From the IMG/VR virus record IMGVR_UViG_3300028802_000001, positions 1 through 64,000 of that record: a stretch of 64,000 bases of DNA; one strand, 5' to 3'. The notes under the pieces are model-generated. The model had not been told where the DNA came from. It did no database searches and saw only the letters and a program-made list of their open reading frames with translations. Below, in pieces: positions 1 through 64,000 of this stretch. Numbering within the stretch: position 1 is the first letter of the stretch; each line of letters starts with the position of its first letter. The translations under genes were made by a program, and so were the position numbers. The DNA is from a virus.

Positions 1-1
1 T

Positions 2-661
2 ATCTTTGCCCACAATGCGTGGCTGCGGCGGCAACAAGTCAGGATGCAGCAAGCATTCGATGAGCGCATCGGCCAAATGGAGACGACGCGGCAGACCGAA
101 ACGTCGGAACAGCAGCTTGCATCCACCTATATGGAAGACGCGCAACGGTTTGCGGCTGCGGAGCCTAACTTTGGCCCTGCCTACAGCCATTTGATGCAAG
201 TCCGCACGGCCCAGTTGGCGCTCTATCACTTTGGCAAGGATTTGACTGACGAGGCGAATCCAACCGGCCTGACTGCGGTGGAATTCGACAAAATCAAATC
301 CGAGATTGCCCGTGAGGAACGGGCGTTGGTCAGTCAGGCACTCAAGACGGGACGGAGCCCTGCACAGGCCGTCTATACGATGGCGCGGCAGACTGGCTAT
401 CGCCCCCAGGCGGCGCAAAAATCACCCGTGGCCAATGGGCAATCTCCAGCCAAGGCACAACCTGCCGCGCCATCGGTGCGCGCCGAGATCGAGCGCATCA
501 AGAACGCGCAGGATGCATCATTATCATTGTCCCATGGCGGAGGAACGCCGGCTCCGGTGCTCGACATCAAGAAACTCGCCGACATGCCGCAGGATCAGTT
601 CAGCGAACTGCTGGAAAATGTCAGCCGTGGTGACCTGATGCGGCTCATGGGGGGCGCTTAA
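2..661 (+). CDS. Putative scaffolding protein, C-terminal part (5' truncated by window edge)
   Basis: The reading frame is open to the left edge, so the true start lies outside; 219 residues are visible. The visible part is hydrophilic, rich in Gln, Ala and charged residues, probably helical, with an Ala/Pro-rich linker and a short C-terminal helix ending RLMGGA. Position directly before the major capsid gene (an HNH gene intervenes) and the acidic helical character fit a capsid scaffolding protein, whose C-terminus usually contacts the shell. No catalytic motif is seen. The scaffold role is inferred from synteny and composition, not from a recognised family signature. Confidence 0.6.
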   Translation: MFAHNAWLRRQQVRMQQAFDERIGQMETTRQTETSEQQLASTYMEDAQRFAAAEPNFGPAYSHLMQVRTAQLALYHFGKDLTDEANPTGLTAVEFDKIKSEIAREERALVSQALKTGRSPAQAVYTMARQTGYRPQAAQKSPVANGQSPAKAQPAAPSVRAEIERIKNAQDASLSLSHGGGTPAPVLDIKKLADMPQDQFSELLENVSRGDLMRLMGGA

Positions 662-770
662 TCAGCGTCCCTCTTTACAAACCTCTATTTAAGTTCTAGA
701 CGTTATCGTTGAGGATGGCGCTCAGCACTGGCGCAAGCTACGTCGAGACGCAAAAATCCTCACACGGAGC

Positions 771-791
771 GATCCCCCCGATTATGGGATC
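771..791. other. Small inverted repeat in the gap before HNH gene 1
   Basis: GATCCC (771-776) and GGGATC (786-791) form a 6-bp inverted repeat in the roughly 200-bp gap between the scaffold-like gene and the first HNH gene. There is no T-run after it, so a terminator is not supported. The rest of the gap shows no credible gene. Confidence 0.3.
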
Positions 792-901
792 GGCGCTGAT
801 CCCCCGCCTCTCACGGGATTCTGCCGCGCAGGCGAATACCCGCGCACCCCACACATTTGACGGAAACGGGCGGCCTCGTGCCGTCCCATGCTGGGTGCAA
901 A

Positions 902-1420
902 GTGGCCAAGCCGACGCCTACATTCGAACGCTGTCATGAACTTCTCAAGTTGGACCCTGAGACGGGCATCCTGACTTGGCGGGTTCATAAAAGCTCGCGC
1001 AGCCCCATTGGCAGTCGAGCGGGTTGGGTCAACCAACAGTCAGGCTATCGGAATGTATGCATCGACTGGCATGATTATCGTGAGCACGTCGTAATTTGGT
1101 TCATGCTTTACGGTGAATGGGTTCCCCGCCAGATCGATCACCATGATCTGGATCGAACCAATAACCGGAAGTCGAACCTCCGACGCGCGAACGAATCTCA
1201 GCAGCGGTCAAATGCAAGGCTGCGATCCGACAATTCGACCGGCGAACGGGGCGTGACCTGCCACAAGGATGGCGGATACGTTGCCAGGGTCGAATATCAA
1301 GGACGCTATAGCCTTCGAAAATACTTCCGAAACTTTGACGACGCAGTAGCCGCAGTGCGAGCGGAGCGTCAGAGGGTTTTCGGACAGTTCGCCCCCGCGT
1401 ATGACCAGCAGGGAGCATAG
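902..1420 (+). CDS. HNH homing endonuclease with AP2-like DNA-binding domain
   Basis: Likely a free-standing homing endonuclease that nicks or cuts phage DNA. The N-terminal part has the usual DPETG-TWR opening, then the HNH core around IDHHDLDRTNN with NLRRAN, and a C-terminal AP2-like module (GVTCHKDGGY ... FDDAVAAV ... FGQFA) for DNA contact. It sits between the scaffold-like and capsid genes, both of which appear intact, so it is not inside an intron. The start is uncertain: GTG at 902 gives the family-like N-terminus; GTG 878 or TTG 857 would add 8-15 residues. No strong ribosome site is seen for any of them. Confidence 0.85.
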   Translation: MAKPTPTFERCHELLKLDPETGILTWRVHKSSRSPIGSRAGWVNQQSGYRNVCIDWHDYREHVVIWFMLYGEWVPRQIDHHDLDRTNNRKSNLRRANESQQRSNARLRSDNSTGERGVTCHKDGGYVARVEYQGRYSLRKYFRNFDDAVAAVRAERQRVFGQFAPAYDQQGA

Positions 1421-1426
1421 AATCCT

Positions 1427-2563
1427 ATGGCTATGACTAATTACCCAGTAAATGATGCCCTCGCGATTAAGGTCTGGTCCAAGATTCTCGACCACGAGGC
1501 GCTCAAATACACGGACATCGGGCCCTTAATCGGGGACGACCCGAATTCCATCATCCACCGCAAGACGGAATTGCAGAAGGGGCCCGGTGACCAGATCACC
1601 TACGGCATCCGGATGCAGTTGAACGGTGCTGGCTTCTCCGAGAACAATCTCGCGGAGGGCAATGGTGAGGCGCTCACGACCTACAGCGATGCTCTGCTCA
1701 TCAACGAGTTGGGCAACGTCGTTGGGGTGAAGAGCGAGTACACCATCGACCAGCAACGAGTCCCGTTCAATCTCCGCGAGGAGGCCAAGGATGGTCTGGC
1801 CGATTGGTACGCCAAGCGGTTCAGTGTCGCATTCTTCAATCAGGTCTGCGGGAACACCTTGCAGACCGACGTGAGGTTTACCGGACTGAATGCGACGGTA
1901 GCGGCGTCAACGACCCGCATCATCCGGCAGTCGGGACGAGCGTCCGATGACCTTCTGCTTTCGACCGATACGTTCACCATCGATCTGGTGGACAAGGCGA
2001 AGGAAATGGCCGTCAGCGCCTCTCCGAAGATCCGGCCGGCGACTTTTGCCGGTGGCGGCTCAATGGGCAGCCAGCGGCGCGACTACAACATGACGTTGAC
2101 CGACCGCTATGTCATGTATCTGGACCAATATCAGGTCTACGATATGCGACGGAACACCTCCACCGGCCAATGGCAGGACATCGTCAAGGCCGTCTACACG
2201 TCGGCCAAGAAGGCCAACCCCATCTACGAGGGTGCCATTGGTGAATGGAACGGCGTTGTGCTCCGGCAGACCGCGGCCATGAACTCCACGGGTACGGACG
2301 GTGTCCTGCCTAGGGGCATCTCGGCTACCAGTACCGCGGTTCCCAACGTCGGCCGTGCGGTTCTGCTCGGCGGGCAAGCTGCCATGATGGCTTTTGGTCA
2401 ACGGGGCTCGATCAGCAAATATCGCTGGAACGAGGAACTGTTCGACCACAAGCGCCGCATGGAAGTGTCTGCCTGGACGATCCACGGTCTCAAGAAGACC
2501 CGATATAACTCTGTCGATTACGGTACGGTGGTTGTTTCCACTTATGCCGTAGCGCACACTTAA
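1427..2563 (+). CDS. Major capsid protein, N4 gp56 / DUF4043-like
   Basis: 378 residues, the shell subunit. Characteristic stretches include the opening YPVNDALAIKVWSK, a DQITYGIRMQL strand, a LADWYAKRFS helix and the C-terminal KTRYNSVDYGTV region, matching my memory of the N4 gp56-family capsid proteins found in several podovirus lineages. It starts at ATG 1427, a few bases after the HNH gene, with GGGAG upstream. Two small structural genes follow immediately, as is typical for capsid-decoration pairs. Confidence 0.88.
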   Translation: MAMTNYPVNDALAIKVWSKILDHEALKYTDIGPLIGDDPNSIIHRKTELQKGPGDQITYGIRMQLNGAGFSENNLAEGNGEALTTYSDALLINELGNVVGVKSEYTIDQQRVPFNLREEAKDGLADWYAKRFSVAFFNQVCGNTLQTDVRFTGLNATVAASTTRIIRQSGRASDDLLLSTDTFTIDLVDKAKEMAVSASPKIRPATFAGGGSMGSQRRDYNMTLTDRYVMYLDQYQVYDMRRNTSTGQWQDIVKAVYTSAKKANPIYEGAIGEWNGVVLRQTAAMNSTGTDGVLPRGISATSTAVPNVGRAVLLGGQAAMMAFGQRGSISKYRWNEELFDHKRRMEVSAWTIHGLKKTRYNSVDYGTVVVSTYAVAHT

Positions 2564-2576
2564 GGGAGGGCGGCAC

Positions 2577-3026
2577 ATGACCACGAACACTGCTCAAGTC
2601 GCCCCTCCGGTTCGCCAAGACCCGAGGCAGGTAACCAATACCCTCAAGAAGACGATCAACTACACCGATGGTGTGGTGTCGTCATCTGGGTCGGTGCCAT
2701 TCGACAACTCGCTGCCGATGGGTGCTTTCATCACTGGCGTGTTTGTTGAGATCGTCACGGCCTTTAATGCTTCAAGCACGAACACCCTGACGGTCGGAAC
2801 GGTGAGCACGGCATACAACAACATGGTTGCGTCGGCTGACATTCCCGGCAATGCCTCGTCATCGATCACCGTTGGCACGACTGGCCCGATCACCCGAGGC
2901 AACGGCCGTTCGCTCACGGCCGCCGCAGATATCACTCCCTACGTGAAATACGCGCAGACAGGGACAGTGGCATCCGCCGGACAGGCGATTGTCGTCATCA
3001 CCTACGAAGGCGGATGGAGTTCATAA
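2577..3026 (+). CDS. Capsid-associated structural protein (possible decoration protein)
   Basis: 149 residues, rich in Thr, Ser, Val and Ala, with an alternating beta pattern and no catalytic motif. ATG 2577 is preceded by a strong GGGAGGG. It sits directly between the capsid gene and a head-fibre-like gene; its stop codon abuts the next ATG. The composition and place suggest a capsid decoration or minor head protein. No named family is recognised. Confidence 0.6.
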   Translation: MTTNTAQVAPPVRQDPRQVTNTLKKTINYTDGVVSSSGSVPFDNSLPMGAFITGVFVEIVTAFNASSTNTLTVGTVSTAYNNMVASADIPGNASSSITVGTTGPITRGNGRSLTAAADITPYVKYAQTGTVASAGQAIVVITYEGGWSS

Positions 3027-3242
3027 ATGGCAAACAACATCTCAGTTGATGGCGTTCTATCCGTTGGCGGTGGTGTTGGCGCATATGGTGTGGCACCGAC
3101 CACCCAGCGGGCGTCATCCATCCAGGCAACGAGCGTGATCTCAGCCTACACCTCCACCACGGCCTCGGCCCTGATTGGCGCTCTGCTCGTGGAGATCGCC
3201 AATACGTTGACTGGGCTAGGCTTATGGAAAGGTTCAGCTTAA
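3027..3242 (+). CDS. Small head-fibre-like structural protein
   Basis: 71 residues: a Gly-rich N-terminus, then a Thr/Gln/Ala segment and a C-terminal helix with LLVEIANTLTGLGL ending WKGSA. This pattern (T..QA...; N.L...GL.KG.A) is shared by short phage head-fibre proteins of the phi29 gp8.5 N-terminal type, which trimerise on the capsid. Start abuts the previous stop codon (TAA-ATG), so translation is probably coupled. Confidence 0.5.
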   Translation: MANNISVDGVLSVGGGVGAYGVAPTTQRASSIQATSVISAYTSTTASALIGALLVEIANTLTGLGLWKGSA

Positions 3243-3260
3243 GGTTGCAATTGACAATTC

Positions 3261-3294
3261 GGGGTAACCTGCTAGTTGCATAGCAGGCTACCCC
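3261..3294. other. Strong stem-loop downstream of capsid/decoration genes
   Basis: GGGGTA-A-CCTGCTA pairs with TAGCAGG-C-TACCCC around a 6-nt loop: 13 pairs with one mismatch. There is no T-run after it, so it may be an attenuator or mRNA-stabilising 3' structure for the abundant capsid messages rather than a full terminator. Confidence 0.55.
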
Positions 3295-3322
3295 TAACCA
3301 CTCAGTCTGTAAGGAGACGAGA

Positions 3323-3883
3323 ATGGCTAACGAACGTAAGCGCGTTCCGAATAGTGAACGCAAGAGAATTTCTATGGAGAGGCTGAAGGAACTGATCCAC
3401 TACAGTCCCGATACTGGATCGTTCACTCGGGTTTCCGCCGCTCGCGCCCAAATGTCTCATCTCATCGGCAAATCGGCGGGCTACATCAAGCCCGGCGGCA
3501 ACGCTGATGGCGGTGGCTATCTGATGCTGTACATCGATGGGCGCGTTTATCGTGGTCACCATGTTGCATGGTTTTGGATGACCGGAGAGTGGCCAACTCT
3601 CGATATTGACCACATCAACGATATTCGCCACGACAATAGTTGGTCCAACCTGCGTGCTGCTACGCGGTCTCAGAACATTGGGAACGCACGCATGCCTCAC
3701 GATAGTTGGTCAGGCGTCAAAGGCGCGACATGGGACAGGGCTCGTCGTCAATGGCGGGCACAGATCACATTCAATGGCAAAAACATCCACCTCGGTCGCT
3801 ATCCCACCAAGGAAGCCGCTGGCGCTGCCTACGAGGCTGCATCTCGCAAGTATTTCGGTGAATTTGCGAGGGTGTCGGCATGA
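3323..3883 (+). CDS. Second HNH homing endonuclease with AP2-like domain
   Basis: 186 residues, same architecture as the endonuclease at 902-1420: DTGSFTRV opening, HNH core DIDHINDIRHDNSWSNLRAATRSQNIGN split over residues ~93-120, and a clear C-terminal AP2 domain (GVKGATWDRARRQWRA ... HLGRYPTKEAAGAAYEAA). AAGGAGA lies upstream of ATG 3323. It overlaps the next gene by ATGA. Together with the first copy it brackets the capsid cluster. Confidence 0.9.
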   Translation: MANERKRVPNSERKRISMERLKELIHYSPDTGSFTRVSAARAQMSHLIGKSAGYIKPGGNADGGGYLMLYIDGRVYRGHHVAWFWMTGEWPTLDIDHINDIRHDNSWSNLRAATRSQNIGNARMPHDSWSGVKGATWDRARRQWRAQITFNGKNIHLGRYPTKEAAGAAYEAASRKYFGEFARVSA

Positions 3884-4572
3884 AAGCCATCTTCTGCAAT
3901 CCAGTTGTCAACCGGCCTCATGATGCCTTCATCGCCTCGCTGGAGGCTTCGGTCCCGCTGATCGAAGCCGCCGGCTGGGAGCATGGTTTAGCGACAGAAC
4001 TCAATAATCCCTACATCTCGGCGGCTCGGGCATCGATGACGCGCAAGGCGTTGGATGCCGGGGCCGACGTTGTTGTGTATCTTGACCACGATCTGAGTTG
4101 GGACCCTGCCGATCTCGTGACGCTCCTGAAGACCAAGGGCGACGTTGTTGCGGGGACCTATCGGTTCAAGCACGATGGGCCTGAGGAATACATGGGGTGC
4201 ATATTCACCGAGCCGAATGGTCGTCCGCTTTGCCGACCGGACGGGTGCATCAAGGCTGACAGAGTCCCTGCGGGGTTTTTGAAGATAACCAAAGAGGCTA
4301 TCGGTCACTTCATGACCTCTTATCCGCACCTCGTCTATGGTCCGCCCTACAATCCGAGTGTGGATTTGTTTAACCATGGTGCCCACAAGGGTGTATGGTT
4401 TGGTGAGGACTATGCGTTCTCCCGGAACTGGTGCGATTCCGGGGGAGAGATTTGGATCATCCCAAATCTCAATATCAACCATCACACCAAGGATAAGGTC
4501 TATCCCGGCAACTTCCACTCGTTCCTGCTAAGGCAACCGCAACCTGATGCTGTCGGCTTGAGGGCCGCTTAG
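3880..4572 (+). CDS. Glycosyltransferase-like protein (GT-A type)
   Basis: 230 residues. The N-terminal half has a Rossmann-like nucleotide-binding pattern with VVVYLDHDLSW, where DHD is the DxD-type metal and sugar-nucleotide site; the C-terminal half has GEDYAFSRNW...GGEIWIIP...INHH, typical of family-2-like phage glycosyltransferases. The start overlaps the HNH stop (ATGA). It sits inside the head operon, so the acceptor may be a virion protein or a host surface glycan; DNA is less likely without a hydroxymethyl-base pathway. Confidence 0.7.
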   Translation: MKAIFCNPVVNRPHDAFIASLEASVPLIEAAGWEHGLATELNNPYISAARASMTRKALDAGADVVVYLDHDLSWDPADLVTLLKTKGDVVAGTYRFKHDGPEEYMGCIFTEPNGRPLCRPDGCIKADRVPAGFLKITKEAIGHFMTSYPHLVYGPPYNPSVDLFNHGAHKGVWFGEDYAFSRNWCDSGGEIWIIPNLNINHHTKDKVYPGNFHSFLLRQPQPDAVGLRAA

Positions 4573-4583
4573 AGGAGGATACC

Positions 4584-4988
4584 ATGGCTATAACTGCAAA
4601 TCGCCGCGCGACTGCTGCCGATGGCACGGTTTCGCTATTCCAAGATCAGGTTTTCAAGCCTGGATTTATCGACCTGTCTGCAACGGATGGCCTCACGGCT
4701 GGTGCCACGCAGACGATTGCTGGTGGCACGGCTCTCATCTATCAGCTTAATCGCTTCACGACCGTCACCAGTTCCGGTGATGCCGCAACACTCCCGCTTG
4801 CCAAGCAGGGCCGCTGGCGCGTTGTGACCAATGTCAGCGGATCGAATGCAATGGCGATTTTCCCGGCAAATGCCACGGACCAGATCAATGCCGTCACGGC
4901 CGGGTCGTCCTATTCCTTGTCTGACACCAAGACTGTAATCTTCTTCTGCATGGTCGATGGCATTTGGAATACAGTCCTTACCGCGTGA
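4584..4988 (+). CDS. Structural protein, beta-rich (decoration-like)
   Basis: 134 residues with a regular beta pattern: LPLAKQGRWRVVTNVSG, AIFPAN..DQINAV, SYSLSDTKTVIFFC..DGIW. This layout (ridge of LP, N.SG, I.P..D.I, F....W) recurs in small proteins near phage fibres, including 18019-18456 and 18453-18815 here. GAGGAG lies before ATG 4584. Probably a virion surface protein; no enzyme motif. Confidence 0.55.
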   Translation: MAITANRRATAADGTVSLFQDQVFKPGFIDLSATDGLTAGATQTIAGGTALIYQLNRFTTVTSSGDAATLPLAKQGRWRVVTNVSGSNAMAIFPANATDQINAVTAGSSYSLSDTKTVIFFCMVDGIWNTVLTA

Positions 4989-5011
4989 TGAGGCCATGAG
5001 GATGGAATCCA

Positions 5012-5527
5012 ATGGCCGAGAAGCGCATTCTGCACGTCGGTTGCGGCACTGAGGCAACGCCGGAATGGCTTCCGGGCGTAAGCGTGCGCCTTGATATTGA
5101 TCCCGGCGTGGAGCCCGACATCGTGGCCTCGATCCTTGATCTGGGGCCGCTCTCTGAATTCGATGTTGTCTACTGCTCGCACACGCTAGAGCACGTCTAC
5201 CCGCACGAGGTGTCGGTCGCATTGGGCGAGTTTCGGCGCGTTCTCAAGGATGGCGGCGCGGTTCTTATATTCGTGCCCGACCTTGAGGATCAGAAACCGA
5301 CTGACGATGTGCTCTACAACTCTGATGCCGGCCCCGTCACCGGGTTCGATCTGTTCTACGGCTACCGGCCATTTGTCGAGATGTACCCCAACACGATGGC
5401 TCATCATTGTGGATTTGTGTCATCCACGATGCGGCGCGCGATGGAGGATGCCGGGTTTGGCAAGGTTACCGTGCAGCGGATTCCGTGTTGCAACCTCTTT
5501 GCCGCGGGGATGAAAAATGTCGGGTGA
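5012..5527 (+). CDS. SAM-dependent methyltransferase, class I
   Basis: 171 residues with motif I LHVGCGTE at the N-terminus, the post-I acidic VRLDIDP, an IVASILDL motif-II-like segment, and SHTLEHV...LGEFRRVLKDGG, as in type-11 small-molecule or sugar methyltransferases. A target-recognition domain is absent, arguing against a DNA methylase. It sits two genes after the glycosyltransferase-like gene, suggesting the two modify one glycan. Its 3' end overlaps the adaptor gene by 11 bp. Confidence 0.75.
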   Translation: MAEKRILHVGCGTEATPEWLPGVSVRLDIDPGVEPDIVASILDLGPLSEFDVVYCSHTLEHVYPHEVSVALGEFRRVLKDGGAVLIFVPDLEDQKPTDDVLYNSDAGPVTGFDLFYGYRPFVEMYPNTMAHHCGFVSSTMRRAMEDAGFGKVTVQRIPCCNLFAAGMKNVG

Positions 5528-6200
5528 CCTCGCCACCATGAAGGCCAGAATTTCTCGGGACATCGCGCGCCCTGATTTCCCGCCTGACAGCCAGGATATT
5601 GCCGATGCCATCAACACGGCCATCGAGCAATACCAGAACCAACGGTTTCGCTTCTCGGACACGATCCCGAATGCCCCACCGTCGTTCAACACGGTGGCGG
5701 GACGGTATATCTACACGTCGGCGGATAATCCGAATATCGGGACGCTGATGAAGATCGACTACGTGTTGATCAGGATTGGCAACATCTATCAGGGATTGGG
5801 TCGGACGAGCGTCGAAAATGTCACGCTGTACAATCAGCTAACGACGATGCAGGGACAACCGTCGTCCTATGCGTATGGTGGGAATCAGTTGCTGTTGGCG
5901 GCCGTGCCCTCGCAAGTCTGGCCGATGATCCTCGGGCTGTTCCTCAATCGATTGGCTCCTGCGACTGATGATGAGGCCGACAATCCGTGGATGACGGATG
6001 CAGAGTTATTGATCCGCTCTAGGGCCAAGTATGAGATTGCCACCCATCGCACGCGCAATCAGCAGATGGCTGCTGCCATGTCGCCTGACGTTCCAGCAAG
6101 AGGTCAGCCAGCGGGTGCTACGTATGCAGCATGGTCAACGCTTAAATCAGAGGCGAACAGGGTCGCATATACAGGCCGCGTGCGCCCCATGAGGTTCTGA
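5517..6200 (+). CDS. Head-tail adaptor protein (gp4-like)
   Basis: 227 residues. The opening MKARISRDIARPDF followed by IADAINTAIEQYQNQRFRF is typical of podovirus adaptor or tail-accessory proteins that dock beneath the portal. The middle holds the usual LMKIDYVLI and Y.......QLTTMQGQPSSYAY segments, and a C-terminal helix contains RAKYEIAT. It overlaps the methyltransferase gene and its TGA overlaps the next ATG (TGATG). Confidence 0.7.
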   Translation: MSGDLATMKARISRDIARPDFPPDSQDIADAINTAIEQYQNQRFRFSDTIPNAPPSFNTVAGRYIYTSADNPNIGTLMKIDYVLIRIGNIYQGLGRTSVENVTLYNQLTTMQGQPSSYAYGGNQLLLAAVPSQVWPMILGLFLNRLAPATDDEADNPWMTDAELLIRSRAKYEIATHRTRNQQMAAAMSPDVPARGQPAGATYAAWSTLKSEANRVAYTGRVRPMRF

Positions 6201-6685
6201 TGTTGCCTCTATCCAGTGCCATTCGAGAGCGGATTGCGAACAACGGACACCGCGTTGACCGCACGCACGATGGACCGTGGATGTCATGCATGAGCCGCGA
6301 CGGGCGCACGATGTATGTCAACAAAGACCTTCCCAAGTCGGCCATGATAGAAGGCCGGAAGGTTGATGTTGCCGACATGCTGTTTGCGCACGAGGTGCCT
6401 GAATGGCGCGAACTCCAGCGGCTGCTGCTATCGTTTCGGGTCAGCAAAAAGCGTGAGCCAAACGAATCTGACCGCAAGGCGATTTACTTGAGCGCCCATC
6501 GCAGATATGGGACGCCAAACGAACGAGCGCATGCGAAAAAGATTGGCGTGAATTGGATGGCATGGTCGGCATGGTGCCGTGGCGAGGAAAGCAAGATCGA
6601 GCGTGGCCCGTTTCGAAATCAGCCGAAGGATGCCGACGTGAAGCCAATCCCGCATAGCCACAATGAACTGGCTGCGGTGGCGTGA
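6200..6685 (+). CDS. Unknown phage protein with HE motif
   Basis: 161 residues, not recognised as a named family. It contains an extended MYVNKDLPKSA...VADMLFAHEVPEW region and later YLSAHRRYGTPNERAHAKKIGVNW; the HE and AH pairs recall proteins with a possible metal site, but a zincin HExxH is absent. Translationally coupled on both sides (TGATG). Its place between adaptor and ejection-protein genes suggests a virion or assembly role. Confidence 0.5.
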   Translation: MLPLSSAIRERIANNGHRVDRTHDGPWMSCMSRDGRTMYVNKDLPKSAMIEGRKVDVADMLFAHEVPEWRELQRLLLSFRVSKKREPNESDRKAIYLSAHRRYGTPNERAHAKKIGVNWMAWSAWCRGEESKIERGPFRNQPKDADVKPIPHSHNELAAVA

Positions 6686-8286
6686 TGTCCGACACCTGGG
6701 GCTCATTAGCGCCGATGGCTGAAGACCCGCTCTTGCCGGTGCCGCGCAATCCAGCAATGCCGGCGGATTTGGCGCAACGCGGTGTGATGGGCGTTGCCAA
6801 CATGCTCGGCAACATCGTGATGGCCCCTAAGCGCGCGATGGATCAGGGGATGACAACCTCAGAGGCCATTCCATGGGCCGGTGATGTGGCAACGATGGGC
6901 GTTGGCGCTGGTGCTCCTGCCGCTGTGCGTGGTGCGGCTGGCATCTTCGGCGGCCGGTTAGCCCAGACGGCAGATCAGGCGGCATTGGCGCAAGCGGAAA
7001 AGATGGCGACGGCTGGAATTCCACGCGAGCAAATCTGGAACAATACCGGCTGGTTCAAGGGAGGGGATGACAAGTGGCGGTTTGAGATACCGGATAATGC
7101 TGCTGCAATGCAAACAAACATTCAGCAACCGCAGCATCGACTAGAATTGGCGCAGGATATATTTGAGGGGATGGGATTACCACGCCTTGGATTTTCCAAT
7201 CCGAAATACCGAGAGCAGACCAGTAAGGCGATAGCATCTGCGGATGATCAACTAAAACTCATGGACGCCACTCATCAGCCTTTGTCGGCTCACATGAAAC
7301 ACCCTGAATTATATGGTGCCTATCCAAATGTTGCTGAGATTCCAACACGCAGACAAGATATGTTTGGCTACAAAGGCTCATACCAGCCAGGGGAAGACCC
7401 ACACCTGTCATATGCCACCATGGCTCGTCCCAAGGAGACCTTGAGTACCGTTTTGCATGAGGGCCAACATGCCGTCCAAGATGTGGAGGGGTTCGCGAAG
7501 GGATCGAATACTTTCGGGCTACGCCCCGGTACGCCCGCGTGGGATATTTATATGGAGCGCCGCAAGGCGTTAGAACAGGCGCCATTGTCACGCGAGGTTT
7601 ATTCAAAGGCTGCTAACTATGAGGGACTGGCTCCGGAAAAGGATTACAAGGAATACGTCAAGATAGTTAAAAAGTCTTCAAAAGATCCAAATCTAGATCG
7701 AATGGCGCAAGATTACGCTGTTCAGACAGCCTATAAGCGGTCGGCCGGCGAAGTCGAAGCCCGCAACGTCCAGACCCGCATGAACATGACGCCGGAGGAA
7801 CGGCGCGCAAAGCCGCCTTGGCTGACCGAGGACGTGCCGGCAGACCAACAGATATTTGGGGCACTGGCATCGGGCCCGCAGATGTCGTTACCGCCGAAGG
7901 AGCCATTTCGAATCCAGCCGCAAGACGTACGCGCTCCAAAAGCCGCCAATGTAAACACGTCAAAGGCCGAAGTTCTTGCAGACTTGCCCCCGCCGTTGCC
8001 GCCATCTGATCGCATTTGGCAAAACTACGTAAAGCGGATGGGGCCGGATGAAATGCTGAAATCGGAGCCGGTATGGAGTGCCGCTGAAAACTTGTCGGCG
8101 GCGAAGGGGATTTCACCGAGTGAAGCATTTGCTGAGGTTGCCAACGATATGTTTGGTAGGATGGGGGCCAACCGTTTTATGACCCCTGCACAGGCAAAAA
8201 TGCACATGGCGCGAGAGCGTGGGATATTAGTGCCGGTGCCGGCGGAGCAGCAGATATTTGGGTCACTGGGGCCTAGAGGCAAGTAA
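6685..8286 (+). CDS. Zincin-type polyvalent ejected protein (LPD23-like metallopeptidase)
   Basis: 533 residues from ATG 6685. A low-complexity Ala/Gly/Pro N-terminus is followed by a REQIWNNTGWF..GDDKWRFEI motif (~115-137), HEGQHAVQ at ~258-265 and GEVEARNVQTR at ~355-365. HExxH plus the downstream acidic EVEAR is the predicted zinc peptidase of large polyvalent protein-associated domain 23, usually found in proteins injected with phage DNA. VPADQQIFGAL and VPAEQQIFGSL bracket the last ~140 residues. Role inferred: delivered into the host to cleave a host or virion protein. Confidence 0.75.
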   Translation: MSDTWGSLAPMAEDPLLPVPRNPAMPADLAQRGVMGVANMLGNIVMAPKRAMDQGMTTSEAIPWAGDVATMGVGAGAPAAVRGAAGIFGGRLAQTADQAALAQAEKMATAGIPREQIWNNTGWFKGGDDKWRFEIPDNAAAMQTNIQQPQHRLELAQDIFEGMGLPRLGFSNPKYREQTSKAIASADDQLKLMDATHQPLSAHMKHPELYGAYPNVAEIPTRRQDMFGYKGSYQPGEDPHLSYATMARPKETLSTVLHEGQHAVQDVEGFAKGSNTFGLRPGTPAWDIYMERRKALEQAPLSREVYSKAANYEGLAPEKDYKEYVKIVKKSSKDPNLDRMAQDYAVQTAYKRSAGEVEARNVQTRMNMTPEERRAKPPWLTEDVPADQQIFGALASGPQMSLPPKEPFRIQPQDVRAPKAANVNTSKAEVLADLPPPLPPSDRIWQNYVKRMGPDEMLKSEPVWSAAENLSAAKGISPSEAFAEVANDMFGRMGANRFMTPAQAKMHMARERGILVPVPAEQQIFGSLGPRGK

Positions 8287-10004
8287 TGGCCAAGAGCATT
8301 CCCTTCCCAGAATGGCGGCCTGATCTGTCCGACCTCGGCACGGGGATTACGTCGATTGTCAGTGGTGTGTTGGCTCGCGCAGACGGCTATGGGCCGTTCA
8401 AGTCGCTTGTGGAATTGACTGATGCCTTGCCAAGCGCATGCCGCGGGTTCTTTTTTGCGCGACGTAGTGACGGGTCGATAGCAGCATTTGCTGGCACGGA
8501 CAAACGGCTATATCTGCTCGATAACTCGCTGTTTACTTGGACGGATGTCTCGCTTGGCGGGACGGACTATCCGACCTTGGTAACGAGCGACAATTGGCAA
8601 TTTGTGCAGTTCAATGATCTTGTGATTGCGGTCAATCAGAACACCCCACCGCAGAAGTTTACCATGGCCTCGGCCACGACGTTTGTCGATCTCCTGGGCT
8701 CGCCCCCAAATGCGAGGTTTATTGCGGTCGTAGGACAAATTCTTGTCTTGAGCGGATTGCTGTCCAACCCTCGCAGATTGCAGTGGTCCGACCTTGATGC
8801 ACCGGAGGAATGGACAGCCGGGGTCGGCACGTCTGACTTTCAGGACATGCCAGACGGAGGGTCATGCTTAAGTCTTTCGGGCGGTGACGCCTATGGGCTG
8901 TTGTTTCAGGACGAGGCCATTCGCAGCATCATCTTTGCTCCGGGCTCTCCTACGACATTTCAGATTGTCCGCATATCGACGCAGGATACCGTTTTTGCGC
9001 ACTACTCCGTCATCAATGCCGGGACGAAGACGTTTTTCCTGTCGGCGCAGGGGTTCAAGATCATCGAGTCCGGCGGAAAACCGCAGCCAATCGGTAAAGA
9101 GCGCGTTGATACGACGTTTTTCAAAGATGTTGATAAGAGTAATCTCCAGCTTTGCATTGGTGCCACGGACCCCACGGGTACCCGCATCTATTGGGCCTAC
9201 AAATCCATCCATGGTGCCGCTGGTCTGTTCGACACGATCCTCTGCTATGATTGGTCCATTGGCGAACAGGGGCGGTGGTCGAAACTTCCAATTATGGGGG
9301 AATACCTGACATCGTTTGCAAGACCTGGGGTGACATTGGAACAGTTGGATGCCGTTGCACCCACGCCATTGGATATCACCGGAGCCGCGAACAATGGCAG
9401 CGGATTGATCAGGCTCGCTCTGGCTGGTGGTTTGTCGAATTCGGACTTCAACATCGTCGGGCAGAATTTCATTGTCGTTTATGGTGTTGGCGGGACGACA
9501 GAGGCCAACGCGACGTGGCGTTTCACGGTTATCAACTCAACGCACATCGATCTGATTGGATCGACTTTTGTTCATGCCTATACGAGCGGAGGGCATATTG
9601 GTGGTTCGCTGGATGCATTGCCGTTCTCGCTCGACAGCGTGTCAAAGGCGACGGTTGCGGAACTGGCTGCTTTTTCCAGCGACCATAAACTAGGATTTTT
9701 CACGGGACTAAACATCGAGGCCGTCATTGAGACGGGAGAGCAGGATCTTGAGGGGCAGTTGGTCTTTGTGAGTGCCGCCCGTCCGATCACGGATAGCCCA
9801 GATGCGGCGGTATCGATTGGATGCCGGATTGGGCCGCAAGATACGGTGTCCTACACGCCAGAATCCCCCGTCAATAATCAGGGTCTCTGCGGGTTCACCA
9901 TTGAGACTCGCTATGCCAGGGCGAGATTGAGGATACCCGCGGAATCGGTTTGGTCATTTGCAACGTCGGTCCAGCCGCAAGTGGTGTTGGCGGGTGACAC
10001 GTAA
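8286..10004 (+). CDS. Tail hub / DNA-stabilisation-type structural protein with inserted beta module
   Basis: 572 residues. FPEWRPDLSDLGT and RADGYGPFKSL open a beta-propeller-like protein with repeated FVQFND, NARFIAVVGQILVLSG, RRLQWSD and W signatures, as in podovirus tail-needle or hub proteins of the P22 gp10 kind. An ~80-residue insert (~360-440; NNGSGLIRL...VGGTTEANATW...STHIDLIGSTF..AYTSGG) is the small module often annotated as ubiquitin-activating E1 FCCH-like; a relative is in the fibre at 48361-50781. The exact tail role is inferred from neighbours. Confidence 0.65.
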   Translation: MAKSIPFPEWRPDLSDLGTGITSIVSGVLARADGYGPFKSLVELTDALPSACRGFFFARRSDGSIAAFAGTDKRLYLLDNSLFTWTDVSLGGTDYPTLVTSDNWQFVQFNDLVIAVNQNTPPQKFTMASATTFVDLLGSPPNARFIAVVGQILVLSGLLSNPRRLQWSDLDAPEEWTAGVGTSDFQDMPDGGSCLSLSGGDAYGLLFQDEAIRSIIFAPGSPTTFQIVRISTQDTVFAHYSVINAGTKTFFLSAQGFKIIESGGKPQPIGKERVDTTFFKDVDKSNLQLCIGATDPTGTRIYWAYKSIHGAAGLFDTILCYDWSIGEQGRWSKLPIMGEYLTSFARPGVTLEQLDAVAPTPLDITGAANNGSGLIRLALAGGLSNSDFNIVGQNFIVVYGVGGTTEANATWRFTVINSTHIDLIGSTFVHAYTSGGHIGGSLDALPFSLDSVSKATVAELAAFSSDHKLGFFTGLNIEAVIETGEQDLEGQLVFVSAARPITDSPDAAVSIGCRIGPQDTVSYTPESPVNNQGLCGFTIETRYARARLRIPAESVWSFATSVQPQVVLAGDT

Positions 10005-10319
10005 ATGGCTATCAATCTACAGCCCACCGAAACCGGTATTTTCCGTGTCGTCCAAGCGATCCGGCAGCTTATCCAGGGCCGGTCGGATGCGACATTGCTG
10101 GTGACCCTCGCGGCTGGGGCGACGACGACGGTTGTCTCGGCGATCAACTGTAGCAAGGACTCAGAGGTGTTTCTGTCACCTCGAACCGCCAATGCTGCGG
10201 CGGCTATTCCTACGACCTACATCAAAAGTGTGGATATCCTGAACGGCAGTTTTTCGATTACGCACGCGAACAATGGACAGACTGATCGGACCTATGGGGT
10301 CCTCTGCATAGGCGGCTAG
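10005..10319 (+). CDS. Small virion structural protein
   Basis: 104 residues, starting right after the hub stop codon. Has the recurrent phage pattern FLSPRTANAAAA...YI......GSFSITHANNGQTDRTYGVLCIGG, a beta sandwich-like strip common in small podovirus tail-region proteins. Function unknown. Confidence 0.6.
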   Translation: MAINLQPTETGIFRVVQAIRQLIQGRSDATLLVTLAAGATTTVVSAINCSKDSEVFLSPRTANAAAAIPTTYIKSVDILNGSFSITHANNGQTDRTYGVLCIGG

Positions 10320-10748
10320 ATGATCACGAGCGACGATATCCTGATTTGCATCCCCCCAAAGAATGTGCGGGACGTGTGGCACGTTGTTAGACCTATGATT
10401 AGCCGTGCCTATGCCGCGGTAGACGAGGAGAGGCCCCCCGAGATGCTTGAGGCGCTGACGGCTGGGAAGTTGTTGCTGTGGGTTTATGCCGTTGGCGGGG
10501 ACATTGTTGCGGCATTGGTCACGGCATTGGTGCCAAAGCCTTCGGGTCTTGCCTGCAAATTGATGGTCTGCGGTGGAGGGGCGATGGAGGATTGGCTGGT
10601 CAGAGGCCATCGGCAAATTGAGGCTTATGCACGGGCAGAAGGGTGTGATAGGTTGACAATGGAAGGCAGACGTGGGTGGACGCGCTTGCTCCCCGGATAT
10701 GACGTGAAACGGGTTGTCCTCGAAAAGAGACTTATCCATGCCGGGTAA
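10320..10748 (+). CDS. GNAT-fold-like virion protein (T7 gp13-like)
   Basis: 142 residues with an acetyltransferase-like fold pattern: LWVYAVGGDIVAALVT, KLMVCGGGAMEDW, IEAYARAEGCDRLTMEGRRGWTRLLPGYDVKRVVLEKRL. The C-terminal GC..L..EGR.GW.R.LP.Y....LEK.L stretch is shared by phage GNAT-like proteins encoded beside ejection genes. Whether acetyl-CoA is bound is unclear. Its 3' end overlaps the next gene. Confidence 0.6.
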   Translation: MITSDDILICIPPKNVRDVWHVVRPMISRAYAAVDEERPPEMLEALTAGKLLLWVYAVGGDIVAALVTALVPKPSGLACKLMVCGGGAMEDWLVRGHRQIEAYARAEGCDRLTMEGRRGWTRLLPGYDVKRVVLEKRLIHAG

Positions 10749-11847
10749 AGACACACAGACACAGAACCAGAACAGCGTAACGTCGCCATATGAGCCGACG
10801 AAACCGTTGTTGCAGGACATTCTGAACAAATATGGCTCGATGAATACGAGCGTCACGCCGGGACAGTCGTCGGCCCTGACAAATCTCAGCACGGCTGCAT
10901 CTGGAATACCCAATTTTGGCAATAGCAGCAGTGATGCCATCAAGAACCTGTTTGGCAGTTCGACCGCGCCCCAGGTTGGCATGCTGGGGGATGCCTATCG
11001 CACGCTCCAGGGCAATCTGGGTTCAACGGCGTCGGGCGCCGGTCTCAATCCGTATTCGACGCCCGGATTCTCTGACGCCATCAATACGATGACAAATGAC
11101 ATCACCAATCAGACCAAGGGTGTTTTTGCCGGGTCGGGACGTGATCCCAGTGGCGCCGGCAGTTTTGCTCAGTCGCTCGGGCGAGGTCTGACGCAAGGCA
11201 TCGCCCCGACGATTGCCAATCAATACAACCAGAACGCCGCTCGTATGGATGCGGCAAACAACACATTGTTCGGCGGGGCCGGCTCGACAGCCACCGGAAT
11301 CACCGGCCAGCAACAGGTGCCGTTGACCAACGCAGCCAATGCGGTTGGCCTGCTTCCTGCGGCTGCGCAGGCGTATCTGGCTCCTGGGACTGCTCAACTT
11401 GGGGCCGCCAATGCTCAGTTCCAACAGCCCTACGGGAACCTCTCGGCGTTGCTCAATCCAGTGGCTGGGATTGCGGGGCTTGGGGGGCAGTCGAGTGGGA
11501 CCTCAACGACGACGCAGCCCCAGAACACGCTCAGCAATATCCTCGGAGGTGCTCTCGGGGGCACGGGCATCCTCAGTGCGACGGGCGCATTCGGCCCCGC
11601 AGGATGGCTACCGGCCTTATCGGACGAGCGCGCTAAAGACGACATCGAGCCTGTCGGTAAACTCAACGACGGTCAGAAGGTCTATCGCTACAAGATCAAG
11701 GGATCACCGAAGACCGAGATTGGGTTGTTGGCGCAAGAGGTCGGCAGGCGTAATCCTGACGCGGTGGGTCATATCGGCATGGGGCTGCTGGGTGTGGATT
11801 ACCACCGTGCAACTGACAAGGCTGCCGCAATGGAAAGGGCCGCATAA
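10738..11847 (+). CDS. Virion protein with C-terminal S74-type chaperone segment
   Basis: 369 residues from ATG 10738, preceded by AAGAGA; a TTG at 10714 is less likely. Gln/Asn/Gly-rich N-terminal two-thirds with FSDAINTMTNDITNQTKGVFAGSG, typical of podovirus ejection or internal virion proteins. The C-terminal ~70 residues LSDERAKDDIEPVG..YRYKIKG...GLLAQEV....AV resemble a shortened peptidase S74 intramolecular chaperone with its SDxRxK cleavage region. It is odd to find S74 on a non-fibre protein. Confidence 0.6.
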   Translation: MPGKDTQTQNQNSVTSPYEPTKPLLQDILNKYGSMNTSVTPGQSSALTNLSTAASGIPNFGNSSSDAIKNLFGSSTAPQVGMLGDAYRTLQGNLGSTASGAGLNPYSTPGFSDAINTMTNDITNQTKGVFAGSGRDPSGAGSFAQSLGRGLTQGIAPTIANQYNQNAARMDAANNTLFGGAGSTATGITGQQQVPLTNAANAVGLLPAAAQAYLAPGTAQLGAANAQFQQPYGNLSALLNPVAGIAGLGGQSSGTSTTTQPQNTLSNILGGALGGTGILSATGAFGPAGWLPALSDERAKDDIEPVGKLNDGQKVYRYKIKGSPKTEIGLLAQEVGRRNPDAVGHIGMGLLGVDYHRATDKAAAMERAA

Positions 11848-12141
11848 ATGCCGTACCAACCGATGCAATTCCAGCCGGTGCAGATGCGTCCCAACGCGAT
11901 GATGCAGATGGGCATGCAGGCGCTGAATATGGGGAAGCCGCAGCAAACCGGGCTGCTACAGCGATTGCTCAATCCCCCGGCTGCTCCTCTCAATCTAGCA
12001 CCTCCGGGAGTGGCACCGATGGGCGGGATGGGGCAACCGGGCCTCTTGGCCAAGCTTTTCCCGGCCCTTGGGCAACAGCAACCGCAGGTTCCCATGATGC
12101 CGCAGGGTGATCCTACGGGCGGTCTTGGACCCATTCGTTGA
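11848..12141 (+). CDS. Met/Gln/Pro-rich small virion protein
   Basis: 97 residues of very low complexity (Met, Gln, Pro, Gly), with LLQRLLNPP and GLLAKLFPALG short hydrophobic helices. Directly follows the S74-type protein (TAA then ATG) and precedes an ejection protein with similar Pro/Gln composition, so probably part of the ejected set. No family recognised. Confidence 0.5.
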   Translation: MPYQPMQFQPVQMRPNAMMQMGMQALNMGKPQQTGLLQRLLNPPAAPLNLAPPGVAPMGGMGQPGLLAKLFPALGQQQPQVPMMPQGDPTGGLGPIR

Positions 12142-12150
12142 GGATTTCCG

Positions 12151-13947
12151 ATGGCTGGATGGCTCGAAGATTTGCTTATGCAGGGCGGCGCTATCCCGCA
12201 GCAGATGGCGGCCGCCTTGCAGGGCACCGGCATGCGCCCTCAAGAGGGCGGCGCTTGGATGAAGCCACAGGAACCCGGCATGCTGAATGCGGCGGCTATG
12301 GTGCCTCCGCCGGCCCCTGCGCCAGTCCCTGTTTCTGCTCCGCCGCCGCCTGATGATATCATGGCGCGTGCCCCAGTGCCGTACCTCAATGGCCGTCCAA
12401 TACCGACGCAGAGGAGTCCTAGTGTAGAACCGCCGCCGCAGCCAGAACCGGAGCCTCCGAAGCCGGCGGAGCCGAATGTCCCGGAGCCTCCTCCGCAATC
12501 CGCATTTGCGGCCGATCCTGCCGCCATTCGGCAACCTCCACCGGCTGCACCAGTCAACAACTCGCCTCCGGGTGGGGGTGGATTTGGTGGTATTCTCGGC
12601 AAGATATTCGACCCTGCGAATGCGCCTTTGCTGCTGGCTATGGGTGGTGGATTTGCTGGTGCGCCCTCGCTGGGCACGGGCATGCGCCGCGGGTTTACTG
12701 CGGCTGCTCCGCAGGCAACCCAACTATACAAGGAACGGCTGCTCGCTGAGCAGCAGAATGCGACAGCGAGGGCTTTAAGGTCAAAGCCGGGTATCTCTGA
12801 GGCCGATGTTATCGCAGCATCGCAGAACCCAGAATACCTTAAGAGCCTTCTGGCCGAGCATTTCGGCGGGTGGAAGCCGGTGACGGTAGGCGAGACACCT
12901 TTTGGCAAGACCATCGTCATGATGGGGCCCGGTGGTCAAACGCTGACGCCAGAACAGTTTCAGCAGAAGTTTTCTGCGGCTCGCTCTCCGGGCGGGACAG
13001 GAGGGGCGGTAACGAGCGCGCCTAATAACATCCCGGAGGGTACGGTTCCCGTCCCACCGAATAATGGCATCATCAAGCAGGGGCGGAATTATTACGATCC
13101 GAATGAGCCTGATGCGCAGAAGTATCTCGACCAGTTCTCGCCTGAGATGCAACAGGGCATCAAGCAGTTCGTGGAGGGCAAGGAAATCCCTGTTGGCAAT
13201 CCGAGAATGAAGACGATGGCTGAGCCAATACGGAACTATGGCCGTCTCTATGCGGGCAAGGCTGGCATTGATGTCAGCGATGCGGCGTTTGCCGGTCGTC
13301 GTTTGATGGAGGTTGGACTGAAGGATACCGTCAAGCCAAGCGCGATTGGCGGGCAGATCACCTATGGCGGCACCTCGTTGACGCATTTGGAGGGAGCGGC
13401 GGAGAATGCTGTCAAGCTGAAGAATGCCGGCATTGGTTTTGCTCCAGCATCTGAGGGGATTAACTATTTGAGGTCACTTGGTGAGAAGCAGAAGGGTATC
13501 GTCAATGAATTTAAAACAGATACGGGTAAATACGGTCAAGAGATAACGAAGTTTTACACTAATTCGCCCGGCGGCGTTGAGGAGCGTCAGGCATTCGCCA
13601 AAAATACGTCACCATTCCAGGCGCCAGAAGCAATGGCTGGATCAATTCGTGGGGAGTTGAAACTGCTTCCTGGCCGCTTTGAGCAAATCTACGACAACAT
13701 CGCGCAAACTCTTGGAAAGGATCGTGCAGAACAGGCGTTGGCGCGTGCAAAGATTAGAGAGCGCACCAACGCCATCAAGGGCTATCTCGCAGAACTTGAC
13801 CCGACTGGCACAGAGGCGCAGGAAAAGAAACAATACGGGGGCAAGTTTGCGCCTCTTGATGCGGTGGGGCGGCCTATAGAGACGCCGCATGCTCCAACTG
13901 CTCCGGCTGCCACCGGCGGTCAGTTCAAGATTCTCAGTGTGCAGTAA
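12151..13947 (+). CDS. Large ejection protein (internal virion protein)
   Basis: 598 residues. Residues ~45-135 are a Pro-rich low-complexity segment, followed by a Gly-rich hydrophobic stretch (FGGILGKIF...LLLAMGGGFAGA) and a helical C-terminal half with KSLLAEHFGGWKPV and RFEQIYDNIAQTLGKDRAEQALA. GAGGAT precedes ATG 12151. This size and mix, beside another large helical protein and a transglycosylase, fit podovirus ejection proteins that build a trans-envelope channel. TAATG coupling to the next gene. Confidence 0.6.
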   Translation: MAGWLEDLLMQGGAIPQQMAAALQGTGMRPQEGGAWMKPQEPGMLNAAAMVPPPAPAPVPVSAPPPPDDIMARAPVPYLNGRPIPTQRSPSVEPPPQPEPEPPKPAEPNVPEPPPQSAFAADPAAIRQPPPAAPVNNSPPGGGGFGGILGKIFDPANAPLLLAMGGGFAGAPSLGTGMRRGFTAAAPQATQLYKERLLAEQQNATARALRSKPGISEADVIAASQNPEYLKSLLAEHFGGWKPVTVGETPFGKTIVMMGPGGQTLTPEQFQQKFSAARSPGGTGGAVTSAPNNIPEGTVPVPPNNGIIKQGRNYYDPNEPDAQKYLDQFSPEMQQGIKQFVEGKEIPVGNPRMKTMAEPIRNYGRLYAGKAGIDVSDAAFAGRRLMEVGLKDTVKPSAIGGQITYGGTSLTHLEGAAENAVKLKNAGIGFAPASEGINYLRSLGEKQKGIVNEFKTDTGKYGQEITKFYTNSPGGVEERQAFAKNTSPFQAPEAMAGSIRGELKLLPGRFEQIYDNIAQTLGKDRAEQALARAKIRERTNAIKGYLAELDPTGTEAQEKKQYGGKFAPLDAVGRPIETPHAPTAPAATGGQFKILSVQ

Positions 13948-16025
13948 TGCCAACTTACACCATTGAAACGCCGCTCGGTAAGAAACTCACCATCGAAGCG
14001 CCGGATGAGGCGCAGGCGATGGCCGGGGCGCAGCAATGGCATGCGGAGAATGGTGGCGGAACTTCAGCGCCACCCCCCGCCCCAGAGCCCATCACCACCA
14101 ATAAGGTTATCCGCTCGGCGGCGACTGGCGTTCCTATTCTTGGCGGCCTTCTCAACAAGGCGAACGCAGCTACAAATGCTGCGCTGGCTCCGATTGTCGA
14201 GCCATTTCTTGCCAAGGGGCCAGAGACGCTGGATCAACCGACATTTGGCGAACGCTATGCCAAGTCTCTTGAATTGCAGAACAAGCAGGACGAGAGGTTC
14301 TCCGCTGAGCATCCGTATGTGGACACTGCGGCTCAACTTGCTGGTGGAGTTGGTGCCACGCTTCCCCTTGCAGCCGGTACACTGGGCCCGATGGCAGCAC
14401 GGGCCGTTGGTATGGGCGGGAATACGCTCGTCGGCCAGACAACGCGGAATGCGGTGAGCGGAGGCGGGATTGCTGCCGCCGATGCCTTGGTCCGCGGCAA
14501 TGATCCATTAGCGGCTGGAGGCTTGGGAACGGTTATCGGCGCTGCGGCTCCGGTGACGGGGCGCATTGTTGGCGGGCTGGTGGAAGGCGGCAGAAATCTC
14601 ATTCGCGGGATCGTCAACCCTGCGGAGGAGGCGGCCCGCAAGGTCGCTGTTACAGCCCAACGGGCGCAAGACCTTGCGGCGTTAACACCGACTAACCCGC
14701 GGAACCCTTTGACACCAGCGCAGGCAATGTCGGCCGAGGCGCAAGGCTTCCCGACCACGGTGCTCGATACGGCCGGCGAGCCTGGGAGGCGGTTGGCGCA
14801 GAGTGCAGTCAACACCTCGGCTGAGGGTGGACAGATTCTCACCAACGCAATGGAGCAAAGGACCGAGGCGCAATCCGGCCGGATGCGCAATTGGCTGCAG
14901 TCTCAGTTTCATTATCCGAATATAGAAGCGCAAGATCGTGCCATCGCCAACGTCCAACGCACGGTCAATGACAGGGCGTATGAAGGAGCGCGCACTGCCG
15001 CCGATGTGGCTCACCCACAGGGAATTTGGTCGCCAGAGTTAGAGCGCCTGACATCGAGCCCCGACGTTATCAAGGCAATGAAGGAGGCTGTTGAGAGCGG
15101 AAAAGGGCGAGCGGTTGCGGAGCGTTATGGTGGATTCAATCCTGGTGTGACTTTTGAAAATGGTATGCTTAAGTTTCAGCGCGGCGCAACTGGCGTGCCA
15201 AGCTATCCTGATTTGCGTTTCTGGGATTATACTTATCGCAATCTACGCGATGAGGCGGGTGCCGCATTTGACAAAGGGCTCAAAGACAAAGGCAGCGTAC
15301 TTAGCACGCAAGCCAATCAATTGCGCGCTGAGCTTGACCAAATGGTTCCTGAATTTGGGCAAGCGCGTGCCGGTGCGGCACAGTTTTTTGGAGCACATAA
15401 CGCGCTTGAAGCTGGTCGTGTGTTTGCAACGCCAGCCGCAAAATTCGAGAACGATGCAGCCCGTCGAACTGTCGCTGGAATGTCGGCTCCAGAGCGTCAG
15501 TTGTTTCAGGACGGGTTTGTAGACAGCCTCGTGCGGCAACTGCATGAATTTGGCAACACGCGCAATGCGGCGGGTCTCATCCTCAAATCCGATGCCGATA
15601 TCGAGCGTCTGCAAATTGCTCTCGGGCCGCAGCGCGCCCGTGAGGTAGAGGCAATGTTGCGGCTTGAGAAGATCATGCATTTGGGCCAGAGCACCGTCAA
15701 AGGCTATTCAACGACGGCACGGCAGACGCGAGATTTGATACTTGCCGGCGGCATCGGGACGGCTTTGGAAGGTGGCAACGTGTATGACCCGCAGACGTAT
15801 CTCAATGCGGCGCTAACATTTGGTGGATTGAAGGCGAGGGGCTATGTCAATGAGCGGGTAGCTCGTCAGGTGGCAGAACTTCTAGCATCAAACAATCATG
15901 CGCGGGTGGCGCAAGGGATGCGAATTGCGAGCCAGCCGCGATTTTTGAATTCACTTCGACAAGCCGATGCGGCCATATCGAAGGCCGCAAGCGTTCAAGC
16001 TGAGCCTCATCCGACCTATCAATGA
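13947..16025 (+). CDS. Large ejection protein
   Basis: 692 residues. Starts with a short PTYTIETPLGKKLTIEAPDEAQA beta segment of the kind seen at phage ejection-protein N-termini, then Ala/Gly-rich amphipathic and membrane-like helices (~125-205) and a long helical C-terminal region (RLAQSAVNTSAEG...RMRNWL, AEVEAML-like helix, RQADAAISKAAS). Probably ejected with DNA and inserted in the host envelope. Coupled to the previous gene by TAATG; followed by an unusual 122-bp gap. Confidence 0.65.
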   Translation: MPTYTIETPLGKKLTIEAPDEAQAMAGAQQWHAENGGGTSAPPPAPEPITTNKVIRSAATGVPILGGLLNKANAATNAALAPIVEPFLAKGPETLDQPTFGERYAKSLELQNKQDERFSAEHPYVDTAAQLAGGVGATLPLAAGTLGPMAARAVGMGGNTLVGQTTRNAVSGGGIAAADALVRGNDPLAAGGLGTVIGAAAPVTGRIVGGLVEGGRNLIRGIVNPAEEAARKVAVTAQRAQDLAALTPTNPRNPLTPAQAMSAEAQGFPTTVLDTAGEPGRRLAQSAVNTSAEGGQILTNAMEQRTEAQSGRMRNWLQSQFHYPNIEAQDRAIANVQRTVNDRAYEGARTAADVAHPQGIWSPELERLTSSPDVIKAMKEAVESGKGRAVAERYGGFNPGVTFENGMLKFQRGATGVPSYPDLRFWDYTYRNLRDEAGAAFDKGLKDKGSVLSTQANQLRAELDQMVPEFGQARAGAAQFFGAHNALEAGRVFATPAAKFENDAARRTVAGMSAPERQLFQDGFVDSLVRQLHEFGNTRNAAGLILKSDADIERLQIALGPQRAREVEAMLRLEKIMHLGQSTVKGYSTTARQTRDLILAGGIGTALEGGNVYDPQTYLNAALTFGGLKARGYVNERVARQVAELLASNNHARVAQGMRIASQPRFLNSLRQADAAISKAASVQAEPHPTYQ

Positions 16026-16149
16026 CATATGCGGCATAGAAAAATATGGTAAGCCAAGGCGGTAGCATCCAAAAAAGTCCGACACTGAGGATGAGCCATT
16101 TCGCCAGCATATAGATGCCAAGCATGGCGAACAGGAAAGCATAGGTCAT
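15847..16149 (-). CDS. Doubtful small hydrophobic ORF antisense to ejection genes
   Basis: The 122-bp gap 16026-16147 has no + strand gene, but on the minus strand it encodes a strongly hydrophobic stretch (TYAFLFAMLGIYMLA ... ILSVGLFWMLPPWLTIFFYAAYV) from an ATG at 16149. The frame then runs antisense into the ejection gene as polar sequence. No good ribosome site is seen. It might be a small two-helix membrane protein or chance. Confidence 0.22.
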   Translation of the reverse strand: MTYAFLFAMLGIYMLAKWLILSVGLFWMLPPWLTIFFYAAYVIDRSDEAQLERLRPSIWPHRLVEVNSKIAAGSQFASLAPPAHDCLMLEVLPPDELPAH

Positions 16150-17008
16150 GGCTGACGATACCACATCCCCAGAGGCCGCGCTAATCCGCGCTCGGATGGC
16201 GATTGACCCCAGATATGCGCCTGCGCTGTTTCAGATCGAGAGCGGGGGCAATCCCAGGGCAGTAACGGGCTCCAATCGTGGATTGGGACAATTCGGGCCT
16301 CGGGAGGAAGCACAATATGGCATTACGAGTGCGAATCGGATGGATCCAGCCGCGCAAACTGCTGCGGTACAGCGGGAAGCCATCAACCATGCCAATGTGC
16401 TGACGCAGAGGCTTGGCCGCGAGCCGACACCATCGGAACTTTACTTTACGCATCAACAGGGTATTGCGGGCGGGCCTGCGTTGCTCACGGCTGATCCGAG
16501 TGTGCCGGCGTGGCAGGTTGTGCGGCCCTATTATTCCGATGCGTTGGCCAGAAGCAAAGGCTTCGCTAGCGGCGATGCAATGGCGAGGGCCGCGATCACC
16601 GGCAACATCCCCTCAAAACACCCCCTCGCCGGGACGGACCCAACGGCTGGGGACTTCCGCAATCTATGGATGGACAGGTTCAATCGCGCGCTCACTGGCG
16701 CAGGGAATGCTCCTGCCCCTGCATCGGGTACACCGGCCATGCCCCAGCCCATGGGCGGGGCACCAGTGTCTCCCACAGCCCCCTCCCAGGCTCCTGCCGT
16801 GCCGTCCCAGACGGGGGCCGTGCCGGTCGTCCCGGAGAATGCAGCACCGGACAACGATGCACTGCTGAAGATGCTTCAGGCGATGTCCGCGCCTGCCCAA
16901 CAGCAGCCAGCCATGCCGCAAATGCCCCCCATCAACTTCCCGCAGCCCAAGGGGCTTGATCTTGCGCGGGCTATTGCGCGGGCTACTGGACGGGAGAAAA
17001 TCGCATGA
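16148..17008 (+). CDS. Virion-associated lytic transglycosylase
   Basis: 286 residues. The N-terminal ~140 residues carry an SLT-like catalytic core: ALFQIESGGNPRAV (catalytic Glu in IESGG), NRGLGQFGPREEAQYGI and ELYFTHQQG. The C-terminal half is Pro/Ala-rich linker ending in a short helix LDLARAIARATGR. It would open peptidoglycan locally during genome delivery. It follows the two large ejection proteins and overlaps the collar gene by ATGA. Confidence 0.75.
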   Translation: MADDTTSPEAALIRARMAIDPRYAPALFQIESGGNPRAVTGSNRGLGQFGPREEAQYGITSANRMDPAAQTAAVQREAINHANVLTQRLGREPTPSELYFTHQQGIAGGPALLTADPSVPAWQVVRPYYSDALARSKGFASGDAMARAAITGNIPSKHPLAGTDPTAGDFRNLWMDRFNRALTGAGNAPAPASGTPAMPQPMGGAPVSPTAPSQAPAVPSQTGAVPVVPENAAPDNDALLKMLQAMSAPAQQQPAMPQMPPINFPQPKGLDLARAIARATGREKIA

Positions 17009-18009
17009 GTTGGTGGAATTGGTCTACCACGGCATCGACAAACTCGACTGCTGACCCGACCATCAATTGGAGTGAGGGCCAAAGTCCGTCATCCGTGAAC
17101 GATAGCGCCAGGAGTATGATGGCGCGCACGGCGGATTTCCGCGATCTGATTTCCGGCAAACTCGTCACGACGGGAACTGGCACCGCCTATGTGCTGGCGA
17201 GCTTGCAAACTCCTGCATTCGATACACTGGCCCATATGGACGGCCAAATGTTTGCGTTCGTGCCGAATGTCACCAACACCGGCCCGGTGACACTTGCCGT
17301 CGATGGACTCACGGCTAAGCCGATCCGCTCGCAGACGGGGGCCGCTGGTGATCTCGGGTCTGGTACACTTATTCTTGGCACTCCCTACGTGGTGACATAC
17401 TACAATTCTGTGGGCGAGTTCATTTTACAGGGATTTGTTGGCACGCCTCTCATTGTTCCGATTGGGGCGCTTCTGTTTTTGACTTATTCACCATCTCTCC
17501 CCAACAGCAACTTTGTCTTTCCAATTGGGCAGGCTATATCACGCAGCACCTATTCAATATATTTTGGATTGGTTGGCACATACTACGGTGTCGGCGACGG
17601 CAGCACGACGTTTAACATTCCTGATTTGCGAAGCCGGATGATCATCCCAACGGCCACGATGGGAGGGGGTGCCGATCCGGGTCTTGTGACGACTGCTGGA
17701 TCGGGAATTAACGGAGCTTTGATTGGAGCTACTGGCGGCGTGCAGAATATCACTCTCGACAGCACGATGATCCCGTCGCACTCTCACAGTATCACCGATC
17801 CCGGCCATACCCATACGACAAGTTTGCCGCTGACCAACGCAACTGCGGCTGGGGCTAACTTTGCTGGTGGTTCTGGTGCCGCAAATCGCGTAGCAACGAT
17901 TGACGCGGCATCCACTGGAATCACCACGACAAACGCGACTGGCGGAAGTCAGGCTCACAACAACATGCCTCCGTCGATAGTGTTGCCGGTGATCCTCCGA
18001 ATTTTATAG
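17005..18009 (+). CDS. Tail fibre with phage tail-collar domain
   Basis: 334 residues. After a Trp/Ser/Thr-rich N-terminus and a beta region, residues ~150-215 form a tail-collar domain (VPIGALLFL, GQAISRSTYSIYFGLVGTYYG.GDGSTTFNIPDLRSRM). The C-terminus is His-rich (PSHSHSITDPGHTHTTS; AHNNMPPSIVLPVILRIL), the usual receptor-facing end of collar fibres where His can bind metal. No signal peptide, unlike several later fibres. Overlaps the previous gene by ATGA. Confidence 0.85.
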   Translation: MSWWNWSTTASTNSTADPTINWSEGQSPSSVNDSARSMMARTADFRDLISGKLVTTGTGTAYVLASLQTPAFDTLAHMDGQMFAFVPNVTNTGPVTLAVDGLTAKPIRSQTGAAGDLGSGTLILGTPYVVTYYNSVGEFILQGFVGTPLIVPIGALLFLTYSPSLPNSNFVFPIGQAISRSTYSIYFGLVGTYYGVGDGSTTFNIPDLRSRMIIPTATMGGGADPGLVTTAGSGINGALIGATGGVQNITLDSTMIPSHSHSITDPGHTHTTSLPLTNATAAGANFAGGSGAANRVATIDAASTGITTTNATGGSQAHNNMPPSIVLPVILRIL

Positions 18010-18018
18010 GGTTGCACC

Positions 18019-18456
18019 ATGACACAAATCCATACCGATCTTCTGATCACGCGGGAATCTGCCCGCCGGATTCGCGTCGAGCCGACGACGGCTGTTGGAG
18101 GAACAATCTCGCAGACGAATGTGCAACGAGCATTGGAGCAGATCGCCGGGTTCATTGCTCCAGTGAATACGACGATCATTGCCACGCCTGCGGTGATACC
18201 AGCAACAGTCAGTGCCGTATATTTTAACGTCGGATCGGCAGTTACTGCGACACTTCCAGACGCGGCGACTTGGGCAACCAATTTTACTGGATCGCTTTTG
18301 CTCAAGGATATAAGCGGTGCTGCGGCAACCAACAACATCACCATCAATCGTGCCGGGAGCAATACGATTGACGGCCTAACGACGTTCCAAATCCTGAGCA
18401 ATTACGGATTCTTCTCTCTCCGTGTCGTTTCTGGAAACTGGACATTTGTCGGATGA
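18019..18456 (+). CDS. Small beta structural protein, paralogue A
   Basis: 145 residues. A short helical lead with NVQRALEQIAGF is followed by a ~95-residue beta domain (AVYFNV.....TLPDAATW, LLLKDISG, ITINRAGSNTIDG, VVSGNWTFVG). The same domain forms almost all of the next gene, with which it overlaps by ATGA. The lead helix resembles fibre-attachment helices. Probably virion surface; function unknown. Confidence 0.55.
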   Translation: MTQIHTDLLITRESARRIRVEPTTAVGGTISQTNVQRALEQIAGFIAPVNTTIIATPAVIPATVSAVYFNVGSAVTATLPDAATWATNFTGSLLLKDISGAAATNNITINRAGSNTIDGLTTFQILSNYGFFSLRVVSGNWTFVG

Positions 18457-18815
18457 CACTCAAGATAGAAATATCGGGAGATTTGACTGCGTCCATCATT
18501 TCTGGGAATGAGAATTCTTACAGCGAGATCAGCGTGACAACCACGCCGTCTGTGATCCCGACGTCTGCTTCAAGGGTGTTTTTCAATGTTGGGGGCACAG
18601 CATTATCAACACTCCCTGATGCTGTGACGTGGGCCGCCGACAATCCAAGCGGTGAACTTTTGCTCAAAGACATCAGCGGCAATGTTGGAGCCGGAATCAC
18701 AATCAATCGAGCCGGAATGAATACGATAGACAGGCTCATAAGCATCACAATCACCAGAAACTTCGCGTTCTATGTTCTGTGCGTGGTTTCTGGAGACTGG
18801 ACCATCGTCGGGTGA
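18453..18815 (+). CDS. Small beta structural protein, paralogue B
   Basis: 120 residues, essentially the C-terminal domain of the upstream gene: VFFNVGG..LSTLPDAVTW, ELLLKDISGN, ITINRAGMNTID, VVSGDWTIVG at matching places. This points to a tandem domain duplication followed by divergence. Confidence 0.55.
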   Translation: MTLKIEISGDLTASIISGNENSYSEISVTTTPSVIPTSASRVFFNVGGTALSTLPDAVTWAADNPSGELLLKDISGNVGAGITINRAGMNTIDRLISITITRNFAFYVLCVVSGDWTIVG

Positions 18816-18819
18816 AACA

Positions 18820-20343
18820 ATGAAACATATTCTTGCGGCTCTTCCAGTTGCCGTCGTCTATTTCCTAACTCCTGCAACGGCGCATGCACAGTGCAATGGG
18901 CAATTCGGTGCTGGCCAAATTTGTGGAAATCCGACAGGCTCGCAGGCATTGCCAAGACCTGGGGCCACAAGCGTCTTTGGAGTTGTGACAGGCCCTGCTT
19001 CGGCTACGGACAATGCCATTGCGCGGTTTGACGGAACCACTGGCAAATTAATCCAGAATTCAATCCCTACAATCGCTGATGACGGTAGCTTTGCAATCGT
19101 AACCGCGACTAGTGTAATCGGGACAACAACGGGGCGCGGTCCCCTCTTTGTCGTTAACAATGCCGCCTCATCTGGCAACCCGGCCGGCAAAAATATGGGA
19201 TGCCAGTTCTGGGTTGGGAACAATCCAACTGCTACTCCCGGAGCAAATCAAAGCGTCAACTGCACGATGTACATTGACAATCTCAATCGTGATTCGATTT
19301 GGGGTTTGAATGTCATCACATTATACGGAGACAATGGTGCGGGATGGGCCGATACCAGCGGTCGCGCGATTGAGCTTGAAGTGAACAACTTCTTCGTAGC
19401 CAACTCGACAACCGATCCTTGGGGTTCAGCTAATACGAGAAAGAACGGCATCGAAATCGTCAATGGCGCATCCACGATTGGGAGAACCACTGCCGGGATT
19501 ATGACATGGGGCGTGCAAACTAATGGGACTGGCTGGTTTGATTCATCCATCGCCCTGTCAAGGGGGTACAATTACGGAGTGCGTTGTGTTGCCGATCCGG
19601 GAGGGGTGGTTGACACGACGCCAGCTTTCAAGACCGCATGTTTCTCGGATGAGAGTGACAGCGTTAATGTTCTGAAGGTATCGCGTACACATACCAATGG
19701 TGTAGATTTTTCTGCTGCTACCTTTAGCGGCAATGCTTTCGCTAGTCCTGGTTTCAGCGTCGGTGGGACTGGACTGCTCTCTGTCACTAATACTGGCGTG
19801 TCGTCTACACTTGGCAGTTTGGGAGTTGGCACTACGGCCGGCAGCGTAATTGGCCTGTCTCGATTTGTTCACATTGTCGGAACTGCGGGGAATACCGCGG
19901 GTTTTGAAATTGGAGTGACTGGGGGAAACACTTCTGCCGTGTATCTGTCTACGGATGGAGCGACATTCGGTGCCATTGCGACAAGCATTAATATGCCACT
20001 TAGTTTTCAAACGAGCAGCACAGCCAGACTAAGCATTATCGGAAACGCCACTCATTTAGCTCCGTCTGGAACAGCACCCGCACTGACCGCCTGCGGCGGT
20101 GGTTCGCCTGCAATAACCGGATCAGACGTTGCGGGTGAAGTGACGATGGGGACTACGGCAACCGGCTGCGTCATTACGTTCAACGTGGCTTATGTGGCCG
20201 CCCCATATTGCACAGTGTCATGGCAAGCAACACCATTGGCATCACAGAGTTACACAGTTTCCACCACTGCTATTACGACCGTGCAGACAAGCACGTCATC
20301 AAATAAGATTAATTACACCTGTATGGCTCAGAGTGGAGGATAA
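18820..20343 (+). CDS. Exported tail-fibre-like protein with Sec signal peptide
   Basis: 507 residues from ATG 18820; a longer TTG frame is rejected because 18820 has GGTGA upstream and gives a classic signal peptide: KH, hydrophobic LAALPVAVVYFL, TPATAHA then Q (signal-peptidase-type AHA). The mature part begins QCNGQFGAGQICGNPTG and contains GPASATDNAIARFDGTTGKLIQNS, also found in the fibre at 48361. The rest is Ser/Thr/Gly-rich beta sequence with a Cys-containing C-terminal domain. Fibre call comes from composition and context; export is predicted from the N-terminus. Confidence 0.65.
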   Translation: MKHILAALPVAVVYFLTPATAHAQCNGQFGAGQICGNPTGSQALPRPGATSVFGVVTGPASATDNAIARFDGTTGKLIQNSIPTIADDGSFAIVTATSVIGTTTGRGPLFVVNNAASSGNPAGKNMGCQFWVGNNPTATPGANQSVNCTMYIDNLNRDSIWGLNVITLYGDNGAGWADTSGRAIELEVNNFFVANSTTDPWGSANTRKNGIEIVNGASTIGRTTAGIMTWGVQTNGTGWFDSSIALSRGYNYGVRCVADPGGVVDTTPAFKTACFSDESDSVNVLKVSRTHTNGVDFSAATFSGNAFASPGFSVGGTGLLSVTNTGVSSTLGSLGVGTTAGSVIGLSRFVHIVGTAGNTAGFEIGVTGGNTSAVYLSTDGATFGAIATSINMPLSFQTSSTARLSIIGNATHLAPSGTAPALTACGGGSPAITGSDVAGEVTMGTTATGCVITFNVAYVAAPYCTVSWQATPLASQSYTVSTTAITTVQTSTSSNKINYTCMAQSGG

Positions 20344-20348
20344 TAGAC

Positions 20349-20570
20349 ATGCGATTCCGCTATGTGTTGCCGGTTCTGTTTTTGACAACGCCGACCTTTG
20401 CGCAACAGCAATCTACACCGCAACAAATAATCGAACAGCGCGAGGCTTTACAGATCGGGGCTCTGCTCAAGCAGAATATCACTCTGAGTGTCCAGCTTGA
20501 GGCGGCTAACGATGCCCTGGCGAAAGCGCAGGCCAGGATCAAGGAACTGGAAGCCAAGGTGCCAAAGTGA
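20349..20570 (+). CDS. Small exported coiled-coil protein
   Basis: 73 residues: signal peptide RFRYVLPVLFLTTPTFAQ, then a Gln-rich segment and a coiled coil (LLKQNITLSVQLEAANDALAKAQARIKELEAKV). Strong GGAGG upstream. Similar in plan to 50885-51139. Standing first in the lysis cluster, it could be an outer spanin-like or periplasmic protein, but no lipobox Cys is present. Its TGA overlaps a GTG start. Confidence 0.55.
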   Translation: MRFRYVLPVLFLTTPTFAQQQSTPQQIIEQREALQIGALLKQNITLSVQLEAANDALAKAQARIKELEAKVPK

Positions 20571-20701
20571 GCGACGTGATCGATGCGATGGCAATCATTG
20601 CGGCATACAGCCTGAACATGCTGGCTATCTTTGCGCTTGGGTTTGGGGTTGCGGGCGTGCTCGTGCTTCCCATCGTCAACAAGTGGAAAAATAATCTGTG
20701 A
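20567..20701 (+). CDS. 44-residue single-span membrane protein
   Basis: Starts at GTG 20567 inside the previous stop (GTGA); an ATG at 20588 is an alternative. One hydrophobic segment (LNMLAIFALGFGVAGVLVLPIV) ends with basic NKWKNNL. Its TGA overlaps the GTG start of the endolysin gene, so it is coupled on both sides. Directly before the endolysin this is a reasonable pinholin or accessory membrane protein candidate. Confidence 0.5.
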   Translation: MSDVIDAMAIIAAYSLNMLAIFALGFGVAGVLVLPIVNKWKNNL

Positions 20702-21885
20702 GCGAATCGTGGCGCGTTGCCAAATCACTCGACACCATATTGGTGCAGGTCAACGCAAAATGGCCTGACCGCGACAAGTCAAGCGACGGTACGGTTGCCT
20801 CAGATCAGCACCATCAGCAGAACCCTAACTCGGATCATGAGCCTAATCAGGATGGAGTGGTGTGTGCCCGCGACATCACGCACGATCCGCCCTATTTTGA
20901 TTCCTACGCCTTTGCCGACATGCTGCTGCGGAACAAGGACGAGCGCATCAAATATGTCATCAGCAACAGCCGCATAGCATCAGGAACGGGGCAAGATCAT
21001 CCAGCGTGGGTTTGGCGACCGTACACCGGCTCGAATCCGCACGATCATCACGTCCATATCTCGGTCAAGGCTGATGCGGCGCACTATGACGATCCCCGGC
21101 CGTGGGACATCGAGGGCGGTGACAGCGTTTCCAAGCCCGGCGACCACCCGCCGCCTTTATCGATCTACCCCCCGACCTTGAAGCTCGGCAGCAATGGCGA
21201 CGACGTTCGCCGGGTACAGCAGTTGTTGATGGTTGACGGCATCTTTGGTGACCTAACGCGGATTGCCGTCACTGACTTCCAGCACGATAAGGGGCTTACG
21301 GCTGACGGGATTGTGGGTCCTGAGACGTGGCAGGCCCTGCTCAAAATCGCCCCGTTGCCGACGCCCGTGGTCCGGCCGTCCCTGTATCTGACTGGCAAGT
21401 GTAGCTGGTTCGGGGGCCCGCTCGATACTGGCGTGACGCCCAGCGAGGGGCTAGCATTTATCGATGCCGTGGATGATCAACCGACCATCTTTTTGCCAGA
21501 GCAGCCTCCTGGCACGACCGGACTGGCGCGGCGACTAGACACGGCGAAACTCTTCATTGCCTGCCGCTGGTCCTACGATAAGCCGTATCAATCCAAGATC
21601 GACCTACTAAAGCACAAGGCGAGGGTTCGCGCGTTAAAGACTGGGTTGGAACTCGAAGCATGGCCTGCCGATTGGGGGCCAAACGAGGCCACAGGACGCA
21701 TCGCCGACCTCAGTCACGGCCTCATGACCTCGCTCGGAATAACCACTGACGATGAGGTGGAGGTTGTGTATCCGTCAGATATCCCGTCTATAGTGGCGAA
21801 GCCTGTACCGCCTGTTCCCGCTCCCGCCCCGGCAGACTGGCGAGATTTTGATATCTGGGGCTGGATTAAATCGTTCTTCAAATAG
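20698..21885 (+). CDS. Endolysin: M15-type peptidase, peptidoglycan-binding domain, beta-barrel C-domain
   Basis: 395 residues, GTG start coupled to the previous gene. Residues ~1-130 carry an M15-like zinc site (SDHEPNQDGVVCARDITHD at ~45-63; HDHHVHIS at ~115-122). Residues ~155-220 are a PG_binding_1 domain (LKLGSNGDDVRRVQQLL...DGIFGDLT...GIVGPETW). Residues ~228-365 (CSWFGGPLDTGVTPSEGLAF, FIACRWSYD, PADWGPNEATGRIADLS) look like a double-psi beta-barrel of the RlpA/DPBB type. No signal peptide, so release probably needs a holin. Confidence 0.82.
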   Translation: MSESWRVAKSLDTILVQVNAKWPDRDKSSDGTVASDQHHQQNPNSDHEPNQDGVVCARDITHDPPYFDSYAFADMLLRNKDERIKYVISNSRIASGTGQDHPAWVWRPYTGSNPHDHHVHISVKADAAHYDDPRPWDIEGGDSVSKPGDHPPPLSIYPPTLKLGSNGDDVRRVQQLLMVDGIFGDLTRIAVTDFQHDKGLTADGIVGPETWQALLKIAPLPTPVVRPSLYLTGKCSWFGGPLDTGVTPSEGLAFIDAVDDQPTIFLPEQPPGTTGLARRLDTAKLFIACRWSYDKPYQSKIDLLKHKARVRALKTGLELEAWPADWGPNEATGRIADLSHGLMTSLGITTDDEVEVVYPSDIPSIVAKPVPPVPAPAPADWRDFDIWGWIKSFFK

Positions 21886-21894
21886 GAGATGCCC

Positions 21895-22434
21895 ATGAAC
21901 CCTTTGTCACTTCTCATCCCGCTTCTGACCCACATGGATCAAATTATGAGCCTGTTGCCGTTTGTTCAGCGGGTCATCGCGCGTGGCTTCACCGTCAACT
22001 CGATTGCGGAGGACCTCAAGGATCTGGGCAGTACGCACCTTCTCGATTGGCTTGCGCACAACGGGGCGGCATTTTTCCCTGACGTTAAGCCAGACCTGCA
22101 AGTCGCGGCCGGCGCCGTGCTCGTTGCTCCTGACTACGTGATGAAAATCCAGCAACTGCTGAATAAGGTTATGTCACCATCTCCCAACTTGGACATTGAC
22201 GGGCGTCTCGGCCCGAAGACAAGGGCCGCAGTCATCGCGTATCAGACCGCGAAGGGTTTGACCGTTGATGCGTTTCCCGGCGACGCCACGCGGGCTGCGC
22301 TTGAAGCCGATTCGGTGAAGACCACTCCGACTGCACTGGGCGGCTCGGGTGAGGCGGCAAACACCGTCGAGGTCCCCAAGGTGGCGGATGCCCCGACCCC
22401 AGCAGCAGTTCCTAAGGCCCCGGCAGCAGCCTGA
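21895..22434 (+). CDS. Peptidoglycan-binding-domain protein
   Basis: 179 residues from ATG 21895 (AGGAG at ideal distance; ATG 21889 is too close to it). N-terminal ~75 residues are hydrophobic/amphipathic (LSLLIPLLTHMDQIMSLLPFVQRVI), then a PG_binding_1 domain (VMKIQQLLNKV....LDIDGRLGPKTRAAVIAYQTAKGL...GDATRAAL), then an Ala/Pro/Val tail. Probably works with the endolysin in the wall. Confidence 0.68.
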   Translation: MNPLSLLIPLLTHMDQIMSLLPFVQRVIARGFTVNSIAEDLKDLGSTHLLDWLAHNGAAFFPDVKPDLQVAAGAVLVAPDYVMKIQQLLNKVMSPSPNLDIDGRLGPKTRAAVIAYQTAKGLTVDAFPGDATRAALEADSVKTTPTALGGSGEAANTVEVPKVADAPTPAAVPKAPAAA

Positions 22435-22437
22435 CTC

Positions 22438-22782
22438 ATGACCGAGCAACACTATCATCACCACTTTTATCACCATCACGATCCCGGCCTGCACGAGGTC
22501 AAGGCAGAGATTGCAAAACTTCGCGACCTCATCATCCGAAACCAGGAGGCCCTAATGGCCACTCTTGATGAAGTTCTTGCTGAAGTCACCGACGAAAGCG
22601 GTCGTCTTGATAGCATCCAATCTCTGATTGACGGCATCAAGCAACAGCTTGCTGACGCTCTCTCCGGGACAGCGTTGCCGCCGGCTGTGCAGCAAAAGGT
22701 TGATGAGGTGTTTGCTGGGTTGACGGCAAACAAAGCAAAAATCGACACCGCGCTCAATGCGGGAACGCCGCCTCCAGCCTAA
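22438..22782 (+). CDS. His-rich/coiled-coil small protein with probable internal start at 22555
   Basis: The full frame (114 residues) begins with a natural His cluster (YHHHFYHHH) and a short coiled coil, but ATG 22438 has no clear ribosome site. ATG 22555 has a strong AGGAGG and would give a 75-residue helical protein (ATLDEVLAEVTDESGRLDSIQSLIDGIKQQL...LPPAVQQKVDEVF) of a type common near phage lysis genes. Both products may be made; function unknown. Confidence 0.55.
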   Translation: MTEQHYHHHFYHHHDPGLHEVKAEIAKLRDLIIRNQEALMATLDEVLAEVTDESGRLDSIQSLIDGIKQQLADALSGTALPPAVQQKVDEVFAGLTANKAKIDTALNAGTPPPA

Positions 22783-22868
22783 CCGTTGACCTCCAACATA
22801 CCGGGCCGTGGGCGACTGCGGCTCGGTTTGGGACTGTTTTGGGACGGCTCTGAGCAAAGGAGGCTACC

Positions 22869-23087
22869 ATGATCGCTCTCGCAATCAGTATCCTGTGGCT
22901 TCTAATCGGCATCATTGTCTTACTTGGAGTATTGTGGCTGACATTTTACGCGCTTGCTGTTTTTGGATTGGTCGTCCCGGAAAACATCAAAAACGGCATT
23001 TATGTCATTGCTCTCATTCTGATTATCATTGCTGCGCTGTCTCTGATTGCAGGCGGAGGCGGTCTTCATATGCCTTCCCTTCGATGA
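22869..23087 (+). CDS. Holin-like two-span membrane protein
   Basis: 72 residues with two hydrophobic segments (ILWLLIGIIVLLGVLWLTFYALAV in pieces; YVIALILIIIAALSLIAGG) and a short C-terminal tail. Strong AAAGGAGG upstream. Size, topology and place beside the endolysin suit a class II holin, although other small membrane proteins nearby are also candidates. Confidence 0.55.
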   Translation: MIALAISILWLLIGIIVLLGVLWLTFYALAVFGLVVPENIKNGIYVIALILIIIAALSLIAGGGGLHMPSLR

Positions 23088-23119
23088 TGCCGATCTTCGA
23101 TGGGCGATGGTAATGGTCA

Positions 23120-23431
23120 ATGCCGATACGTGACAGAGGTGGATCAGACGGCGACGAAACGCCTCTTGGAAAAATCGAGGGCAGACTCGTTCTGATTGAA
23201 GATGTCATATCCGCACAAGCTCGCTCCATGCGCGACCTTAATGGTACGATTGAGGAATTTCGTAGTGCAATCACAATCATTCAGACCATCCAGGACGATT
23301 TCCGGACGCAAAGAGCAACTCGTGAGGCATGGGCGGCGATAATGAAAACGGTTCAGTGGTTCGTGGTGATCGTAGCATCCATGGTGGGGGCAATAGCGGC
23401 TTATATTGGAATGCATGCCGGCAAGTCGTGA
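23120..23431 (+). CDS. Coiled-coil plus C-terminal membrane segment protein
   Basis: 103 residues: polar N-terminus, helical coiled coil (LVLIEDVISAQARSMRDLNGTIEEF...IIQTIQDDF) and one C-terminal transmembrane segment (VQWFVVIVASMVGAIAAYIGM). Phage proteins of this build in lysis cassettes are often holin- or antiholin-like. No named family confirmed. Confidence 0.5.
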   Translation: MPIRDRGGSDGDETPLGKIEGRLVLIEDVISAQARSMRDLNGTIEEFRSAITIIQTIQDDFRTQRATREAWAAIMKTVQWFVVIVASMVGAIAAYIGMHAGKS

Positions 23432-23443
23432 GAGGCTGACACC

Positions 23444-23956
23444 ATGCAATGGATCTTTCAACTTGTTTCGACCTTCCTGATGGTGTCTGGCACCGTTGCG
23501 CTTACTGTCCCGATGGTCCTGTGGGCGCTGGATCGAAATGGCCCCTATGACCGATTGTTTGGAGTGATCGTTTCAGGGCACCAGATGGAGTGTGGACCGG
23601 ACGCCAACTATTACGATGAGGTGCGCCCCAACGGGTGCGTAGTTGTCGAGTGGACCATCGAGCTTCACGACAACTACAAAAACTGTTCTCCTATCAATTC
23701 ATTGCATGTCAGCCGGACCATTATGGGCGCCGACGGCGTGACCCACGATCTCCCACGGACTGAGCGATATTTTGGTCCAGACCGGCAACCGTTCAGCGAA
23801 AAACTGCGCCGCCCATTTGTTCTGCCGGCCTTCAGCGTTCCGGGACCTGCCACATATCACTCAGAAGCGTGCTTTGTCTGTAACCCCCTGCAAAAGTTTG
23901 CGAACTGGCCGGTGTGCAAGACGACGCCTGATGTCACATATGAGGTGGCCAATTGA
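23444..23956 (+). CDS. Membrane-anchored or exported protein of unknown function
   Basis: 170 residues with one N-terminal hydrophobic helix (FQLVSTFLMVSGTVALTVPMVLWAL) and a ~135-residue extracytoplasmic-looking domain with six Cys (MECGP, NGCVVVEW, YKNCSP, EACFVC, PVCKTT), suggesting disulfides in the periplasm. Its end overlaps the next gene by TTGA. Not recognised; envelope location is inferred. Confidence 0.5.
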   Translation: MQWIFQLVSTFLMVSGTVALTVPMVLWALDRNGPYDRLFGVIVSGHQMECGPDANYYDEVRPNGCVVVEWTIELHDNYKNCSPINSLHVSRTIMGADGVTHDLPRTERYFGPDRQPFSEKLRRPFVLPAFSVPGPATYHSEACFVCNPLQKFANWPVCKTTPDVTYEVAN

Positions 23957-24222
23957 ACGCCAGCGAGGAGGCAGGCAAGGCCGTCAGGGGCTTTGTGGAT
24001 ACGCTCAAAGAGCAGCCCCTATCGCTGGCGTTGGTCGTGATGAACATTGCGCTGCTGATGCTGGTGGCTTGGAATTCCCGAGATCTAACTGCAACAAGAT
24101 TGGAAACTGCTAAACTGATCATTGAGAAGTTCAAGGAAACTGATCAACTCCTAGCGAAATGCACGGACGTGGAGGGGGTTAGAAGGCTTTTGCAGACGGC
24201 TCCGCCAGTGGATTTACGATAG
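23953..24222 (+). CDS. Small single-span membrane protein
   Basis: 89 residues from a TTG overlapping the previous stop. One transmembrane helix (LALVVMNIALLMLVAW) is followed by a helical cytoplasmic or periplasmic tail (TAKLIIEKFKETDQLLAKC). Could be a holin or inner-spanin-like component. Confidence 0.5.
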   Translation: MNASEEAGKAVRGFVDTLKEQPLSLALVVMNIALLMLVAWNSRDLTATRLETAKLIIEKFKETDQLLAKCTDVEGVRRLLQTAPPVDLR

Positions 24223-24223
24223 C

Positions 24224-24592
24224 ATGCCTCCTCGTCGTCCCCCTCCCCCGCCAACTGGATGGTGGTCTCAATTGTCCATGACAGCCAAATTTGCCACAGC
24301 GGTTGGCGCGATTGCCGCCGCAGTCGTATCAACCGGTGCGGCGTGGGCGTTCCTCGACCTCCCGGTGGTCTCTACCAAGGCGTGGACCATGGCGCAGGTT
24401 GAGCGTCTGGAGCGGAATCTCAAGCAACAGGGCCAGATCCTCTATGATATCCGGCGTGGGCAACTTGAGAGAAATGTCATCGACCTTGAGCAAAAATCCA
24501 AACGGAACTCCGACGAGGAATTCCGGCTGCGTGCGCTGAAGGAAGACATGCGGCGGCTTGACACGCAGATCGACCAAATGGGGAAAAAATAG
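24224..24592 (+). CDS. Membrane-anchored coiled-coil protein (inner-spanin-like)
   Basis: 122 residues: Pro-rich cytoplasmic N-terminus (RRPPPPPTGWW), one transmembrane segment (ATAVGAIAAAVVSTGAAWAF) and a long charged coiled coil (QVERLERNLKQQG...RRGQLERNVIDLEQ...LRALKEDMRRLDTQ). This plan fits an i-spanin; no obvious overlapping o-spanin is seen. Last + gene before the convergent boundary. Confidence 0.5.
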   Translation: MPPRRPPPPPTGWWSQLSMTAKFATAVGAIAAAVVSTGAAWAFLDLPVVSTKAWTMAQVERLERNLKQQGQILYDIRRGQLERNVIDLEQKSKRNSDEEFRLRALKEDMRRLDTQIDQMGKK

Positions 24593-24598
24593 CCGTCG

Positions 24599-24832
24599 CT
24601 ACGTCTCTGACGCGGCGCGAAAGGCTTCAACGAAAGCACTCACTTTCAACCCATCAAGACTCAGCCTCTCCGCGCTGGCATCAGGAGGGATGGCTTTGTT
24701 GGGAGCGCAGTGTGGGGCCCATTTCTGGCCAAGTTCAGCAAATGGTTTGAGCGCCGCCCGCAGACGCTCGATCTCGGCCTCCAGTCTATCAATGCTGTTC
24801 AAGTATCCTAACTCGACGCCGATCCTAGTCAT
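24599..24832 (-). CDS. Small coiled-coil phage protein
   Basis: 77 residues. Begins around a DRLEAEIERLRAALKPFA helix very common in small phage proteins of unknown role. AGGTGA lies before the ATG at 24832. It is the last gene of the leftward operon and faces the lysis cluster 6 bp away. Confidence 0.55.
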   Translation of the reverse strand: MTRIGVELGYLNSIDRLEAEIERLRAALKPFAELGQKWAPHCAPNKAIPPDASAERLSLDGLKVSAFVEAFRAASET

Positions 24833-24879
24833 GATCTTTCACCTTGCTATTGCGGAGGATAGCGCGCCTAGTGGGATTT

Positions 24880-24895
24880 CGTCTCACATGAGACG
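24880..24895. other. Perfect 6-bp stem-loop upstream of the last leftward gene
   Basis: CGTCTC (24880-24885) pairs with GAGACG (24890-24895) around ACAT. An outer GGAGGA (24854-24859) / TCCTCC (24897-24902) pair brackets it. This may fold the leader of the 24599-24832 message. Confidence 0.45.
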
Positions 24896-24917
24896 GTCCT
24901 CCCGATACCAGACTTGG

Positions 24918-24943
24918 GCCGCCCGCCAATGGGCGGCTTTTTT
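24918..24943 (+). terminator. Rho-independent terminator for rightward lysis transcripts
   Basis: GCCGCCC / GGGCGGC, a perfect 7-bp GC stem with loop GCCAAT, followed by six T. It is oriented for + strand transcripts but lies about 330 bp beyond the last + gene, inside leftward-gene territory, so rightward transcription would run antisense across 24599-24832. Confidence 0.75.
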
Positions 24944-25341
24944 CATGCCTTCCTCCTGTTTGCGATCTTGCGAGACGGCCACTTCCTTTTTGCCGTCAAT
25001 TTATCGGTCGAAGATCGGAAGTGCGGCCCCTCAGACTTGGCCAGTAGTCGGTGGGCGAATTCCTCATTGGCTCGCGTGATCCTCTTGCCCTTGGCAATCG
25101 CCGGTACGTCGATCTTGGCGGTTTTCTCTCGATGCGCTGCCACAAGTTTAGGGTCCAAGTTCCACCATGAGGCGGGGCCATCGTGGGCATGGAATACAAT
25201 ATGGTCGAAATGAAACAGTGCCAGCACGGCCTTGGCCTTCACCTTCCTCCGTCTCAGATCGTCCCGTTGCTCCTGTGGTAGCAGGCAGGCCAGCGTGGCT
25301 GCTAGGCGCTCGGGGAGGGGGACGTAGGGGCGTTTGGTCAT
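24943..25341 (-). CDS. HNH-like small protein
   Basis: 132 residues from ATG 25341 (GGAGGG upstream; a longer start at 25401 is unlikely). The region FHFDHIVFHAHDGPASWWNLDPKLVAAHREKTAKIDVPAIAKGKR matches the degenerate HNH pattern (FDH...GG.D.P.NL.P....H..KT..D...IAK) of small alphaproteobacterial phage proteins. Possible nuclease or inactive DNA-binding relative. Overlaps a tiny upstream ORF by ATGA. Confidence 0.6.
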   Translation of the reverse strand: MTKRPYVPLPERLAATLACLLPQEQRDDLRRRKVKAKAVLALFHFDHIVFHAHDGPASWWNLDPKLVAAHREKTAKIDVPAIAKGKRITRANEEFAHRLLAKSEGPHFRSSTDKLTAKRKWPSRKIANRRKA

Positions 25342-25424
25342 ATCAACGCCCTCCAAGCGAGTTGCATGGAAACCGCAAACAAGACGACCGCGGTGGCCCA
25401 AAGAACGGCCTCCAATATCCTCAC
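25338..25424 (-). CDS. 28-residue hydrophobic peptide
   Basis: GTG start at 25424; the peptide is almost one hydrophobic helix (ILEAVLWATAVVLFAVSMQLAW) and ends in a TGA that overlaps the ATG of the HNH-like gene. The fit in the coupled operon favours a real small membrane protein, though the short length leaves doubt. Confidence 0.42.
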   Translation of the reverse strand: MRILEAVLWATAVVLFAVSMQLAWRALI

Positions 25425-25435
25425 GAACGTGCTTC

Positions 25436-25609
25436 CTACGGTTTGCGGGTTTGTTTTTCGTGTATCTCCCAGAACATAGCTGCCTCCACTAACGTGAGGA
25501 GGTCCGCATTTAGCTGAGCGGGCAGATAGTGGGAGTCGATTGCCATCATGGCGCGCTTGGCGGCGGCCCCGATTGCGCTCGGGATTTCAAGTTCGATGGT
25601 GTCGGGCAT
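25436..25609 (-). CDS. 57-residue phage protein of unknown function
   Basis: ATG at 25609 with GAAGG upstream. Acidic N-terminus DTIELEIPSAIGAAAKRAMMAID and a helical rest (LNADLLTLVEAAMFWEIHEKQ). Length and spacing fit the surrounding run of small leftward genes. No family recognised. Confidence 0.55.
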   Translation of the reverse strand: MPDTIELEIPSAIGAAAKRAMMAIDSHYLPAQLNADLLTLVEAAMFWEIHEKQTRKP

Positions 25610-25619
25610 GGGTCAGCCT

Positions 25620-26024
25620 TCATTCAGCCAGTGCGACGTCCCAGTTTGGTTCGCCAGTTGTCAGGTAGCTCCGCAGGGCGATGGCGGCCTGGGAGCGCGT
25701 TGCTAAAGACCCACACTCGCCGGGGTAAAATAGTTTTCTCAGTTCTTTGGGGTGACTCCCTTGCACGTAATGAATCGGATTGCGGCCCATTAGGATCGCG
25801 GCCCAGCCTCCGATGCACGCGACCGTTCCACACTCACTTTCGGAATATATGACGTTCATGTGGAAAGTTTTGGGGCCAGTCAGTACGACCGTATCCAAGA
25901 AATGCAGATAATTCCCGTAGGTAAGTTCCTCCCGTTCTAGCATCCCGAGCACCTTTACCAGCGCGTTATGCTCAACGTCAGTAATCTGGAGATCGGCGGG
26001 TGTCCTGAAGTAGTTAGCAAGCAT
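25620..26024 (-). CDS. Unknown phage protein with CGTVACIGGW motif
   Basis: 134 residues from ATG 26024 (GGAGAG upstream). Contains ESECGTVACIGGWAAILMG and a C-terminal RSQAAIALRSYLTTGEPNW; this Cys-containing signature is familiar from phage hypothetical proteins, but no activity is known to me. Overlaps the next gene. Confidence 0.6.
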   Translation of the reverse strand: MLANYFRTPADLQITDVEHNALVKVLGMLEREELTYGNYLHFLDTVVLTGPKTFHMNVIYSESECGTVACIGGWAAILMGRNPIHYVQGSHPKELRKLFYPGECGSLATRSQAAIALRSYLTTGEPNWDVALAE

Positions 26025-26238
26025 TGGTCTCTCCTTCATTCCAATGCGCACTTGTCACGGCGATTGCCGCAGCTTTTGCAGTTTCTTTATTTTCGTACCA
26101 AATGATCACACCATATTTCGGCGGCGCCTTCCCTTGGGCGAGCGTCGGTGGATCAATCAGTGGTGGATAAAAGTTGTCGATTTCACCAGCGATAAAACAC
26201 TCGCAATCCGAAATTGGCAGTGTGACGGTTTTGCTCAC
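26014..26238 (-). CDS. Small unknown phage protein
   Basis: 74 residues, GTG start at 26238 overlapping the upstream gene's stop (GTGA). Beta-rich with YGVIIWYENKETAKAAAIAV. No recognised family; part of the coupled leftward run. Confidence 0.5.
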   Translation of the reverse strand: MSKTVTLPISDCECFIAGEIDNFYPPLIDPPTLAQGKAPPKYGVIIWYENKETAKAAAIAVTSAHWNEGETNAC

Positions 26239-26438
26239 AATGTATTTCCTTCCGGTTTTGTCACCTGTCTCTCGGGAACGGATAGTTCGGCCGAAAACTC
26301 ACCGAGCAAATCATGCCGCGTTAGCACTACCAGCGCGGCGTCCAGCAGCATGGTCTGACTGGTGAGGCGTGTCATGGCCTGCGCCATATCGTGCATGGAG
26401 GTTTCGATGTTTTGCAAAACTATCTCCGAGTGGTTCAT
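26235..26438 (-). CDS. Small helical phage protein
   Basis: 67 residues, ATG 26438 with GAGGAAGGG upstream. Helical N-terminal half (EIVLQNIETSMHDMAQAMTRLTSQTMLL). Unknown function; overlaps its downstream neighbour by GTGA. Confidence 0.5.
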   Translation of the reverse strand: MNHSEIVLQNIETSMHDMAQAMTRLTSQTMLLDAALVVLTRHDLLGEFSAELSVPERQVTKPEGNTL

Positions 26439-26450
26439 TAGCGCCCTTCC

Positions 26451-26753
26451 TCACATTGACAAGATGGTTGCGATGCGAGCAGCAGCCGCGCGGTTCAAAG
26501 CCGCCTCGCGATAGAGTTGCTCGCCTTTTTCCATGTAACCGTGCGCCATCTCCTCAAGTTCTTCTGCTATTTTCAGAAGCCTTTGTACGTCTTCCTCGGT
26601 TGTCATCTTCTCATTCACTGTAGTTCTCCTATTAGCGCCGTCGCCGCCCACCCTTCTCGGCGACGGCATTGCGAGCGGGGAGGCCGTCACCGCTCGCTCG
26701 GGAGTGGACACCGCGGTGACATCCGCGGCGGTGGGCCCCGATGGGAATTTCAT
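26451..26753 (-). CDS. Coiled-coil phage protein, two possible starts
   Basis: 100 residues from ATG 26753, which overlaps the upstream TGA (ATGA) and has GGAG. A second start, GTG 26618, has AGGAG and would give just the conserved helical 55 residues (EEDVQRLLKIAEELEEMAHGYMEKGEQLYREA). Between them the coding strand holds a perfect 10-bp GC hairpin (26637-26667). Function unknown. Confidence 0.5.
   Translation of the reverse strand: MKFPSGPTAADVTAVSTPERAVTASPLAMPSPRRVGGDGANRRTTVNEKMTTEEDVQRLLKIAEELEEMAHGYMEKGEQLYREAALNRAAAARIATILSM
26637..26667. other. Perfect 10-bp GC-rich hairpin inside a leftward gene
   Basis: GCCGTCGCCG (26637-26646) and CGGCGACGGC (26658-26667) pair perfectly around an 11-nt loop. 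It lies just upstream of the alternative GTG start at 26618, where it could control internal initiation. Confidence 0.45.
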
Positions 26754-26968
26754 GGTGTCTCCGGTGGTTCTGGGAGGGGCATCCAGTGGGTCGGCTTCAC
26801 GTCGTATGGTCTCAAGGAACGGCCATCCCAAATCCAACCGTCGCGAATCCAATAGCCTGTTTCCATTTTCCAATTTGTGATAGTCCCGTTATCGGAAATG
26901 TCCGTTGGTCCCCATAGCAGTACAACTTTTCCTTTCGGTGCCGTGTCGATAGATTGCCACTGGCTCAT
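26750..26968 (-). CDS. DUF551-like protein
   Basis: 72 residues from ATG 26968 with GGAGG. Has the DUF551 hallmarks WQSIDTAPKGKVVLLWG at the start and THWMPLPEPPE at the end, with W/Y-rich middle. Common in phage early operons; role unknown. Confidence 0.75.
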   Translation of the reverse strand: MSQWQSIDTAPKGKVVLLWGPTDISDNGTITNWKMETGYWIRDGWIWDGRSLRPYDVKPTHWMPLPEPPETP

Positions 26969-27264
26969 CGTTCCTCCACGTCCACTTTGCTGAATCGTGC
27001 TAGCGCAGCCTGGATAACCGGCCACCGCGCGATGGTTTCTTGCCCTAACGCAGACAGCCGCTCTCCCAGGTTCCCAGCCCTCTGAGCCTTGGATAATTGC
27101 ACTGCATCGATACGCCGGCCGAGTTCCGTCTCAGCCACCGATGGGGCACCGTCGAGGCGGGCGCGGAGGTCCTTGGCGATGGCCTTGAGCACTTTGTAAT
27201 GCATCGGCTCCGCCTCGATCAGGTGCTCGATGGCCTCGATCTTCTCTCGGAGGGTGATTGTCAT
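26965..27264 (-). CDS. Small helical phage protein
   Basis: 99 residues from ATG 27264, which overlaps the upstream stop (ATGA). Charged helices (REKIEAIEHLIEAEPMHYKVLKAIAKDLRARL; VIQAALARFSKVDVEER). Longer upstream starts are antisense-like in composition. Unknown function, in the recombination operon. Confidence 0.5.
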   Translation of the reverse strand: MTITLREKIEAIEHLIEAEPMHYKVLKAIAKDLRARLDGAPSVAETELGRRIDAVQLSKAQRAGNLGERLSALGQETIARWPVIQAALARFSKVDVEER

Positions 27265-27800
27265 GGCCTGCGCAGCCCCGTGGGCTCGGTTTCGTGGGTG
27301 GGGTTCTGTGATGTAGCCTTGGGACGCTTGGACGCGCCAGTGGCCTTCCTGGGCTTGGTAGCAGGCATGTCGGCCCCAACCATGGCTTCCAGTTCTGCCC
27401 GGAGGGGGCCTTCCTGCAAGCCGGGGATGATCTCGTTGCAGACGACCCACACCATGCGGTTGAAAATCCTGTTGAATGCATCCTGAGACAGGGACGCAAA
27501 GGCAATGGATTTCGGGATGATCGCCACCTGTTTGGTGCGTGGGTTCTGGATCATTCGAACGTGGCGAGCTTTGATCTTAAGCCAAGACATGCTGTCCTCG
27601 CGGTCGTGCAGGAAATCGACAGCCTCGCTGACCATTTGCGCCAATGCCCATGCGAGCCGGAACTGACGCAGATTGCGCGGCGTCTTGACCGTGACGAGCA
27701 CGTCCTGCGTGGTCGGGATTTGGCGGACAGCCTCGGCCGACACCTCATCGAGGGGGACAAGGTGGCTGCCGTCCCGGCGCATGGCTATTTCTGTGGTCAC
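27261..27800 (-). CDS. DUF1367-like protein, possible recombination accessory factor
   Basis: 179 residues from GTG 27800 overlapping the RecT-like stop. PRNLRQFRLAWALAQMVSEAV, IPKSIAFASLSQDAFNRIFNRMVWVV and a Lys/Pro-rich C-terminal tail recall DUF1367-type proteins found beside phage recombinases. DNA-related role is inferred from the neighbour. Confidence 0.5.
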   Translation of the reverse strand: MTTEIAMRRDGSHLVPLDEVSAEAVRQIPTTQDVLVTVKTPRNLRQFRLAWALAQMVSEAVDFLHDREDSMSWLKIKARHVRMIQNPRTKQVAIIPKSIAFASLSQDAFNRIFNRMVWVVCNEIIPGLQEGPLRAELEAMVGADMPATKPRKATGASKRPKATSQNPTHETEPTGLRRP

Positions 27801-28828
27801 GACGCAAGCCTCTGTTCTGTGCGGTCCCATTCCTTGATCAGGTCAGCAAGGTCAGGGGGGAAAAATTCGCTCTCTCGTGGTGCCACCAATCTGGCCCAGA
27901 AGGTTTTGGCATTCTCAATCGAGTCGAAAGTTGCGAGTTTGCTCACAACCCATTTATACGCCGCATCAGGGTCCTCGACCGGCGATGGCATGATGTCGGG
28001 CTTAGGTGCCTTAGCATCCACAATCTCCCCGTCCGCCGTCACGACCTCGGCCTTGGGGGTCAGTTCCTCGCGCCGAGCCTTCATTGCCGCCATGACCGCC
28101 TTGAGCCGCGCGGGGTCTTTCGAGGCCAGCAGTTTCAGGTTGTCACGGTTCACCACGTCCCACTGGACGACCTCGTCGGCGGTCTTCGCTGCGGCGATGT
28201 AGTCCAACATCTTGATGCACCACTGTGCGGTCGTTCCAGCCTTGAAGGCATAGGGGGCGGCTTGGACGGGTTCAGATGGAGGCGACGGCACGCGGGACTT
28301 CGGCGGTGATGGCACGTTGGACTTGGCCGGCGGAGGTGGCGGCGATACCGATCCCGCGCTATCCTCAATCTCGGTTTCGTCCAGAAGTCCAAGGCCGCAG
28401 ATCGACAGCGTGGCACGGCGTTTTGCCTTCGTCTCGGTCTTCATGATGGCATTGGCGAGGTGCTCGCCCTTGAGGTTGGCGATATTGACAGCACCCTTGG
28501 CAATGTCCGTGCGCCCGTCTCCGTTCTGTACCTTGGCCGTCACGATGAACACGCCGTCGCGCTCGCTCTCGGTAAGGTCAGTCACCGAGATGTTGTGGAT
28601 CGAGCGCAACTGGTCCGTAGCATCTTTACGGGCGTACAGGACGAGCCGACCGCTCAATGTGATGTATTCGAGGGGGCGCGTTAGCGGATTGAGGCCGACT
28701 GATTCGCAAACCAGCAAATAGTAGGAATTGCGCTCATCAGCGGTCAATTTGGCAAGGTCACCCTTGACCAAGATAGTTTCAATGATCTCGCCACGGGTCT
28801 GCGTTTTTGCTAGTGATTGCACGGTCAT
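27797..28828 (-). CDS. RecT-like single-strand annealing protein
   Basis: 343 residues. The N-terminal ~165 residues have the pattern of RecT/Red-beta-like annealers: LLVCESVGLNPLTRPLEYITLSGRLVLYARKDATDQLR, a beta region, and ANAIMKTETKAKRRATLSICGLGLLDETE. Residues ~168-205 are Pro/Ser-rich linker, then a helical C-terminal domain, probably for protein contacts. It would anneal ssDNA during recombination-dependent replication. No exonuclease partner is seen nearby. Confidence 0.68.
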   Translation of the reverse strand: MTVQSLAKTQTRGEIIETILVKGDLAKLTADERNSYYLLVCESVGLNPLTRPLEYITLSGRLVLYARKDATDQLRSIHNISVTDLTESERDGVFIVTAKVQNGDGRTDIAKGAVNIANLKGEHLANAIMKTETKAKRRATLSICGLGLLDETEIEDSAGSVSPPPPPAKSNVPSPPKSRVPSPPSEPVQAAPYAFKAGTTAQWCIKMLDYIAAAKTADEVVQWDVVNRDNLKLLASKDPARLKAVMAAMKARREELTPKAEVVTADGEIVDAKAPKPDIMPSPVEDPDAAYKWVVSKLATFDSIENAKTFWARLVAPRESEFFPPDLADLIKEWDRTEQRLAS

Positions 28829-29784
28829 CGGACATCAGCCCTTTCTTCAATGGTTACGCCCGGCACAGGAAATCCTGCCTTGACGGCTCTCTGCGCCATA
28901 GTGATCAGAACGGTTCGCACTTCCTCTGTTGAGGCAAAGTATTGGTAGAGCGCCATTTCGTCCGTGATGCCGGTGACAACCTTGATGGTCCCGACGTGGG
29001 CCGCCTTACCGCTGGCGCCCCTGATCTTGGTGGGGGATGGCGGTGGTAAAGGTGGAACTGCTGGGCGGTAGGTTTGGCCTTCGGCTGCCTCTGCGGCGGC
29101 ACGGTTCGCCTCATCGACCTTTCGTTGCGCCTCGCGGTGTGCCTGAAGTTTCGACGTTTCCCACTTGGCCATCGCGGCGCGGATTGTGTCCGCAACGGCC
29201 CGCGCTCCCTTCACGAGGGGTTGCCATCTGGCATCCGCGGCCTTCGCAGCCTCGAAATGTGGGCGCTTCTCGGCCTCCCGACGCCCGTCTGCCTCATTGG
29301 AAAGCTCGATCAGCCGCGAACGCAGCGTCTGCGCCCGTGTCAGTGTGGCATCGTCCGTGATTTCGGCATAGGCTTCCGCACCGGCCTTGGCGCTCTCGAT
29401 CTGCTCGCGGATCAGTTCCAGGTCGCTGACCGTACCGCTGTTGTCACCGATGCCTCGGCCGTTCGTTTGGGTATGGACCGTGTCGTCAATGTCGGACCAC
29501 GAGCCGCCAGCCTCGACACGGCGGAATTCGTCATGGGAGATTGGATGCTGAACGGCTGACAACCACGCATCTGCGGCCTGATTGGGATTGACCTCACGTC
29601 CATCCACGACACCACACAGTTGGCCGTCATCGCGCCAGAATGCCGCCGCAACGTAGTGCGTCTTGCCCGTCGCCTTGTCCTTGCGGCGGATGCGGTAGTA
29701 GCCGCTCTCTACGTTGTCGACACCCTCATGTATTGGGAGCTTCTGGCCGGCCAACCGCTTGGACCAGTTGTTCCATTGGTTCAT
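28825..29784 (-). CDS. Coiled-coil protein upstream of the annealing protein
   Basis: 319 residues. Contains TNGRGIGDNSG, then a long charged helix (~115-235; LRSRLIELSNEADGRREAEKRPHFEAAKAADARW...MAKWETSKLQAHREAQRKVDEANRAAAEAAE), a Pro-rich linker and a C-terminal compact domain with DEMALYQYFAS. This layout is often encoded beside phage annealing proteins; role unknown. Overlaps the downstream start by ATGA and is coupled upstream by TAATG. Confidence 0.55.
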   Translation of the reverse strand: MNQWNNWSKRLAGQKLPIHEGVDNVESGYYRIRRKDKATGKTHYVAAAFWRDDGQLCGVVDGREVNPNQAADAWLSAVQHPISHDEFRRVEAGGSWSDIDDTVHTQTNGRGIGDNSGTVSDLELIREQIESAKAGAEAYAEITDDATLTRAQTLRSRLIELSNEADGRREAEKRPHFEAAKAADARWQPLVKGARAVADTIRAAMAKWETSKLQAHREAQRKVDEANRAAAEAAEGQTYRPAVPPLPPPSPTKIRGASGKAAHVGTIKVVTGITDEMALYQYFASTEEVRTVLITMAQRAVKAGFPVPGVTIEERADVR

Positions 29785-29966
29785 TAGCGTATCTCCCAGT
29801 GGCCGCGCTCGATGATTTCCTCAGGGGTTTCGCTGACAATGTATTTGTCAGAATCTGTAACAACGAGAGTAAGCAGGTTATCGTGGTCGATGTGGATGGC
29901 CGACACGCGATCCATATTGATAAAGAAATCGCGTCCATAATTGCCTGTAAGTTTCATCCACTTCAT
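29784..29966 (-). CDS. Small unknown phage protein
   Basis: 60 residues from ATG 29966 (GGGGAGGG upstream). Beta-rich (GRDFFINMDRVSAIHIDHDNLLTLVVTDSDKYIV). Stop overlaps the next ATG (TAATG). Unknown. Confidence 0.55.
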   Translation of the reverse strand: MKWMKLTGNYGRDFFINMDRVSAIHIDHDNLLTLVVTDSDKYIVSETPEEIIERGHWEIR

Positions 29967-30175
29967 GCCACCCTCCCCGATGTCTTGAGATGCTCCTGCC
30001 ACTCCGCCTCCTCTTGCAGGAGGCGATTCAGGTCCTCGATGGCCTCGGCCTCGGTCTTGCCGTAGCCAATCATGTTGCGGTTGGCTGAATCCTCGACTCC
30101 GTCATAGGTTTCGTCATCAACCGCAGACCAAGCAAATTCGCCATAGTGTCCGTTGTGGTGGGCGATGATTTTCAT
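29963..30175 (-). CDS. Small unknown phage protein
   Basis: 70 residues from ATG 30175 (GGAGA upstream). HHNGHYGEFAWSAVDDETYDG, then NMIGYGKTEAEAIEDLNRLLQEE, a HicB-like strand-helix pattern (YG.TE.EA...L), though no toxin partner is present. Unknown role. Confidence 0.5.
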   Translation of the reverse strand: MKIIAHHNGHYGEFAWSAVDDETYDGVEDSANRNMIGYGKTEAEAIEDLNRLLQEEAEWQEHLKTSGRVA

Positions 30176-30176
30176 T

Positions 30177-30356
30177 TCAGTCTCCTTCGCCGTTCCACCA
30201 ATCCTCATGATTGGCACGGGCATCCATCTGGTCCCGGTCGAGCGGGTCGCCCTGGTCGCCGACGACAAACCCAAGGGCACGTAGTCGGGCGTACAGCACG
30301 TCATCCGGGATTGCGGACATGGCCTCGCCCAATTCCGCGAGCGTTGGGATTTTCAT
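30177..30356 (-). CDS. 59-residue small phage protein
   Basis: ATG 30356 is preceded by GGAGGG whose bases also encode the end of the upstream gene. Sequence has KIPTLAELGEAMSAIPDDVLYARLRALGF and an acidic, Trp-containing tail. Fits tightly between neighbours, so likely real. Confidence 0.55.
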   Translation of the reverse strand: MKIPTLAELGEAMSAIPDDVLYARLRALGFVVGDQGDPLDRDQMDARANHEDWWNGEGD

Positions 30357-30357
30357 C

Positions 30358-30561
30358 TCACCCTCCTGCCGTAAGTTTGTATAGCCGATGGAGTTTCATG
30401 CTGGAGCGCGCCATGCTCACTAGGAAAGCCACGCGCGGGCGCTCCCAATCGTAGGCGGTGCCATTCAGAACGCGCGCCTTGATCTCGCGGGCCTCGGCCA
30501 AATGCTGCCAAGCCTTGCGGCGGTGCTTGTTCGCTCGGTAGGTGTCGGCGTTAAACGGCAT
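30358..30561 (-). CDS. Small basic phage protein
   Basis: 67 residues, ATG 30561, GGAGGG upstream. Basic, helical (NADTYRANKHRRKAWQHLAEAREIKARVL; VSMARSSMKLHRLYKL), possibly nucleic-acid binding. Ends AGG-stop, where the codons form the next gene's ribosome site. Confidence 0.5.
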   Translation of the reverse strand: MPFNADTYRANKHRRKAWQHLAEAREIKARVLNGTAYDWERPRVAFLVSMARSSMKLHRLYKLTAGG

Positions 30562-30562
30562 T

Positions 30563-30664
30563 TCACCCTCCCGCCATCACGAGAACAGCCACGCAGACCA
30601 TCGCGATTGCCGCGCATACGAATTGTGCTGCGATCCAGTAGAGTTCTGTGCGGTCGTTGGTCAT
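30563..30664 (-). CDS. 33-residue single-span membrane peptide
   Basis: ATG 30664 overlaps the upstream stop (ATGA). Polar TNDRTELYW then one hydrophobic helix (IAAQFVCAAIAMVCVAVLVMA) and AGG-stop. Coupled on both sides. Confidence 0.48.
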   Translation of the reverse strand: MTNDRTELYWIAAQFVCAAIAMVCVAVLVMAGG

Positions 30665-30873
30665 GGCATCACCACCTTCACCGTGATGATGGGTGCGGCC
30701 CCTCCGCCGAAAACTAGCCCACCATTTTGGGCTTGCCGATAGGCGGCCGAGACAGAACCGTAGTCATCGAGGACGGTCTGGTAGTTCTCGCGAACGAAGT
30801 CGAACCACTCATCGAGAGTGTTGAGGACGAGTTCGTTAATTTCAGTGATGGAAATCTTGTGGGTCTTGGTCAT
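30661..30873 (-). CDS. First leftward gene; small unknown protein
   Basis: 70 residues from ATG 30873 (AAGGGG upstream). TKTHKISITEINELVLNTLDEWFDFVRENYQTV with a Gly-rich turn near the end. First gene after the operator region, so probably the earliest leftward product. Function unknown. Confidence 0.5.
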   Translation of the reverse strand: MTKTHKISITEINELVLNTLDEWFDFVRENYQTVLDDYGSVSAAYRQAQNGGLVFGGGAAPIITVKVVMP

Positions 30874-30921
30874 TTTCGTTGCCCCTTGCTCGGTTGCATC
30901 GCAGGAGTGATATGGCACGCA

Positions 30922-30950
30922 TTGACTGTTCGTGCAATAGCGAATATACG
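30922..30950 (+). promoter_or_regulatory. Sigma-70-type early promoter, rightward
   Basis: TTGACT (30922-30927), 17-bp spacer, TATACG (30945-30950). Expected start near 30957, inside the operator palindromes and just before the Cro-like gene. A weak leftward candidate (TTGCAC at 30937-30932, 17 bp, CATATC) overlaps on the other strand. Confidence 0.7.
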
Positions 30951-30983
30951 ATTATTCGCGAATTAATTCGAAGGAAAGCGAAT
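30940..30983. promoter_or_regulatory. Cluster of overlapping palindromic operator sites
   Basis: Four nested inverted repeats built on GCGAAT: GCGAAT(30940)/ATTCGC(30954), the palindrome ATTCGCGAAT (30954-30963), the 12-bp palindrome CGAATTAATTCG (30959-30970), and ATTCG(30966)/CGAAT(30979). They cover the likely transcription start and reach into the Cro-like start codon, so are good candidate binding sites for that protein. Confidence 0.7.
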
Positions 30984-31221
30984 GCGCTATTTCTGCAACA
31001 GTGACATAGTGAAACTAGCCCGCCAGGAAATTGAGGGGAAAACCCAAGCGCAATGGGCGAAAGAGAATGGCATATCGCCGGCCTACCTGTCTGAGTTTCT
31101 GAGCGGGTATGTCACTGCCGGTCCCCTGATTTTGAAGGCATTGGGCTTCAATCAACGGCCGTTTTATAGGAGGGTAGCCCAGGAAATGGCTCGGGCCACG
31201 GTGCGGGCGCGCAGGAAATGA
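30982..31221 (+). CDS. Cro-like helix-turn-helix regulator
   Basis: 79 residues. TQAQWAKENGISPAYLSEFLSG is a clear HTH (Q..WA...GIS.AYLS.FL.G); the rest includes a basic C-terminal tail. ATG lies within the operator cluster. It is the first rightward gene and should repress or switch the divergent early promoters. No CI partner was found. Confidence 0.75.
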   Translation: MRYFCNSDIVKLARQEIEGKTQAQWAKENGISPAYLSEFLSGYVTAGPLILKALGFNQRPFYRRVAQEMARATVRARRK

Positions 31222-31436
31222 CCTTTGTGGGCGAGTGCCATGGTGGGCCACTGGATAAGCAGCATCTCGCGCATTGGCAGCGCGCGGTGAAGTTCTACCG
31301 CCCTATGATCGGCCTGAGCATGAACATGGAGAACGCCCCGGTCGAAGCGGTTGAGATCGGGGAGTACAAGTTCAATTTCGGCCAGTGGCATTGGTGGCCG
31401 CGAAAGAGGGACGGAGGGAAAAATGAACAAGTTTAG
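31218..31436 (+). CDS. Small unknown phage protein
   Basis: 72 residues, start overlapping the Cro-like stop (ATGA). FVGECHGGPLDKQHL, then a beta region and FGQWHWWPRK. Its 3' end overlaps the GcrA-like start. Unknown. Confidence 0.5.
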   Translation: MTFVGECHGGPLDKQHLAHWQRAVKFYRPMIGLSMNMENAPVEAVEIGEYKFNFGQWHWWPRKRDGGKNEQV

Positions 31437-31884
31437 CTGGACCGATGAAAACCTAGCCTATGCCACGGAGCAATGGGCCAAGGGCGCGACCTCGACGGTG
31501 ATCGCCGCTGCCATTGGCACTACCCGCAATTCGGTGATCGGGAAATTACAGCGCGCAGGCGTCTCGCAGCAGCGGCGCTTTGCCCCATTTCACTATGCAA
31601 GGGCCACTCCGGTAGCCGAGGCACCCAAAAACGCGCCCACGGTCACCCGTGTTACGCCTAAGACCCCTCGTAGGGCGAGGCGTGGCAAGCCCAAGACCCT
31701 GCTGGCGCTCCGGTTTGCCACGGAGCACCGCCGCGCCGACTGTCGCTGGCCGCTCGGGGACTGGGCGTCTGGCAAGAATCTGCACAACGATCCGCCCACC
31801 ACCCTGTTCTGCGGTGCGCCTGCGGTGTCTGGAAAAGCCTATTGTGCTACACACTGCAAACAATCCTTCTCCCGATGGAAATGA
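31423..31884 (+). CDS. GcrA-family transcription regulator
   Basis: 153 residues from ATG 31423 (GGAGGG upstream). The N-terminal KFSWTDENLAYATEQWAKGATSTVIAAAIGTTRNSVIGKLQRAG matches the GcrA DNA-binding HTH, and the C-terminal CRWPLGDWAS....FCGAPAV.GKAYCATHC the sigma-70-contacting half. In alphaproteobacteria GcrA recruits sigma-70 to methylated GANTC promoters; here it may redirect host RNA polymerase to phage genes. The middle is a basic Pro/Thr/Arg linker. Confidence 0.85.
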   Translation: MNKFSWTDENLAYATEQWAKGATSTVIAAAIGTTRNSVIGKLQRAGVSQQRRFAPFHYARATPVAEAPKNAPTVTRVTPKTPRRARRGKPKTLLALRFATEHRRADCRWPLGDWASGKNLHNDPPTTLFCGAPAVSGKAYCATHCKQSFSRWK

Positions 31885-31888
31885 TCCA

Positions 31889-32086
31889 ATGAGCGGTATT
31901 GTCGTTGACAAGATTGACCTTCTCGCCCTCAAAAAGTTGGCCACAATCTGCGGTGCGCTGGCAAAATCCCTCCGTGACCCGAGGGCCTCCCGAGAGCAAA
32001 CGGCGCTGACCAGCGTCCTGGTTGACGTGATCAACCGCGCCGAGATTGAAAATGCGCGCCGGGCGGAAGCGGACGGCGGCAAATGA
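31889..32086 (+). CDS. Small helical unknown protein
   Basis: 65 residues from ATG 31889. SGIVVDKIDLLALKKLATICGALAK and a C-terminal helix VLVDVINRAEIENARRAEA. Overlaps the next gene by ATGA. Unknown. Confidence 0.5.
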   Translation: MSGIVVDKIDLLALKKLATICGALAKSLRDPRASREQTALTSVLVDVINRAEIENARRAEADGGK

Positions 32087-32265
32087 ACGGGGACGACTAC
32101 GAAGTGGTTATCCCCCTGGACGCCGAAACCGTGAAGCGGCTGGCTCGCGTCGGCCGTCACCTGGGCGTGCATCCGCGGACGGTTGCCGCTAAGCTATTGA
32201 GGGATATCTTGAACGACAACGCAATGGTTGATGCTGGCCTGATCGAGGCCAACTATCTGAATTGA
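32083..32265 (+). CDS. Ribbon-helix-helix-like small protein
   Basis: 60 residues: a short strand (YEVVIPLDAETVKRLARVG) then helix (VHPRTVAAKLLRDIL). The strand-helix-helix order suggests an RHH-type DNA-binding protein, but this is inferred from pattern only. Confidence 0.5.
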   Translation: MNGDDYEVVIPLDAETVKRLARVGRHLGVHPRTVAAKLLRDILNDNAMVDAGLIEANYLN

Positions 32266-32285
32266 ACCCCACAACGGAGAATCAC

Positions 32286-32675
32286 ATGGCTCGACCGAGG
32301 AAAGATAAGACATCCCCCAATCTGACACCTGAGAAAGACCTCAAGGCCCTGCTGAGGGCTGGCCAGCGGAACGATGTCGAAACTGACGCCTTGAATTCAT
32401 TGCTGCGGGACAAAATTGCCGACGCCGTCGCCAACAAGAACCTGCACCGGAAGGCGTTTTCCAATGCCCGCGCACTCGACAAGATGGAAGCCGAGGATCT
32501 GAACGCCTTTTTCCTGCATTTTGACCACTACTGCGAGGTTTTCGGGCTGCGCACGCGGGCCGACTCGGCTCCTGCGCTTGAGATGCCGGAACCAGAACTG
32601 GAGTCCGCCGTTGAACGTGACAATGTGTCGCAGATCGGCCGTGGCCGCCGACGAGAATTGGCCGACGTGGGGTAA
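32286..32675 (+). CDS. Unknown early protein
   Basis: 129 residues from ATG 32286 (GGAG upstream; TTG 32262 also possible). Basic N-terminus (ARPRKDK), helical middle (DLKALLRAGQRNDVE...LNAFFLHFDHYCEVFG), acidic then Arg-rich tail. No recognised family; precedes RusA. Confidence 0.5.
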   Translation: MARPRKDKTSPNLTPEKDLKALLRAGQRNDVETDALNSLLRDKIADAVANKNLHRKAFSNARALDKMEAEDLNAFFLHFDHYCEVFGLRTRADSAPALEMPEPELESAVERDNVSQIGRGRRRELADVG

Positions 32676-32678
32676 GTT

Positions 32679-33197
32679 GTGAGCCTGTTGGACCTCATCG
32701 AGCAGAGCGATGCGGCTGCTCCGCTCCTTGTGGTCACCTTGGCTGAACCACCAATCGGTAAGGCACGACCGCGGGCACGGCTCGTCCGCACCCGCGCCGG
32801 TCGCCAATTCATCTCCCTCTACACGGAAGGCCCTACGAGGGCCCAGGAGGCCCGCCTGCGCGATGCCGCGCTCCGGGCTATGCGAGGCCAGCCGCCCCTG
32901 GAGGGGCCACTGGCGGTCACCGTATGGGCTTACATGGCCATCCCGCCGAGTTGGTCCGGCAAGAAACAGGATGCCATGGTGGGAGGGTATGCACCCGGTC
33001 GTCCCGATCAGGACAATATCCATAAGCTCGTGCTCGATTCCTTCAACAGTTCCAAGAAAATGGGCCCCGGTGTCTGGCGTGACGATTCGCAGATCGTGGA
33101 CGGTAGGACGATCAAGCTCTACGCCCTGCGCCGGCCTGGGCTCATCATCGAGGTGAGGCGTGCTGGCACTCCGCCGACGCCATGGGTTAGAGGGTAA
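32679..33197 (+). CDS. rusA: RusA-family Holliday junction resolvase
   Basis: 172 residues, GTG start. IGKARPRARLVRT at the N-terminus and APGRPDQDNIHKLVLDSFN....GVWRDDSQIVDGRTIKLYA carry the catalytic Asp residues of RusA (D in PDQDN and DDSQ). It resolves branched recombination intermediates, consistent with the RecT-like gene in the leftward operon. Confidence 0.88.
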   Translation: MSLLDLIEQSDAAAPLLVVTLAEPPIGKARPRARLVRTRAGRQFISLYTEGPTRAQEARLRDAALRAMRGQPPLEGPLAVTVWAYMAIPPSWSGKKQDAMVGGYAPGRPDQDNIHKLVLDSFNSSKKMGPGVWRDDSQIVDGRTIKLYALRRPGLIIEVRRAGTPPTPWVRG

Positions 33198-33198
33198 C

Positions 33199-33399
33199 AT
33201 GACACGAGACAGACGCGCAGCCACGACCACCAAACAAGCGAAATTGCGCCGTGATGTGGCCCTGGCCCGGAACGAGTTCCGGTACCCGTCGGCCGCACGC
33301 GAACCCCCGGCTGGGGTGACGTCGATGCCTGTCAAATCCGTGGATGCCGCCACCCGGAGGCTGATTGACGAGGCGCTGGCGAGGATAAATGGCCGATGA
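33199..33399 (+). CDS. Small basic unknown protein
   Basis: 66 residues from ATG 33199 (GAGGGT upstream). Arg/Lys/Ala-rich N-terminus and a helical C-terminus (DAATRRLIDEALARI). Overlaps the GNAT-like gene by ATGA. Confidence 0.5.
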   Translation: MTRDRRAATTTKQAKLRRDVALARNEFRYPSAAREPPAGVTSMPVKSVDAATRRLIDEALARINGR

Positions 33400-34013
33400 C
33401 GGATATTGAGCATCTGTCTGAGCGACTGGCCTTTCCGTTGTTGGAAAGACCGGAGGGCCAACCGCTAATAAAGGCGCGACAACTCGTTGTGGACCTTTGC
33501 AATGTTGATCATGCTAGGTATTTGATCGCCCTGTGGCACAGCCGACTGCCAATTACGCAGGAGGGCCCGTGGCAATACGCATTTTCTGCTAGATTTGATG
33601 CCGTCACATACGGCGTTGCTCTATGGAATAATCCAAGTGCTCGTATGCTCCCAGTTCATTGGTTGGAGCTTCGGCGCATGGCCGTTTCTCCAGACGCTCC
33701 TCACTGCACGGCATCAAGGATGCTGGGTGAGATGGCGCGATGGTTTAAGGCGCAAACCCCTGACAGAGAGCGATTAATCTCCTATCAAGACAAAAGTGTC
33801 CACACAGGCACCATTTATCGTGCCGCTGGTTGGGTTCCAGTCCACACGTCACAGCCTCGTATCCGAGATAGATCAACGCGCAGACCTTCGGGCCGCATGT
33901 ACCGCTGGAATAGTAATGGGATTGAGCCGGACGCGGCGGCCAAGGTACGATGGGAAAAATCACTGGTCATAACAACCCCTAGTGTCCCCGTCTCTGCCGT
34001 GCCCTACCAGTAG
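33396..34013 (+). CDS. GNAT-fold protein, Mom-like (possible DNA modification)
   Basis: 205 residues. The core LELRRMAVSPDAPHCTASRMLGEMARWF ... RLISYQDKSVHTGTIYRAAGW matches the pattern LEL.R......SR......  ..SY.D...H.GTIY.A..W of GNAT-related Mom-type proteins, which in Mu modify adenine. The N-terminal IKARQLVVDL and LIALWHSRLP segments also fit. Other GNAT families remain possible. It lies after the resolvase in the early region. Confidence 0.58.
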   Translation: MTDIEHLSERLAFPLLERPEGQPLIKARQLVVDLCNVDHARYLIALWHSRLPITQEGPWQYAFSARFDAVTYGVALWNNPSARMLPVHWLELRRMAVSPDAPHCTASRMLGEMARWFKAQTPDRERLISYQDKSVHTGTIYRAAGWVPVHTSQPRIRDRSTRRPSGRMYRWNSNGIEPDAAAKVRWEKSLVITTPSVPVSAVPYQ

Positions 34014-34023
34014 ACTATCGCAG

Positions 34024-34098
34024 CAAGTGCCTTGGGCCGTTCCCGCTCGCGGCTGTAGCCCTACCTAGGCACTTCGCAAGCCTTCGGGAAGGGCTGCG
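34024..34098. ncRNA. Structured gap, possible small RNA or leader
   Basis: AAGTGCCT (34025-34032) pairs with AGGCACTT (34067-34074), with GGGC (34034-34037)/GCCC (34058-34061) nested inside, then CCTT-CGGG-AAGG (34081-34092). No ORF fits the 115-bp gap. It could be the folded 5' leader of the zinc-ribbon gene or a separate RNA. Confidence 0.4.
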
Positions 34099-34128
34099 AC
34101 CACCGCAAGATGGAGCCGGAAACACCCC

Positions 34129-34437
34129 ATGGCTAAGAGGAACGAAAATCATAAATGCCCACGATGCGGCTGTTCTGAAATTCGCACTATCGAAAGCCGT
34201 CCAATTGGTACAAGTGCGGAGCCGATTATACGGCGCGGTAAAAAATGCTTGGACTGCCAATACCGATGGTCAACATACGAAATGCGCGCCGAAATTTTTG
34301 ATGCGCTTCGCAGTGCGCTCAAACCCTTCTCTTTCATCCATCCGATGAAAGGTCGCGCTAGGGTCTCTGTCTCTTTGGCGAACCCAAACAACCACGACGG
34401 ATCGCCACTTGCATCAAGAAATAGTGGCCCGATCTAA
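34129..34437 (+). CDS. NrdR-like zinc-ribbon protein lacking the ATP-cone
   Basis: 102 residues. KCPRCGCSEIRTIESRPIG....IIRRGKKCLDCQYRWSTYEMR strongly resembles the zinc ribbon of NrdR (CP.CG....V.DSR....IRRRR.C..C..R.TTYE). The rest is too short for an ATP-cone, so this would be a DNA-binding zinc ribbon only. Confidence 0.68.
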   Translation: MAKRNENHKCPRCGCSEIRTIESRPIGTSAEPIIRRGKKCLDCQYRWSTYEMRAEIFDALRSALKPFSFIHPMKGRARVSVSLANPNNHDGSPLASRNSGPI

Positions 34438-34494
34438 GCCCAACACAAAATCTAGGGACTTGCACTTCTGCGTGTGAAGGCGCATAAACGAGGA

Positions 34495-34549
34495 AGCCCC
34501 GCCATGGTGGCGAGGCTCCCGTAGTCATGAGATCGATGTCAACGATCTC
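34495..34549. ncRNA. Two tandem stem-loops upstream of the ProQ gene
   Basis: First: AGCCCCGCCA / TGGCGAGGCT with loop TGG and one mismatch (34495-34517). Second: GAGATCG / CGATCTC, perfect 7 bp (34529-34549). They fill the 144-bp gap before the ProQ-like gene, where no protein is encoded. They could be a leader that ProQ itself binds, or a small RNA. Confidence 0.5.
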
Positions 34550-34581
34550 GGGGCGTGCGGGCCAAGGTGTAACAGGCACCA

Positions 34582-35043
34582 ATGGCTGAAACTCACATAG
34601 TCAAAAGCAAGCGAGCGCGCAATAGGTGCTCCCGGCACCGAAAGCTGCGTGCTATTTTTGCGCACCTGTTTCCCAAGGCATTTGTTCCAGAACATGCTAC
34701 GAAAAAGCCTCTAAAAATAGGCATCCATCTCGATATTAAACAGCGCCTACCGGAGATCAGGGACGATGGATTGGATGAGTTTTTGCGTGCCTATATTCGA
34801 AGCATTGGCTATCAGTCACAGCTAGTTGCTGGACGGGATCGCTATGACTTGGACGGGGAAAAATGCGGTGTTGTGGAAGAGGGCCATGAGCTTGGAGCTA
34901 GAAATCTACTTAGAATTTGGGAATCTCAAAAACAACAAAGGCTTGAGCGCGCGTTGGCAGCACGAAACGACGTGCTTCAAACTGTCGGGGCGACTGTAAG
35001 CGTCCGCCAACGTGCTGAAGGTTCGTGCGTCTGTAGCGTCTGA
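34582..35043 (+). CDS. ProQ/FinO-family RNA chaperone
   Basis: 153 residues. LRAIFAHLFPKAFVPEHATKKPLKIGIHLDIKQRLPEI...LDEFLRAYIRSIGYQSQLVAGRDRYDLDGEKCGVVEEGH has the ProQ/FinO order: L...FP..F......PLKIGI..D........ L...L..Y.....Y.......R.DL.G. Basic N-terminus, helical C-terminus. The family binds structured RNA ends and hairpins. It is followed by a strong terminator and then, after one small gene, by a large structured non-coding zone. Confidence 0.82.
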   Translation: MAETHIVKSKRARNRCSRHRKLRAIFAHLFPKAFVPEHATKKPLKIGIHLDIKQRLPEIRDDGLDEFLRAYIRSIGYQSQLVAGRDRYDLDGEKCGVVEEGHELGARNLLRIWESQKQQRLERALAARNDVLQTVGATVSVRQRAEGSCVCSV

Positions 35044-35045
35044 GT

Positions 35046-35084
35046 AAACGGGCTGCCAGCAACCGCTGGTGGCCCGTTTTGTTT
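35046..35084 (+). terminator. Strong rho-independent terminator after the ProQ gene
   Basis: AACGGGC-TG-CCAGC pairs with GCTGG-TG-GCCCGTT around AACC, followed by TTGTTT. The 12 pairs with a small internal loop make it one of the clearest terminators in the window. Confidence 0.82.
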
Positions 35085-35100
35085 GATCGAGGATAGGGCT

Positions 35101-35316
35101 ATGCAAAAAATACACATCACAGAGGCCCGTAGGATCGCTGAGCGGATCGGCGCGGATCAAGTGATTATAATCGCCTTCAGCGCGGAACGCTTTGCGGTCA
35201 CGAGCTACGGCACAACCAAGGAACTGTGTGCTGACGCTGGACGATGGGTAGACCAAATCTGCGCTAATCTGGAAGGCGGCACGATGAAACCGCCAACTGT
35301 TTGGCCTAATATGTGA
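35101..35316 (+). CDS. Small unknown protein
   Basis: 71 residues from ATG 35101 (GAGGAT upstream). KIHITEARRIAERIGADQVIIIAFSAERFAVTSYG then ELCADAGRWVDQICANLEGG; the strand-helix pattern recalls small phage proteins of unknown role. It separates the terminator from the structured RNA-like zone. Confidence 0.5.
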   Translation: MQKIHITEARRIAERIGADQVIIIAFSAERFAVTSYGTTKELCADAGRWVDQICANLEGGTMKPPTVWPNM

Positions 35317-35330
35317 ATTTTGCGTTTGTG

Positions 35331-35856
35331 CGGGAGGTCTGGTCGCCCCGGTACTCCCGAAGTTGGCCGCCACTGACGGGGACAATCCTTGCGGTGGCGG
35401 CCAGCGCCCTACCCGCGGTAGATGCCCGGCCCATGGCCGATTGAGTGTCTAGCGGCTCTTTCTGAGGGTTGGTTGCCCCTAGGCGCAGCCGACGGCTCCC
35501 GCCGGTCTTACCCGACGGCCCCGAGGTCTGCTCGACCAAAAGGGACAAACGGCTTCCAGCGCCAATGCTGGTAGCACCCACGGCGTACTTCGTGGGTCCC
35601 CTGCGGGTTTCGGCCCGCGCCTTTCCCGGCCGGTTACCGTCACACCAGACGGTAGCCGGTCTAACGCCCGATAGTTTTGGGCAGGGTAGCGGCTTGGCCC
35701 CACGATACGGGGCGGGGCGATTAAAACGGGAGCGGAAGCAGAGTTTCCTACGGGGATACACAACCCAGTGTATCCGTACCTACCGTTATTCCACCGCTGG
35801 TTCCTCGACAAGGGAGCAAGCAAGAGGAAGCAGCGGGTAGGGTAGGAATAACGGGT
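35331..35856 (+). ncRNA. Candidate large ornate non-coding RNA
   Basis: No credible gene in 35317-35885, but stems follow one another: CGGGAG 35331/CTCCCG 35354; TGGCCGCCAC 35364/GTGGCGGCCA 35394 (10 bp); CGGCC 35427/GGCCG 35435; CCAGC 35556/GCTGG 35667-type pair at 35567; ACCCACG 35576/CGTGGGT 35591; GCGGG 35603/CCCGC 35614; 12 bp 35630-35641/35648-35659 with one G-T; GCCC 35666/GGGC 35679; GCCCC 35697/GGGGC 35709; GGATACAC 35754/GTGTATCC 35768; and a 10 + 12 bp interrupted helix 35783-35854. Loop AACCCA (35762) could pair with TGGGTT (35857) as a pseudoknot. Strand is assumed from neighbours. An origin or packaging site is an alternative. Confidence 0.55.
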
Positions 35857-35885
35857 TGGGTTGGACCTATGGGAGAATGTGAATC

Positions 35886-36200
35886 ATGAGCCGCATGAAT
35901 TATTCCAGACCATTTTTCCGGGTTCAGGGGCGGGAGACGGTGGATATTCACGAGGAGAGAAAGTTAGAGCGATTAGCGGATGAGTATTTGCGTGAGCATG
36001 AGCCTCGTTATTGGCCCAAGCCAAAAAAACCAAAACCCAAAAAACATAATCGCCACCATCGTCATCCGTTCGATCTTGTGACAGCGGTGGAGGACGACGT
36101 TCGCGACATAGCTACGGACAAATTTTTCAACACGCCGGAAACCGTGCAGGCCGAGGTTGATCGTCGGTTGGCGTGGCATCGTGAAACTGGGAGATTGTAG
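35886..36200 (+). CDS. Small basic unknown protein
   Basis: 104 residues. Charged helix (DIHEERKLERLADEYLREHEP), then a Lys/Pro/His-rich stretch (PKPKKPKPKKHNRHHRH) and an acidic helical end. The basic segment could contact nucleic acid. It starts 30 bp after the structured zone and is directly followed by the helicase. Confidence 0.5.
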   Translation: MSRMNYSRPFFRVQGRETVDIHEERKLERLADEYLREHEPRYWPKPKKPKPKKHNRHHRHPFDLVTAVEDDVRDIATDKFFNTPETVQAEVDRRLAWHRETGRL

Positions 36201-37682
36201 GTGAGGGAATTAAGGGACTACCAACAAGACGGTGTCGGATCGCTCAAGCAGACGCTTCGGCAGGGTGTGAAGCGGGTGATGTGCCAACTCCCGACTGGCG
36301 CTGGCAAGACGCTGATCAGTGCCACGATAGCGGCTGGTGCTCTGGCCAAGGGCAACAAGTTAGCCTTCGTTTGCCCACGCATCTCACTAATCGACCAGAC
36401 CGTGGAAGAATTTGCCAAGGAAGATATCCGCGAGGTTGGGGTGATCCAAGGCAGCCACCCGCTGGAAGATTGGTCAAAGCCGATTCAAGTGTGCAGCATC
36501 GACACGATTCGCAGCCGCAAGGCGTTTCCCGAAGCATCGGTCGTCATCTTTGATGAGGCGCATCTGTTGTACGAAGCGCACAAGGCGTGGATGGCTGACA
36601 GGCCAGGGACGATTTTCATCGGGCTATCGGCTACGCCTTGGGCGAAGGGATTGGGAAATTATTTCGACACGCTTTTGGTGATGGCGACGACCAAGGAGTT
36701 GATCGAGAAAAAATATCTGTGCCCGTTCCGGGTCTTTGCGACCGGGCATCCAGATTTGCGGGACGTGAAGATCACCGCGGGGGACTACAACGAGGGACAA
36801 CTTTCGGATGCGATGCAGCAGGGCACGCTCATTGCCGACATCGTGGAGACTTGGAAGAAAAAGTGGGGGAAAGGGAACACGTTCGTCTTCTGCGTAGACT
36901 GTGCTCATGCGCAGGCGGTGCAAGAGCGGTTCGCCGCGGCTGGCATCTTCTGCGCTTACCAGGATGCTAGGACGCCTCCGTTAGAGCGCGCCGAGATCAA
37001 GCGCAAATTTCATACCGGCGAATATCAGGTCGTCGTAAGTGTTGGGACATTGACGCTCGGCGTCGATTGGGACGTGCGCTGCATTTCGTTTTGCCGACCA
37101 ACACGCAGCGAGATGCTATTTGTCCAGGCAATCGGCAGAGGGCTGCGGATGGCACCCGGAAAATCTGAGTGCCTGATTCTGGATCATAGCGACACCACGT
37201 CCCGGCTCGGCTTCGTGACGGACATCCACCACGATCACTTGAGCGACGGCAAGGAGCAAGTGAAGTCAGAGCGCAAGGAGCCGTTGCCAAAGGAGTGCAA
37301 GAAGTGCGGTGTGTTGAAGCCGCCGAGGACGGCAGTCTGCCCCAACTGTGGGTTCAAGGCCGAGCGCGTGAACGGGATCATGGAGCATGACGGCGAGTTA
37401 CAGGAGGTAACTGGACTTGTCCCGAAGTATCGTAAAAAGAGCAAAGAGTGGACGATGCAAGAAAAGTCCGTATTCCTTGCAGAGTTGAAGGCATACGGTA
37501 TTTCGAAGCAATACAAGCCCGGATGGGCGGCGCGGAAGTATCTGGAAAAGTTTGGGGTGTGGCCGGATTGGTCCATCAAAGACGTGCGGCCGGCTTCCTA
37601 CCCGTCGTCGGCCACGATGATGTTCATCAAGTCGCGGCAGATAGCGTGGGCCAAATCCAAACGGAACGAAGCTCATGCGTGA
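36201..37682 (+). CDS. SF2 DNA/RNA helicase (DEAH type) with C-terminal zinc ribbon
   Basis: 493 residues, GTG start. RDYQQDGV Q-like motif, Walker A LPTGAGKT (~30-37), FDEAH (~117-121), SATPW motif III (~145), C-terminal RecA core with VVSVGTLTLGVDWD and motif VI QAIGRGLRM (~312). A Cys4 ribbon (CKKCGVLKPPRTAVCPNCGF) lies at ~370-390. This matches phage replicative or repair helicases of the YejH/RadD-like kind. It is the only helicase in the window. Confidence 0.88.
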   Translation: MRELRDYQQDGVGSLKQTLRQGVKRVMCQLPTGAGKTLISATIAAGALAKGNKLAFVCPRISLIDQTVEEFAKEDIREVGVIQGSHPLEDWSKPIQVCSIDTIRSRKAFPEASVVIFDEAHLLYEAHKAWMADRPGTIFIGLSATPWAKGLGNYFDTLLVMATTKELIEKKYLCPFRVFATGHPDLRDVKITAGDYNEGQLSDAMQQGTLIADIVETWKKKWGKGNTFVFCVDCAHAQAVQERFAAAGIFCAYQDARTPPLERAEIKRKFHTGEYQVVVSVGTLTLGVDWDVRCISFCRPTRSEMLFVQAIGRGLRMAPGKSECLILDHSDTTSRLGFVTDIHHDHLSDGKEQVKSERKEPLPKECKKCGVLKPPRTAVCPNCGFKAERVNGIMEHDGELQEVTGLVPKYRKKSKEWTMQEKSVFLAELKAYGISKQYKPGWAARKYLEKFGVWPDWSIKDVRPASYPSSATMMFIKSRQIAWAKSKRNEAHA

Positions 37683-37863
37683 GACGCTGGCAGTGATTGA
37701 TGCCCCTCACTTCTACGCAGGCATTGTCCTGCAAGATAACCGCGTGAGTGAAGCGGCCCCCATCGTGAAATACATGAGGAAATGGTCGCGCGACAAGGTG
37801 CGAGACTACTGCAAGGGCAAGGGCTGGAAGATATCGGTGGTTTGGGAGATGGAACGTGCGTGA
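37675..37863 (+). CDS. Small unknown protein
   Basis: 62 residues overlapping the helicase end. ETLAVIDAPHFYAGIVLQDNRVSEAAPIVKYMRKWSRDKVRDYCKGKGWKI, a pattern familiar from small phage proteins beside helicases. Unknown function. Confidence 0.58.
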   Translation: MRETLAVIDAPHFYAGIVLQDNRVSEAAPIVKYMRKWSRDKVRDYCKGKGWKISVVWEMERA

Positions 37864-38176
37864 GCAAGACTTCGAACTTGCAAGGGCCCTGCGCGCCCGC
37901 ATCCAGGAACTGGAGAAGGTTCTGTTTACGATATTGGTCCACGGCCCATCGGCAGCTTTCGATCACCTCCTATACATCAGAAAGTGCTACAAGAGCGACA
38001 CGGATGCCTTTCTCGAAATCAAGCAGACGTTGATCGAGGCCGGCATGGACCACAGTGCCGTCATGGAAATGGTTCTCGGCCGTCACCCGCTCGGCTGCGC
38101 CTGTTGGCGGTGTGTTCTGATGCTGCACACACAGGCGCTACGGCACCACGTAAGGCTCAATCAGGGAGAGGGTTGA
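37856..38176 (+). CDS. Small helical protein with UVR-like motif
   Basis: 106 residues, GTG start inside the previous gene. REQDFELARALRARIQELEKVL resembles a UVR motif (FE.A..LR..I..LE), a helical hairpin for protein contact. The C-terminal half has HPLGCACWRC. Ends in TGATG coupling. Confidence 0.5.
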   Translation: MREQDFELARALRARIQELEKVLFTILVHGPSAAFDHLLYIRKCYKSDTDAFLEIKQTLIEAGMDHSAVMEMVLGRHPLGCACWRCVLMLHTQALRHHVRLNQGEG

Positions 38177-38385
38177 TGGACGAAATCCTGCAAGCCAAAT
38201 CGATATCATGCGAACTGTGCGAACACAGTTCAGGGGTGGATGTCTGCCTGCACGATGTGGACGGGGAGATTTTCGCTATGGCGCATGTCCCGGCGTCGAG
38301 CGGCAAGGAATTCCTCGCGCAGTTCCGAGCTTGCCTGAAAGCGACAGGGACGGTGGCGACTGCGCCCTCGCCGTGGGTGCAGTGA
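38176..38385 (+). CDS. Small unknown protein
   Basis: 69 residues from ATG 38176. SISCELCEHSSGVDVCLHDVDGEIFAMAHV with three Cys, possibly metal-binding. Coupled on both sides by TGATG. Confidence 0.5.
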   Translation: MDEILQAKSISCELCEHSSGVDVCLHDVDGEIFAMAHVPASSGKEFLAQFRACLKATGTVATAPSPWVQ

Positions 38386-39170
38386 TGCTCACAGTCATTT
38401 CCTTGGGCGCGGGCGTCCAGAGCACCACCATGGCGCTGATGGCCGCGCACGGCGAGATCACGCCAATGCCGGACTGCGCGATCTTCGCCGATACGCAGGA
38501 CGAGCCTTCAGAGGTTTACGACCATTTGGCGTGGTTGACTTCAGGTAACGTCCTCCCGTTCCCCGTACACGTCGCAACGCATGGGCGCCTGAGCCTCGCG
38601 CTGATGGCCGGCGACAATGAGGCTCGCATTCCCGCCTTCATTGGTGGGGGAGGACTGAAACAGCGCCAATGCACCCGGAATTTCAAAATCAGGGTCATCA
38701 AGCGCCGGACACGTGAATTACTGGGAATAGGGCCGCGATCATACATTGCGCCGGCGACGGTCGAGGCATGGATCGGCATTTCGACCGACGAGGCGATCCG
38801 CAAGAAGCCAAGCAATGTAGCTTACATCCGCAATCGTCACCCACTGATCGAGAAGTTTATGAGCCGCAACGATTGCAAGGCGTGGCTCAAGGCGAACGAT
38901 TACCCGGTGCCGCCGAAATCTGCCTGTAAGTATTGTCCATACCAGGGCAATGTTGGTTGGCGGAATCGTGCTGAGAATCCAGCCGATTGGGCAGAGGTGG
39001 TGGCGCTGGACAACTGGCTCCGCCTCCCGCCGCAAGTCATACGCTTCCATGGCGAACTCTATTTGCACCACTCGCGGAAGCCGTTGGAGCAGGCTGACAT
39101 AACTGAGGCTGAACTGCCACTTTTTGGCGGCGACTTCGCCCACGAATGCGAGGGCATGTGCGGTGTCTAA
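38385..39170 (+). CDS. PAPS-reductase / adenine-nucleotide alpha-hydrolase-like protein
   Basis: 261 residues from ATG 38385. SLGAGVQSTTMALMA is the PP-loop-like SGG.DS signature of the alpha-hydrolase superfamily, followed by CAIFADTQDEP. Cys clusters (RQCTRNFKI; ACKYCPYQGNVGW) could hold a metal or Fe-S centre. Such proteins activate a substrate with ATP, for sulfur transfer or base modification; the real substrate here is unknown. The long upstream extension is antisense-like and rejected. Confidence 0.7.
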   Translation: MLTVISLGAGVQSTTMALMAAHGEITPMPDCAIFADTQDEPSEVYDHLAWLTSGNVLPFPVHVATHGRLSLALMAGDNEARIPAFIGGGGLKQRQCTRNFKIRVIKRRTRELLGIGPRSYIAPATVEAWIGISTDEAIRKKPSNVAYIRNRHPLIEKFMSRNDCKAWLKANDYPVPPKSACKYCPYQGNVGWRNRAENPADWAEVVALDNWLRLPPQVIRFHGELYLHHSRKPLEQADITEAELPLFGGDFAHECEGMCGV

Positions 39171-39417
39171 TCTCACCCCTGACCACATCGCCCGCAGCGA
39201 CAACCTGCGCCTAGTATCCGATGACAAGCGAGAGGCGGCGTGGGGTGCGCTGATGTTTGCCGCCCTGATGGATGGAGGACTGCGTAACTTGGCTCCGGAG
39301 TTCCCCACCGTGACAGCGACTTGCAAGCAGTGCGGCACGCCGTTCCTCTATCGCAAGACCTTTGGAAATCCTCGATTGCGCTGCGATGCCTGCGTAAAAC
39401 TTAACAGTGGAGTATAA
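39163..39417 (+). CDS. Small zinc-ribbon protein
   Basis: 84 residues, GTG 39163 with GAGGG upstream, overlapping the previous gene. The C-terminal CKQCGTPFLYRKTFGNPRLRCDAC is a Cys4 zinc ribbon. N-terminal helix (AAWGALMFAALMDGG). Probably nucleic-acid binding. Confidence 0.55.
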   Translation: MSNLTPDHIARSDNLRLVSDDKREAAWGALMFAALMDGGLRNLAPEFPTVTATCKQCGTPFLYRKTFGNPRLRCDACVKLNSGV

Positions 39418-39421
39418 GCCC

Positions 39422-39760
39422 ATGCCCTGCACGAGTTGGTATTCAGACGCCGAATTGGAACTGATTGAGAGTTTGAGTAGCCAGGATGTTGATGTTCAGG
39501 AAATCCGGCGCAGACTGATATTTGCTGGATTTGCGGCCCGCAGTGTTGACGGGTTGGCGCGGAGGTTGCGGCGTTCCAAGGGTGGGCGGCCTGTGCGAAC
39601 GGGGCGCTATGATCCGAAGGATGGGAATCCCGTCGCATCGGACGACAGGGAAGAGTTGAAGCGGCTCAAACAGTCGGATGAAAAATTCTGCGAGGCGCTT
39701 CGGCGTGAGCATCCGCTTTGCTATAGGGACGCACAACAGACAACGGAGCACAGCAAATGA
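39422..39760 (+). CDS. HTH/Myb-like DNA-binding protein
   Basis: 112 residues from ATG 39422 (GTG 39407 is an alternative). SWYSDAELELIESLSSQDVDVQEIRRRLIFAGFAARSVDGLARRL reads like a SANT/Myb-type helix-turn-helix that scans whether to enter DNA. The rest is basic and charged. Function inferred from fold pattern. Confidence 0.5.
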   Translation: MPCTSWYSDAELELIESLSSQDVDVQEIRRRLIFAGFAARSVDGLARRLRRSKGGRPVRTGRYDPKDGNPVASDDREELKRLKQSDEKFCEALRREHPLCYRDAQQTTEHSK

Positions 39761-40221
39761 CCAAGGCTTTGACTTCCACCAACGGCAAGGCTGACCCTGT
39801 TTTCCCCGCGCGCAATCTTCCTCCCGCCCCGCCGCTGGAATTACACCCGAAGGCGCAACAAGCCGCAGCGGCGTGGAGCGATATGTGCGGTGCTATCGAG
39901 CGGCAGGAAGCGGAGATTGGCCAACTGCGGGCCGACCTCGCCGTCGAGCGCCGGCACGTTGCTGACTTGCAACGGATGCTTGACGCAAAGATTGCCGACT
40001 GCGGTCGTTATCAGCGTTATGCCATCGAGATTCGCACGGACCTCAAGCACATCGTCCAGATGGCCGAGGCCCTCAAGGCGGCTACGCTCCAGACGGATTC
40101 GAGCGCCTTGGAATTTTCACTGGAAGAGCGACCGACCGAGGGTCGCCTCGACGCGGTTGCCGCGGTCGAGAAGGCAATTGCAGGCGTGGCGGAAGACCGT
40201 ACTACGAACGGGGAGGGATAA
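39757..40221 (+). CDS. Coiled-coil protein of unknown function
   Basis: 154 residues. Pro-rich N-terminus then a long coiled coil (MCGAIERQEAEIGQLRADLAVERRHVADLQRMLDAKI; YAIEIRTDLKHIVQMAEALKAA). Overlaps the previous gene by ATGA and the next by TAATG. Confidence 0.5.
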   Translation: MTKALTSTNGKADPVFPARNLPPAPPLELHPKAQQAAAAWSDMCGAIERQEAEIGQLRADLAVERRHVADLQRMLDAKIADCGRYQRYAIEIRTDLKHIVQMAEALKAATLQTDSSALEFSLEERPTEGRLDAVAAVEKAIAGVAEDRTTNGEG

Positions 40222-40367
40222 TGCGGCGATACTTTTACGGCTGGCGCTGTTGGCTCCGCGGCTACCATGTCCATGGGGGCATGGCCAAGTTTCGGTGGGA
40301 CTGTTCCGGTACCTGCGACGATTGCGGTATTGTCGGCACGGGAATTTTTGACGCAGACGGCGAATAG
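40221..40367 (+). CDS. 48-residue Cys-rich protein
   Basis: ATG 40221 with GGGGAGGG upstream. RRYFYGWRCWLRGYHVHGG then WDCSGTCDDCGIVGTG: closely spaced Cys suggest a zinc knuckle. Confidence 0.5.
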   Translation: MRRYFYGWRCWLRGYHVHGGMAKFRWDCSGTCDDCGIVGTGIFDADGE

Positions 40368-40382
40368 GCGGGAGTGACGAGG

Positions 40383-40628
40383 ATGGAAATCTGTGCCGAC
40401 TGCGGCAAAAAAATCGGGATGCTTGAGCCGTCCTATTATCGCAAGGGTGATGACGATATTGGGAGAGCCTATCACGCAGCATGTGGAGATCCATACGGAC
40501 TCAAAGCAAAAGATGCCGAGATCGAACTGCTCCGCGCCGAGATCGAACAACTCAAGCGCCGCCCCTCCGCCAGCGACATAGACCCGACCGCTGGTGCCGA
40601 TCCTCATTGGAATTGGGGCCGTCAGTGA
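40383..40628 (+). CDS. Zinc-finger / coiled-coil small protein
   Basis: 81 residues from ATG 40383 (GGGAG upstream; GTG 40374 possible). ICADCGKKI....YYRKGDD....YHAACGDP forms a C2HC-like site, then a coiled coil DAEIELLRAEIEQLKRR. Unknown role. Confidence 0.5.
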   Translation: MEICADCGKKIGMLEPSYYRKGDDDIGRAYHAACGDPYGLKAKDAEIELLRAEIEQLKRRPSASDIDPTAGADPHWNWGRQ

Positions 40629-40641
40629 AAGGCAACGATAA

Positions 40642-41007
40642 ATGAGCCTGCAATCGGACCCATCCTTCCCCCCTCGCCGCCGTCATATGGCCAATCGGCG
40701 GCCAGCAGTTACGTTTCAGGTGGAGCATCGAACCCATAGTGGATCGGAATTTCCGTACCACGTTACAGTCGGTCTTTACCGCGATCAATCCATTGATATT
40801 GGTGAGATTTTCATTAATACTGCGGGAAAGGCCGGGAGCGACATCGACACGATGGTTAGTGATGCCGCAGTTGCCGTATCCCTTGCATTACAGTACGGTT
40901 GTCCCATCGAGGTTTTGAGGTCGGCCATGAAACGCAACCCAGACGGAAGTCCCGCTGGCCTCATGAGCCACGCCCTGGACGAGGCAGCAAAGGTAGTAGG
41001 ACGATGA
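40642..41007 (+). CDS. Orphan TSCPD-domain protein
   Basis: 121 residues. GEIFINTAGKAGSDIDTMVSDAAVAVSLALQYGCPIEVLRSAMKR....PAGLMSHALDEA closely follows the TSCPD domain that ends B12-dependent (class II) ribonucleotide reductases. No reductase catalytic gene is present in the window, so this may modulate the host enzyme. Confidence 0.72.
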   Translation: MSLQSDPSFPPRRRHMANRRPAVTFQVEHRTHSGSEFPYHVTVGLYRDQSIDIGEIFINTAGKAGSDIDTMVSDAAVAVSLALQYGCPIEVLRSAMKRNPDGSPAGLMSHALDEAAKVVGR

Positions 41008-41025
41008 CCCAACAATCGGCCACAA

Positions 41026-41166
41026 ATGCCCAAGGGTAAGAAAATCACGGTTGAGGGCACCAAGCCAGCCCCCAATATGGAAAACGCGCCAGTGGGCCTG
41101 CCAATGGTTCCATTCGATCCTCCCCTGACCACAGACAGACCATTCGGACTGCCCATCTCGCAATAG
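41026..41166 (+). CDS. 46-residue Pro-rich small protein
   Basis: ATG 41026, no clear ribosome site. KGKKITVEGTKPAPN then Pro-rich ....VPFDPPLTTDRPFGLPISQ. The lack of an SD and low complexity make it uncertain. Confidence 0.35.
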   Translation: MPKGKKITVEGTKPAPNMENAPVGLPMVPFDPPLTTDRPFGLPISQ

Positions 41167-41237
41167 CGCACTTAAATGTCAAAACTCACTCAAATTTAAC
41201 AACTATATTTCAGAAAACACAGTCGCTACCTATCATA

Positions 41238-41266
41238 TTGGTCAGGCTGTCGATTGGCTATATATT
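41238..41266 (+). promoter_or_regulatory. Probable promoter before the TerS-like gene
   Basis: TTGGTC (41238-41243), 17 bp, TATATT (41261-41266) in an AT-rich 100-bp gap. The expected start near 41273 is only about 2 bases before ATG 41275, suggesting a leaderless message. Confidence 0.55.
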
Positions 41267-41274
41267 TCAATGCT

Positions 41275-41931
41275 ATGGATAATACTGAAACTGGAAAACC
41301 GGAAAATCCCGAGATGCCACGCGGTGGTTCCAAGAAAGGCGAGCACCGCGGCGAGATCAAACGCGAGGCTAAAAGCTTGGGTGTTCCAGCGGGACTCCCG
41401 AAGCGCAAGCGGGGCAAGCGTGGCAATCCAATAGGCCGTGTTCATGGCTCGATGAACCGGACGACGCAGAAGCGATTAAGGTTGATTTCCAAAGAGTTAG
41501 GCATGGCCGAGTTGAGCGGTATGATGCCGAAGGACATGCTGCTGGCCGTTAGCCGGATATTCTTCAAGATGGCGATGGATGATCAGAAGGCTATGGTGTC
41601 TGCATCTGAGCCGAAACCAGTGGACAATCAACAGGTTCTAACGCCTAAAGAGGAAAACCCGGACGGGCGTGACGAGCTTGAATTGGTAGGCGCGTTCGAG
41701 CGTCACCTCGTCCTGGCGGCGGATACTGCCTACAAGGCAGCGGCGTTCTACCATCCTCGGCTGGAAGCCATTGCAGTTGCTGGCAATTCTGATCAATCAC
41801 CAGGGGATGTGTTGCGTGGATTGCTGGCTGAGATCGACGGTGATTCCCGTAAGGAACGCGAGCAAATCAAGCAGATCGAGCATGAGCCCACGCCTGAGGC
41901 CGTTGCGCTGAAGGACGTGATGGAGGGTTGA
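41275..41931 (+). CDS. Putative small terminase subunit
   Basis: 218 residues from ATG 41275, without an SD. Basic N-terminus (KKGEHRGEIKREAKSLG, PKRKRGKRGNP) for DNA binding, then MPKDMLLAVSRIFFKMAMDD and FERHLVLAADTAYKAAAFYHPRLEAIAVAGN: the ML..mr.....A.aAPy.HPRL pattern of phage small terminases. It lies 10 kb before the large subunit. A distant alternative is a general DNA-binding protein. Confidence 0.52.
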   Translation: MDNTETGKPENPEMPRGGSKKGEHRGEIKREAKSLGVPAGLPKRKRGKRGNPIGRVHGSMNRTTQKRLRLISKELGMAELSGMMPKDMLLAVSRIFFKMAMDDQKAMVSASEPKPVDNQQVLTPKEENPDGRDELELVGAFERHLVLAADTAYKAAAFYHPRLEAIAVAGNSDQSPGDVLRGLLAEIDGDSRKEREQIKQIEHEPTPEAVALKDVMEG

Positions 41932-41962
41932 TAATCGTTTCAAAATTGCCCATAATGGTTTC

Positions 41963-42289
41963 ATGGACGCCCCCAAATGCAAGATATGCAACGAGCGACA
42001 CTATGGCCTCTGCCCCGGTTCTAAGCGTCCACGCCCAACAGCGGTGGAGGCGATGGCCTCTCGCGTTACTCCCATTAAGAATCCCCGTGCTGATGCAAAG
42101 CCGGTCTCGGCTGGATACGAGGACGGTCGAACAGTCGGTTTGATTCCGGCGACGGGGGCCAAGCCTAAGCGTGGTCGGCCCCGCATTGGCGAGCCCCCAC
42201 GATCCAGACCCTGGGAGGCCCTAGGGATGTCTCGGTCCACTTGGTGGCGTCGGCAACGGGAGAAGAAAAACGGCGTCCCCCCAAAATAA
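41963..42289 (+). CDS. Zinc-knuckle, AT-hook and HTH-like small protein
   Basis: 108 residues: CKICNERHYGLCPG zinc knuckle, basic AT-hook-like KRGRPRIG, and RPWEALGMSRSTWWRRQREKK, a helix-turn-helix-like element repeated twice in 42919-43170. Likely DNA binding. Confidence 0.58.
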   Translation: MDAPKCKICNERHYGLCPGSKRPRPTAVEAMASRVTPIKNPRADAKPVSAGYEDGRTVGLIPATGAKPKRGRPRIGEPPRSRPWEALGMSRSTWWRRQREKKNGVPPK

Positions 42290-42291
42290 TT

Positions 42292-42333
42292 GTGCCACCC
42301 CCTATTGACCTCCGTGCCAAATCGTGCCAATAT
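42292..42333 (+). promoter_or_regulatory. Promoter with GTGCCA repeats
   Basis: TTGACC (42305-42310), 17 bp, CAATAT (42328-42333). GTGCCA occurs at about 42292, 42314 and 42324, the last two inside CGTGCCAA direct repeats 10 bp apart that overlap the spacer and -10. Probably an operator for an unidentified regulator. Confidence 0.5.
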
Positions 42334-42358
42334 GCGTCATCAGCAACGGGAGACGGAC

Positions 42359-42556
42359 ATGACCTACTGCATCGTGACTGGAATTGAGTTCGCTTCCACC
42401 CGTGAGATGGAAGAGGCTTATGGCATCGATAGCCCGGAGATGCTCCGAGCGGAGTCGCAGGCTCAGTACGAAGAGGATTGCATCGCGCAGCAGGACGAGA
42501 TCGAAGCCTCTGGTCCTAAGTTCCGCGTGGCATTTGACGATGAAATCCCTTGGTGA
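42359..42556 (+). CDS. Small acidic unknown protein
   Basis: 65 residues from ATG 42359 with GGGAGA upstream. TYCIVTGIEFASTREMEEAYGIDSPEMLRAESQ, acidic and helical. Unknown. Confidence 0.52.
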   Translation: MTYCIVTGIEFASTREMEEAYGIDSPEMLRAESQAQYEEDCIAQQDEIEASGPKFRVAFDDEIPW

Positions 42557-42564
42557 AGTCTAGC

Positions 42565-42590
42565 GGGGGCTTAGGCCCCCCTTCTTCCCC
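42565..42590 (+). terminator. Terminator-like hairpin
   Basis: GGGGGC / GCCCCC with loop TTAG (42565-42580), followed by CTTCTTCCCC, a pyrimidine-rich but weak T tract. Follows the 42359 gene. Confidence 0.55.
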
Positions 42591-42605
42591 ACCCAATCAG
42601 GAGCA

Positions 42606-42803
42606 ATGCAGATGACGAAGGTTCTGGCAGAAATGGCCCGCGAGTGTGACGTGTGGGGCAAGAACGTGACTTGGCGTTGTGAGGCGGGCGATAGCTATAT
42701 CGGCAATGTTGAAGGGCGAGGCGCTACATACGAGGCGGCGATTGCCGATGCAAAGCGTCAGTACCCATTCCCGGTGACAATTGAAGTGATTGAAACCCCA
42801 TGA
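42606..42803 (+). CDS. Small unknown protein
   Basis: 65 residues; ATG 42606 and 42612 both near AGGAG, the second at better spacing. NVTWRCEAGDSYIGNVEGRGATYEAAIADAKRQYPF, beta-strand then helix. Overlaps the next gene. Confidence 0.5.
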   Translation: MQMTKVLAEMARECDVWGKNVTWRCEAGDSYIGNVEGRGATYEAAIADAKRQYPFPVTIEVIETP

Positions 42804-42922
42804 CCCTTCGCGAGGCAGCGCAGCGCGTAATTGACGCTTGGGACGATGGCGACCTTGCGGAAGCGGTCAACGATTTGCGCGAGGCTTTGAAAGAAGCCCA
42901 ATCCGTCGAGGAGGCATCATGA
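42800..42922 (+). CDS. 40-residue acidic helical protein
   Basis: ATG 42800 overlaps the previous TGA. TLREAAQRVIDAWDDGDLAEAVNDLREALKEAQ, a common small phage helix protein. Its end encodes GAGGAGG, the next gene's ribosome site. Confidence 0.52.
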   Translation: MTLREAAQRVIDAWDDGDLAEAVNDLREALKEAQSVEEAS

Positions 42923-43170
42923 AGGCCGGTCGCCCCCTCGACAGCCAGAAGCACACGACCCTGACCGCGACCAAGCCGTGGGTTGCTGAAGGCATGTCGC
43001 GTAGAACTTGGTACCGCCGCCGCGCGGATGGGGCCGTCGTCCCCACCAAGCCCAAGCGCGGCCGTCCCCTTGCTCGCGACCGTGACAAGACACTCGTCGC
43101 CACGAAGCCGTGGGCCAAGCTCGGGATGAGCGAGTCCACATGGCGACGGCGGCAGGAGAAGCGGCCATGA
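42919..43170 (+). CDS. Tandem HTH-like repeat DNA-binding protein
   Basis: 83 residues, GAGGAGG upstream. Two copies of the same ~35-residue unit: GRPLD...TLTATKPWVAEGMSRRTWYRRR and GRPLA...TLVATKPWAKLGMSESTWRRRQ. Basic, Trp-containing helix-turn-helix-like elements; a third occurs in 41963-42289. Presumably a DNA-binding regulator. Confidence 0.55.
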   Translation: MKAGRPLDSQKHTTLTATKPWVAEGMSRRTWYRRRADGAVVPTKPKRGRPLARDRDKTLVATKPWAKLGMSESTWRRRQEKRP

Positions 43171-43346
43171 CCATCATCGATATGCTTGAGCGCGACCGCG
43201 CTCGTTATGAGGACAAGTGTCTCGCTGACACGCTATTGCTTTCTATCTGCCGGACTGAAACCGATCCAGACAAACTATTCGAGGCCGTCAAAATATGGCG
43301 GCGGGCCAGAGCAGACTTTGAACGAACGGAGAAAAGCGATGATTGA
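43167..43346 (+). CDS. Small helical unknown protein
   Basis: 59 residues, ATGA overlap. IIDMLERDRARYEDKCLADTLLLSIC, then charged helix VKIWRRARADFERTEK. Unknown. Confidence 0.5.
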   Translation: MTIIDMLERDRARYEDKCLADTLLLSICRTETDPDKLFEAVKIWRRARADFERTEKSDD

Positions 43347-43530
43347 TGGTACAATCCGCTCCCACCGCGGTCGCATTGTGGTGGACTACTCGACGCCGCC
43401 CGTGATCGAGTACATTGACGAGCAACCATTGCCGCTTCGGTGGCAACTGTTCGCCGCCGCCATGGCCTGCTCTTGCACTGCGGCAATCGGTTTCATCTGG
43501 GCATACCTGATATTCGGGGTGTTGCAATGA
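43339..43530 (+). CDS. Small single-span membrane protein
   Basis: 63 residues from ATG 43339 (GGAGA upstream). Polar N-terminus with VDYSTPPVIEYI, one transmembrane helix (LFAAAMACSCTAAIGFIWAYLIF). Overlaps the exported-protein gene. Confidence 0.5.
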   Translation: MIDGTIRSHRGRIVVDYSTPPVIEYIDEQPLPLRWQLFAAAMACSCTAAIGFIWAYLIFGVLQ

Positions 43531-44159
43531 TGCGCTACGTGCTCACGGCGGCCGTCCTGTTACTGCCGCTCCCGGCCAGCGCCAATGCAATCACCTACAC
43601 GGCCTCTGGGGTGATCGCGGCGTGGCCCGGAACTGCGATTAGCGGTGAGACGTGGGGAATTGATGGGGGCGGCTACTTTGGATCAGCCGGCGCAAGCCTC
43701 GTTGGCGCTCCGTATGCGGTAACGTGGACGGCGACCGATTGCGAATGCATTGGCGCAGCAAATTATGCGCCACTGGCGTCTAGTTACCCCAAACCCAACC
43801 CCATCGTAGACGTGACGCTGACCATTAACGGGTTCACCTACGATTTTGGTGGCAACGGTTGGTATGGCGCATTCTATTTCAACGACCAAGCAACTGGCTA
43901 TTTCGACGGTGGCAGCTTCATCGAAACGAGCGTGGGTGTTGCTCCGACGCCCGGTATCCAGGGATCTTTCCAGATCATCAATAACCGCTCGTCCACGCTG
44001 CAATTCACCAGCGGCATGTTCCAGGAAGCGCCGGTCGTGGTGAACAGGCTTGCGAGCGTTTCAGTTCCTGGTCCGGTCGCTGGCTCGGGTCTGCCCGGCT
44101 TGCTCATGGCATGCGCTGGCCTTCTCGGCTGGCGATGCAGAGCCAATAGGAGGCTATGA
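43527..44159 (+). CDS. Exported protein with PEP-CTERM-like C-terminal sorting tail
   Basis: 210 residues from ATG 43527 (overlap). Signal peptide RYVLTAAVLLLPLPASANA; mature beta-rich region with two neighbouring Cys (DCECIGAAN) and a jellyroll-like middle. The C-terminus VPGPVAGSGLPGLLMACAGLLGWRCRANRRL has the VP..P..G transmembrane-then-basic layout of exosortase-sorted PEP-CTERM proteins in alphaproteobacteria. It looks like a host-type surface protein and is very unusual in a phage. Confidence 0.65.
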   Translation: MMRYVLTAAVLLLPLPASANAITYTASGVIAAWPGTAISGETWGIDGGGYFGSAGASLVGAPYAVTWTATDCECIGAANYAPLASSYPKPNPIVDVTLTINGFTYDFGGNGWYGAFYFNDQATGYFDGGSFIETSVGVAPTPGIQGSFQIINNRSSTLQFTSGMFQEAPVVVNRLASVSVPGPVAGSGLPGLLMACAGLLGWRCRANRRL

Positions 44160-44338
44160 TGCTAATCAGGCGCATTGGGTGGCGCTGGTATCTGTTCCTG
44201 CGCAACAGCGTATGGTGCATTGGGCGTGATGGAATATCCAAGCCCAATTGGCAGTGGACGCCGGGGGAAGTGGAGCGGATGAAAGAGTACAAGAAAGATA
44301 AGCCACCCATCACATACAATCGCATTGAGAAGGGCTGA
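44156..44338 (+). CDS. Small unknown protein
   Basis: 60 residues, ATG overlapping the previous stop, AGGAGG upstream. LIRRIGWRWYLFLRNSVWCIG then a polar Lys-rich end; possibly membrane-associated. Confidence 0.45.
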   Translation: MMLIRRIGWRWYLFLRNSVWCIGRDGISKPNWQWTPGEVERMKEYKKDKPPITYNRIEKG

Positions 44339-44340
44339 TC

Positions 44341-44568
44341 ATGGGCTACGTTCTCGCTGACAAGGGCAAGACCATCGTCCGCAAGGGCGGGGCAGACGGG
44401 CAATCGGATGACGACTTGCTCCTGCTGGAGATTGTCAAGCGAGCGCCTGCGCTCTCCAAGGAAGACTTACAATCGTGCTTCGTGGCGATCCGCATGGAGT
44501 ATGGGACTGACGCGCTGGACGCGATTCGATCCAATCACATTCATTTTGAGGAGCGGAAGCCGCAATGA
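44341..44568 (+). CDS. Small unknown protein
   Basis: 75 residues. DDDLLLLEIVKRAPALSKEDLQSCFVAIRMEYGTDALDAI, helical. Overlaps the next gene by ATGA. Confidence 0.5.
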   Translation: MGYVLADKGKTIVRKGGADGQSDDDLLLLEIVKRAPALSKEDLQSCFVAIRMEYGTDALDAIRSNHIHFEERKPQ

Positions 44569-45104
44569 GCAACTCCTATGATGGACTAATGGACGCTGCG
44601 ATTAAGACTGCCTCGTTGGATGACTTGAAGGCCGCTGCCGCGCTCATGGATGAGATGAAATTGAAGGCGATTAAGATTGCGATATTTCTTGGCTCTAATG
44701 GAATTGGTGATGCTCACTTGGATTATGATCCTCTTCCCGAGAAATCTGATCTAGAAATTGATGGGGATGATGCGATTCTTCATTGGTTCTCTGAGGACTA
44801 TGGCCCTTTCAGCCAGCGTTTCCCGGCAACATTGCTGTTGGGAAACGTCAATGGCGAAGGATTAAATGCTGCTATTTTCGCGTTCGCTGATCAAGAGATC
44901 AAGAGGATTGAACTCAAAAAGAAGGACGACAGAGAACTTGCCGCGATGCTGGAGGAGGAAGGCCGCAGGAACTTCATGGCAGCGATGCCAGAGCTTGTGA
45001 AGGATCTGATGGAGCAACAAAAGTCCTTGCAGGGGAAATTTGATGCCAACCAGGACCAGATCGTTGAGTTGCTTAAGCAGTTGACTGAGGGCAATCATGG
45101 CTGA
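44565..45104 (+). CDS. Unknown helical protein with C-terminal coiled coil
   Basis: 179 residues. An N-terminal acidic domain and a long C-terminal coiled coil (DQEIKRIELKKKDDRELAAMLEEEGRRNF; QQKSLQGKFDANQDQIVELLKQL). Base use looks AT-richer than its neighbours. Unknown role. Confidence 0.5.
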   Translation: MSNSYDGLMDAAIKTASLDDLKAAAALMDEMKLKAIKIAIFLGSNGIGDAHLDYDPLPEKSDLEIDGDDAILHWFSEDYGPFSQRFPATLLLGNVNGEGLNAAIFAFADQEIKRIELKKKDDRELAAMLEEEGRRNFMAAMPELVKDLMEQQKSLQGKFDANQDQIVELLKQLTEGNHG

Positions 45105-45312
45105 GAAGGCGAGCAAGGCGCTGGTGAATTACCGGCTCGGCACCGTGTCCCGGAGGTGCGAGCTATGCACGATGTTCCGGCCACCCTCGTCCTGCACTGC
45201 GGTGGAGGGGCGGATATCCCCGATAGACTTGTGCGATTATTTCAAACGCCAGCCCTCAAATGTGGTAGCGTTCGGCAGTCTTGGTGGTTCGCGCTATCCT
45301 AAGGCATCGTGA
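45097..45312 (+). CDS. Cys-rich HiPIP-like small protein carrying FGSLG
   Basis: 71 residues. CELCTMFRPPSSCTAVEGRISPIDLCDYF gives four Cys spaced like small high-potential Fe-S-like phage proteins. The C-terminus has VAFGSLGGSRYP, one of several FGSL motifs in the genome. Confidence 0.58.
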   Translation: MAEKASKALVNYRLGTVSRRCELCTMFRPPSSCTAVEGRISPIDLCDYFKRQPSNVVAFGSLGGSRYPKAS

Positions 45313-45324
45313 TGGAGATCCCAA

Positions 45325-45603
45325 ATGCCGCCTGTCAGCGAAAAGCAACGCGCCGCCATGTACGCAGCGGCATCAGGCCATTCGACCATCGGCATCCCGC
45401 AAAGTGTGGGTAAGGAGTTCGTCGGGGCCGACCCTGGAGGAAAACTCCCAAAGCGAGTCAAATCACCAGTTTCCAAGCCCCACAAGACCCCAATGACGAA
45501 GGGCACTGGCTCCTCGATGCCCAAGCACCCGAAATACGGTGCCGGCCACTACATGAGCACGCCAGCCCCATTTGGATCGCTCGGTTCCTCAGAGGAGGAA
45601 TGA
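45325..45603 (+). CDS. DUF3008-like protein
   Basis: 92 residues. [32 protein letters not shown] is the hallmark of a widespread small phage and bacterial family (DUF3008). Basic Lys/Pro-rich middle and a C-terminal [12 protein letters not shown] tail with the recurring motif. Confidence 0.72.
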
Positions 45604-45604
45604 C

Positions 45605-45808
45605 ATGCCAATCCTCAATCCACTAGACGAATGCATCAGAATCGGAATGCACGTCAGATCAATCCACGGTCACGGCACCGGCGTTGTCGTAGACATTGCG
45701 GAGGACGACTACTGCGACATCCTCACCGTGGAGATGGATATTCCCCATAAGAACGGGAAATACGCGCTCGTCCATGCTGACGAGGTAGTTCCTGTGAGGT
45801 TGCATTGA
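45605..45808 (+). CDS. Small KOW-like beta protein
   Basis: 67 residues, GAGGAGG upstream. DECIRIGMHVRSIHGHGTGVVVDIAEDDYCDILTVEMD, a KOW/SH3-like barrel pattern, possibly RNA or protein binding. Confidence 0.55.
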   Translation: MPILNPLDECIRIGMHVRSIHGHGTGVVVDIAEDDYCDILTVEMDIPHKNGKYALVHADEVVPVRLH

Positions 45809-45809
45809 C

Positions 45810-46052
45810 ATGGCAGTCCTGACCGCAAAGACGCGCAAGGCTATCCCGACCAGCCAGTTTGCTGGCCCGGACAGGAGCTACCCGGTTCCTGATCGGGCTC
45901 ACGCCGCCAATGCCAAAAGTAGGGCCACGCAGGCAGTCAGGGCCGGCCGGATGTCTTCCTCGACCGCCGCCAAGATCAAGGCGAAGGCGAACAAGGTGCT
46001 CGGCCACAAGCGCACGTTTGGCTCGCTGGCACCGGGGGACGACGATGAGTGA
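45810..46052 (+). CDS. DUF6582-like small protein with FGSLAP tail
   Basis: 80 residues. TAKTRKAIPTSQFAGPDRSYPVPDRAHAANAKSRATQAV is a conserved phage signature; C-terminus KRTFGSLAPGDDDE carries the recurring motif. Often found beside portal or terminase genes; role unknown. Confidence 0.7.
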   Translation: MAVLTAKTRKAIPTSQFAGPDRSYPVPDRAHAANAKSRATQAVRAGRMSSSTAAKIKAKANKVLGHKRTFGSLAPGDDDE

Positions 46053-47373
46053 TCCGTACGCCTTCGGGTCGCTCGCCCCTGCGGACATGCCATCTCAGCA
46101 GCCTGCGCTCCAAGACGCCAACGTCATTGCGCTCCTGCGGCAGGCCATGGCCCGGAATCCGGCGATGGGGGCCTCGCAGGCGTTCATGGGCGCCGTGGCT
46201 CCGCATCTGGCCGACCCGGCCACGTATGGCCCGCGGCCGGCACCGACAATGGAGCCCAATGAGGCTGGCAAGGTGCCTACGGCCGATCCGCGCATGCTCG
46301 GGGGTGCCGCTGACGTAGGGAGCCTGCTGGGCCTTGGCATTGGTGGTCCTGGCGCTACCGGGGCGAAGATTGGCGCAGTGGCCGTGGGTCGGGCTATGCG
46401 CGATCCTGCCCTGTGGCATGGCTTGTCGATGGTCAAACTGCCGCGCCCGATCAGCGAGATGTCGAGCGGTCGGTTGGTACAGCAAGCGCCCACCGCGGAA
46501 CGGTTGATTTCGCCAGAGGCGCTAGAGGGTGGTATTTTGCTCCCCGGCCTAGGTGATAGGTCTGCCGTTGGAGGCTCTCTCACGCACGTTGGGGAGACAC
46601 CGCTACAAACGCCGGTCCCGTTGCAGGGTGGTCATGGCTACATGGCCGAGAACTCGCCCACAGGACAGGTATGGGCCTCGGCCAAGCAGGTCATCAGCAC
46701 CATGGCAAATCGTGCAAAGATGCTTTCAGAACGTGAAGGGGCCCCCGTCTATCTGCCCTACACGGCGATGGGCGAGCGGGCCGTTGATTTCTCTCACCAT
46801 ATGTCGGACACGCTTGCCGATATGGTTGGAAGCGCAGGCGTCTCACGGGCGCAGGCCAAGGCGTTTAACGAGAAGATGCTGGCACCCTCGACGGACTTCA
46901 AAGCAGACCCAAATTTCCCCGGTGTGATGTCGAAGAATCTCCGAGAATATCTGGCGAGTTCTCCGGGTGCCATCCGTAACAAGTTTGCCAAGCTGATGGA
47001 CACGCGGGAGATGCAACAGGCTGGGTTTCCGAGCGTGGCTGAAGCTCGGTTTGCCGTCACTGACCCACGGCTTTTACATGAGCCGACCGGCGCTGCGGGG
47101 ATGTCGATTTCACGGCTCGATCCGAATGTTGTAGGGCCTTCGGCTCACCGGACCTATAATACCGGGATTGGTGGCGAATATCTCGGCGGCTTTGGGCAGT
47201 CCGTGCCGAAGGAAGTCATGTACCCCAATATCATCGACGCCTATCGCAAGCAGGGCTATCGGCCGGATCAATATGACTACCTAATGGGACGAGGCGCTGC
47301 GCCTGTCTTTCAAAAAGCCGATCCGCAGTGGCTAGAAGGCATCATGAAATACTTACGGGGACAAGGTCGATGA
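46045..47373 (+). CDS. Polyvalent/ejected-like protein starting with FGSLAP
   Basis: 442 residues from ATG 46045. Opens SDPYAFGSLAPADMPS, matching SDTWGSLAPMAED in the zincin protein at 6685, and is Ala/Gly/Pro-rich before a conserved block (SPTGQVWASAKQVISTMANRAKMLSEREGAPVYLPYTAMGERAVDFS in pieces) typical of large polyvalent protein domains. No HExxH. It may be another protein delivered by the virion, though it lies far from the ejection cluster. Confidence 0.52.
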   Translation: MSDPYAFGSLAPADMPSQQPALQDANVIALLRQAMARNPAMGASQAFMGAVAPHLADPATYGPRPAPTMEPNEAGKVPTADPRMLGGAADVGSLLGLGIGGPGATGAKIGAVAVGRAMRDPALWHGLSMVKLPRPISEMSSGRLVQQAPTAERLISPEALEGGILLPGLGDRSAVGGSLTHVGETPLQTPVPLQGGHGYMAENSPTGQVWASAKQVISTMANRAKMLSEREGAPVYLPYTAMGERAVDFSHHMSDTLADMVGSAGVSRAQAKAFNEKMLAPSTDFKADPNFPGVMSKNLREYLASSPGAIRNKFAKLMDTREMQQAGFPSVAEARFAVTDPRLLHEPTGAAGMSISRLDPNVVGPSAHRTYNTGIGGEYLGGFGQSVPKEVMYPNIIDAYRKQGYRPDQYDYLMGRGAAPVFQKADPQWLEGIMKYLRGQGR

Positions 47374-47585
47374 GAAACGCAGTGAGTCCAGGGGCCAAGG
47401 CCGTCCAGTTTGATACCACTGAGGCACCCGATGTCTATCGGGTTTGCACCGTCGATGCTGATGGGGGCATCGTTGACCTGTTCGATGACCTTCACGACAG
47501 CCAGAAGGCTGCGGCTCTTGCCGTTAAGTTGGCGCAAGATCACGGTCTTCCGGTGTCCCGCCGCGCCGATCACGATGGGGAATAG
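47370..47585 (+). CDS. Small unknown protein
   Basis: 71 residues, ATGA overlap. DVYRVCTVDADGGIVDLFDDLHDSQKAAALAVKLAQDHGLPVS, a strand-turn-helix unit common in small phage proteins. Confidence 0.5.
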   Translation: MRNAVSPGAKAVQFDTTEAPDVYRVCTVDADGGIVDLFDDLHDSQKAAALAVKLAQDHGLPVSRRADHDGE

Positions 47586-47588
47586 CGA

Positions 47589-47987
47589 ATGGCCTTCAAC
47601 GTCAGAATCTTCGCGCACGAGGGCTTGGCCCAACAGCGCCTAATTCTGCCGTTTCAGCATACGGAGAGGTCGGTATTTCAACTCACGCAGCCCTACCTCT
47701 GGAGCCAAGTGATCTCTACGAGTGGAGTGGTTGTCTCAAGCTCCCCAGACAACACGCCGCGCGTTAGCGTTTTGCGCATTGAGGTGCCAGATAGGGAGCG
47801 GATCTTCTATGAAATCAACCCTCCGTCGCGTACTGTGATAGCGAGCGTGACATCGCCGCTCATGAGTGGCTGCAACAACTTTCCCTTTGCGCCGGGGTGG
47901 ACGATCAGCATGGGTGACGCCTCGACGGCTGGAATCGGGTATTTCATAATCGGGGTCAGCGGCATCGGCATCGGTGCAATCGGTTGA
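47589..47987 (+). CDS. Structural-like protein, paralogue 1
   Basis: 132 residues. AFNVRIFAHEGLAQQRLILPFQHTERSVFQLTQPYLWSQ and DNTPRVSVLRIEVPD, beta-rich. Nearly the same layout as the next gene, so a tandem duplication. Ends in a Gly/Ile tail that the paralogue lacks. Confidence 0.52.
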   Translation: MAFNVRIFAHEGLAQQRLILPFQHTERSVFQLTQPYLWSQVISTSGVVVSSSPDNTPRVSVLRIEVPDRERIFYEINPPSRTVIASVTSPLMSGCNNFPFAPGWTISMGDASTAGIGYFIIGVSGIGIGAIG

Positions 47988-48002
47988 GCGAGGTGATGTG
48001 AT

Positions 48003-48350
48003 ATGGCCTTCAATTGCAGGATTTTTGCCCATGAGGGACTCGCGCAGATGCGATTGATTTTGCCAGTGCAGCACACTGAGGACACTGTCTATCAACTCAC
48101 GCAGCCTTATGTGTTTTCGCAGATATTGACGGTGACCTCCACGCCGGTTTCGAGCGATGCCGACAGCACGCCGCGTGTTACGATCCTTCGGATCGAAGTT
48201 CCGGATGGGGCGAGCATCCGTTACGAGATCAACCCAACGGGGCGCAACATACAGGCTGGCAATGAATCACCGATCTTGAGCGGGATGAACAATTTCCAAT
48301 GGGCGCCGGAATGGCGTCTATCGGTGGTTGATGCGGCGGCGTTTCCATAG
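48003..48350 (+). CDS. Structural-like protein, paralogue 2
   Basis: 115 residues: AFNCRIFAHEGLAQMRLILPVQHTEDTVYQLTQPYVFSQ, DSTPRVTILRIEVPD..SIRYEINP. Clearly related to 47589-47987 over the full length. Just before the exported fibre. Confidence 0.52.
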   Translation: MAFNCRIFAHEGLAQMRLILPVQHTEDTVYQLTQPYVFSQILTVTSTPVSSDADSTPRVTILRIEVPDGASIRYEINPTGRNIQAGNESPILSGMNNFQWAPEWRLSVVDAAAFP

Positions 48351-48360
48351 AGGTATTGAC

Positions 48361-50781
48361 ATGAAGCGATATGTCTTAGCGGCGATTGCTGGAGTGGCTC
48401 TTTCGGGTCCTGCCTGGGGTCAGTCGTCTCCGGGGTGGGTTACGGGTCAGGTGCCCACGGCGGCGCAATGGAACAATGCGTTTGCCGGGAAGGCGGATTA
48501 TCCTGTAACAGGAACAGGATGTCCTACGTGTGTGATAGGACCGGCTAGCGCAACTGATAATGCGGTTGCCTTATTCAATGGGGTTACTGGGAAGCTGCTA
48601 AAAAATAGCAGTAGTTTGTTGCCTATTCGCAAATCTCTACAGGATTTTGGTGCTTGTTCTTCTTATTCTACTTGTGGCGGCCAAGATGATACAGTGGCAA
48701 TTCAGGCAGCGTGGACTTGGGCAGCGACTGGAGTTGGCGGCCTCGATATCATCGACATCGGGGGCTGCTATGCAGTCACTGGTAATATCACGGCACTGAA
48801 CGTGGCTGGACCATTTACAGCCAGGGGAATCGGCCAGCCGTGTATTGCAGACAGCGGTACAGGAGCCGCAACGCTTAGCGTTGGAACTTTGACACAGGTC
48901 GTTAGCGGTGCTGTCAACAACGGCTCTGGGCTAATCCGGCTAACTGTCGGATCGACTGCCAACTACACCACAGGCCAGACTAAATTAGTCGGCTCCGTTG
49001 GCGGGACGACAGAAGCCAACGCTACATGGACGGTCACCGTTGTCGATGCCACGCATATAGACTTGCAGGGATCGACGTTTACGAATGCTTACACTAGTGG
49101 CGGCGTCGTTGTCACGCCCAGCACAGCCAATGTTATTATTGAAAATGTCCGGCTCAGCACCTCCACACAGACTAACGGGCTGAGAATTAATGGAATGGGT
49201 TACGGTGTTGTTAGTAACATGGATATCTCGGGGTATTCTGGCATTGGCATCTACGCAGATGCTACGTACACAATGAAATTTGAAAAGCCTCGTTTGCTCT
49301 CGAACGGCACCGGAATTAAGTTTCTCAATGGGGGAGCAAATAGCGCATCGGTAGAGAATGGTGTGATAAATGGGCATACGAATTGCGGTGTTGAATACGA
49401 CGCAACGGACCATTTCCGGCCAAGCATTCTTTGGTCAAATCTTGAAAGCAACTTAAGAGCCATCTGTATCGGAGGGGCAAACCCGGTAATCTCAGGAAAC
49501 GAATTTGAGGGAAATACGACTGATATTTACGCACCGACGAACGGTGGAGTACATCGCAGGGGAATAGTCATTAGTGGAAACGGTGCCATCAGCACCACTT
49601 TCATCACTGCTACAGAAATCGATGGATTTATGTTTGTCGGAAATCGCATACAGCATGGTGCTGGTGGCTCGACTGGCACGCTGACAACGATCACGGCAAT
49701 GTTTTTCTGCTCCAACGACATAACGGGAGGCAGTACGATTACCGCCCCTTGGGGGCGTGCTCTTGGCTCTGGCGACTGTGCCAACAACACAAATTCTCAG
49801 CGATTTGTCGGATACTTAGAAGGATTTGATGGTTCAGACAATGCGAAGTTCCAATTCACCAATGACGGAGGCGGTAGCTATATCAACAGTCCCTTTGTCG
49901 TAGGAGCAACTGATGGCTCTGGTGTAGGCACCCTTGACGTTCGTGGGGCAGGCAAATTTACCGGTCAGATAACCTCTACTGTATCCACAGGCACGGCACC
50001 ATTTGTTATTGCGTCAACTACAGCAGTTGCTAACCTTCACGCTGCATCAGCAGATGCAGTCGCTGTCGGTGGCATCACCGGATTAGGAACTGGCGTGGCA
50101 ACAGCCCTTGGTATTAATACCGGCTCCGCGGGGTCGTTTGTTGTGAATGGTGGAGCGGGAATTTTCACGACTGTAGCCGTTAATGCCACTATAGGGGCGA
50201 ACCAAACCTCAACAGGCGTTGTTGATTTTCGAATTGGCGCTGTTCGACTAATGTCTTGGGGTGCGGCTGCAACTCAGGGTCAGATTGAGTTCTGGCAAGG
50301 CCAGGGTGCAAGTGCAGTCGCAAAAACCATGTGGTTGGACACGACAAATAGCCTTAACCTTGATGCTAAGATTTTTGCTCCAAATCTTGCTACTACTTCA
50401 GCAGCACTTGCCGCTGCATTGTGTTGGACGGCGACAACTGGTGAATTTCAACGTGACACTAATGCAGGCGGATGCCTAGTGTCTGCGGCCAAATTTAAGC
50501 AGAATGTTGAGCCTCTGCGCGATTCATTAGATACCGTGATGTCGCTTAAGCCAGTGTCCTTCGACTATAAGCCAGAGGTTGGTATAAATGGCAGGCAGAT
50601 AGGCTTCATTGCAGATCAAGCTGCTAAAGTAGACGAACGCCTGATTGGTCGCGATGATGAAGGAAATGTGCATAGCTTCAAATATATGCAGTATGTTGCT
50701 CATTTAACTGGAGCTATTCAGCAGCTTAAAGCAGATAATGATAATTTAAGACAGCGAATTGAACTATTGGAGCGGAAATGA
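48361..50781 (+). CDS. Exported fibre/spike with beta-helix and S74 chaperone
   Basis: 806 residues from ATG 48361. Signal peptide KRYVLAAIAGVALSGPAWGQ; then PGWVTGQVPTAAQWNNAFAGK (a phage fibre-start pattern) and GPASATDNAVALFNGVTGKLLKNS as in 18820. An E1-FCCH-like module (~180-245) precedes a right-handed beta-helix-like region (NVIIENVRLST...GISGYSGIGIY...GNEFEGN). The last ~100 residues are a peptidase S74 chaperone (SAAKFKQNVEPLRDSLDTVMSLKPVSFDYKP....IGFIADQ). Signal peptide on an S74 fibre is exceptional. Confidence 0.72.
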   Translation: MKRYVLAAIAGVALSGPAWGQSSPGWVTGQVPTAAQWNNAFAGKADYPVTGTGCPTCVIGPASATDNAVALFNGVTGKLLKNSSSLLPIRKSLQDFGACSSYSTCGGQDDTVAIQAAWTWAATGVGGLDIIDIGGCYAVTGNITALNVAGPFTARGIGQPCIADSGTGAATLSVGTLTQVVSGAVNNGSGLIRLTVGSTANYTTGQTKLVGSVGGTTEANATWTVTVVDATHIDLQGSTFTNAYTSGGVVVTPSTANVIIENVRLSTSTQTNGLRINGMGYGVVSNMDISGYSGIGIYADATYTMKFEKPRLLSNGTGIKFLNGGANSASVENGVINGHTNCGVEYDATDHFRPSILWSNLESNLRAICIGGANPVISGNEFEGNTTDIYAPTNGGVHRRGIVISGNGAISTTFITATEIDGFMFVGNRIQHGAGGSTGTLTTITAMFFCSNDITGGSTITAPWGRALGSGDCANNTNSQRFVGYLEGFDGSDNAKFQFTNDGGGSYINSPFVVGATDGSGVGTLDVRGAGKFTGQITSTVSTGTAPFVIASTTAVANLHAASADAVAVGGITGLGTGVATALGINTGSAGSFVVNGGAGIFTTVAVNATIGANQTSTGVVDFRIGAVRLMSWGAAATQGQIEFWQGQGASAVAKTMWLDTTNSLNLDAKIFAPNLATTSAALAAALCWTATTGEFQRDTNAGGCLVSAAKFKQNVEPLRDSLDTVMSLKPVSFDYKPEVGINGRQIGFIADQAAKVDERLIGRDDEGNVHSFKYMQYVAHLTGAIQQLKADNDNLRQRIELLERK

Positions 50782-50816
50782 ACGCTAACAAGCCATGGTG
50801 GGTTCCGGGTCCATAA

Positions 50817-50885
50817 ATGCCCCGTGTCCCACTCACAGGCCGCGCCTACCAAGAGCGTTCCGTCATCGCTGGAGGGAGTTGTTAA
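50817..50885 (+). pseudogene. 22-residue relic of a P22 gp10-type N-terminus
   Basis: ATG 50817 encodes PRVPLTGRAYQERSVIAGG then Cys and stop. PLTGGAYQARSVIA.AQRC is the well-known opening of packaged-DNA-stabilisation (gp10-like) proteins. Here it is cut off after 22 codons and its stop overlaps the next ATG. It is either a fossil or now a coupling leader peptide. Confidence 0.5.
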
Positions 50886-51139
50886 TGCCTCGGTGGTTGT
50901 GGTTTATTCCAACACTAATCGGGTTACAAATTGTTGGTACATTGGCAATTGCCCAACAACAGCAACCTGATCCGGCGTTTTTGTTGCAGGCAATGCAGGT
51001 AGTGCAGGGCCAGCGCAATAGCGCGCTCGATGGAATGGCGGTCTGTCAGGCGCAGGGCGCCATGATGACGGAGGAGCTAAAGAAGGCGAAGGAGCGAATT
51101 GCCATGCTTGAGAAGGCTGCGGAGGATAAGAAGCCATGA
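50885..51139 (+). CDS. Small exported coiled-coil protein
   Basis: 84 residues, GGAGGG upstream. Signal peptide PRWLWFIPTLIGLQIVGTLAIAQ, then Gln-rich and coiled-coil (MMTEELKKAKERIAMLEKAAEDK). Same plan as 20349-20570, with ATGA coupling downstream. Perhaps a periplasmic or spanin-like partner of the fibre cluster. Confidence 0.52.
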   Translation: MPRWLWFIPTLIGLQIVGTLAIAQQQQPDPAFLLQAMQVVQGQRNSALDGMAVCQAQGAMMTEELKKAKERIAMLEKAAEDKKP

Positions 51140-51360
51140 CCCGCCTTCCCTTCGCCATCGAGGATTTGTCGGCTGAAATCCGCAAGGTCTGCGGCGAAGG
51201 GGCGGAGATCGCGATATCGTTGAATGAGCCTGATTGGGACAAGGTGATATCCGAGCTACGCAATCACGGGGATTTCTGGAAAATCGGGGATGCCGACGCC
51301 CATTTCAAGGGGATAACGCTGGTCAAGCTTGAGGGCGAAGATGTCCGCCCTGCTGCCTGA
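51136..51360 (+). CDS. Small unknown protein
   Basis: 74 residues, overlapping both neighbours. LSAEIRKVCGEGAEIAISLNEPDWDKVISEL, helical. Precedes the large terminase and overlaps its start. Confidence 0.48.
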   Translation: MTRLPFAIEDLSAEIRKVCGEGAEIAISLNEPDWDKVISELRNHGDFWKIGDADAHFKGITLVKLEGEDVRPAA

Positions 51361-52906
51361 TTTCTCCGGTTTGACCAAGGCCAAGACCAGCCCGGAATAC
51401 CAACGGTTGCGGGAATTGCTGAGAGACCGGGAACAACGGCTCGACAAGCTCTACTGGATCAAGGACGCAAACGGCAATCCGGTCAAATTTGTCCGAAACG
51501 CCGCCCAGCGTGCTTACTATGGACAACGCCACCATCGCGATCTCATTGCCAAATCCCGTCAATTGGGGTTCTCGACGCTGATCGAGATTCTGATGCTCGA
51601 TACGTGCCTATTCACGATGAACACGCGCGCCGGGATTGTAGACAACACGTTGGATGACGCCGCGAAGAAACTCGATATCATCAAATTTGCCTATGACCGA
51701 CTGCCGTCCCAACTGCGCACTGCGTTGCCGCTGATCAAGCGCAACACCGAAAGCATGGAGTTCTTTAACGGGTCCACCATCGAGATTGGCACCTCGGCCC
51801 GCGGCGGGACGTTCCAGTTCCTGCACATCTCGGAATTCGGCAAGACATCCGTAGATAGCCCTGATGTTGCTAGGGAAATCAAGATTGGTGCCATTCCTGC
51901 GGTTCATGCCGGGAACGTCTTGGCAATCGAGAGCACGGCGCACGGGACATCGGGTGAATTCCACGACATGGTGCAGCGTGCGGCGGCCCAGCAGAAGGAA
52001 GGGCGGGCGCTCACGGATCTGGACTTTAAGCTGCATTTTTATGGATGGTGGGTGAAGCCGGAATATCGGCTGCCCAACCACTTGGTGCATATCACGCAGG
52101 AACTGAAGGAGTATTTTGCATCATTGGCCCCAGCACTCTTGGCACAAGGCGTGCGGCTCGATGCCAATCAGCAGGCATGGTACGCGCAGCAATACTACGA
52201 CCTGGGGCCGGATGACTGCCGGCAGGAATATCCGAGCACGTTCACGGAGTGCTTCTACAACTCGCTGGCCGGGGCGTATTTCAAGGCGGAGATGTCGCGG
52301 GCTCGCGCCGATGGGCGGATCGGGCAGATTGTCCCCCATGATCCTACGAGGCGCGTAAACACGTTCTGGGACATCGGGGAGGATGGAACGGCCATCCTGT
52401 TTCACCAGACCGATGGCTTGCGGCATCGGTTCATCGACTATTACGAGGAAGAGGGCGGGTCGCTACAGTCGGCTGCCGCTATTCTGGACGCGAAGCGGAT
52501 CGAGCGCAAGTTCATGTACGACAAGCACTACGGCCCGCATGACCTCGCCAACAAGGACTGGGCGCACGAGGCGCAATCTAGGAAGCAGGTCGCTGAGGGG
52601 TTGGGGATCAAGTTCACGGTCGTCCCGCGGGTGTTGGTGAAGGCGGACTCGATTGAGGCGGCTCGGCGGATGATTACCATGGCATGGTTCGACGTGACAC
52701 ACTGCTCGCTCTTGGTCGAGCGCCTTGATAACTACCGCAAGAAGTGGAACAAATCGCTGGGGCAGTTCTCGGCGGAGCCAGAACACAAGCGACCTAGTCA
52801 TCCCGCCGACGCCCTCCAGCAGGGTGCCATGGGCTTGGCTCCAGAGCGCATCCCGCGCGAGGCCAGGGCGCGACCGGAGAGGAAAACGTCGTCATGGGGA
52901 GCGTAG
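51341..52906 (+). CDS. terL: Terminase large subunit
   Basis: 521 residues from ATG 51341 (GAGGGC upstream). ATPase: IAKSRQLGFSTLIEIL (Walker A-like, ~70-82), FLHISEFGK (Walker B, catalytic Glu), then the nuclease domain with NTFWDIGEDGTAILF and HPADALQQG bearing the acidic metal ligands. It packages DNA through the portal. Unusually, the portal lies about 8.7 kb downstream, separated by spike genes. Confidence 0.9.
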   Translation: MSALLPDFSGLTKAKTSPEYQRLRELLRDREQRLDKLYWIKDANGNPVKFVRNAAQRAYYGQRHHRDLIAKSRQLGFSTLIEILMLDTCLFTMNTRAGIVDNTLDDAAKKLDIIKFAYDRLPSQLRTALPLIKRNTESMEFFNGSTIEIGTSARGGTFQFLHISEFGKTSVDSPDVAREIKIGAIPAVHAGNVLAIESTAHGTSGEFHDMVQRAAAQQKEGRALTDLDFKLHFYGWWVKPEYRLPNHLVHITQELKEYFASLAPALLAQGVRLDANQQAWYAQQYYDLGPDDCRQEYPSTFTECFYNSLAGAYFKAEMSRARADGRIGQIVPHDPTRRVNTFWDIGEDGTAILFHQTDGLRHRFIDYYEEEGGSLQSAAAILDAKRIERKFMYDKHYGPHDLANKDWAHEAQSRKQVAEGLGIKFTVVPRVLVKADSIEAARRMITMAWFDVTHCSLLVERLDNYRKKWNKSLGQFSAEPEHKRPSHPADALQQGAMGLAPERIPREARARPERKTSSWGA

Positions 52907-53103
52907 AAAGACGTTCTGGTGCGGAATTGGCGCCATTATTTTTCCCGTTCGATCCCCATTTGATGGACGGTGAATGGGAGCGGTGCTCAACTGATTGGGT
53001 TGCCAATGGCGGAATATCTAGTTCTGAAATCCTGACGGATGCCGACAACAAAATAATCAAGGTGAAACGTGGTGCTGTATCGTTTTGTAAGGTTGTCGAA
53101 TGA
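52894..53103 (+). CDS. Small unknown protein
   Basis: 69 residues overlapping the terminase end. FFPFDPHLMDGEWERCSTDWVANGGIS, then a basic end. Overlaps the next ATG. Unknown. Confidence 0.45.
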   Translation: MGSVERRSGAELAPLFFPFDPHLMDGEWERCSTDWVANGGISSSEILTDADNKIIKVKRGAVSFCKVVE

Positions 53104-53342
53104 AGCTTGACCGTGACGAGCTTGCCCTTCGGATGCTGGAGGCCGCGATAGGCTTCCGGCGCCCTCCGAATCTGACGGCTGCCCAGGCCATGATGCACGG
53201 CCCTAAGGTGCTACGGGAAGCCTACCAGCGGGCCGCAGGGGCCGCGTGTGCGTATTTTGTCGAGTGCGCTGGTCCGATCACGATTTTGGGCAATCCGATC
53301 CCTCCGCCATCGGATCGCGAGTCGATTGGAGAAAATCCATGA
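53100..53342 (+). CDS. Small unknown protein
   Basis: 80 residues. DELALRMLEAAIGFRRPPNLTAAQAMMHGPKVLREAYQRAAGA, helical; ends Pro-rich. ATGA overlap downstream. Confidence 0.48.
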   Translation: MKLDRDELALRMLEAAIGFRRPPNLTAAQAMMHGPKVLREAYQRAAGAACAYFVECAGPITILGNPIPPPSDRESIGENP

Positions 53343-53572
53343 GCGTTGCCGGTCTGCGGGATGCCTTCAATTCGGTCTCCGCTCCGCAATACAATTGCCA
53401 GAAGGCATTCATGGCTACGGAGCGGTCTGATGGGAAAGAATGGTCACGGCTCATATTCCGTGGTACACGGGCAGACGGGACGCCGTTCGAAACTGCTTCC
53501 GACCTCGTTCCAGGGAATTCCGACGTGATGCTGGCCGCCAAGCAGACGGCGCAGAAGTTGATCGGGCCATAG
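53339..53572 (+). CDS. Small unknown protein
   Basis: 77 residues. AGLRDAFNSVSAPQYNCQKAFMATERSDGKEWSRLIFRGTRADG, then a helix. Unknown. Confidence 0.48.
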   Translation: MSVAGLRDAFNSVSAPQYNCQKAFMATERSDGKEWSRLIFRGTRADGTPFETASDLVPGNSDVMLAAKQTAQKLIGP

Positions 53573-53584
53573 GAAGATAGCAAC

Positions 53585-53842
53585 GTGTGGATTGTGGGGG
53601 CTGTAATTGGTTTCATTTTGCTTCCGAGCGTGCTCCTGGCGCGTGATTTGCTGGTCCCAGAATTTCAGCAGCAGGCTCTTCTCGTGATCTGCGAGAAGGC
53701 GGCTCGATCTCCAGCGGCTACAATTGATGAAGTCGCCAACATAGCGCAGTTTTGCATCAATTTCCGGAAGTCAATTATGCAGAACAATGCGGTCCCCGAT
53801 CACCCCAGCCAGACTGATCCAGGGCAACAGCCAAGGAACTAG
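53585..53842 (+). CDS. Small exported or membrane-anchored protein
   Basis: 85 residues, GTG start. N-terminal hydrophobic WIVGAVIGFILLPSVLLARD acts as a signal or anchor; two Cys (VICEKA; FCINF) in the mature part. Opens the exported spike cluster. Confidence 0.48.
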   Translation: MWIVGAVIGFILLPSVLLARDLLVPEFQQQALLVICEKAARSPAATIDEVANIAQFCINFRKSIMQNNAVPDHPSQTDPGQQPRN

Positions 53843-53846
53843 AGAA

Positions 53847-54923
53847 ATGTCAATATATACGCGCATTTTGGCTCTGTCCTGCTTGGCGTTGTTGTCACTA
53901 TGTGGGAGAGCATCTGCGCAAGGGACCATTGTGGTTGCCAGTTGCGGAGATTCATTGGCCTACATCGTAGGACAGGCCAACCGCAATGTTGCTATCGACA
54001 TAAACGGGATTCAATGCACTGCGGCATCTGTCTCGGCTTCGATCACCGGATTTCCAGGCACCCAGACCACGGGAACGCCGATTTCCGTCACGACCGGAGG
54101 CGTAACCGGTACGCTGCCATCTGGCACCGAAGTGGTTGCAACGAACGTCGGCACCACAAATGCCGCCTACTGCAAACTTGGAGCGTCTGCCACCACGAGC
54201 GACCAATACATCTCCCCCAACGGAGGTTGGTTTGCCTTCACGGTCGGCGCCGCGACACAACTGACCTGCATCACGAGTACCAGCACCACGACCGTCAACA
54301 TGGTCGGTGGCTCGGGCCTGCCGACTGGCACGGGCGGTGGGGGTGGCGGTAGCGGTAGCGGTAGCTCTTCAATCACCTCCTGGGGCGGCGGTGTGCTTGG
54401 TGCGATGGCGAATTACGGAACATCCCCCGGTGCCGTTCTAGTTCCAGGGGTGAATGCGTTTGTCACCAACGTGAACACCAACGGTCAGGCAACGATGGTC
54501 AATTCGTCGCCAGTAGTCATAGCAAGCAACCAAAGTGCTGTGCCTGTGTCTCTTGCTGCGGTCGCCACCGGGGGATCGTCAACGACTGGCAACATCGCAG
54601 CCAACAATACGACAGCCGTGGTTGTGAAAGCCAGTGCGGGAACACTTTATGGAGTTCAGGTGTATGGCATTGGATCAGCGCCAGCTTACCTTAAAATCTA
54701 CAATGCCACTAGCGCCACCTGCGGCTCTGGCACTCCCGTCAAACGGCTGATGATCCCATCTGCGGCTACTGCTGCAAATGGCGCTGGGAGTAACATTACA
54801 TTCGGTACCTCTGGTGTCGCCTTTGGAACAGGCATTACCTACTGCATAACCACAGGCATTGCCGACAATGACACAACTGCACCAGCCGCAGCGACCTTTC
54901 TTGTCAACGTGGATTGGCTGTGA
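53847..54923 (+). CDS. Exported fibre-like protein
   Basis: 358 residues from ATG 53847. Signal peptide SIYTRILALSCLALLSLCGRASAQ; Thr/Gly/Ser-rich beta body with Cys pairs and a Gly/Ser linker (~165-180). The C-terminal ~110 residues (VVKASAGTLYGVQVY ... YLKIYNA...CGSGTPVKRLMIPSAATAANGAG..I.FG..GVAFGTGITYCIT) are shared with the protein at 55086. Probably a surface-exposed spike; no enzyme motif. Confidence 0.58.
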   Translation: MSIYTRILALSCLALLSLCGRASAQGTIVVASCGDSLAYIVGQANRNVAIDINGIQCTAASVSASITGFPGTQTTGTPISVTTGGVTGTLPSGTEVVATNVGTTNAAYCKLGASATTSDQYISPNGGWFAFTVGAATQLTCITSTSTTTVNMVGGSGLPTGTGGGGGGSGSGSSSITSWGGGVLGAMANYGTSPGAVLVPGVNAFVTNVNTNGQATMVNSSPVVIASNQSAVPVSLAAVATGGSSTTGNIAANNTTAVVVKASAGTLYGVQVYGIGSAPAYLKIYNATSATCGSGTPVKRLMIPSAATAANGAGSNITFGTSGVAFGTGITYCITTGIADNDTTAPAAATFLVNVDWL

Positions 54924-55084
54924 TGAAAATTGTATTCTATATTCTTTGCATTGGGCTTGCGCTCGTGTCGTCAGCGTTGGCGCAACTTGGGGTGTTCCAA
55001 CTTAGCAGGCCAGTCCCCAGTGTTTGTGGCAATACCTTGGACTTCACTTCTAGCTGCAACAGCCAATACATAACGGTGATCTAA
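54923..55084 (+). CDS. 53-residue exported Cys-containing peptide
   Basis: ATG 54923 overlaps the previous stop (TGATG). Signal peptide KIVFYILCIGLALVSSALAQ, mature ~32 residues (LGVFQLSRPVPSVCGNTLDFTSSCNSQYITVI) with two Cys, enough for a disulfide. Unknown role, sitting between two exported fibres. Confidence 0.52.
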   Translation: MKIVFYILCIGLALVSSALAQLGVFQLSRPVPSVCGNTLDFTSSCNSQYITVI

Positions 55085-55085
55085 A

Positions 55086-56000
55086 ATGAGAAAATCCCTG
55101 TTCTTTCTATTAGCTATGACAGCTTCAGCTTTGGCAGCTGACAATACGGTCGTGCTCACTCCTGGCACTGGAGTGACGATGCGGACGCAGGATGTTGGCA
55201 GCGGTGTTCAGTCTCCGTACAATATCCTCGGCAATACTTCTGGAACGACAATCTACGGCACGGCTGGGACAGCTAATTCTGCTGTACTGAGTGTGCAAGG
55301 CATTGCATCAGGAACCAACTTGCCAGTTAGCGGGGCGTCTGGAGCTTTTGCGTCCGGCTCATTCGCAAGTGGCTCCCACGCTTCGGGATCGTTTGCGTCG
55401 GGGGCTTTCGCAAGTGGTAGCGTGGCAAGCGGAGCCTTGGCTTCTGGCTCCATTGCATCTGGTGCAATGGTCGATCTCGGGGCCATCGCAGATGCGGCTG
55501 CTACGGCAGGCAGTACAGGCACGGTCAACGCCAAGCTCCGATTGATGACAACACAGCTTGATACACTCAACACCAACGTCTCGTCAGCTATTCCTGCCGG
55601 GACGAATCTTATCGGCCAAGTTCGTTCGGTAACAGGAGCTACCGGCGGTGGTACACTCACCAGTGCTATTGCCCCAGCAACGCCAGCAGGTGTCAATCTG
55701 AAGGCCAGTGCTGGAACAGTGTTCAAGGTCTTCGCAACGACAATTCAGTCAACGCCAGTCTACGTCAAACTCTATAATGCCTCGTCTGCACCTACTTGCG
55801 GATCAGGAACGCCTGTAGCGCGTTTCATGGTGCCATCGGCTGCTACTGCTGCAAACGGTGCTGGAACCAACATTGATCTCGGTGACATCGGTGCGGCATT
55901 TGGTACCGGCATTGGCTACTGCGTCACTGGCGCTCTTGCCGATAACGACACGACCGCAATCACAACTGCTAATACTCTCGTCAACATCGTGTGGAATTGA
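55086..56000 (+). CDS. Exported fibre-like protein with pentapeptide repeats
   Basis: 304 residues. Signal peptide RKSLFFLLAMTASALAAD. Residues ~87-130 are about eight tandem five-residue units of the form G-S/A-F/V/L/I/H-A-S. A helical linker (LRLMTTQLDTLNTNV) follows, then the C-terminal domain shared with 53847-54923 (VKLYNASSAPTCGSGTPVARFMVPSAATAANGAG). The repeats may form a triple-stranded shaft. Confidence 0.58.
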   Translation: MRKSLFFLLAMTASALAADNTVVLTPGTGVTMRTQDVGSGVQSPYNILGNTSGTTIYGTAGTANSAVLSVQGIASGTNLPVSGASGAFASGSFASGSHASGSFASGAFASGSVASGALASGSIASGAMVDLGAIADAAATAGSTGTVNAKLRLMTTQLDTLNTNVSSAIPAGTNLIGQVRSVTGATGGGTLTSAIAPATPAGVNLKASAGTVFKVFATTIQSTPVYVKLYNASSAPTCGSGTPVARFMVPSAATAANGAGTNIDLGDIGAAFGTGIGYCVTGALADNDTTAITTANTLVNIVWN

Positions 56001-56003
56001 CCA

Positions 56004-56720
56004 ATGATCCGCATCGCATGGTCGATCAGTCTTTGTTTGTTTGTTGTCGGATTGCTTTGTTTGAACCCGCCATCGCGTGCTCAACTGACAGTGATGGGTG
56101 TTGGTGGTGGATTTGGTGGTGCCGCTGCGGCTGGTGGCAGCGCCTGGGGCGACAAAGGCACGAATGTCACGCTAAGCACAACGACAATTGCCAACGATAC
56201 TGCCGCTAATTCGTCGGGAGTTAGTGCTTTCAGTTCGGTACGTGGAACACAGGCATATTCAAGCGGGAAGCATTATTTCGAAGTCAAAATGATAACTGCG
56301 CCTGGGTCTCCACTATTTATCATTGGAATAATGGACAACACGACGGCGACTGGCGCCGCCATGGATGATACTCCAAATAACATCCCTAATGCCTGTGGCA
56401 ATTCCATGTTCAATGGCAACACGTTTTCCGTTAATTGGAATGGTGTAAATTCCGGGTCTTGGTCACTTGTTGATGGCGATTACATGGGCGTTGCTGTTGA
56501 TTCGGATAACGCGTTTTCTTACTTGGCTCTGAATAATGTTTATTTTCTCAGTGGCGATCCAACTTCTGGTGCTATGGGAACAGGCTCTGTTTGCAGTAGC
56601 GTAGGCGCGGGAGCGCGCCCGATGATATCAATATTCAATGTTGCAGGCTCGTTTCAACTGAGAACGACTTCTTCGGCATTTCAAGGGACTTTGCCTACTG
56701 GATATTCGGCGTGGAACTAG
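56004..56720 (+). CDS. Exported SPRY-like domain protein
   Basis: 238 residues. Signal peptide IRIAWSISLCLFVVGLLCLNPPSRAQ and a short Gly-rich linker, then a SPRY/B30.2-like domain: SSGKHYFEVKMI, LFIIGIMD, WSLVDGDYMGVAVDSDN, LALNNVYF, ending LPTGYSAWN. Phage SPRY-like domains are found at fibre tips for receptor binding. Confidence 0.6.
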   Translation: MIRIAWSISLCLFVVGLLCLNPPSRAQLTVMGVGGGFGGAAAAGGSAWGDKGTNVTLSTTTIANDTAANSSGVSAFSSVRGTQAYSSGKHYFEVKMITAPGSPLFIIGIMDNTTATGAAMDDTPNNIPNACGNSMFNGNTFSVNWNGVNSGSWSLVDGDYMGVAVDSDNAFSYLALNNVYFLSGDPTSGAMGTGSVCSSVGAGARPMISIFNVAGSFQLRTTSSAFQGTLPTGYSAWN

Positions 56721-56724
56721 CATC

Positions 56725-57537
56725 ATGATTAGACGAGTCCTCGCAATCGTGCTGATCGTCTTATGTGTGTCCTCGCCGACCGGCATTGAGGCGTGGCCGG
56801 TGCATGGAAATGCTAACACCGTCATCAGAATTATGCCTTTGGGAGATTCTATCACCCAGGGCCTGAACACGTCGTATGGCAGCTATCGCCGCCTACTCTA
56901 CTCCCTGCTCATTGCAAATGGCGTCAATGTTGAGTTCGTCGGAGACTTGTCCGATGGGACGTTCCCGAGTCCGATGCACGAAGGACTGACTGGCTACTAT
57001 ATCGACGGCATCCGGGGCCAAGTCACGTTCAATTCCATCATCGAGCGCAATAACCCTAGCATCATTCTGCTTCTGATTGGGACCAATGACATTTGGCATG
57101 GCCCGACAGATACACCAACAGAGACGCCATCCGATGCGCTGACTTTGTTAGGCCTGCTGTTGAGCGGAGATATCACGACGCACGGACCAAACGTAAAGGT
57201 TATAGTTGCCTCGATCCCTCCCATTGCATCGTTCGTGGCTGGTCCTACTGTGAGTTCAAATGTCAATGTTTACAACGCCGGTATTCCAGCGGCCGTTGCA
57301 GCGGCCGGAGCAAATTTTTCGTTTGTCGATGTCAACGCCGCCTTGACAACTTCGGACCTCGTTGATGGTGTTCATCCGACAGATGCTGGCAACGACAAGA
57401 TTGCACCTGTTTGGTTGGCGGGTATCTTAGCGGTGTTGTTAGGAAATTGTGGGGGCGGTGGTCTTCTTGTCACTTCCAGCACTGATTGTTCCAATGTTTT
57501 GCAGTCTGGCGGCGGCGACAACTTAACACCAAACTGA
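56725..57537 (+). CDS. Exported SGNH/GDSL hydrolase
   Basis: 270 residues. Signal peptide IRRVLAIVLIVLCVSSPTGIEA, then SGNH blocks: PLGDSITQGLN (nucleophile Ser), GLTGYYIDGIRG, LLLIGTNDIWH, and DLVDGVHPTDAGNDKIA (catalytic Asp and His). An esterase or deacetylase that could de-esterify host surface polysaccharide from the periplasm or outside. The C-terminal tail is Gly/Ser-rich with Cys. Confidence 0.82.
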   Translation: MIRRVLAIVLIVLCVSSPTGIEAWPVHGNANTVIRIMPLGDSITQGLNTSYGSYRRLLYSLLIANGVNVEFVGDLSDGTFPSPMHEGLTGYYIDGIRGQVTFNSIIERNNPSIILLLIGTNDIWHGPTDTPTETPSDALTLLGLLLSGDITTHGPNVKVIVASIPPIASFVAGPTVSSNVNVYNAGIPAAVAAAGANFSFVDVNAALTTSDLVDGVHPTDAGNDKIAPVWLAGILAVLLGNCGGGGLLVTSSTDCSNVLQSGGGDNLTPN

Positions 57538-57544
57538 GGGCACC

Positions 57545-59146
57545 GTGAGCATCTTGCACAGCAGGCGGACGGCGTTAATCGGAGGCATCGGTGCAGGATT
57601 GCTTGTGCCCCGGCGCGCAGATGCGAATACGGTGTTCACCAGTTTCGGCTTCAAAGCAACTGGTACGACAACTGATCGCACAATGCCTGATCGGCTGGCT
57701 GAGATACATAATGTGCTCGACTATGGTGCCGATCCAGGTGGTGGAAATCCATCAGTCACCACCCCAGCAATTCAGGCGGCGGTTGACGCTGTCGTGGGGG
57801 CGGGTCGAGGGAGGATACATTTCCCGTTAGGGTCATATCAGACGAACGCACCAATCACATTTAATTATGATGGTGATTTAAGCATAAATTTCACCGGAGA
57901 TATCGGTTCTGTCATCTTCGGCAATTTCAATGGCTATATTTTTGACAGGAACATTGCTCCTGTCACGGTCACGATTTCCATTGCGTCCCCAGGCGTCATT
58001 AGCGAGACATCGCACGGGCGACTGGCTGACGGACAAGTCAGGTTTGCAACTACAGGCGCGCTACCTACAGGGCTTGTTGCCGGTGTTATTTATTACGTCA
58101 AGACGGTGCTTTCGTCGAGCACCTACACGGTATCGGCAACGGCTGGCGGGACTGCCATAGTTACCACGGGTTCGCAATCTGGAACGCAGACGCGCTTGCC
58201 AAACAACACTTCTGGCGGCCGAATTTTTGAGCGTCTGATTATTCAAAATGGCCATGCCAGTGGCGGCGGCGTCAGGATAGGTGCCACTACAGGCGCGGCG
58301 TTTCGCGATTGTTTGATAAGTGCGTTTATCTGTGTGACCACAGAAGACGCCGTGGGGGTTAGTTCACAAAATGTGTTTTTTCAAGATTGCACAATGTCCA
58401 ATGGCGGAGCTGTCTCCGGGTCGCACTTTATTATCATCGGTGGCGGCGGGTCTATTGAAGGCTGTACTTTATCCGGTGCTGATACAGCAGTCAGGGCTTA
58501 TGGTTCAGGGCTTTCTATAACTGGGTGCCGTTCTGAACGGTGTAATACATCCTACCTTTTTGGTGTCGATAGCGGGGATAATCCTGTTGGCTGTTCTGGG
58601 TTTTCGATAATGTCGTGTTCCACTGAGGGATGTTGGACATCCTACCATCTGGCAGGGCCATGCAACGGCTTTGCAATCGTGGGCGTAGGTGCTCTCGGGC
58701 ATGATGCTGGAAATTCTGGCGTTGTCCCAGGCATCATGGGTTCGCAGTATGGACTTCGCATCGACGCGGATTGCGCTAGCAACGGAGTTATCCAGTCGTG
58801 TACTTTTGGGGGTGACTTTCAGGCAATAGCCGGTCTTTCATTCGCGGGTGCGACAAGTCGCGGTAACGTCGTGGTCAGAGAGACTAATGCCATTTCAAAT
58901 AACGGTGGCGGTGTGGGGTGGATTTTCCCGTCCAATGCCTACACAGCGCAATTCTTCAATAACAATGAATCTCCTCTGTGGACGTTTTCGCAGCTTCCTT
59001 CGGGCGGCAATGTACTTGAGGGCGACGAATATGATCTTACTGATGCGAACTCTACCACATGGGGCGCGAACGTAACGGCAGGGAGCAGTTCTGGCCGCGT
59101 CAGGGTACGCTACAACGGCACCAATTGGACGGTGATGGGCAAATGA
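57545..59146 (+). CDS. Tailspike with pectate-lyase-like beta-helix and Tat-like leader
   Basis: 533 residues, GTG start. Leader SILHSRRTALIGGIGAGLLVPRRADA has a twin-Arg plus hydrophobic core. FTSFGF....TMPDRLAEIHNVLDYGADPG then a right-handed beta-helix (SIEGCTLSG, LSITGCRSERCNTS, FSIMSCSTEGC). A ~75-residue module (~138-215; GLVAGVIYYVKTV....YTVSATAGGTAIVTTG) is inserted between YIFDRN and GGRIFERL. C-terminal cap ends NWTVMGK. Likely binds or cuts host polysaccharide. Confidence 0.75.
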   Translation: MSILHSRRTALIGGIGAGLLVPRRADANTVFTSFGFKATGTTTDRTMPDRLAEIHNVLDYGADPGGGNPSVTTPAIQAAVDAVVGAGRGRIHFPLGSYQTNAPITFNYDGDLSINFTGDIGSVIFGNFNGYIFDRNIAPVTVTISIASPGVISETSHGRLADGQVRFATTGALPTGLVAGVIYYVKTVLSSSTYTVSATAGGTAIVTTGSQSGTQTRLPNNTSGGRIFERLIIQNGHASGGGVRIGATTGAAFRDCLISAFICVTTEDAVGVSSQNVFFQDCTMSNGGAVSGSHFIIIGGGGSIEGCTLSGADTAVRAYGSGLSITGCRSERCNTSYLFGVDSGDNPVGCSGFSIMSCSTEGCWTSYHLAGPCNGFAIVGVGALGHDAGNSGVVPGIMGSQYGLRIDADCASNGVIQSCTFGGDFQAIAGLSFAGATSRGNVVVRETNAISNNGGGVGWIFPSNAYTAQFFNNNESPLWTFSQLPSGGNVLEGDEYDLTDANSTTWGANVTAGSSSGRVRVRYNGTNWTVMGK

Positions 59147-60771
59147 TATTGCCATTGTGGCGGGCAGTTCTTTTGGCCGGCGGGTCTTGGCTCGTAGCGA
59201 AGCAAGCCTTCGCCGCTGATGTTGCCTTCACAACATATGCATTTCCTGCCACTGCCACGCCAACTTCGATCACCCTGCCTGATCGGCTTGCGCAGATAAA
59301 GAACGTCAAGGACTTCGGCGCGACCGGAAACGGTGTCACCGATGATCTTGCAGCTATTCAGGCCGCTTTCGATTGGACTGTCGGGGCATCCAGGGGGTGT
59401 CTTTATTTCCCTCCTGGGACTTATTACGTCTCTGGCCCAATCGACATCAGTACCACGTCAACTACCGTTTATATTCTTGGAAGCATGGGGGCTTCAACTC
59501 TCGTTGGTAACTTTGCTGATTATGTCATTAAACGATATTTTCTTGGGCCTGATCTTGGAGGCTCCGGCCACGTCATTGAGAAGTTGACCATCATCAACAG
59601 CAATGCTCTTGGTGGTGGAATAAGAATCGGAGGGTGCGTCGGTGCCGCTGTTCGCGATTGTGACATCACGGCGAACTTTGGGATTGATACCGACAACAGC
59701 GACGTGTTTGGTCCTCCAGGCGGTCCTGGGGCTTATTGGTATTCTGTCGAGGTCAGTATTGAGAATTGTCACATGCGGGCCTATACCGCGTTGGCTACTG
59801 GTTCAACTGGAATGGCTCGCGGTGGAAATGGGCCTACGAGCAACTGCACCTTCAAAAATTTTGACACAGCGTTGCGGACATATGGCGGCCAAGGGGCGCA
59901 CAACTATTTTGGGTGCTATTTCGAAGGGAACAACATTGCGATAGCAAACTCCACGCCACCTTATCCAGGGGCACTTCACGGAACGGGTGGAAGTACGGGT
60001 GGACTCGCGTTTGTCGGTTGCCATTTCAAAAATAATGGCATCGCAATTGATTTTGTTGCAGGCATCACGCGATATTCTGGTCTTTTCATTGAGGCGTTGG
60101 AAGGTACAATTCCAGGAGACCCACAGTATGGGATCACTGTAGAAGGTGGTGGAAGTTGCGCATTCGAAGGGATTTCAATAACGGGTCAGTATGCTGTTGC
60201 TGGCGTTCAAATGACAGGTGGCGAATCCGTTTCCTCACCGTCAGCATGGATGGGCGTCGGTGTGACTAATACCAGTATGGCTGGCGGCGCTGTGGCTTGG
60301 GATTTGCCATCAACCGCTAAGTCTATGAATATCATTGAGTGCAACGTTGCGTCTGTCTGGACGATGGCGGAACTTCCAGCCAAGACCTATACTCTCGCAA
60401 CAGCAACGTGGTCAGGTGGCACTGCAAGCATAACTGTTGTTGGCGGTTCCGGTGATCTTCCAACAGGGCAAAACCTGAACGTGACCATATCGGGAGTAAC
60501 GCCGTCCGGTTATAATGGTTTCTTCTTTGCAACCGTGACTAATTTTAATGCATTTACCTACACGGTTGCTGATCCAGGTGGCCCCGGTACTGTTATGGGG
60601 ACCGCATTTGAAACTGCGGCATCCAATCAAGGGGCTAATGCTGTTGAAGGGGTGACATACAATGTCAGTAATGCCGACACGGCAACGTGGGGTGCTGCTG
60701 CCGTCAGCACAGGGTCAAACCACTGCAAACTCAGGTTTACGCCAGCGGCGTGGACGGTGATGGGGAAATGA
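59143..60771 (+). CDS. Second tailspike, paralogue of 57545-59146
   Basis: 542 residues from ATG 59143, overlapping the first spike. Signal peptide ILPLWRAVLLAGGSWLVAKQAFAAD; then TLPDRLAQIKNVKDFGATGNGVTDDLAAIQAAFDW, the standard spike opening, and a beta-helix (AVRDCDITAN, VEVSIENCHM, FVGCHFKNN). Here a different module (~415-490; GDLPTGQNLNVTISGVTPSGYNGFFFATV) is inserted in the C-terminal part, before the shared cap ending AWTVMGK. Deletion of the two inserts would leave closely similar proteins. Confidence 0.78.
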   Translation: MILPLWRAVLLAGGSWLVAKQAFAADVAFTTYAFPATATPTSITLPDRLAQIKNVKDFGATGNGVTDDLAAIQAAFDWTVGASRGCLYFPPGTYYVSGPIDISTTSTTVYILGSMGASTLVGNFADYVIKRYFLGPDLGGSGHVIEKLTIINSNALGGGIRIGGCVGAAVRDCDITANFGIDTDNSDVFGPPGGPGAYWYSVEVSIENCHMRAYTALATGSTGMARGGNGPTSNCTFKNFDTALRTYGGQGAHNYFGCYFEGNNIAIANSTPPYPGALHGTGGSTGGLAFVGCHFKNNGIAIDFVAGITRYSGLFIEALEGTIPGDPQYGITVEGGGSCAFEGISITGQYAVAGVQMTGGESVSSPSAWMGVGVTNTSMAGGAVAWDLPSTAKSMNIIECNVASVWTMAELPAKTYTLATATWSGGTASITVVGGSGDLPTGQNLNVTISGVTPSGYNGFFFATVTNFNAFTYTVADPGGPGTVMGTAFETAASNQGANAVEGVTYNVSNADTATWGAAAVSTGSNHCKLRFTPAAWTVMGK

Positions 60772-60807
60772 CCACTTGGCAAGGCTGGCCAGCACCATAA
60801 GCCTGGA

Positions 60808-60836
60808 TTGGAACTCGCACTAGCGTCGTGTAATGC
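60808..60836 (+). promoter_or_regulatory. Possible promoter before the 60872 gene
   Basis: TTGGAA (60808-60813), 17 bp, TAATGC (60831-60836), in the 100-bp gap after the spikes. Only a moderate match. Confidence 0.35.
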
Positions 60837-60871
60837 TGTAATATATCGTAACAATCTGAGAGGCTCACAAA

Positions 60872-61441
60872 ATGTCCGGCCATCTTCTGAAGACCATCAA
60901 CCCAGAGGCCGCCGAGGAGGCAGATAACGGCTGGAAGCCGGCCGGACCTCCACTCGTGGAGGATGTTGAGGCAATCCCGATGGGGATACATGAGGGAGTG
61001 CCTTTTGAGGAGGTGCCTATGTTGGCTCTCCCGTCTGTTGGCATGGATGTGGTCTATCACCTTCGGGATGGCGATGCCCGCAACATGCGGACGAAGTTTC
61101 CCGCGGTCGTGCTCGATGCCGATCCGGTGACAAGCACCCTGTCAATTGTGGTTATGGTTGACGCTGGCGACCTCTGGCGGCAGGACCGCGTTCCGCAATA
61201 TGCGCCGCCTGAGGCAGGGTGGGGTTGGGTCGGAAGTGGGCGTATGAATCCTCAATTTGTAGTCCCAGAAGGGGTGGGTGATGATGATTACACCCATCCG
61301 GGCGACATCACCTGGGAGAGGCAAGGGGGAACGGGGGATGTGGCCGCTCTACAATCGACCATCACCTCGCTGGAGGCGCGCATTGCTGCCTTGGAGGCCA
61401 AGCGCGGTCCTGGGCGGCCTCCCAAGTTGAGGGACGAGTAA
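60872..61441 (+). CDS. Unknown protein with coiled coil and AT-hook-like end
   Basis: 189 residues, GAGAGG upstream. N-terminal polar, a middle beta domain (VGMDVVYHLRDGDARNMRTKFPAVVLDADPVTSTLSIVVMVDAG), C-terminal coiled coil (ALQSTITSLEARIAALEAK) and GPGRPPK, an AT-hook-like end. Directly before the portal; possibly a virion or packaging accessory. Confidence 0.52.
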   Translation: MSGHLLKTINPEAAEEADNGWKPAGPPLVEDVEAIPMGIHEGVPFEEVPMLALPSVGMDVVYHLRDGDARNMRTKFPAVVLDADPVTSTLSIVVMVDAGDLWRQDRVPQYAPPEAGWGWVGSGRMNPQFVVPEGVGDDDYTHPGDITWERQGGTGDVAALQSTITSLEARIAALEAKRGPGRPPKLRDE

Positions 61442-61442
61442 A

Positions 61443-61577
61443 ATGTTGTGGTGGCGGACCCGGAAGGATTTGGTGACATGCTTGCCTGTTAATGTCGTAC
61501 AATCGCGTGGCGACTACACGATACCGGGCGGCATCATTTGGGTTCGTCCGACTCCGCTTTGGTTTTGGGCAGTATAA
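61443..61577 (+). CDS. 44-residue Trp-rich small protein
   Basis: ATG 61443, two bases after the previous stop. LWWRTRKDLVTCLPVNVVQSRGDYTIPGG, then IIWVRPTPLWFWAV; unusually many Trp. Fits tightly before the portal. Confidence 0.42.
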   Translation: MLWWRTRKDLVTCLPVNVVQSRGDYTIPGGIIWVRPTPLWFWAV

Positions 61578-61580
61578 CCG

Positions 61581-63917
61581 ATGGCCTTCGAGCGCATCGA
61601 CACCCCTCCTGACGACGGCATGACGATTGAGGCCGAGTCGAAGGACGATAATCGCCTGCCAGAGGCCGCAACTCCCATTTCCAAACTCCCGAAAGGGAAG
61701 CAATTCGACTGCCTCAAGGCGCATTGGCGCTCAGATGCGGATCATTCCCGTGAGTGGCGCAAGAACGCCGACTTTTGGTTTGGATTTCGGGCTGGCGAGC
61801 AATGGACCGAGGAAGACAAGGCGTTGCTCGATAGCCAGGACCGCCCCCACATCGTTTTCAATCGCGTCTTGACCATCCTCAAGGCTGTGGCCGGGATGGA
61901 GATCAACGGTCGCCACGAGGTGGGATATCTCCCGCGGGGGACTGAGGACACCAAGGCTAACGAAGTCCTCTCGGCCGGCTCCAAATGGATGTCCGATGAG
62001 TGCGATGGAGAGGACGAGGAATCCCAGGCATTCGACCAGTGCTGTACGACCGGCATGGGATGGGTGGAGGAGCGCATTTCCTTCACGAAAGAGCCCAAGG
62101 GACTCTACGTCGAGGAGATGATCGACTGCCGGGAGATGTACTGGGACCGGCGAGCCAAGAAAAAGAACGTGGCTGATGCCAAGCGCATGGCGCGCGTTCG
62201 CCGGATGTCCTATGGCGATGCCGCTAGATTGTTTCCGGGGTTTACGCGGGACCAGCTTGATGCGGTGTGGGCCATCGAGGGGTTACAGGATTATCCGCTG
62301 CGTTCGATTGAGGAACGGCGACGGCGCAACACCGATACCGATACGATGCTCTATGATGATCAATGCGAGGTCGTCATTGTTCACATGCAGTGGGTTGAGT
62401 TTGAAACCTACTGGCTGATTGCCGATGAGGTCGAAGGCAAGATCAGCGAATTGACCGATGAGCAATACCAACGGCTAGTCCCGCGCATGAAGGCGCTCGG
62501 GATGGAATTGCATGCCGCAAAACTTGAGCGGGAAATCTATAAGCAGGCGTTCCTTGGGAATGAGTTGCTGAAGCCTGCTGGTCCCGCGCCAATCAAGGGA
62601 CAATTCTCCTGGAAATGCATTACCGGCGAGATCGATGCACAGAAGAACGTGTGGTTTGGCCTCGTCAAGGTGATGCGCGATCCGCAGATGTGGGCCAACA
62701 AGTGGCTCAGTCAAATCTTGCATATCCTCAATACGACGGCGAAGGGCGGCATCATTGCCGAATTGGATGCGTTCGAGGACATGACTGAGGCGGAGCAGGG
62801 TTATGCCCGGCCTGACACGATTACCTGGGCGACGAAGGGTGCGATTAGCGACCAAAAGATCATGGCCAAGCCAGGGGCTGGCATGACGGACGGATATTTG
62901 GGTCTGATGACGTTCGCCATCTCGTCCGTGAAAGATGTGACCGGCATTAATCTGGAATTGCTCGGCCAGCAAGATCAAAATCAGCCCGGCATCCTAGAGG
63001 CCATGCGCAAGCAAGCTGGCATGACGGTGCTGGCGACGCTGTTCGATTCGCTGCGCCGGTTCCGCAAAGAAGTGGGGCGCACGCGGTTGTACTTCATCCA
63101 GACGTTTCTGTCGGATGGCCGTCTCATTCGTGTGGCGGGCCCTGACAGCGTCGAGGCGGTGGCTCTTGCGAAGGACAAGACCGTTGGCGAATATGACGTG
63201 GTGGTCGATGACACGCCCACGAGTCCAAACCAAAAAGAGCAGAATTGGGCAATCATCCAGCCGCTTCTGGCGGTATTCAAAGACCAACTTATGGCCAATC
63301 CGCAGGTGTTTGCGCTGTTGCTGGAATACTCGCCACTGCCGGCGCGTATCGTTGAGGCCATCAAGGGCTTCATCAAGCAGGCGACGGAAGACCCGCAGGC
63401 TGTCCAAGAGAAGCAGGAAGACCGCAGATTGCTGGTGGACGCTCGCCTTGCCGCCACGGCCAAGGACCAGTCCATCGCCGAGATGAATCTCAAGAAGGCG
63501 AGCGCCACAGAGGCGACGGCGATGTACGATATCGCAATGGCTCGCAATCTGTTGGAAGACAACAACATGGCTGGGCTCAAGGCCCACCTTGATGCTATGG
63601 CGGCGGCTGCGAAGGCCAAGGAGGCCGATGCCAATGCCGCCAAGACGGGGGCGGAGGTCGAGCACACCAACGCTAAGACGGCCCGTGAACTGGCAGGGAT
63701 CGGCACTGATGCGATAGACGCTCATGGGCGTCACCTACAGGCACGGGCTGCGGCCCATTCGACCCTGGCCGATGCCCATGCCACGCGGGTGGGTGCCCAC
63801 GGCGAGATCATGGGGCGGATGATAGACCATTTGCAGGGCGTGGCGGCTGCGCACAAGGATGTGGCGCATGCAGCCAAGCTCAAGGCTGACGCTAGACGGC
63901 CGAGGACGGCAGCATGA
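61581..63917 (+). CDS. Portal protein, P22 type
   Basis: 778 residues. DHSREWRKNADFWFGFRAGEQWTEED, QDRPHIVFNRVLTILKAVAGMEI, CDGEDEESQAFDQCCTTGMGWVEE, YWDRRAKKKNVADAKRMARVRRM and the NQPGILEAMRKQAGMTVLATLFDSLRRFRKEVGR region match P22-like portals. The last ~150 residues are an Ala-rich helix (LAATAKDQSIAEMN...AAAHSTLADAHATRVGAH) like the P22 portal barrel. It forms the dodecameric DNA entry channel. Overlaps the following gene by ATGA. Confidence 0.9.
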   Translation: MAFERIDTPPDDGMTIEAESKDDNRLPEAATPISKLPKGKQFDCLKAHWRSDADHSREWRKNADFWFGFRAGEQWTEEDKALLDSQDRPHIVFNRVLTILKAVAGMEINGRHEVGYLPRGTEDTKANEVLSAGSKWMSDECDGEDEESQAFDQCCTTGMGWVEERISFTKEPKGLYVEEMIDCREMYWDRRAKKKNVADAKRMARVRRMSYGDAARLFPGFTRDQLDAVWAIEGLQDYPLRSIEERRRRNTDTDTMLYDDQCEVVIVHMQWVEFETYWLIADEVEGKISELTDEQYQRLVPRMKALGMELHAAKLEREIYKQAFLGNELLKPAGPAPIKGQFSWKCITGEIDAQKNVWFGLVKVMRDPQMWANKWLSQILHILNTTAKGGIIAELDAFEDMTEAEQGYARPDTITWATKGAISDQKIMAKPGAGMTDGYLGLMTFAISSVKDVTGINLELLGQQDQNQPGILEAMRKQAGMTVLATLFDSLRRFRKEVGRTRLYFIQTFLSDGRLIRVAGPDSVEAVALAKDKTVGEYDVVVDDTPTSPNQKEQNWAIIQPLLAVFKDQLMANPQVFALLLEYSPLPARIVEAIKGFIKQATEDPQAVQEKQEDRRLLVDARLAATAKDQSIAEMNLKKASATEATAMYDIAMARNLLEDNNMAGLKAHLDAMAAAAKAKEADANAAKTGAEVEHTNAKTARELAGIGTDAIDAHGRHLQARAAAHSTLADAHATRVGAHGEIMGRMIDHLQGVAAAHKDVAHAAKLKADARRPRTAA

Positions 63918-64000
63918 AATCGGCTCGTTACGCCCTGTCCCGTCATCTGCCAGTATTTTTCGAGACGGAATTGCGTGGTGTCTACCGTTTCGATGAAATC
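63914..64000 (+). CDS. Unknown protein, 3' truncated by window edge
   Basis: 29 codons visible: KSARYALSRHLPVFFETELRGVYRFDE. ATG overlaps the portal stop. By synteny this would be the small gene between portal and scaffold; too short for a family call. Confidence 0.5.
   Translation, partial: MKSARYALSRHLPVFFETELRGVYRFDEI

Follow-up and report, generated by a model that had tools for sequence, protein, structure and literature searches.

Few large structured RNAs have been described in phages, and their functions are unknown; those that have been characterized form RNA-only cages. Among them GOLLD and ROOL (Rumen-Originating, Ornate, Large) are RNAs of phages and prophages that are often located near tRNA islands and that form such cages, the function of ROOL being unknown (PMC12286853). 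FinO/ProQ proteins, for their part, do bind some processed phage RNAs that lack terminators (PMC9977716). The candidate RNA described here, about 545 nt of the + strand between two small genes of a soil phage (35331-35874), shares with ROOL that it is phage-encoded, several hundred nucleotides long, rich in stems and non-coding, and with GOLLD that it is a large structured RNA of the sort found in phages and prophages (PMC12286853). It differs from ROOL in having no Rfam match, no tRNA island and no known conserved family. GOLLD RNAs are often longer than 800 nt, are found near tRNAs and possess a conserved 3′ region, and the candidate RNA shows none of these features. With the FinO/ProQ-dependent RNAs of phages and plasmids it has in common a FinO/ProQ gene in the same early region, from which, however, a terminator and a further gene separate it.

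The window, by which we mean the whole stretch of DNA that was analysed (64,000 nt), comprises nearly all of an IMG/VR phage record of 64,832 bases. The major capsid protein (1427-2563) is 49% identical to its counterpart in Rhizobium phage RHph_Y1_10 and, among the 80 listed of 140 matches, 54-75% identical to proteins of IMG/VR contigs, several of which are records of 60-70 kb. In the early region, whose + strand carries the candidate RNA, genes for RusA (32679), a Mom-like protein (33396), an NrdR-like zinc ribbon (34129) and a ProQ/FinO protein are followed in turn by a terminator, a 70-aa gene, the candidate RNA, a 104-aa gene and a DEAD-type helicase gene (36201). The RNA is tightly fitted into this order, starting 15 nt after one stop codon and ending 12 nt before the next start. 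The 104-aa product matched no family in Pfam or PHROG, its gene was not present in the relatives examined, and neither of the two small genes had matches among phages. No promoter or terminator belonging to the RNA itself was recognized, the promoter scan having used a sigma-70 consensus that may not fit the host.

The interval between the 70-aa and 104-aa genes scores as non-coding and has an elaborate predicted fold. All frames of more than 60 aa within it, on either strand, had negative codon scores, and the adjoining genes (70-aa, 104-aa and helicase) scored positive; the absence of a credible ORF noted in the first-pass annotation therefore holds, despite chance frames of 114-151 aa. The codon test is weak on its own, since the real ProQ and NrdR-like genes score slightly below zero. 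The GC content of the region (63.5%) is higher than that of the whole window (56.4%) or of the neighbouring genes (53%), and elevated GC is frequent in structured RNAs. On the + strand 35331-35880 has a minimum free energy (MFE) of −290.3 kcal/mol, where 100 dinucleotide-shuffled sequences averaged −238.7 ± 6.7 (z −7.7). A second, independent set (200 shuffles) gave z −6.9, and none of the 300 shuffles matched the stability of the native sequence. The fold contains 15 hairpin loops compared with 10.5 ± 2.1 in 200 shuffles, and 89% of the predicted pairs are kept when 250 nt of flanking sequence is included on each side. The two best 200-nt windows in the 64 kb, scanned on both strands, are 35501-35700 and 35551-35750 (+). 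Folded as the minus strand the same region reaches only z −3.0. The structure of the stretch is thus more than chance, and its preference for one strand is what would be expected of an RNA, unlike a DNA palindrome.

In its predicted architecture (see the table) the RNA would begin with a pair of independent 5′ hairpins, continue through a small branched module and end in a domain of 378 nt that a long-range helix closes. The 5′ module gave z −1.1 and −2.2 in the 200-nt windows that start at 35401 and 35451 respectively. For the 378-nt domain, 17 end-to-end pairs were reached by none of 300 shuffles and, elsewhere in the phage, by 3 of 212 windows. The four long hairpins proposed in the first-pass annotation are all present: 10-nt perfect inverted repeats at 35364-73/35394-403, 12-nt arms at 35630-41/35648-59 whose one DNA mismatch is a G-U pair, 8-nt arms at 35754-61/35768-75, and a 10-nt repeat at 35783-92/35845-54 combined with a 13-nt repeat (92%) at 35794-806/35824-36. 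Its extent of about 520 nt was right in taking the region as structured and has to be enlarged at the 3′ side, the end falling near 35874 because 35855-35874 pairs with 35497-35516. A pseudoknot suggested there between AACCCA and TGGGTT does not rise above chance, as a complement between a loop and an unpaired segment arose in 35 of 200 shuffles; moreover TGGGTT is not free in the MFE structure, and the pseudoknot competes with the 17-bp closing helix.

Table. Features of the early region and of the predicted fold of the candidate RNA
Feature	Coordinates	Strand	Evidence or remark
ProQ/FinO-family gene	34582..35043	+	PF04352, 69.5 bits (cut-off 27), E 2.8e-19
RNA motif of ~61 nt, covarying closing stem	34952..35015	+	25 further IMG/VR contigs, covariation
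Intrinsic terminator between ProQ and 70-aa gene	35046..35079	+	15-pair stem, 9 GC pairs, T-rich tail
70-aa gene, PHROG 38816 (no assigned function)	35104..35316	+	upstream of RNA; stop 15 nt before RNA
Hairpin 1 (6 + 4 bp)	35331..35359	+	MFE fold, pair probability 0.99-1.00
Hairpin 2 (14 + 6 bp), longest local hairpin of 5′ half	35362..35405	+	pair probability 0.95-1.00
5′ module, three short stems (35413-35455, 35456-35466, 35468-35493)	35406..35496	+	weakest part of fold
Closed multibranch domain, 378 nt, with strongest hairpins	35497..35874	+	z −6.55
Long-range closing helix, 17 bp (5 + 5 + 7)	35497-35516 with 35855-35874	+	probabilities 0.85-0.98
14-bp hairpin within closed domain	35628..35661	+	pair probability 1.00
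8-bp hairpin, AACCCA in loop	35754..35775	+	MFE fold, inverted repeat
Last long hairpin (10 + 6 + 6 bp, 17-nt apical loop)	35783..35854	+	MFE fold, inverted repeats
104-aa gene, downstream of RNA	35886..36200	+	codon score positive

How exceptional such a region is can be judged from a scan that covered 1.8 Mb of DNA from related and other phages and yielded 29,546 stretches of about 500 nt. In only two independent places did the mean z fall below −3.5 while the strand difference went beyond −1.8, namely the candidate RNA and the capsid gene of one phage type represented by several contigs (L154/L157/L158); the strand difference at the RNA locus is 2.1, the standard deviation being 0.65. Equally structured stretches elsewhere were mostly long palindromes with nearly equal values on both strands (L077, L144). 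Since the capsid coding region reaches a similar z and asymmetry, folding statistics alone are no proof of an RNA. As comparable RNAs we rejected L154/L157/L158 (a structured stretch inside the capsid gene), L077 (repetitive palindromes, on both strands), L117 (a convergent terminator region) and L144 and others (signal symmetrical on both strands).

The candidate RNA could not be placed in a described class. Rfam 15 gave no match at gathering score over the window, and with permissive filters over the 700 bases of 35250-35950 the best hit (E 0.7) lay on the opposite strand and was to an unrelated sRNA; the GOLLD model had no hit at gathering score over the window and none at E ≤ 10 in 35250-35950, the ROOL model had no match in either, and ARAGORN found no tRNA or tmRNA in the window. 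The covariance-model check against known classes that had been recommended at the outset has accordingly returned no family. The likeness to GOLLD and ROOL remarked upon in the first-pass annotation survives as one of size and number of hairpins and fails as an assignment, there being no Rfam match and no tRNA. A group I or group II intron is disfavoured, the catalytic core models being unmatched in Rfam and the RNA lying between genes and not inside one. That the RNA is a diverged member of the GOLLD, ROOL, HEARO, OLE, intron, RNase P or tmRNA classes is favoured by its similarity in size and hairpin number to ROOL and GOLLD; given the Rfam and tRNA results this seems highly improbable.

Searches for homologues of the region were likewise negative. 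None was found by blastn in phage and plasmid collections, by nhmmer over 1.8 Mb of loci, with an exact 17-mer, or with single-sequence covariance models (121 nt and 136 nt) over 1.46 Mb; the 136-nt model, run without a positive control, found none in 40 whole records either, and blastn against 39 related phage records returned chance matches of 14-41 nt only. Degenerate patterns from the chance reading frames yielded no homologue in either IMG/VR or 84,980 genomes, and the helicase and ProQ as single IMG/VR queries retrieved no relatives of the locus. No homologue having been found, structure and function of the RNA stand as predictions. The relatives examined contain no comparable non-coding stretch: the interval between RusA and helicase is about 640 nt in relative G004 and holds one other gene in relative G032, in both cases without such an RNA, which marks it as an accessory part of the phage. 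A non-coding motif upstream of the helicase, CCTAGTGTCCC.TCTGC.GCCTGAC.ACCATTAGTGGTG, is shared by two relatives, L125 (about 9958-10000) and L114 (about 3284-3330), with further TAGTGG repeats beside it in L114; motif and repeats are possibly operators. The helicase of L114 (3782-6349, record G004) has an open frame of 863 codons, and an insertion of about 1 kb interrupts its similarity to the helicase of the window, so that an intein is probable.

The assignment of the ProQ/FinO gene is firm, and the domain covers residues 21-120 of the product. The adjacency of this gene to the RNA proposed in the first-pass annotation is correct as to the gene and has to be qualified as to the distance, a terminator and the 70-aa gene intervening, and the link between the two is one of position. 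A second locus with both ProQ and the candidate RNA was not found among the relatives. The terminator-like hairpin with a 3′ U tail that characterizes FinO/ProQ ligands was found neither within the RNA nor behind it; the one + strand terminator recognized near it is that upstream of the 70-aa gene. On the 5′ side of the ProQ gene, 34440-34580 is non-coding and folds moderately well (z −3.0 for 34401-34600); its minus strand carries a terminator-like hairpin (34520-34492).

The likeliest reading, to which we lean tentatively, is that this region specifies a single RNA of about 545 nt that is not translated, is produced from the + strand within the early transcription unit and has been selected for its fold. 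Such an RNA would be released from the early transcript, by cleavage or by termination, as a stable species and would act in trans as a kind of scaffold, in the manner of other large phage RNAs. Alternatively, the RNA might remain in the early mRNA as a cis-acting leader controlling translation or stability of the 104-aa and helicase genes behind it, the folded 378-nt domain burying the ribosome-binding site in its outer stem. The close spacing to the flanking stop and start codons, the lack of a terminator after the RNA, and the contact of the GGGAG ribosome-binding sequence of the 104-aa gene (35871-35875) with the outermost closing stem, whose 3′ strand (35870-35874) overlaps it with a pairing probability of 0.77-0.98, would all suit a leader. 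This ribosome-binding site is paired even without the 5′ part of the domain, however, so that its burial is not specific, while 545 nt is far above the usual size of a leader and the gene to be controlled belongs to no known family and is not found in the relatives examined; control in cis is accordingly somewhat unlikely.

A further alternative is that the structure belongs to the DNA or is accidental, the region being a hairpin-rich accessory insertion with no selected RNA, such as a mobile-element remnant or a site of recombination or replication. The position among accessory genes (Mom, the NrdR-like zinc ribbon and ProQ) between RusA and helicase, the short or differently filled interval in G004 and G032, the lack of a homologue in any collection searched and the nearby helicase gene, where replication signals may lie, are consistent with this explanation. 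The strand difference at the locus speaks against it, the DNA palindromes of L077 and L144 having roughly equal z on both strands, as do the lack of a plasmid match and the lack of a GC-skew turn at the site, a replication-origin signature in the skew having been rejected; we consider a DNA-level or accidental structure unlikely.

The second RNA element of this region, the motif of about 61 nt at the end of the ProQ gene, came from the ProQ search, in which two contigs were matched through a conserved nucleotide element and not through protein homology. Pattern scans located its core in 25 IMG/VR phage contigs, with copies in L149-L156 and L159-L173 (for example L156 1333-1396 and L162 1892-1955) and usually one copy per phage in whole records; the exact 27-base core pattern occurs in none of 84,980 bacterial and archaeal genomes. 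In 23 distinct copies, both-side changes affect all seven pairs of the 7-bp outer stem P1 and three of the six pairs of P2, giving compensatory changes at ten pairs in two helices in total, and 99% of cells pair. The covariation score is 0.53; shuffles give 0.12 ± 0.02, and slid partners no more than 0.11. P3 and UCAAACUGUCGGGRCGACUGUAAGCG are invariant, partly because the core served as the search pattern. The motif is mostly intergenic, as a rule with 20-60 nt between it and the start codon that follows, and the genes that follow are mostly virion genes, among them those for portal, tail sheath, major head and head-closure proteins. Rfam has no match for it, and its sequence was not found in the literature searched. 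We regard the motif as a real and apparently new phage-specific structured RNA, a finding that is firmer than that for the 545-nt RNA. As to its role, it may be a ribozyme, a late-gene regulator or a processing signal. In the window the motif overlaps the last ProQ codons, with the terminator and the 70-aa gene behind it, so that the last residues of ProQ are encoded by a conserved RNA element which in other phages examined lies mostly between genes. In L158 a tRNA-like sequence recognized by eye (about 1535-1605), with a CAT anticodon region and an end resembling CCA, is found between the capsid gene and the one preceding the motif.

That the 545-nt RNA represents a new large ornate class, unrelated to GOLLD and ROOL, accessory in a lineage of soil podovirus-like phages and possibly served by ProQ/FinO, is unlikely. 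If true, another class of large RNA in soil phages, with an RNA chaperone gene nearby, would offer a fresh system in which to address function. The 61-nt motif matters independently: it is phage-specific, its compensatory changes are clear and its core is nearly invariant, and its position ahead of genes for portal, sheath, capsid and head-closure proteins in unrelated phages is as would be expected of a ribozyme, a regulator or a signal for processing of late genes.
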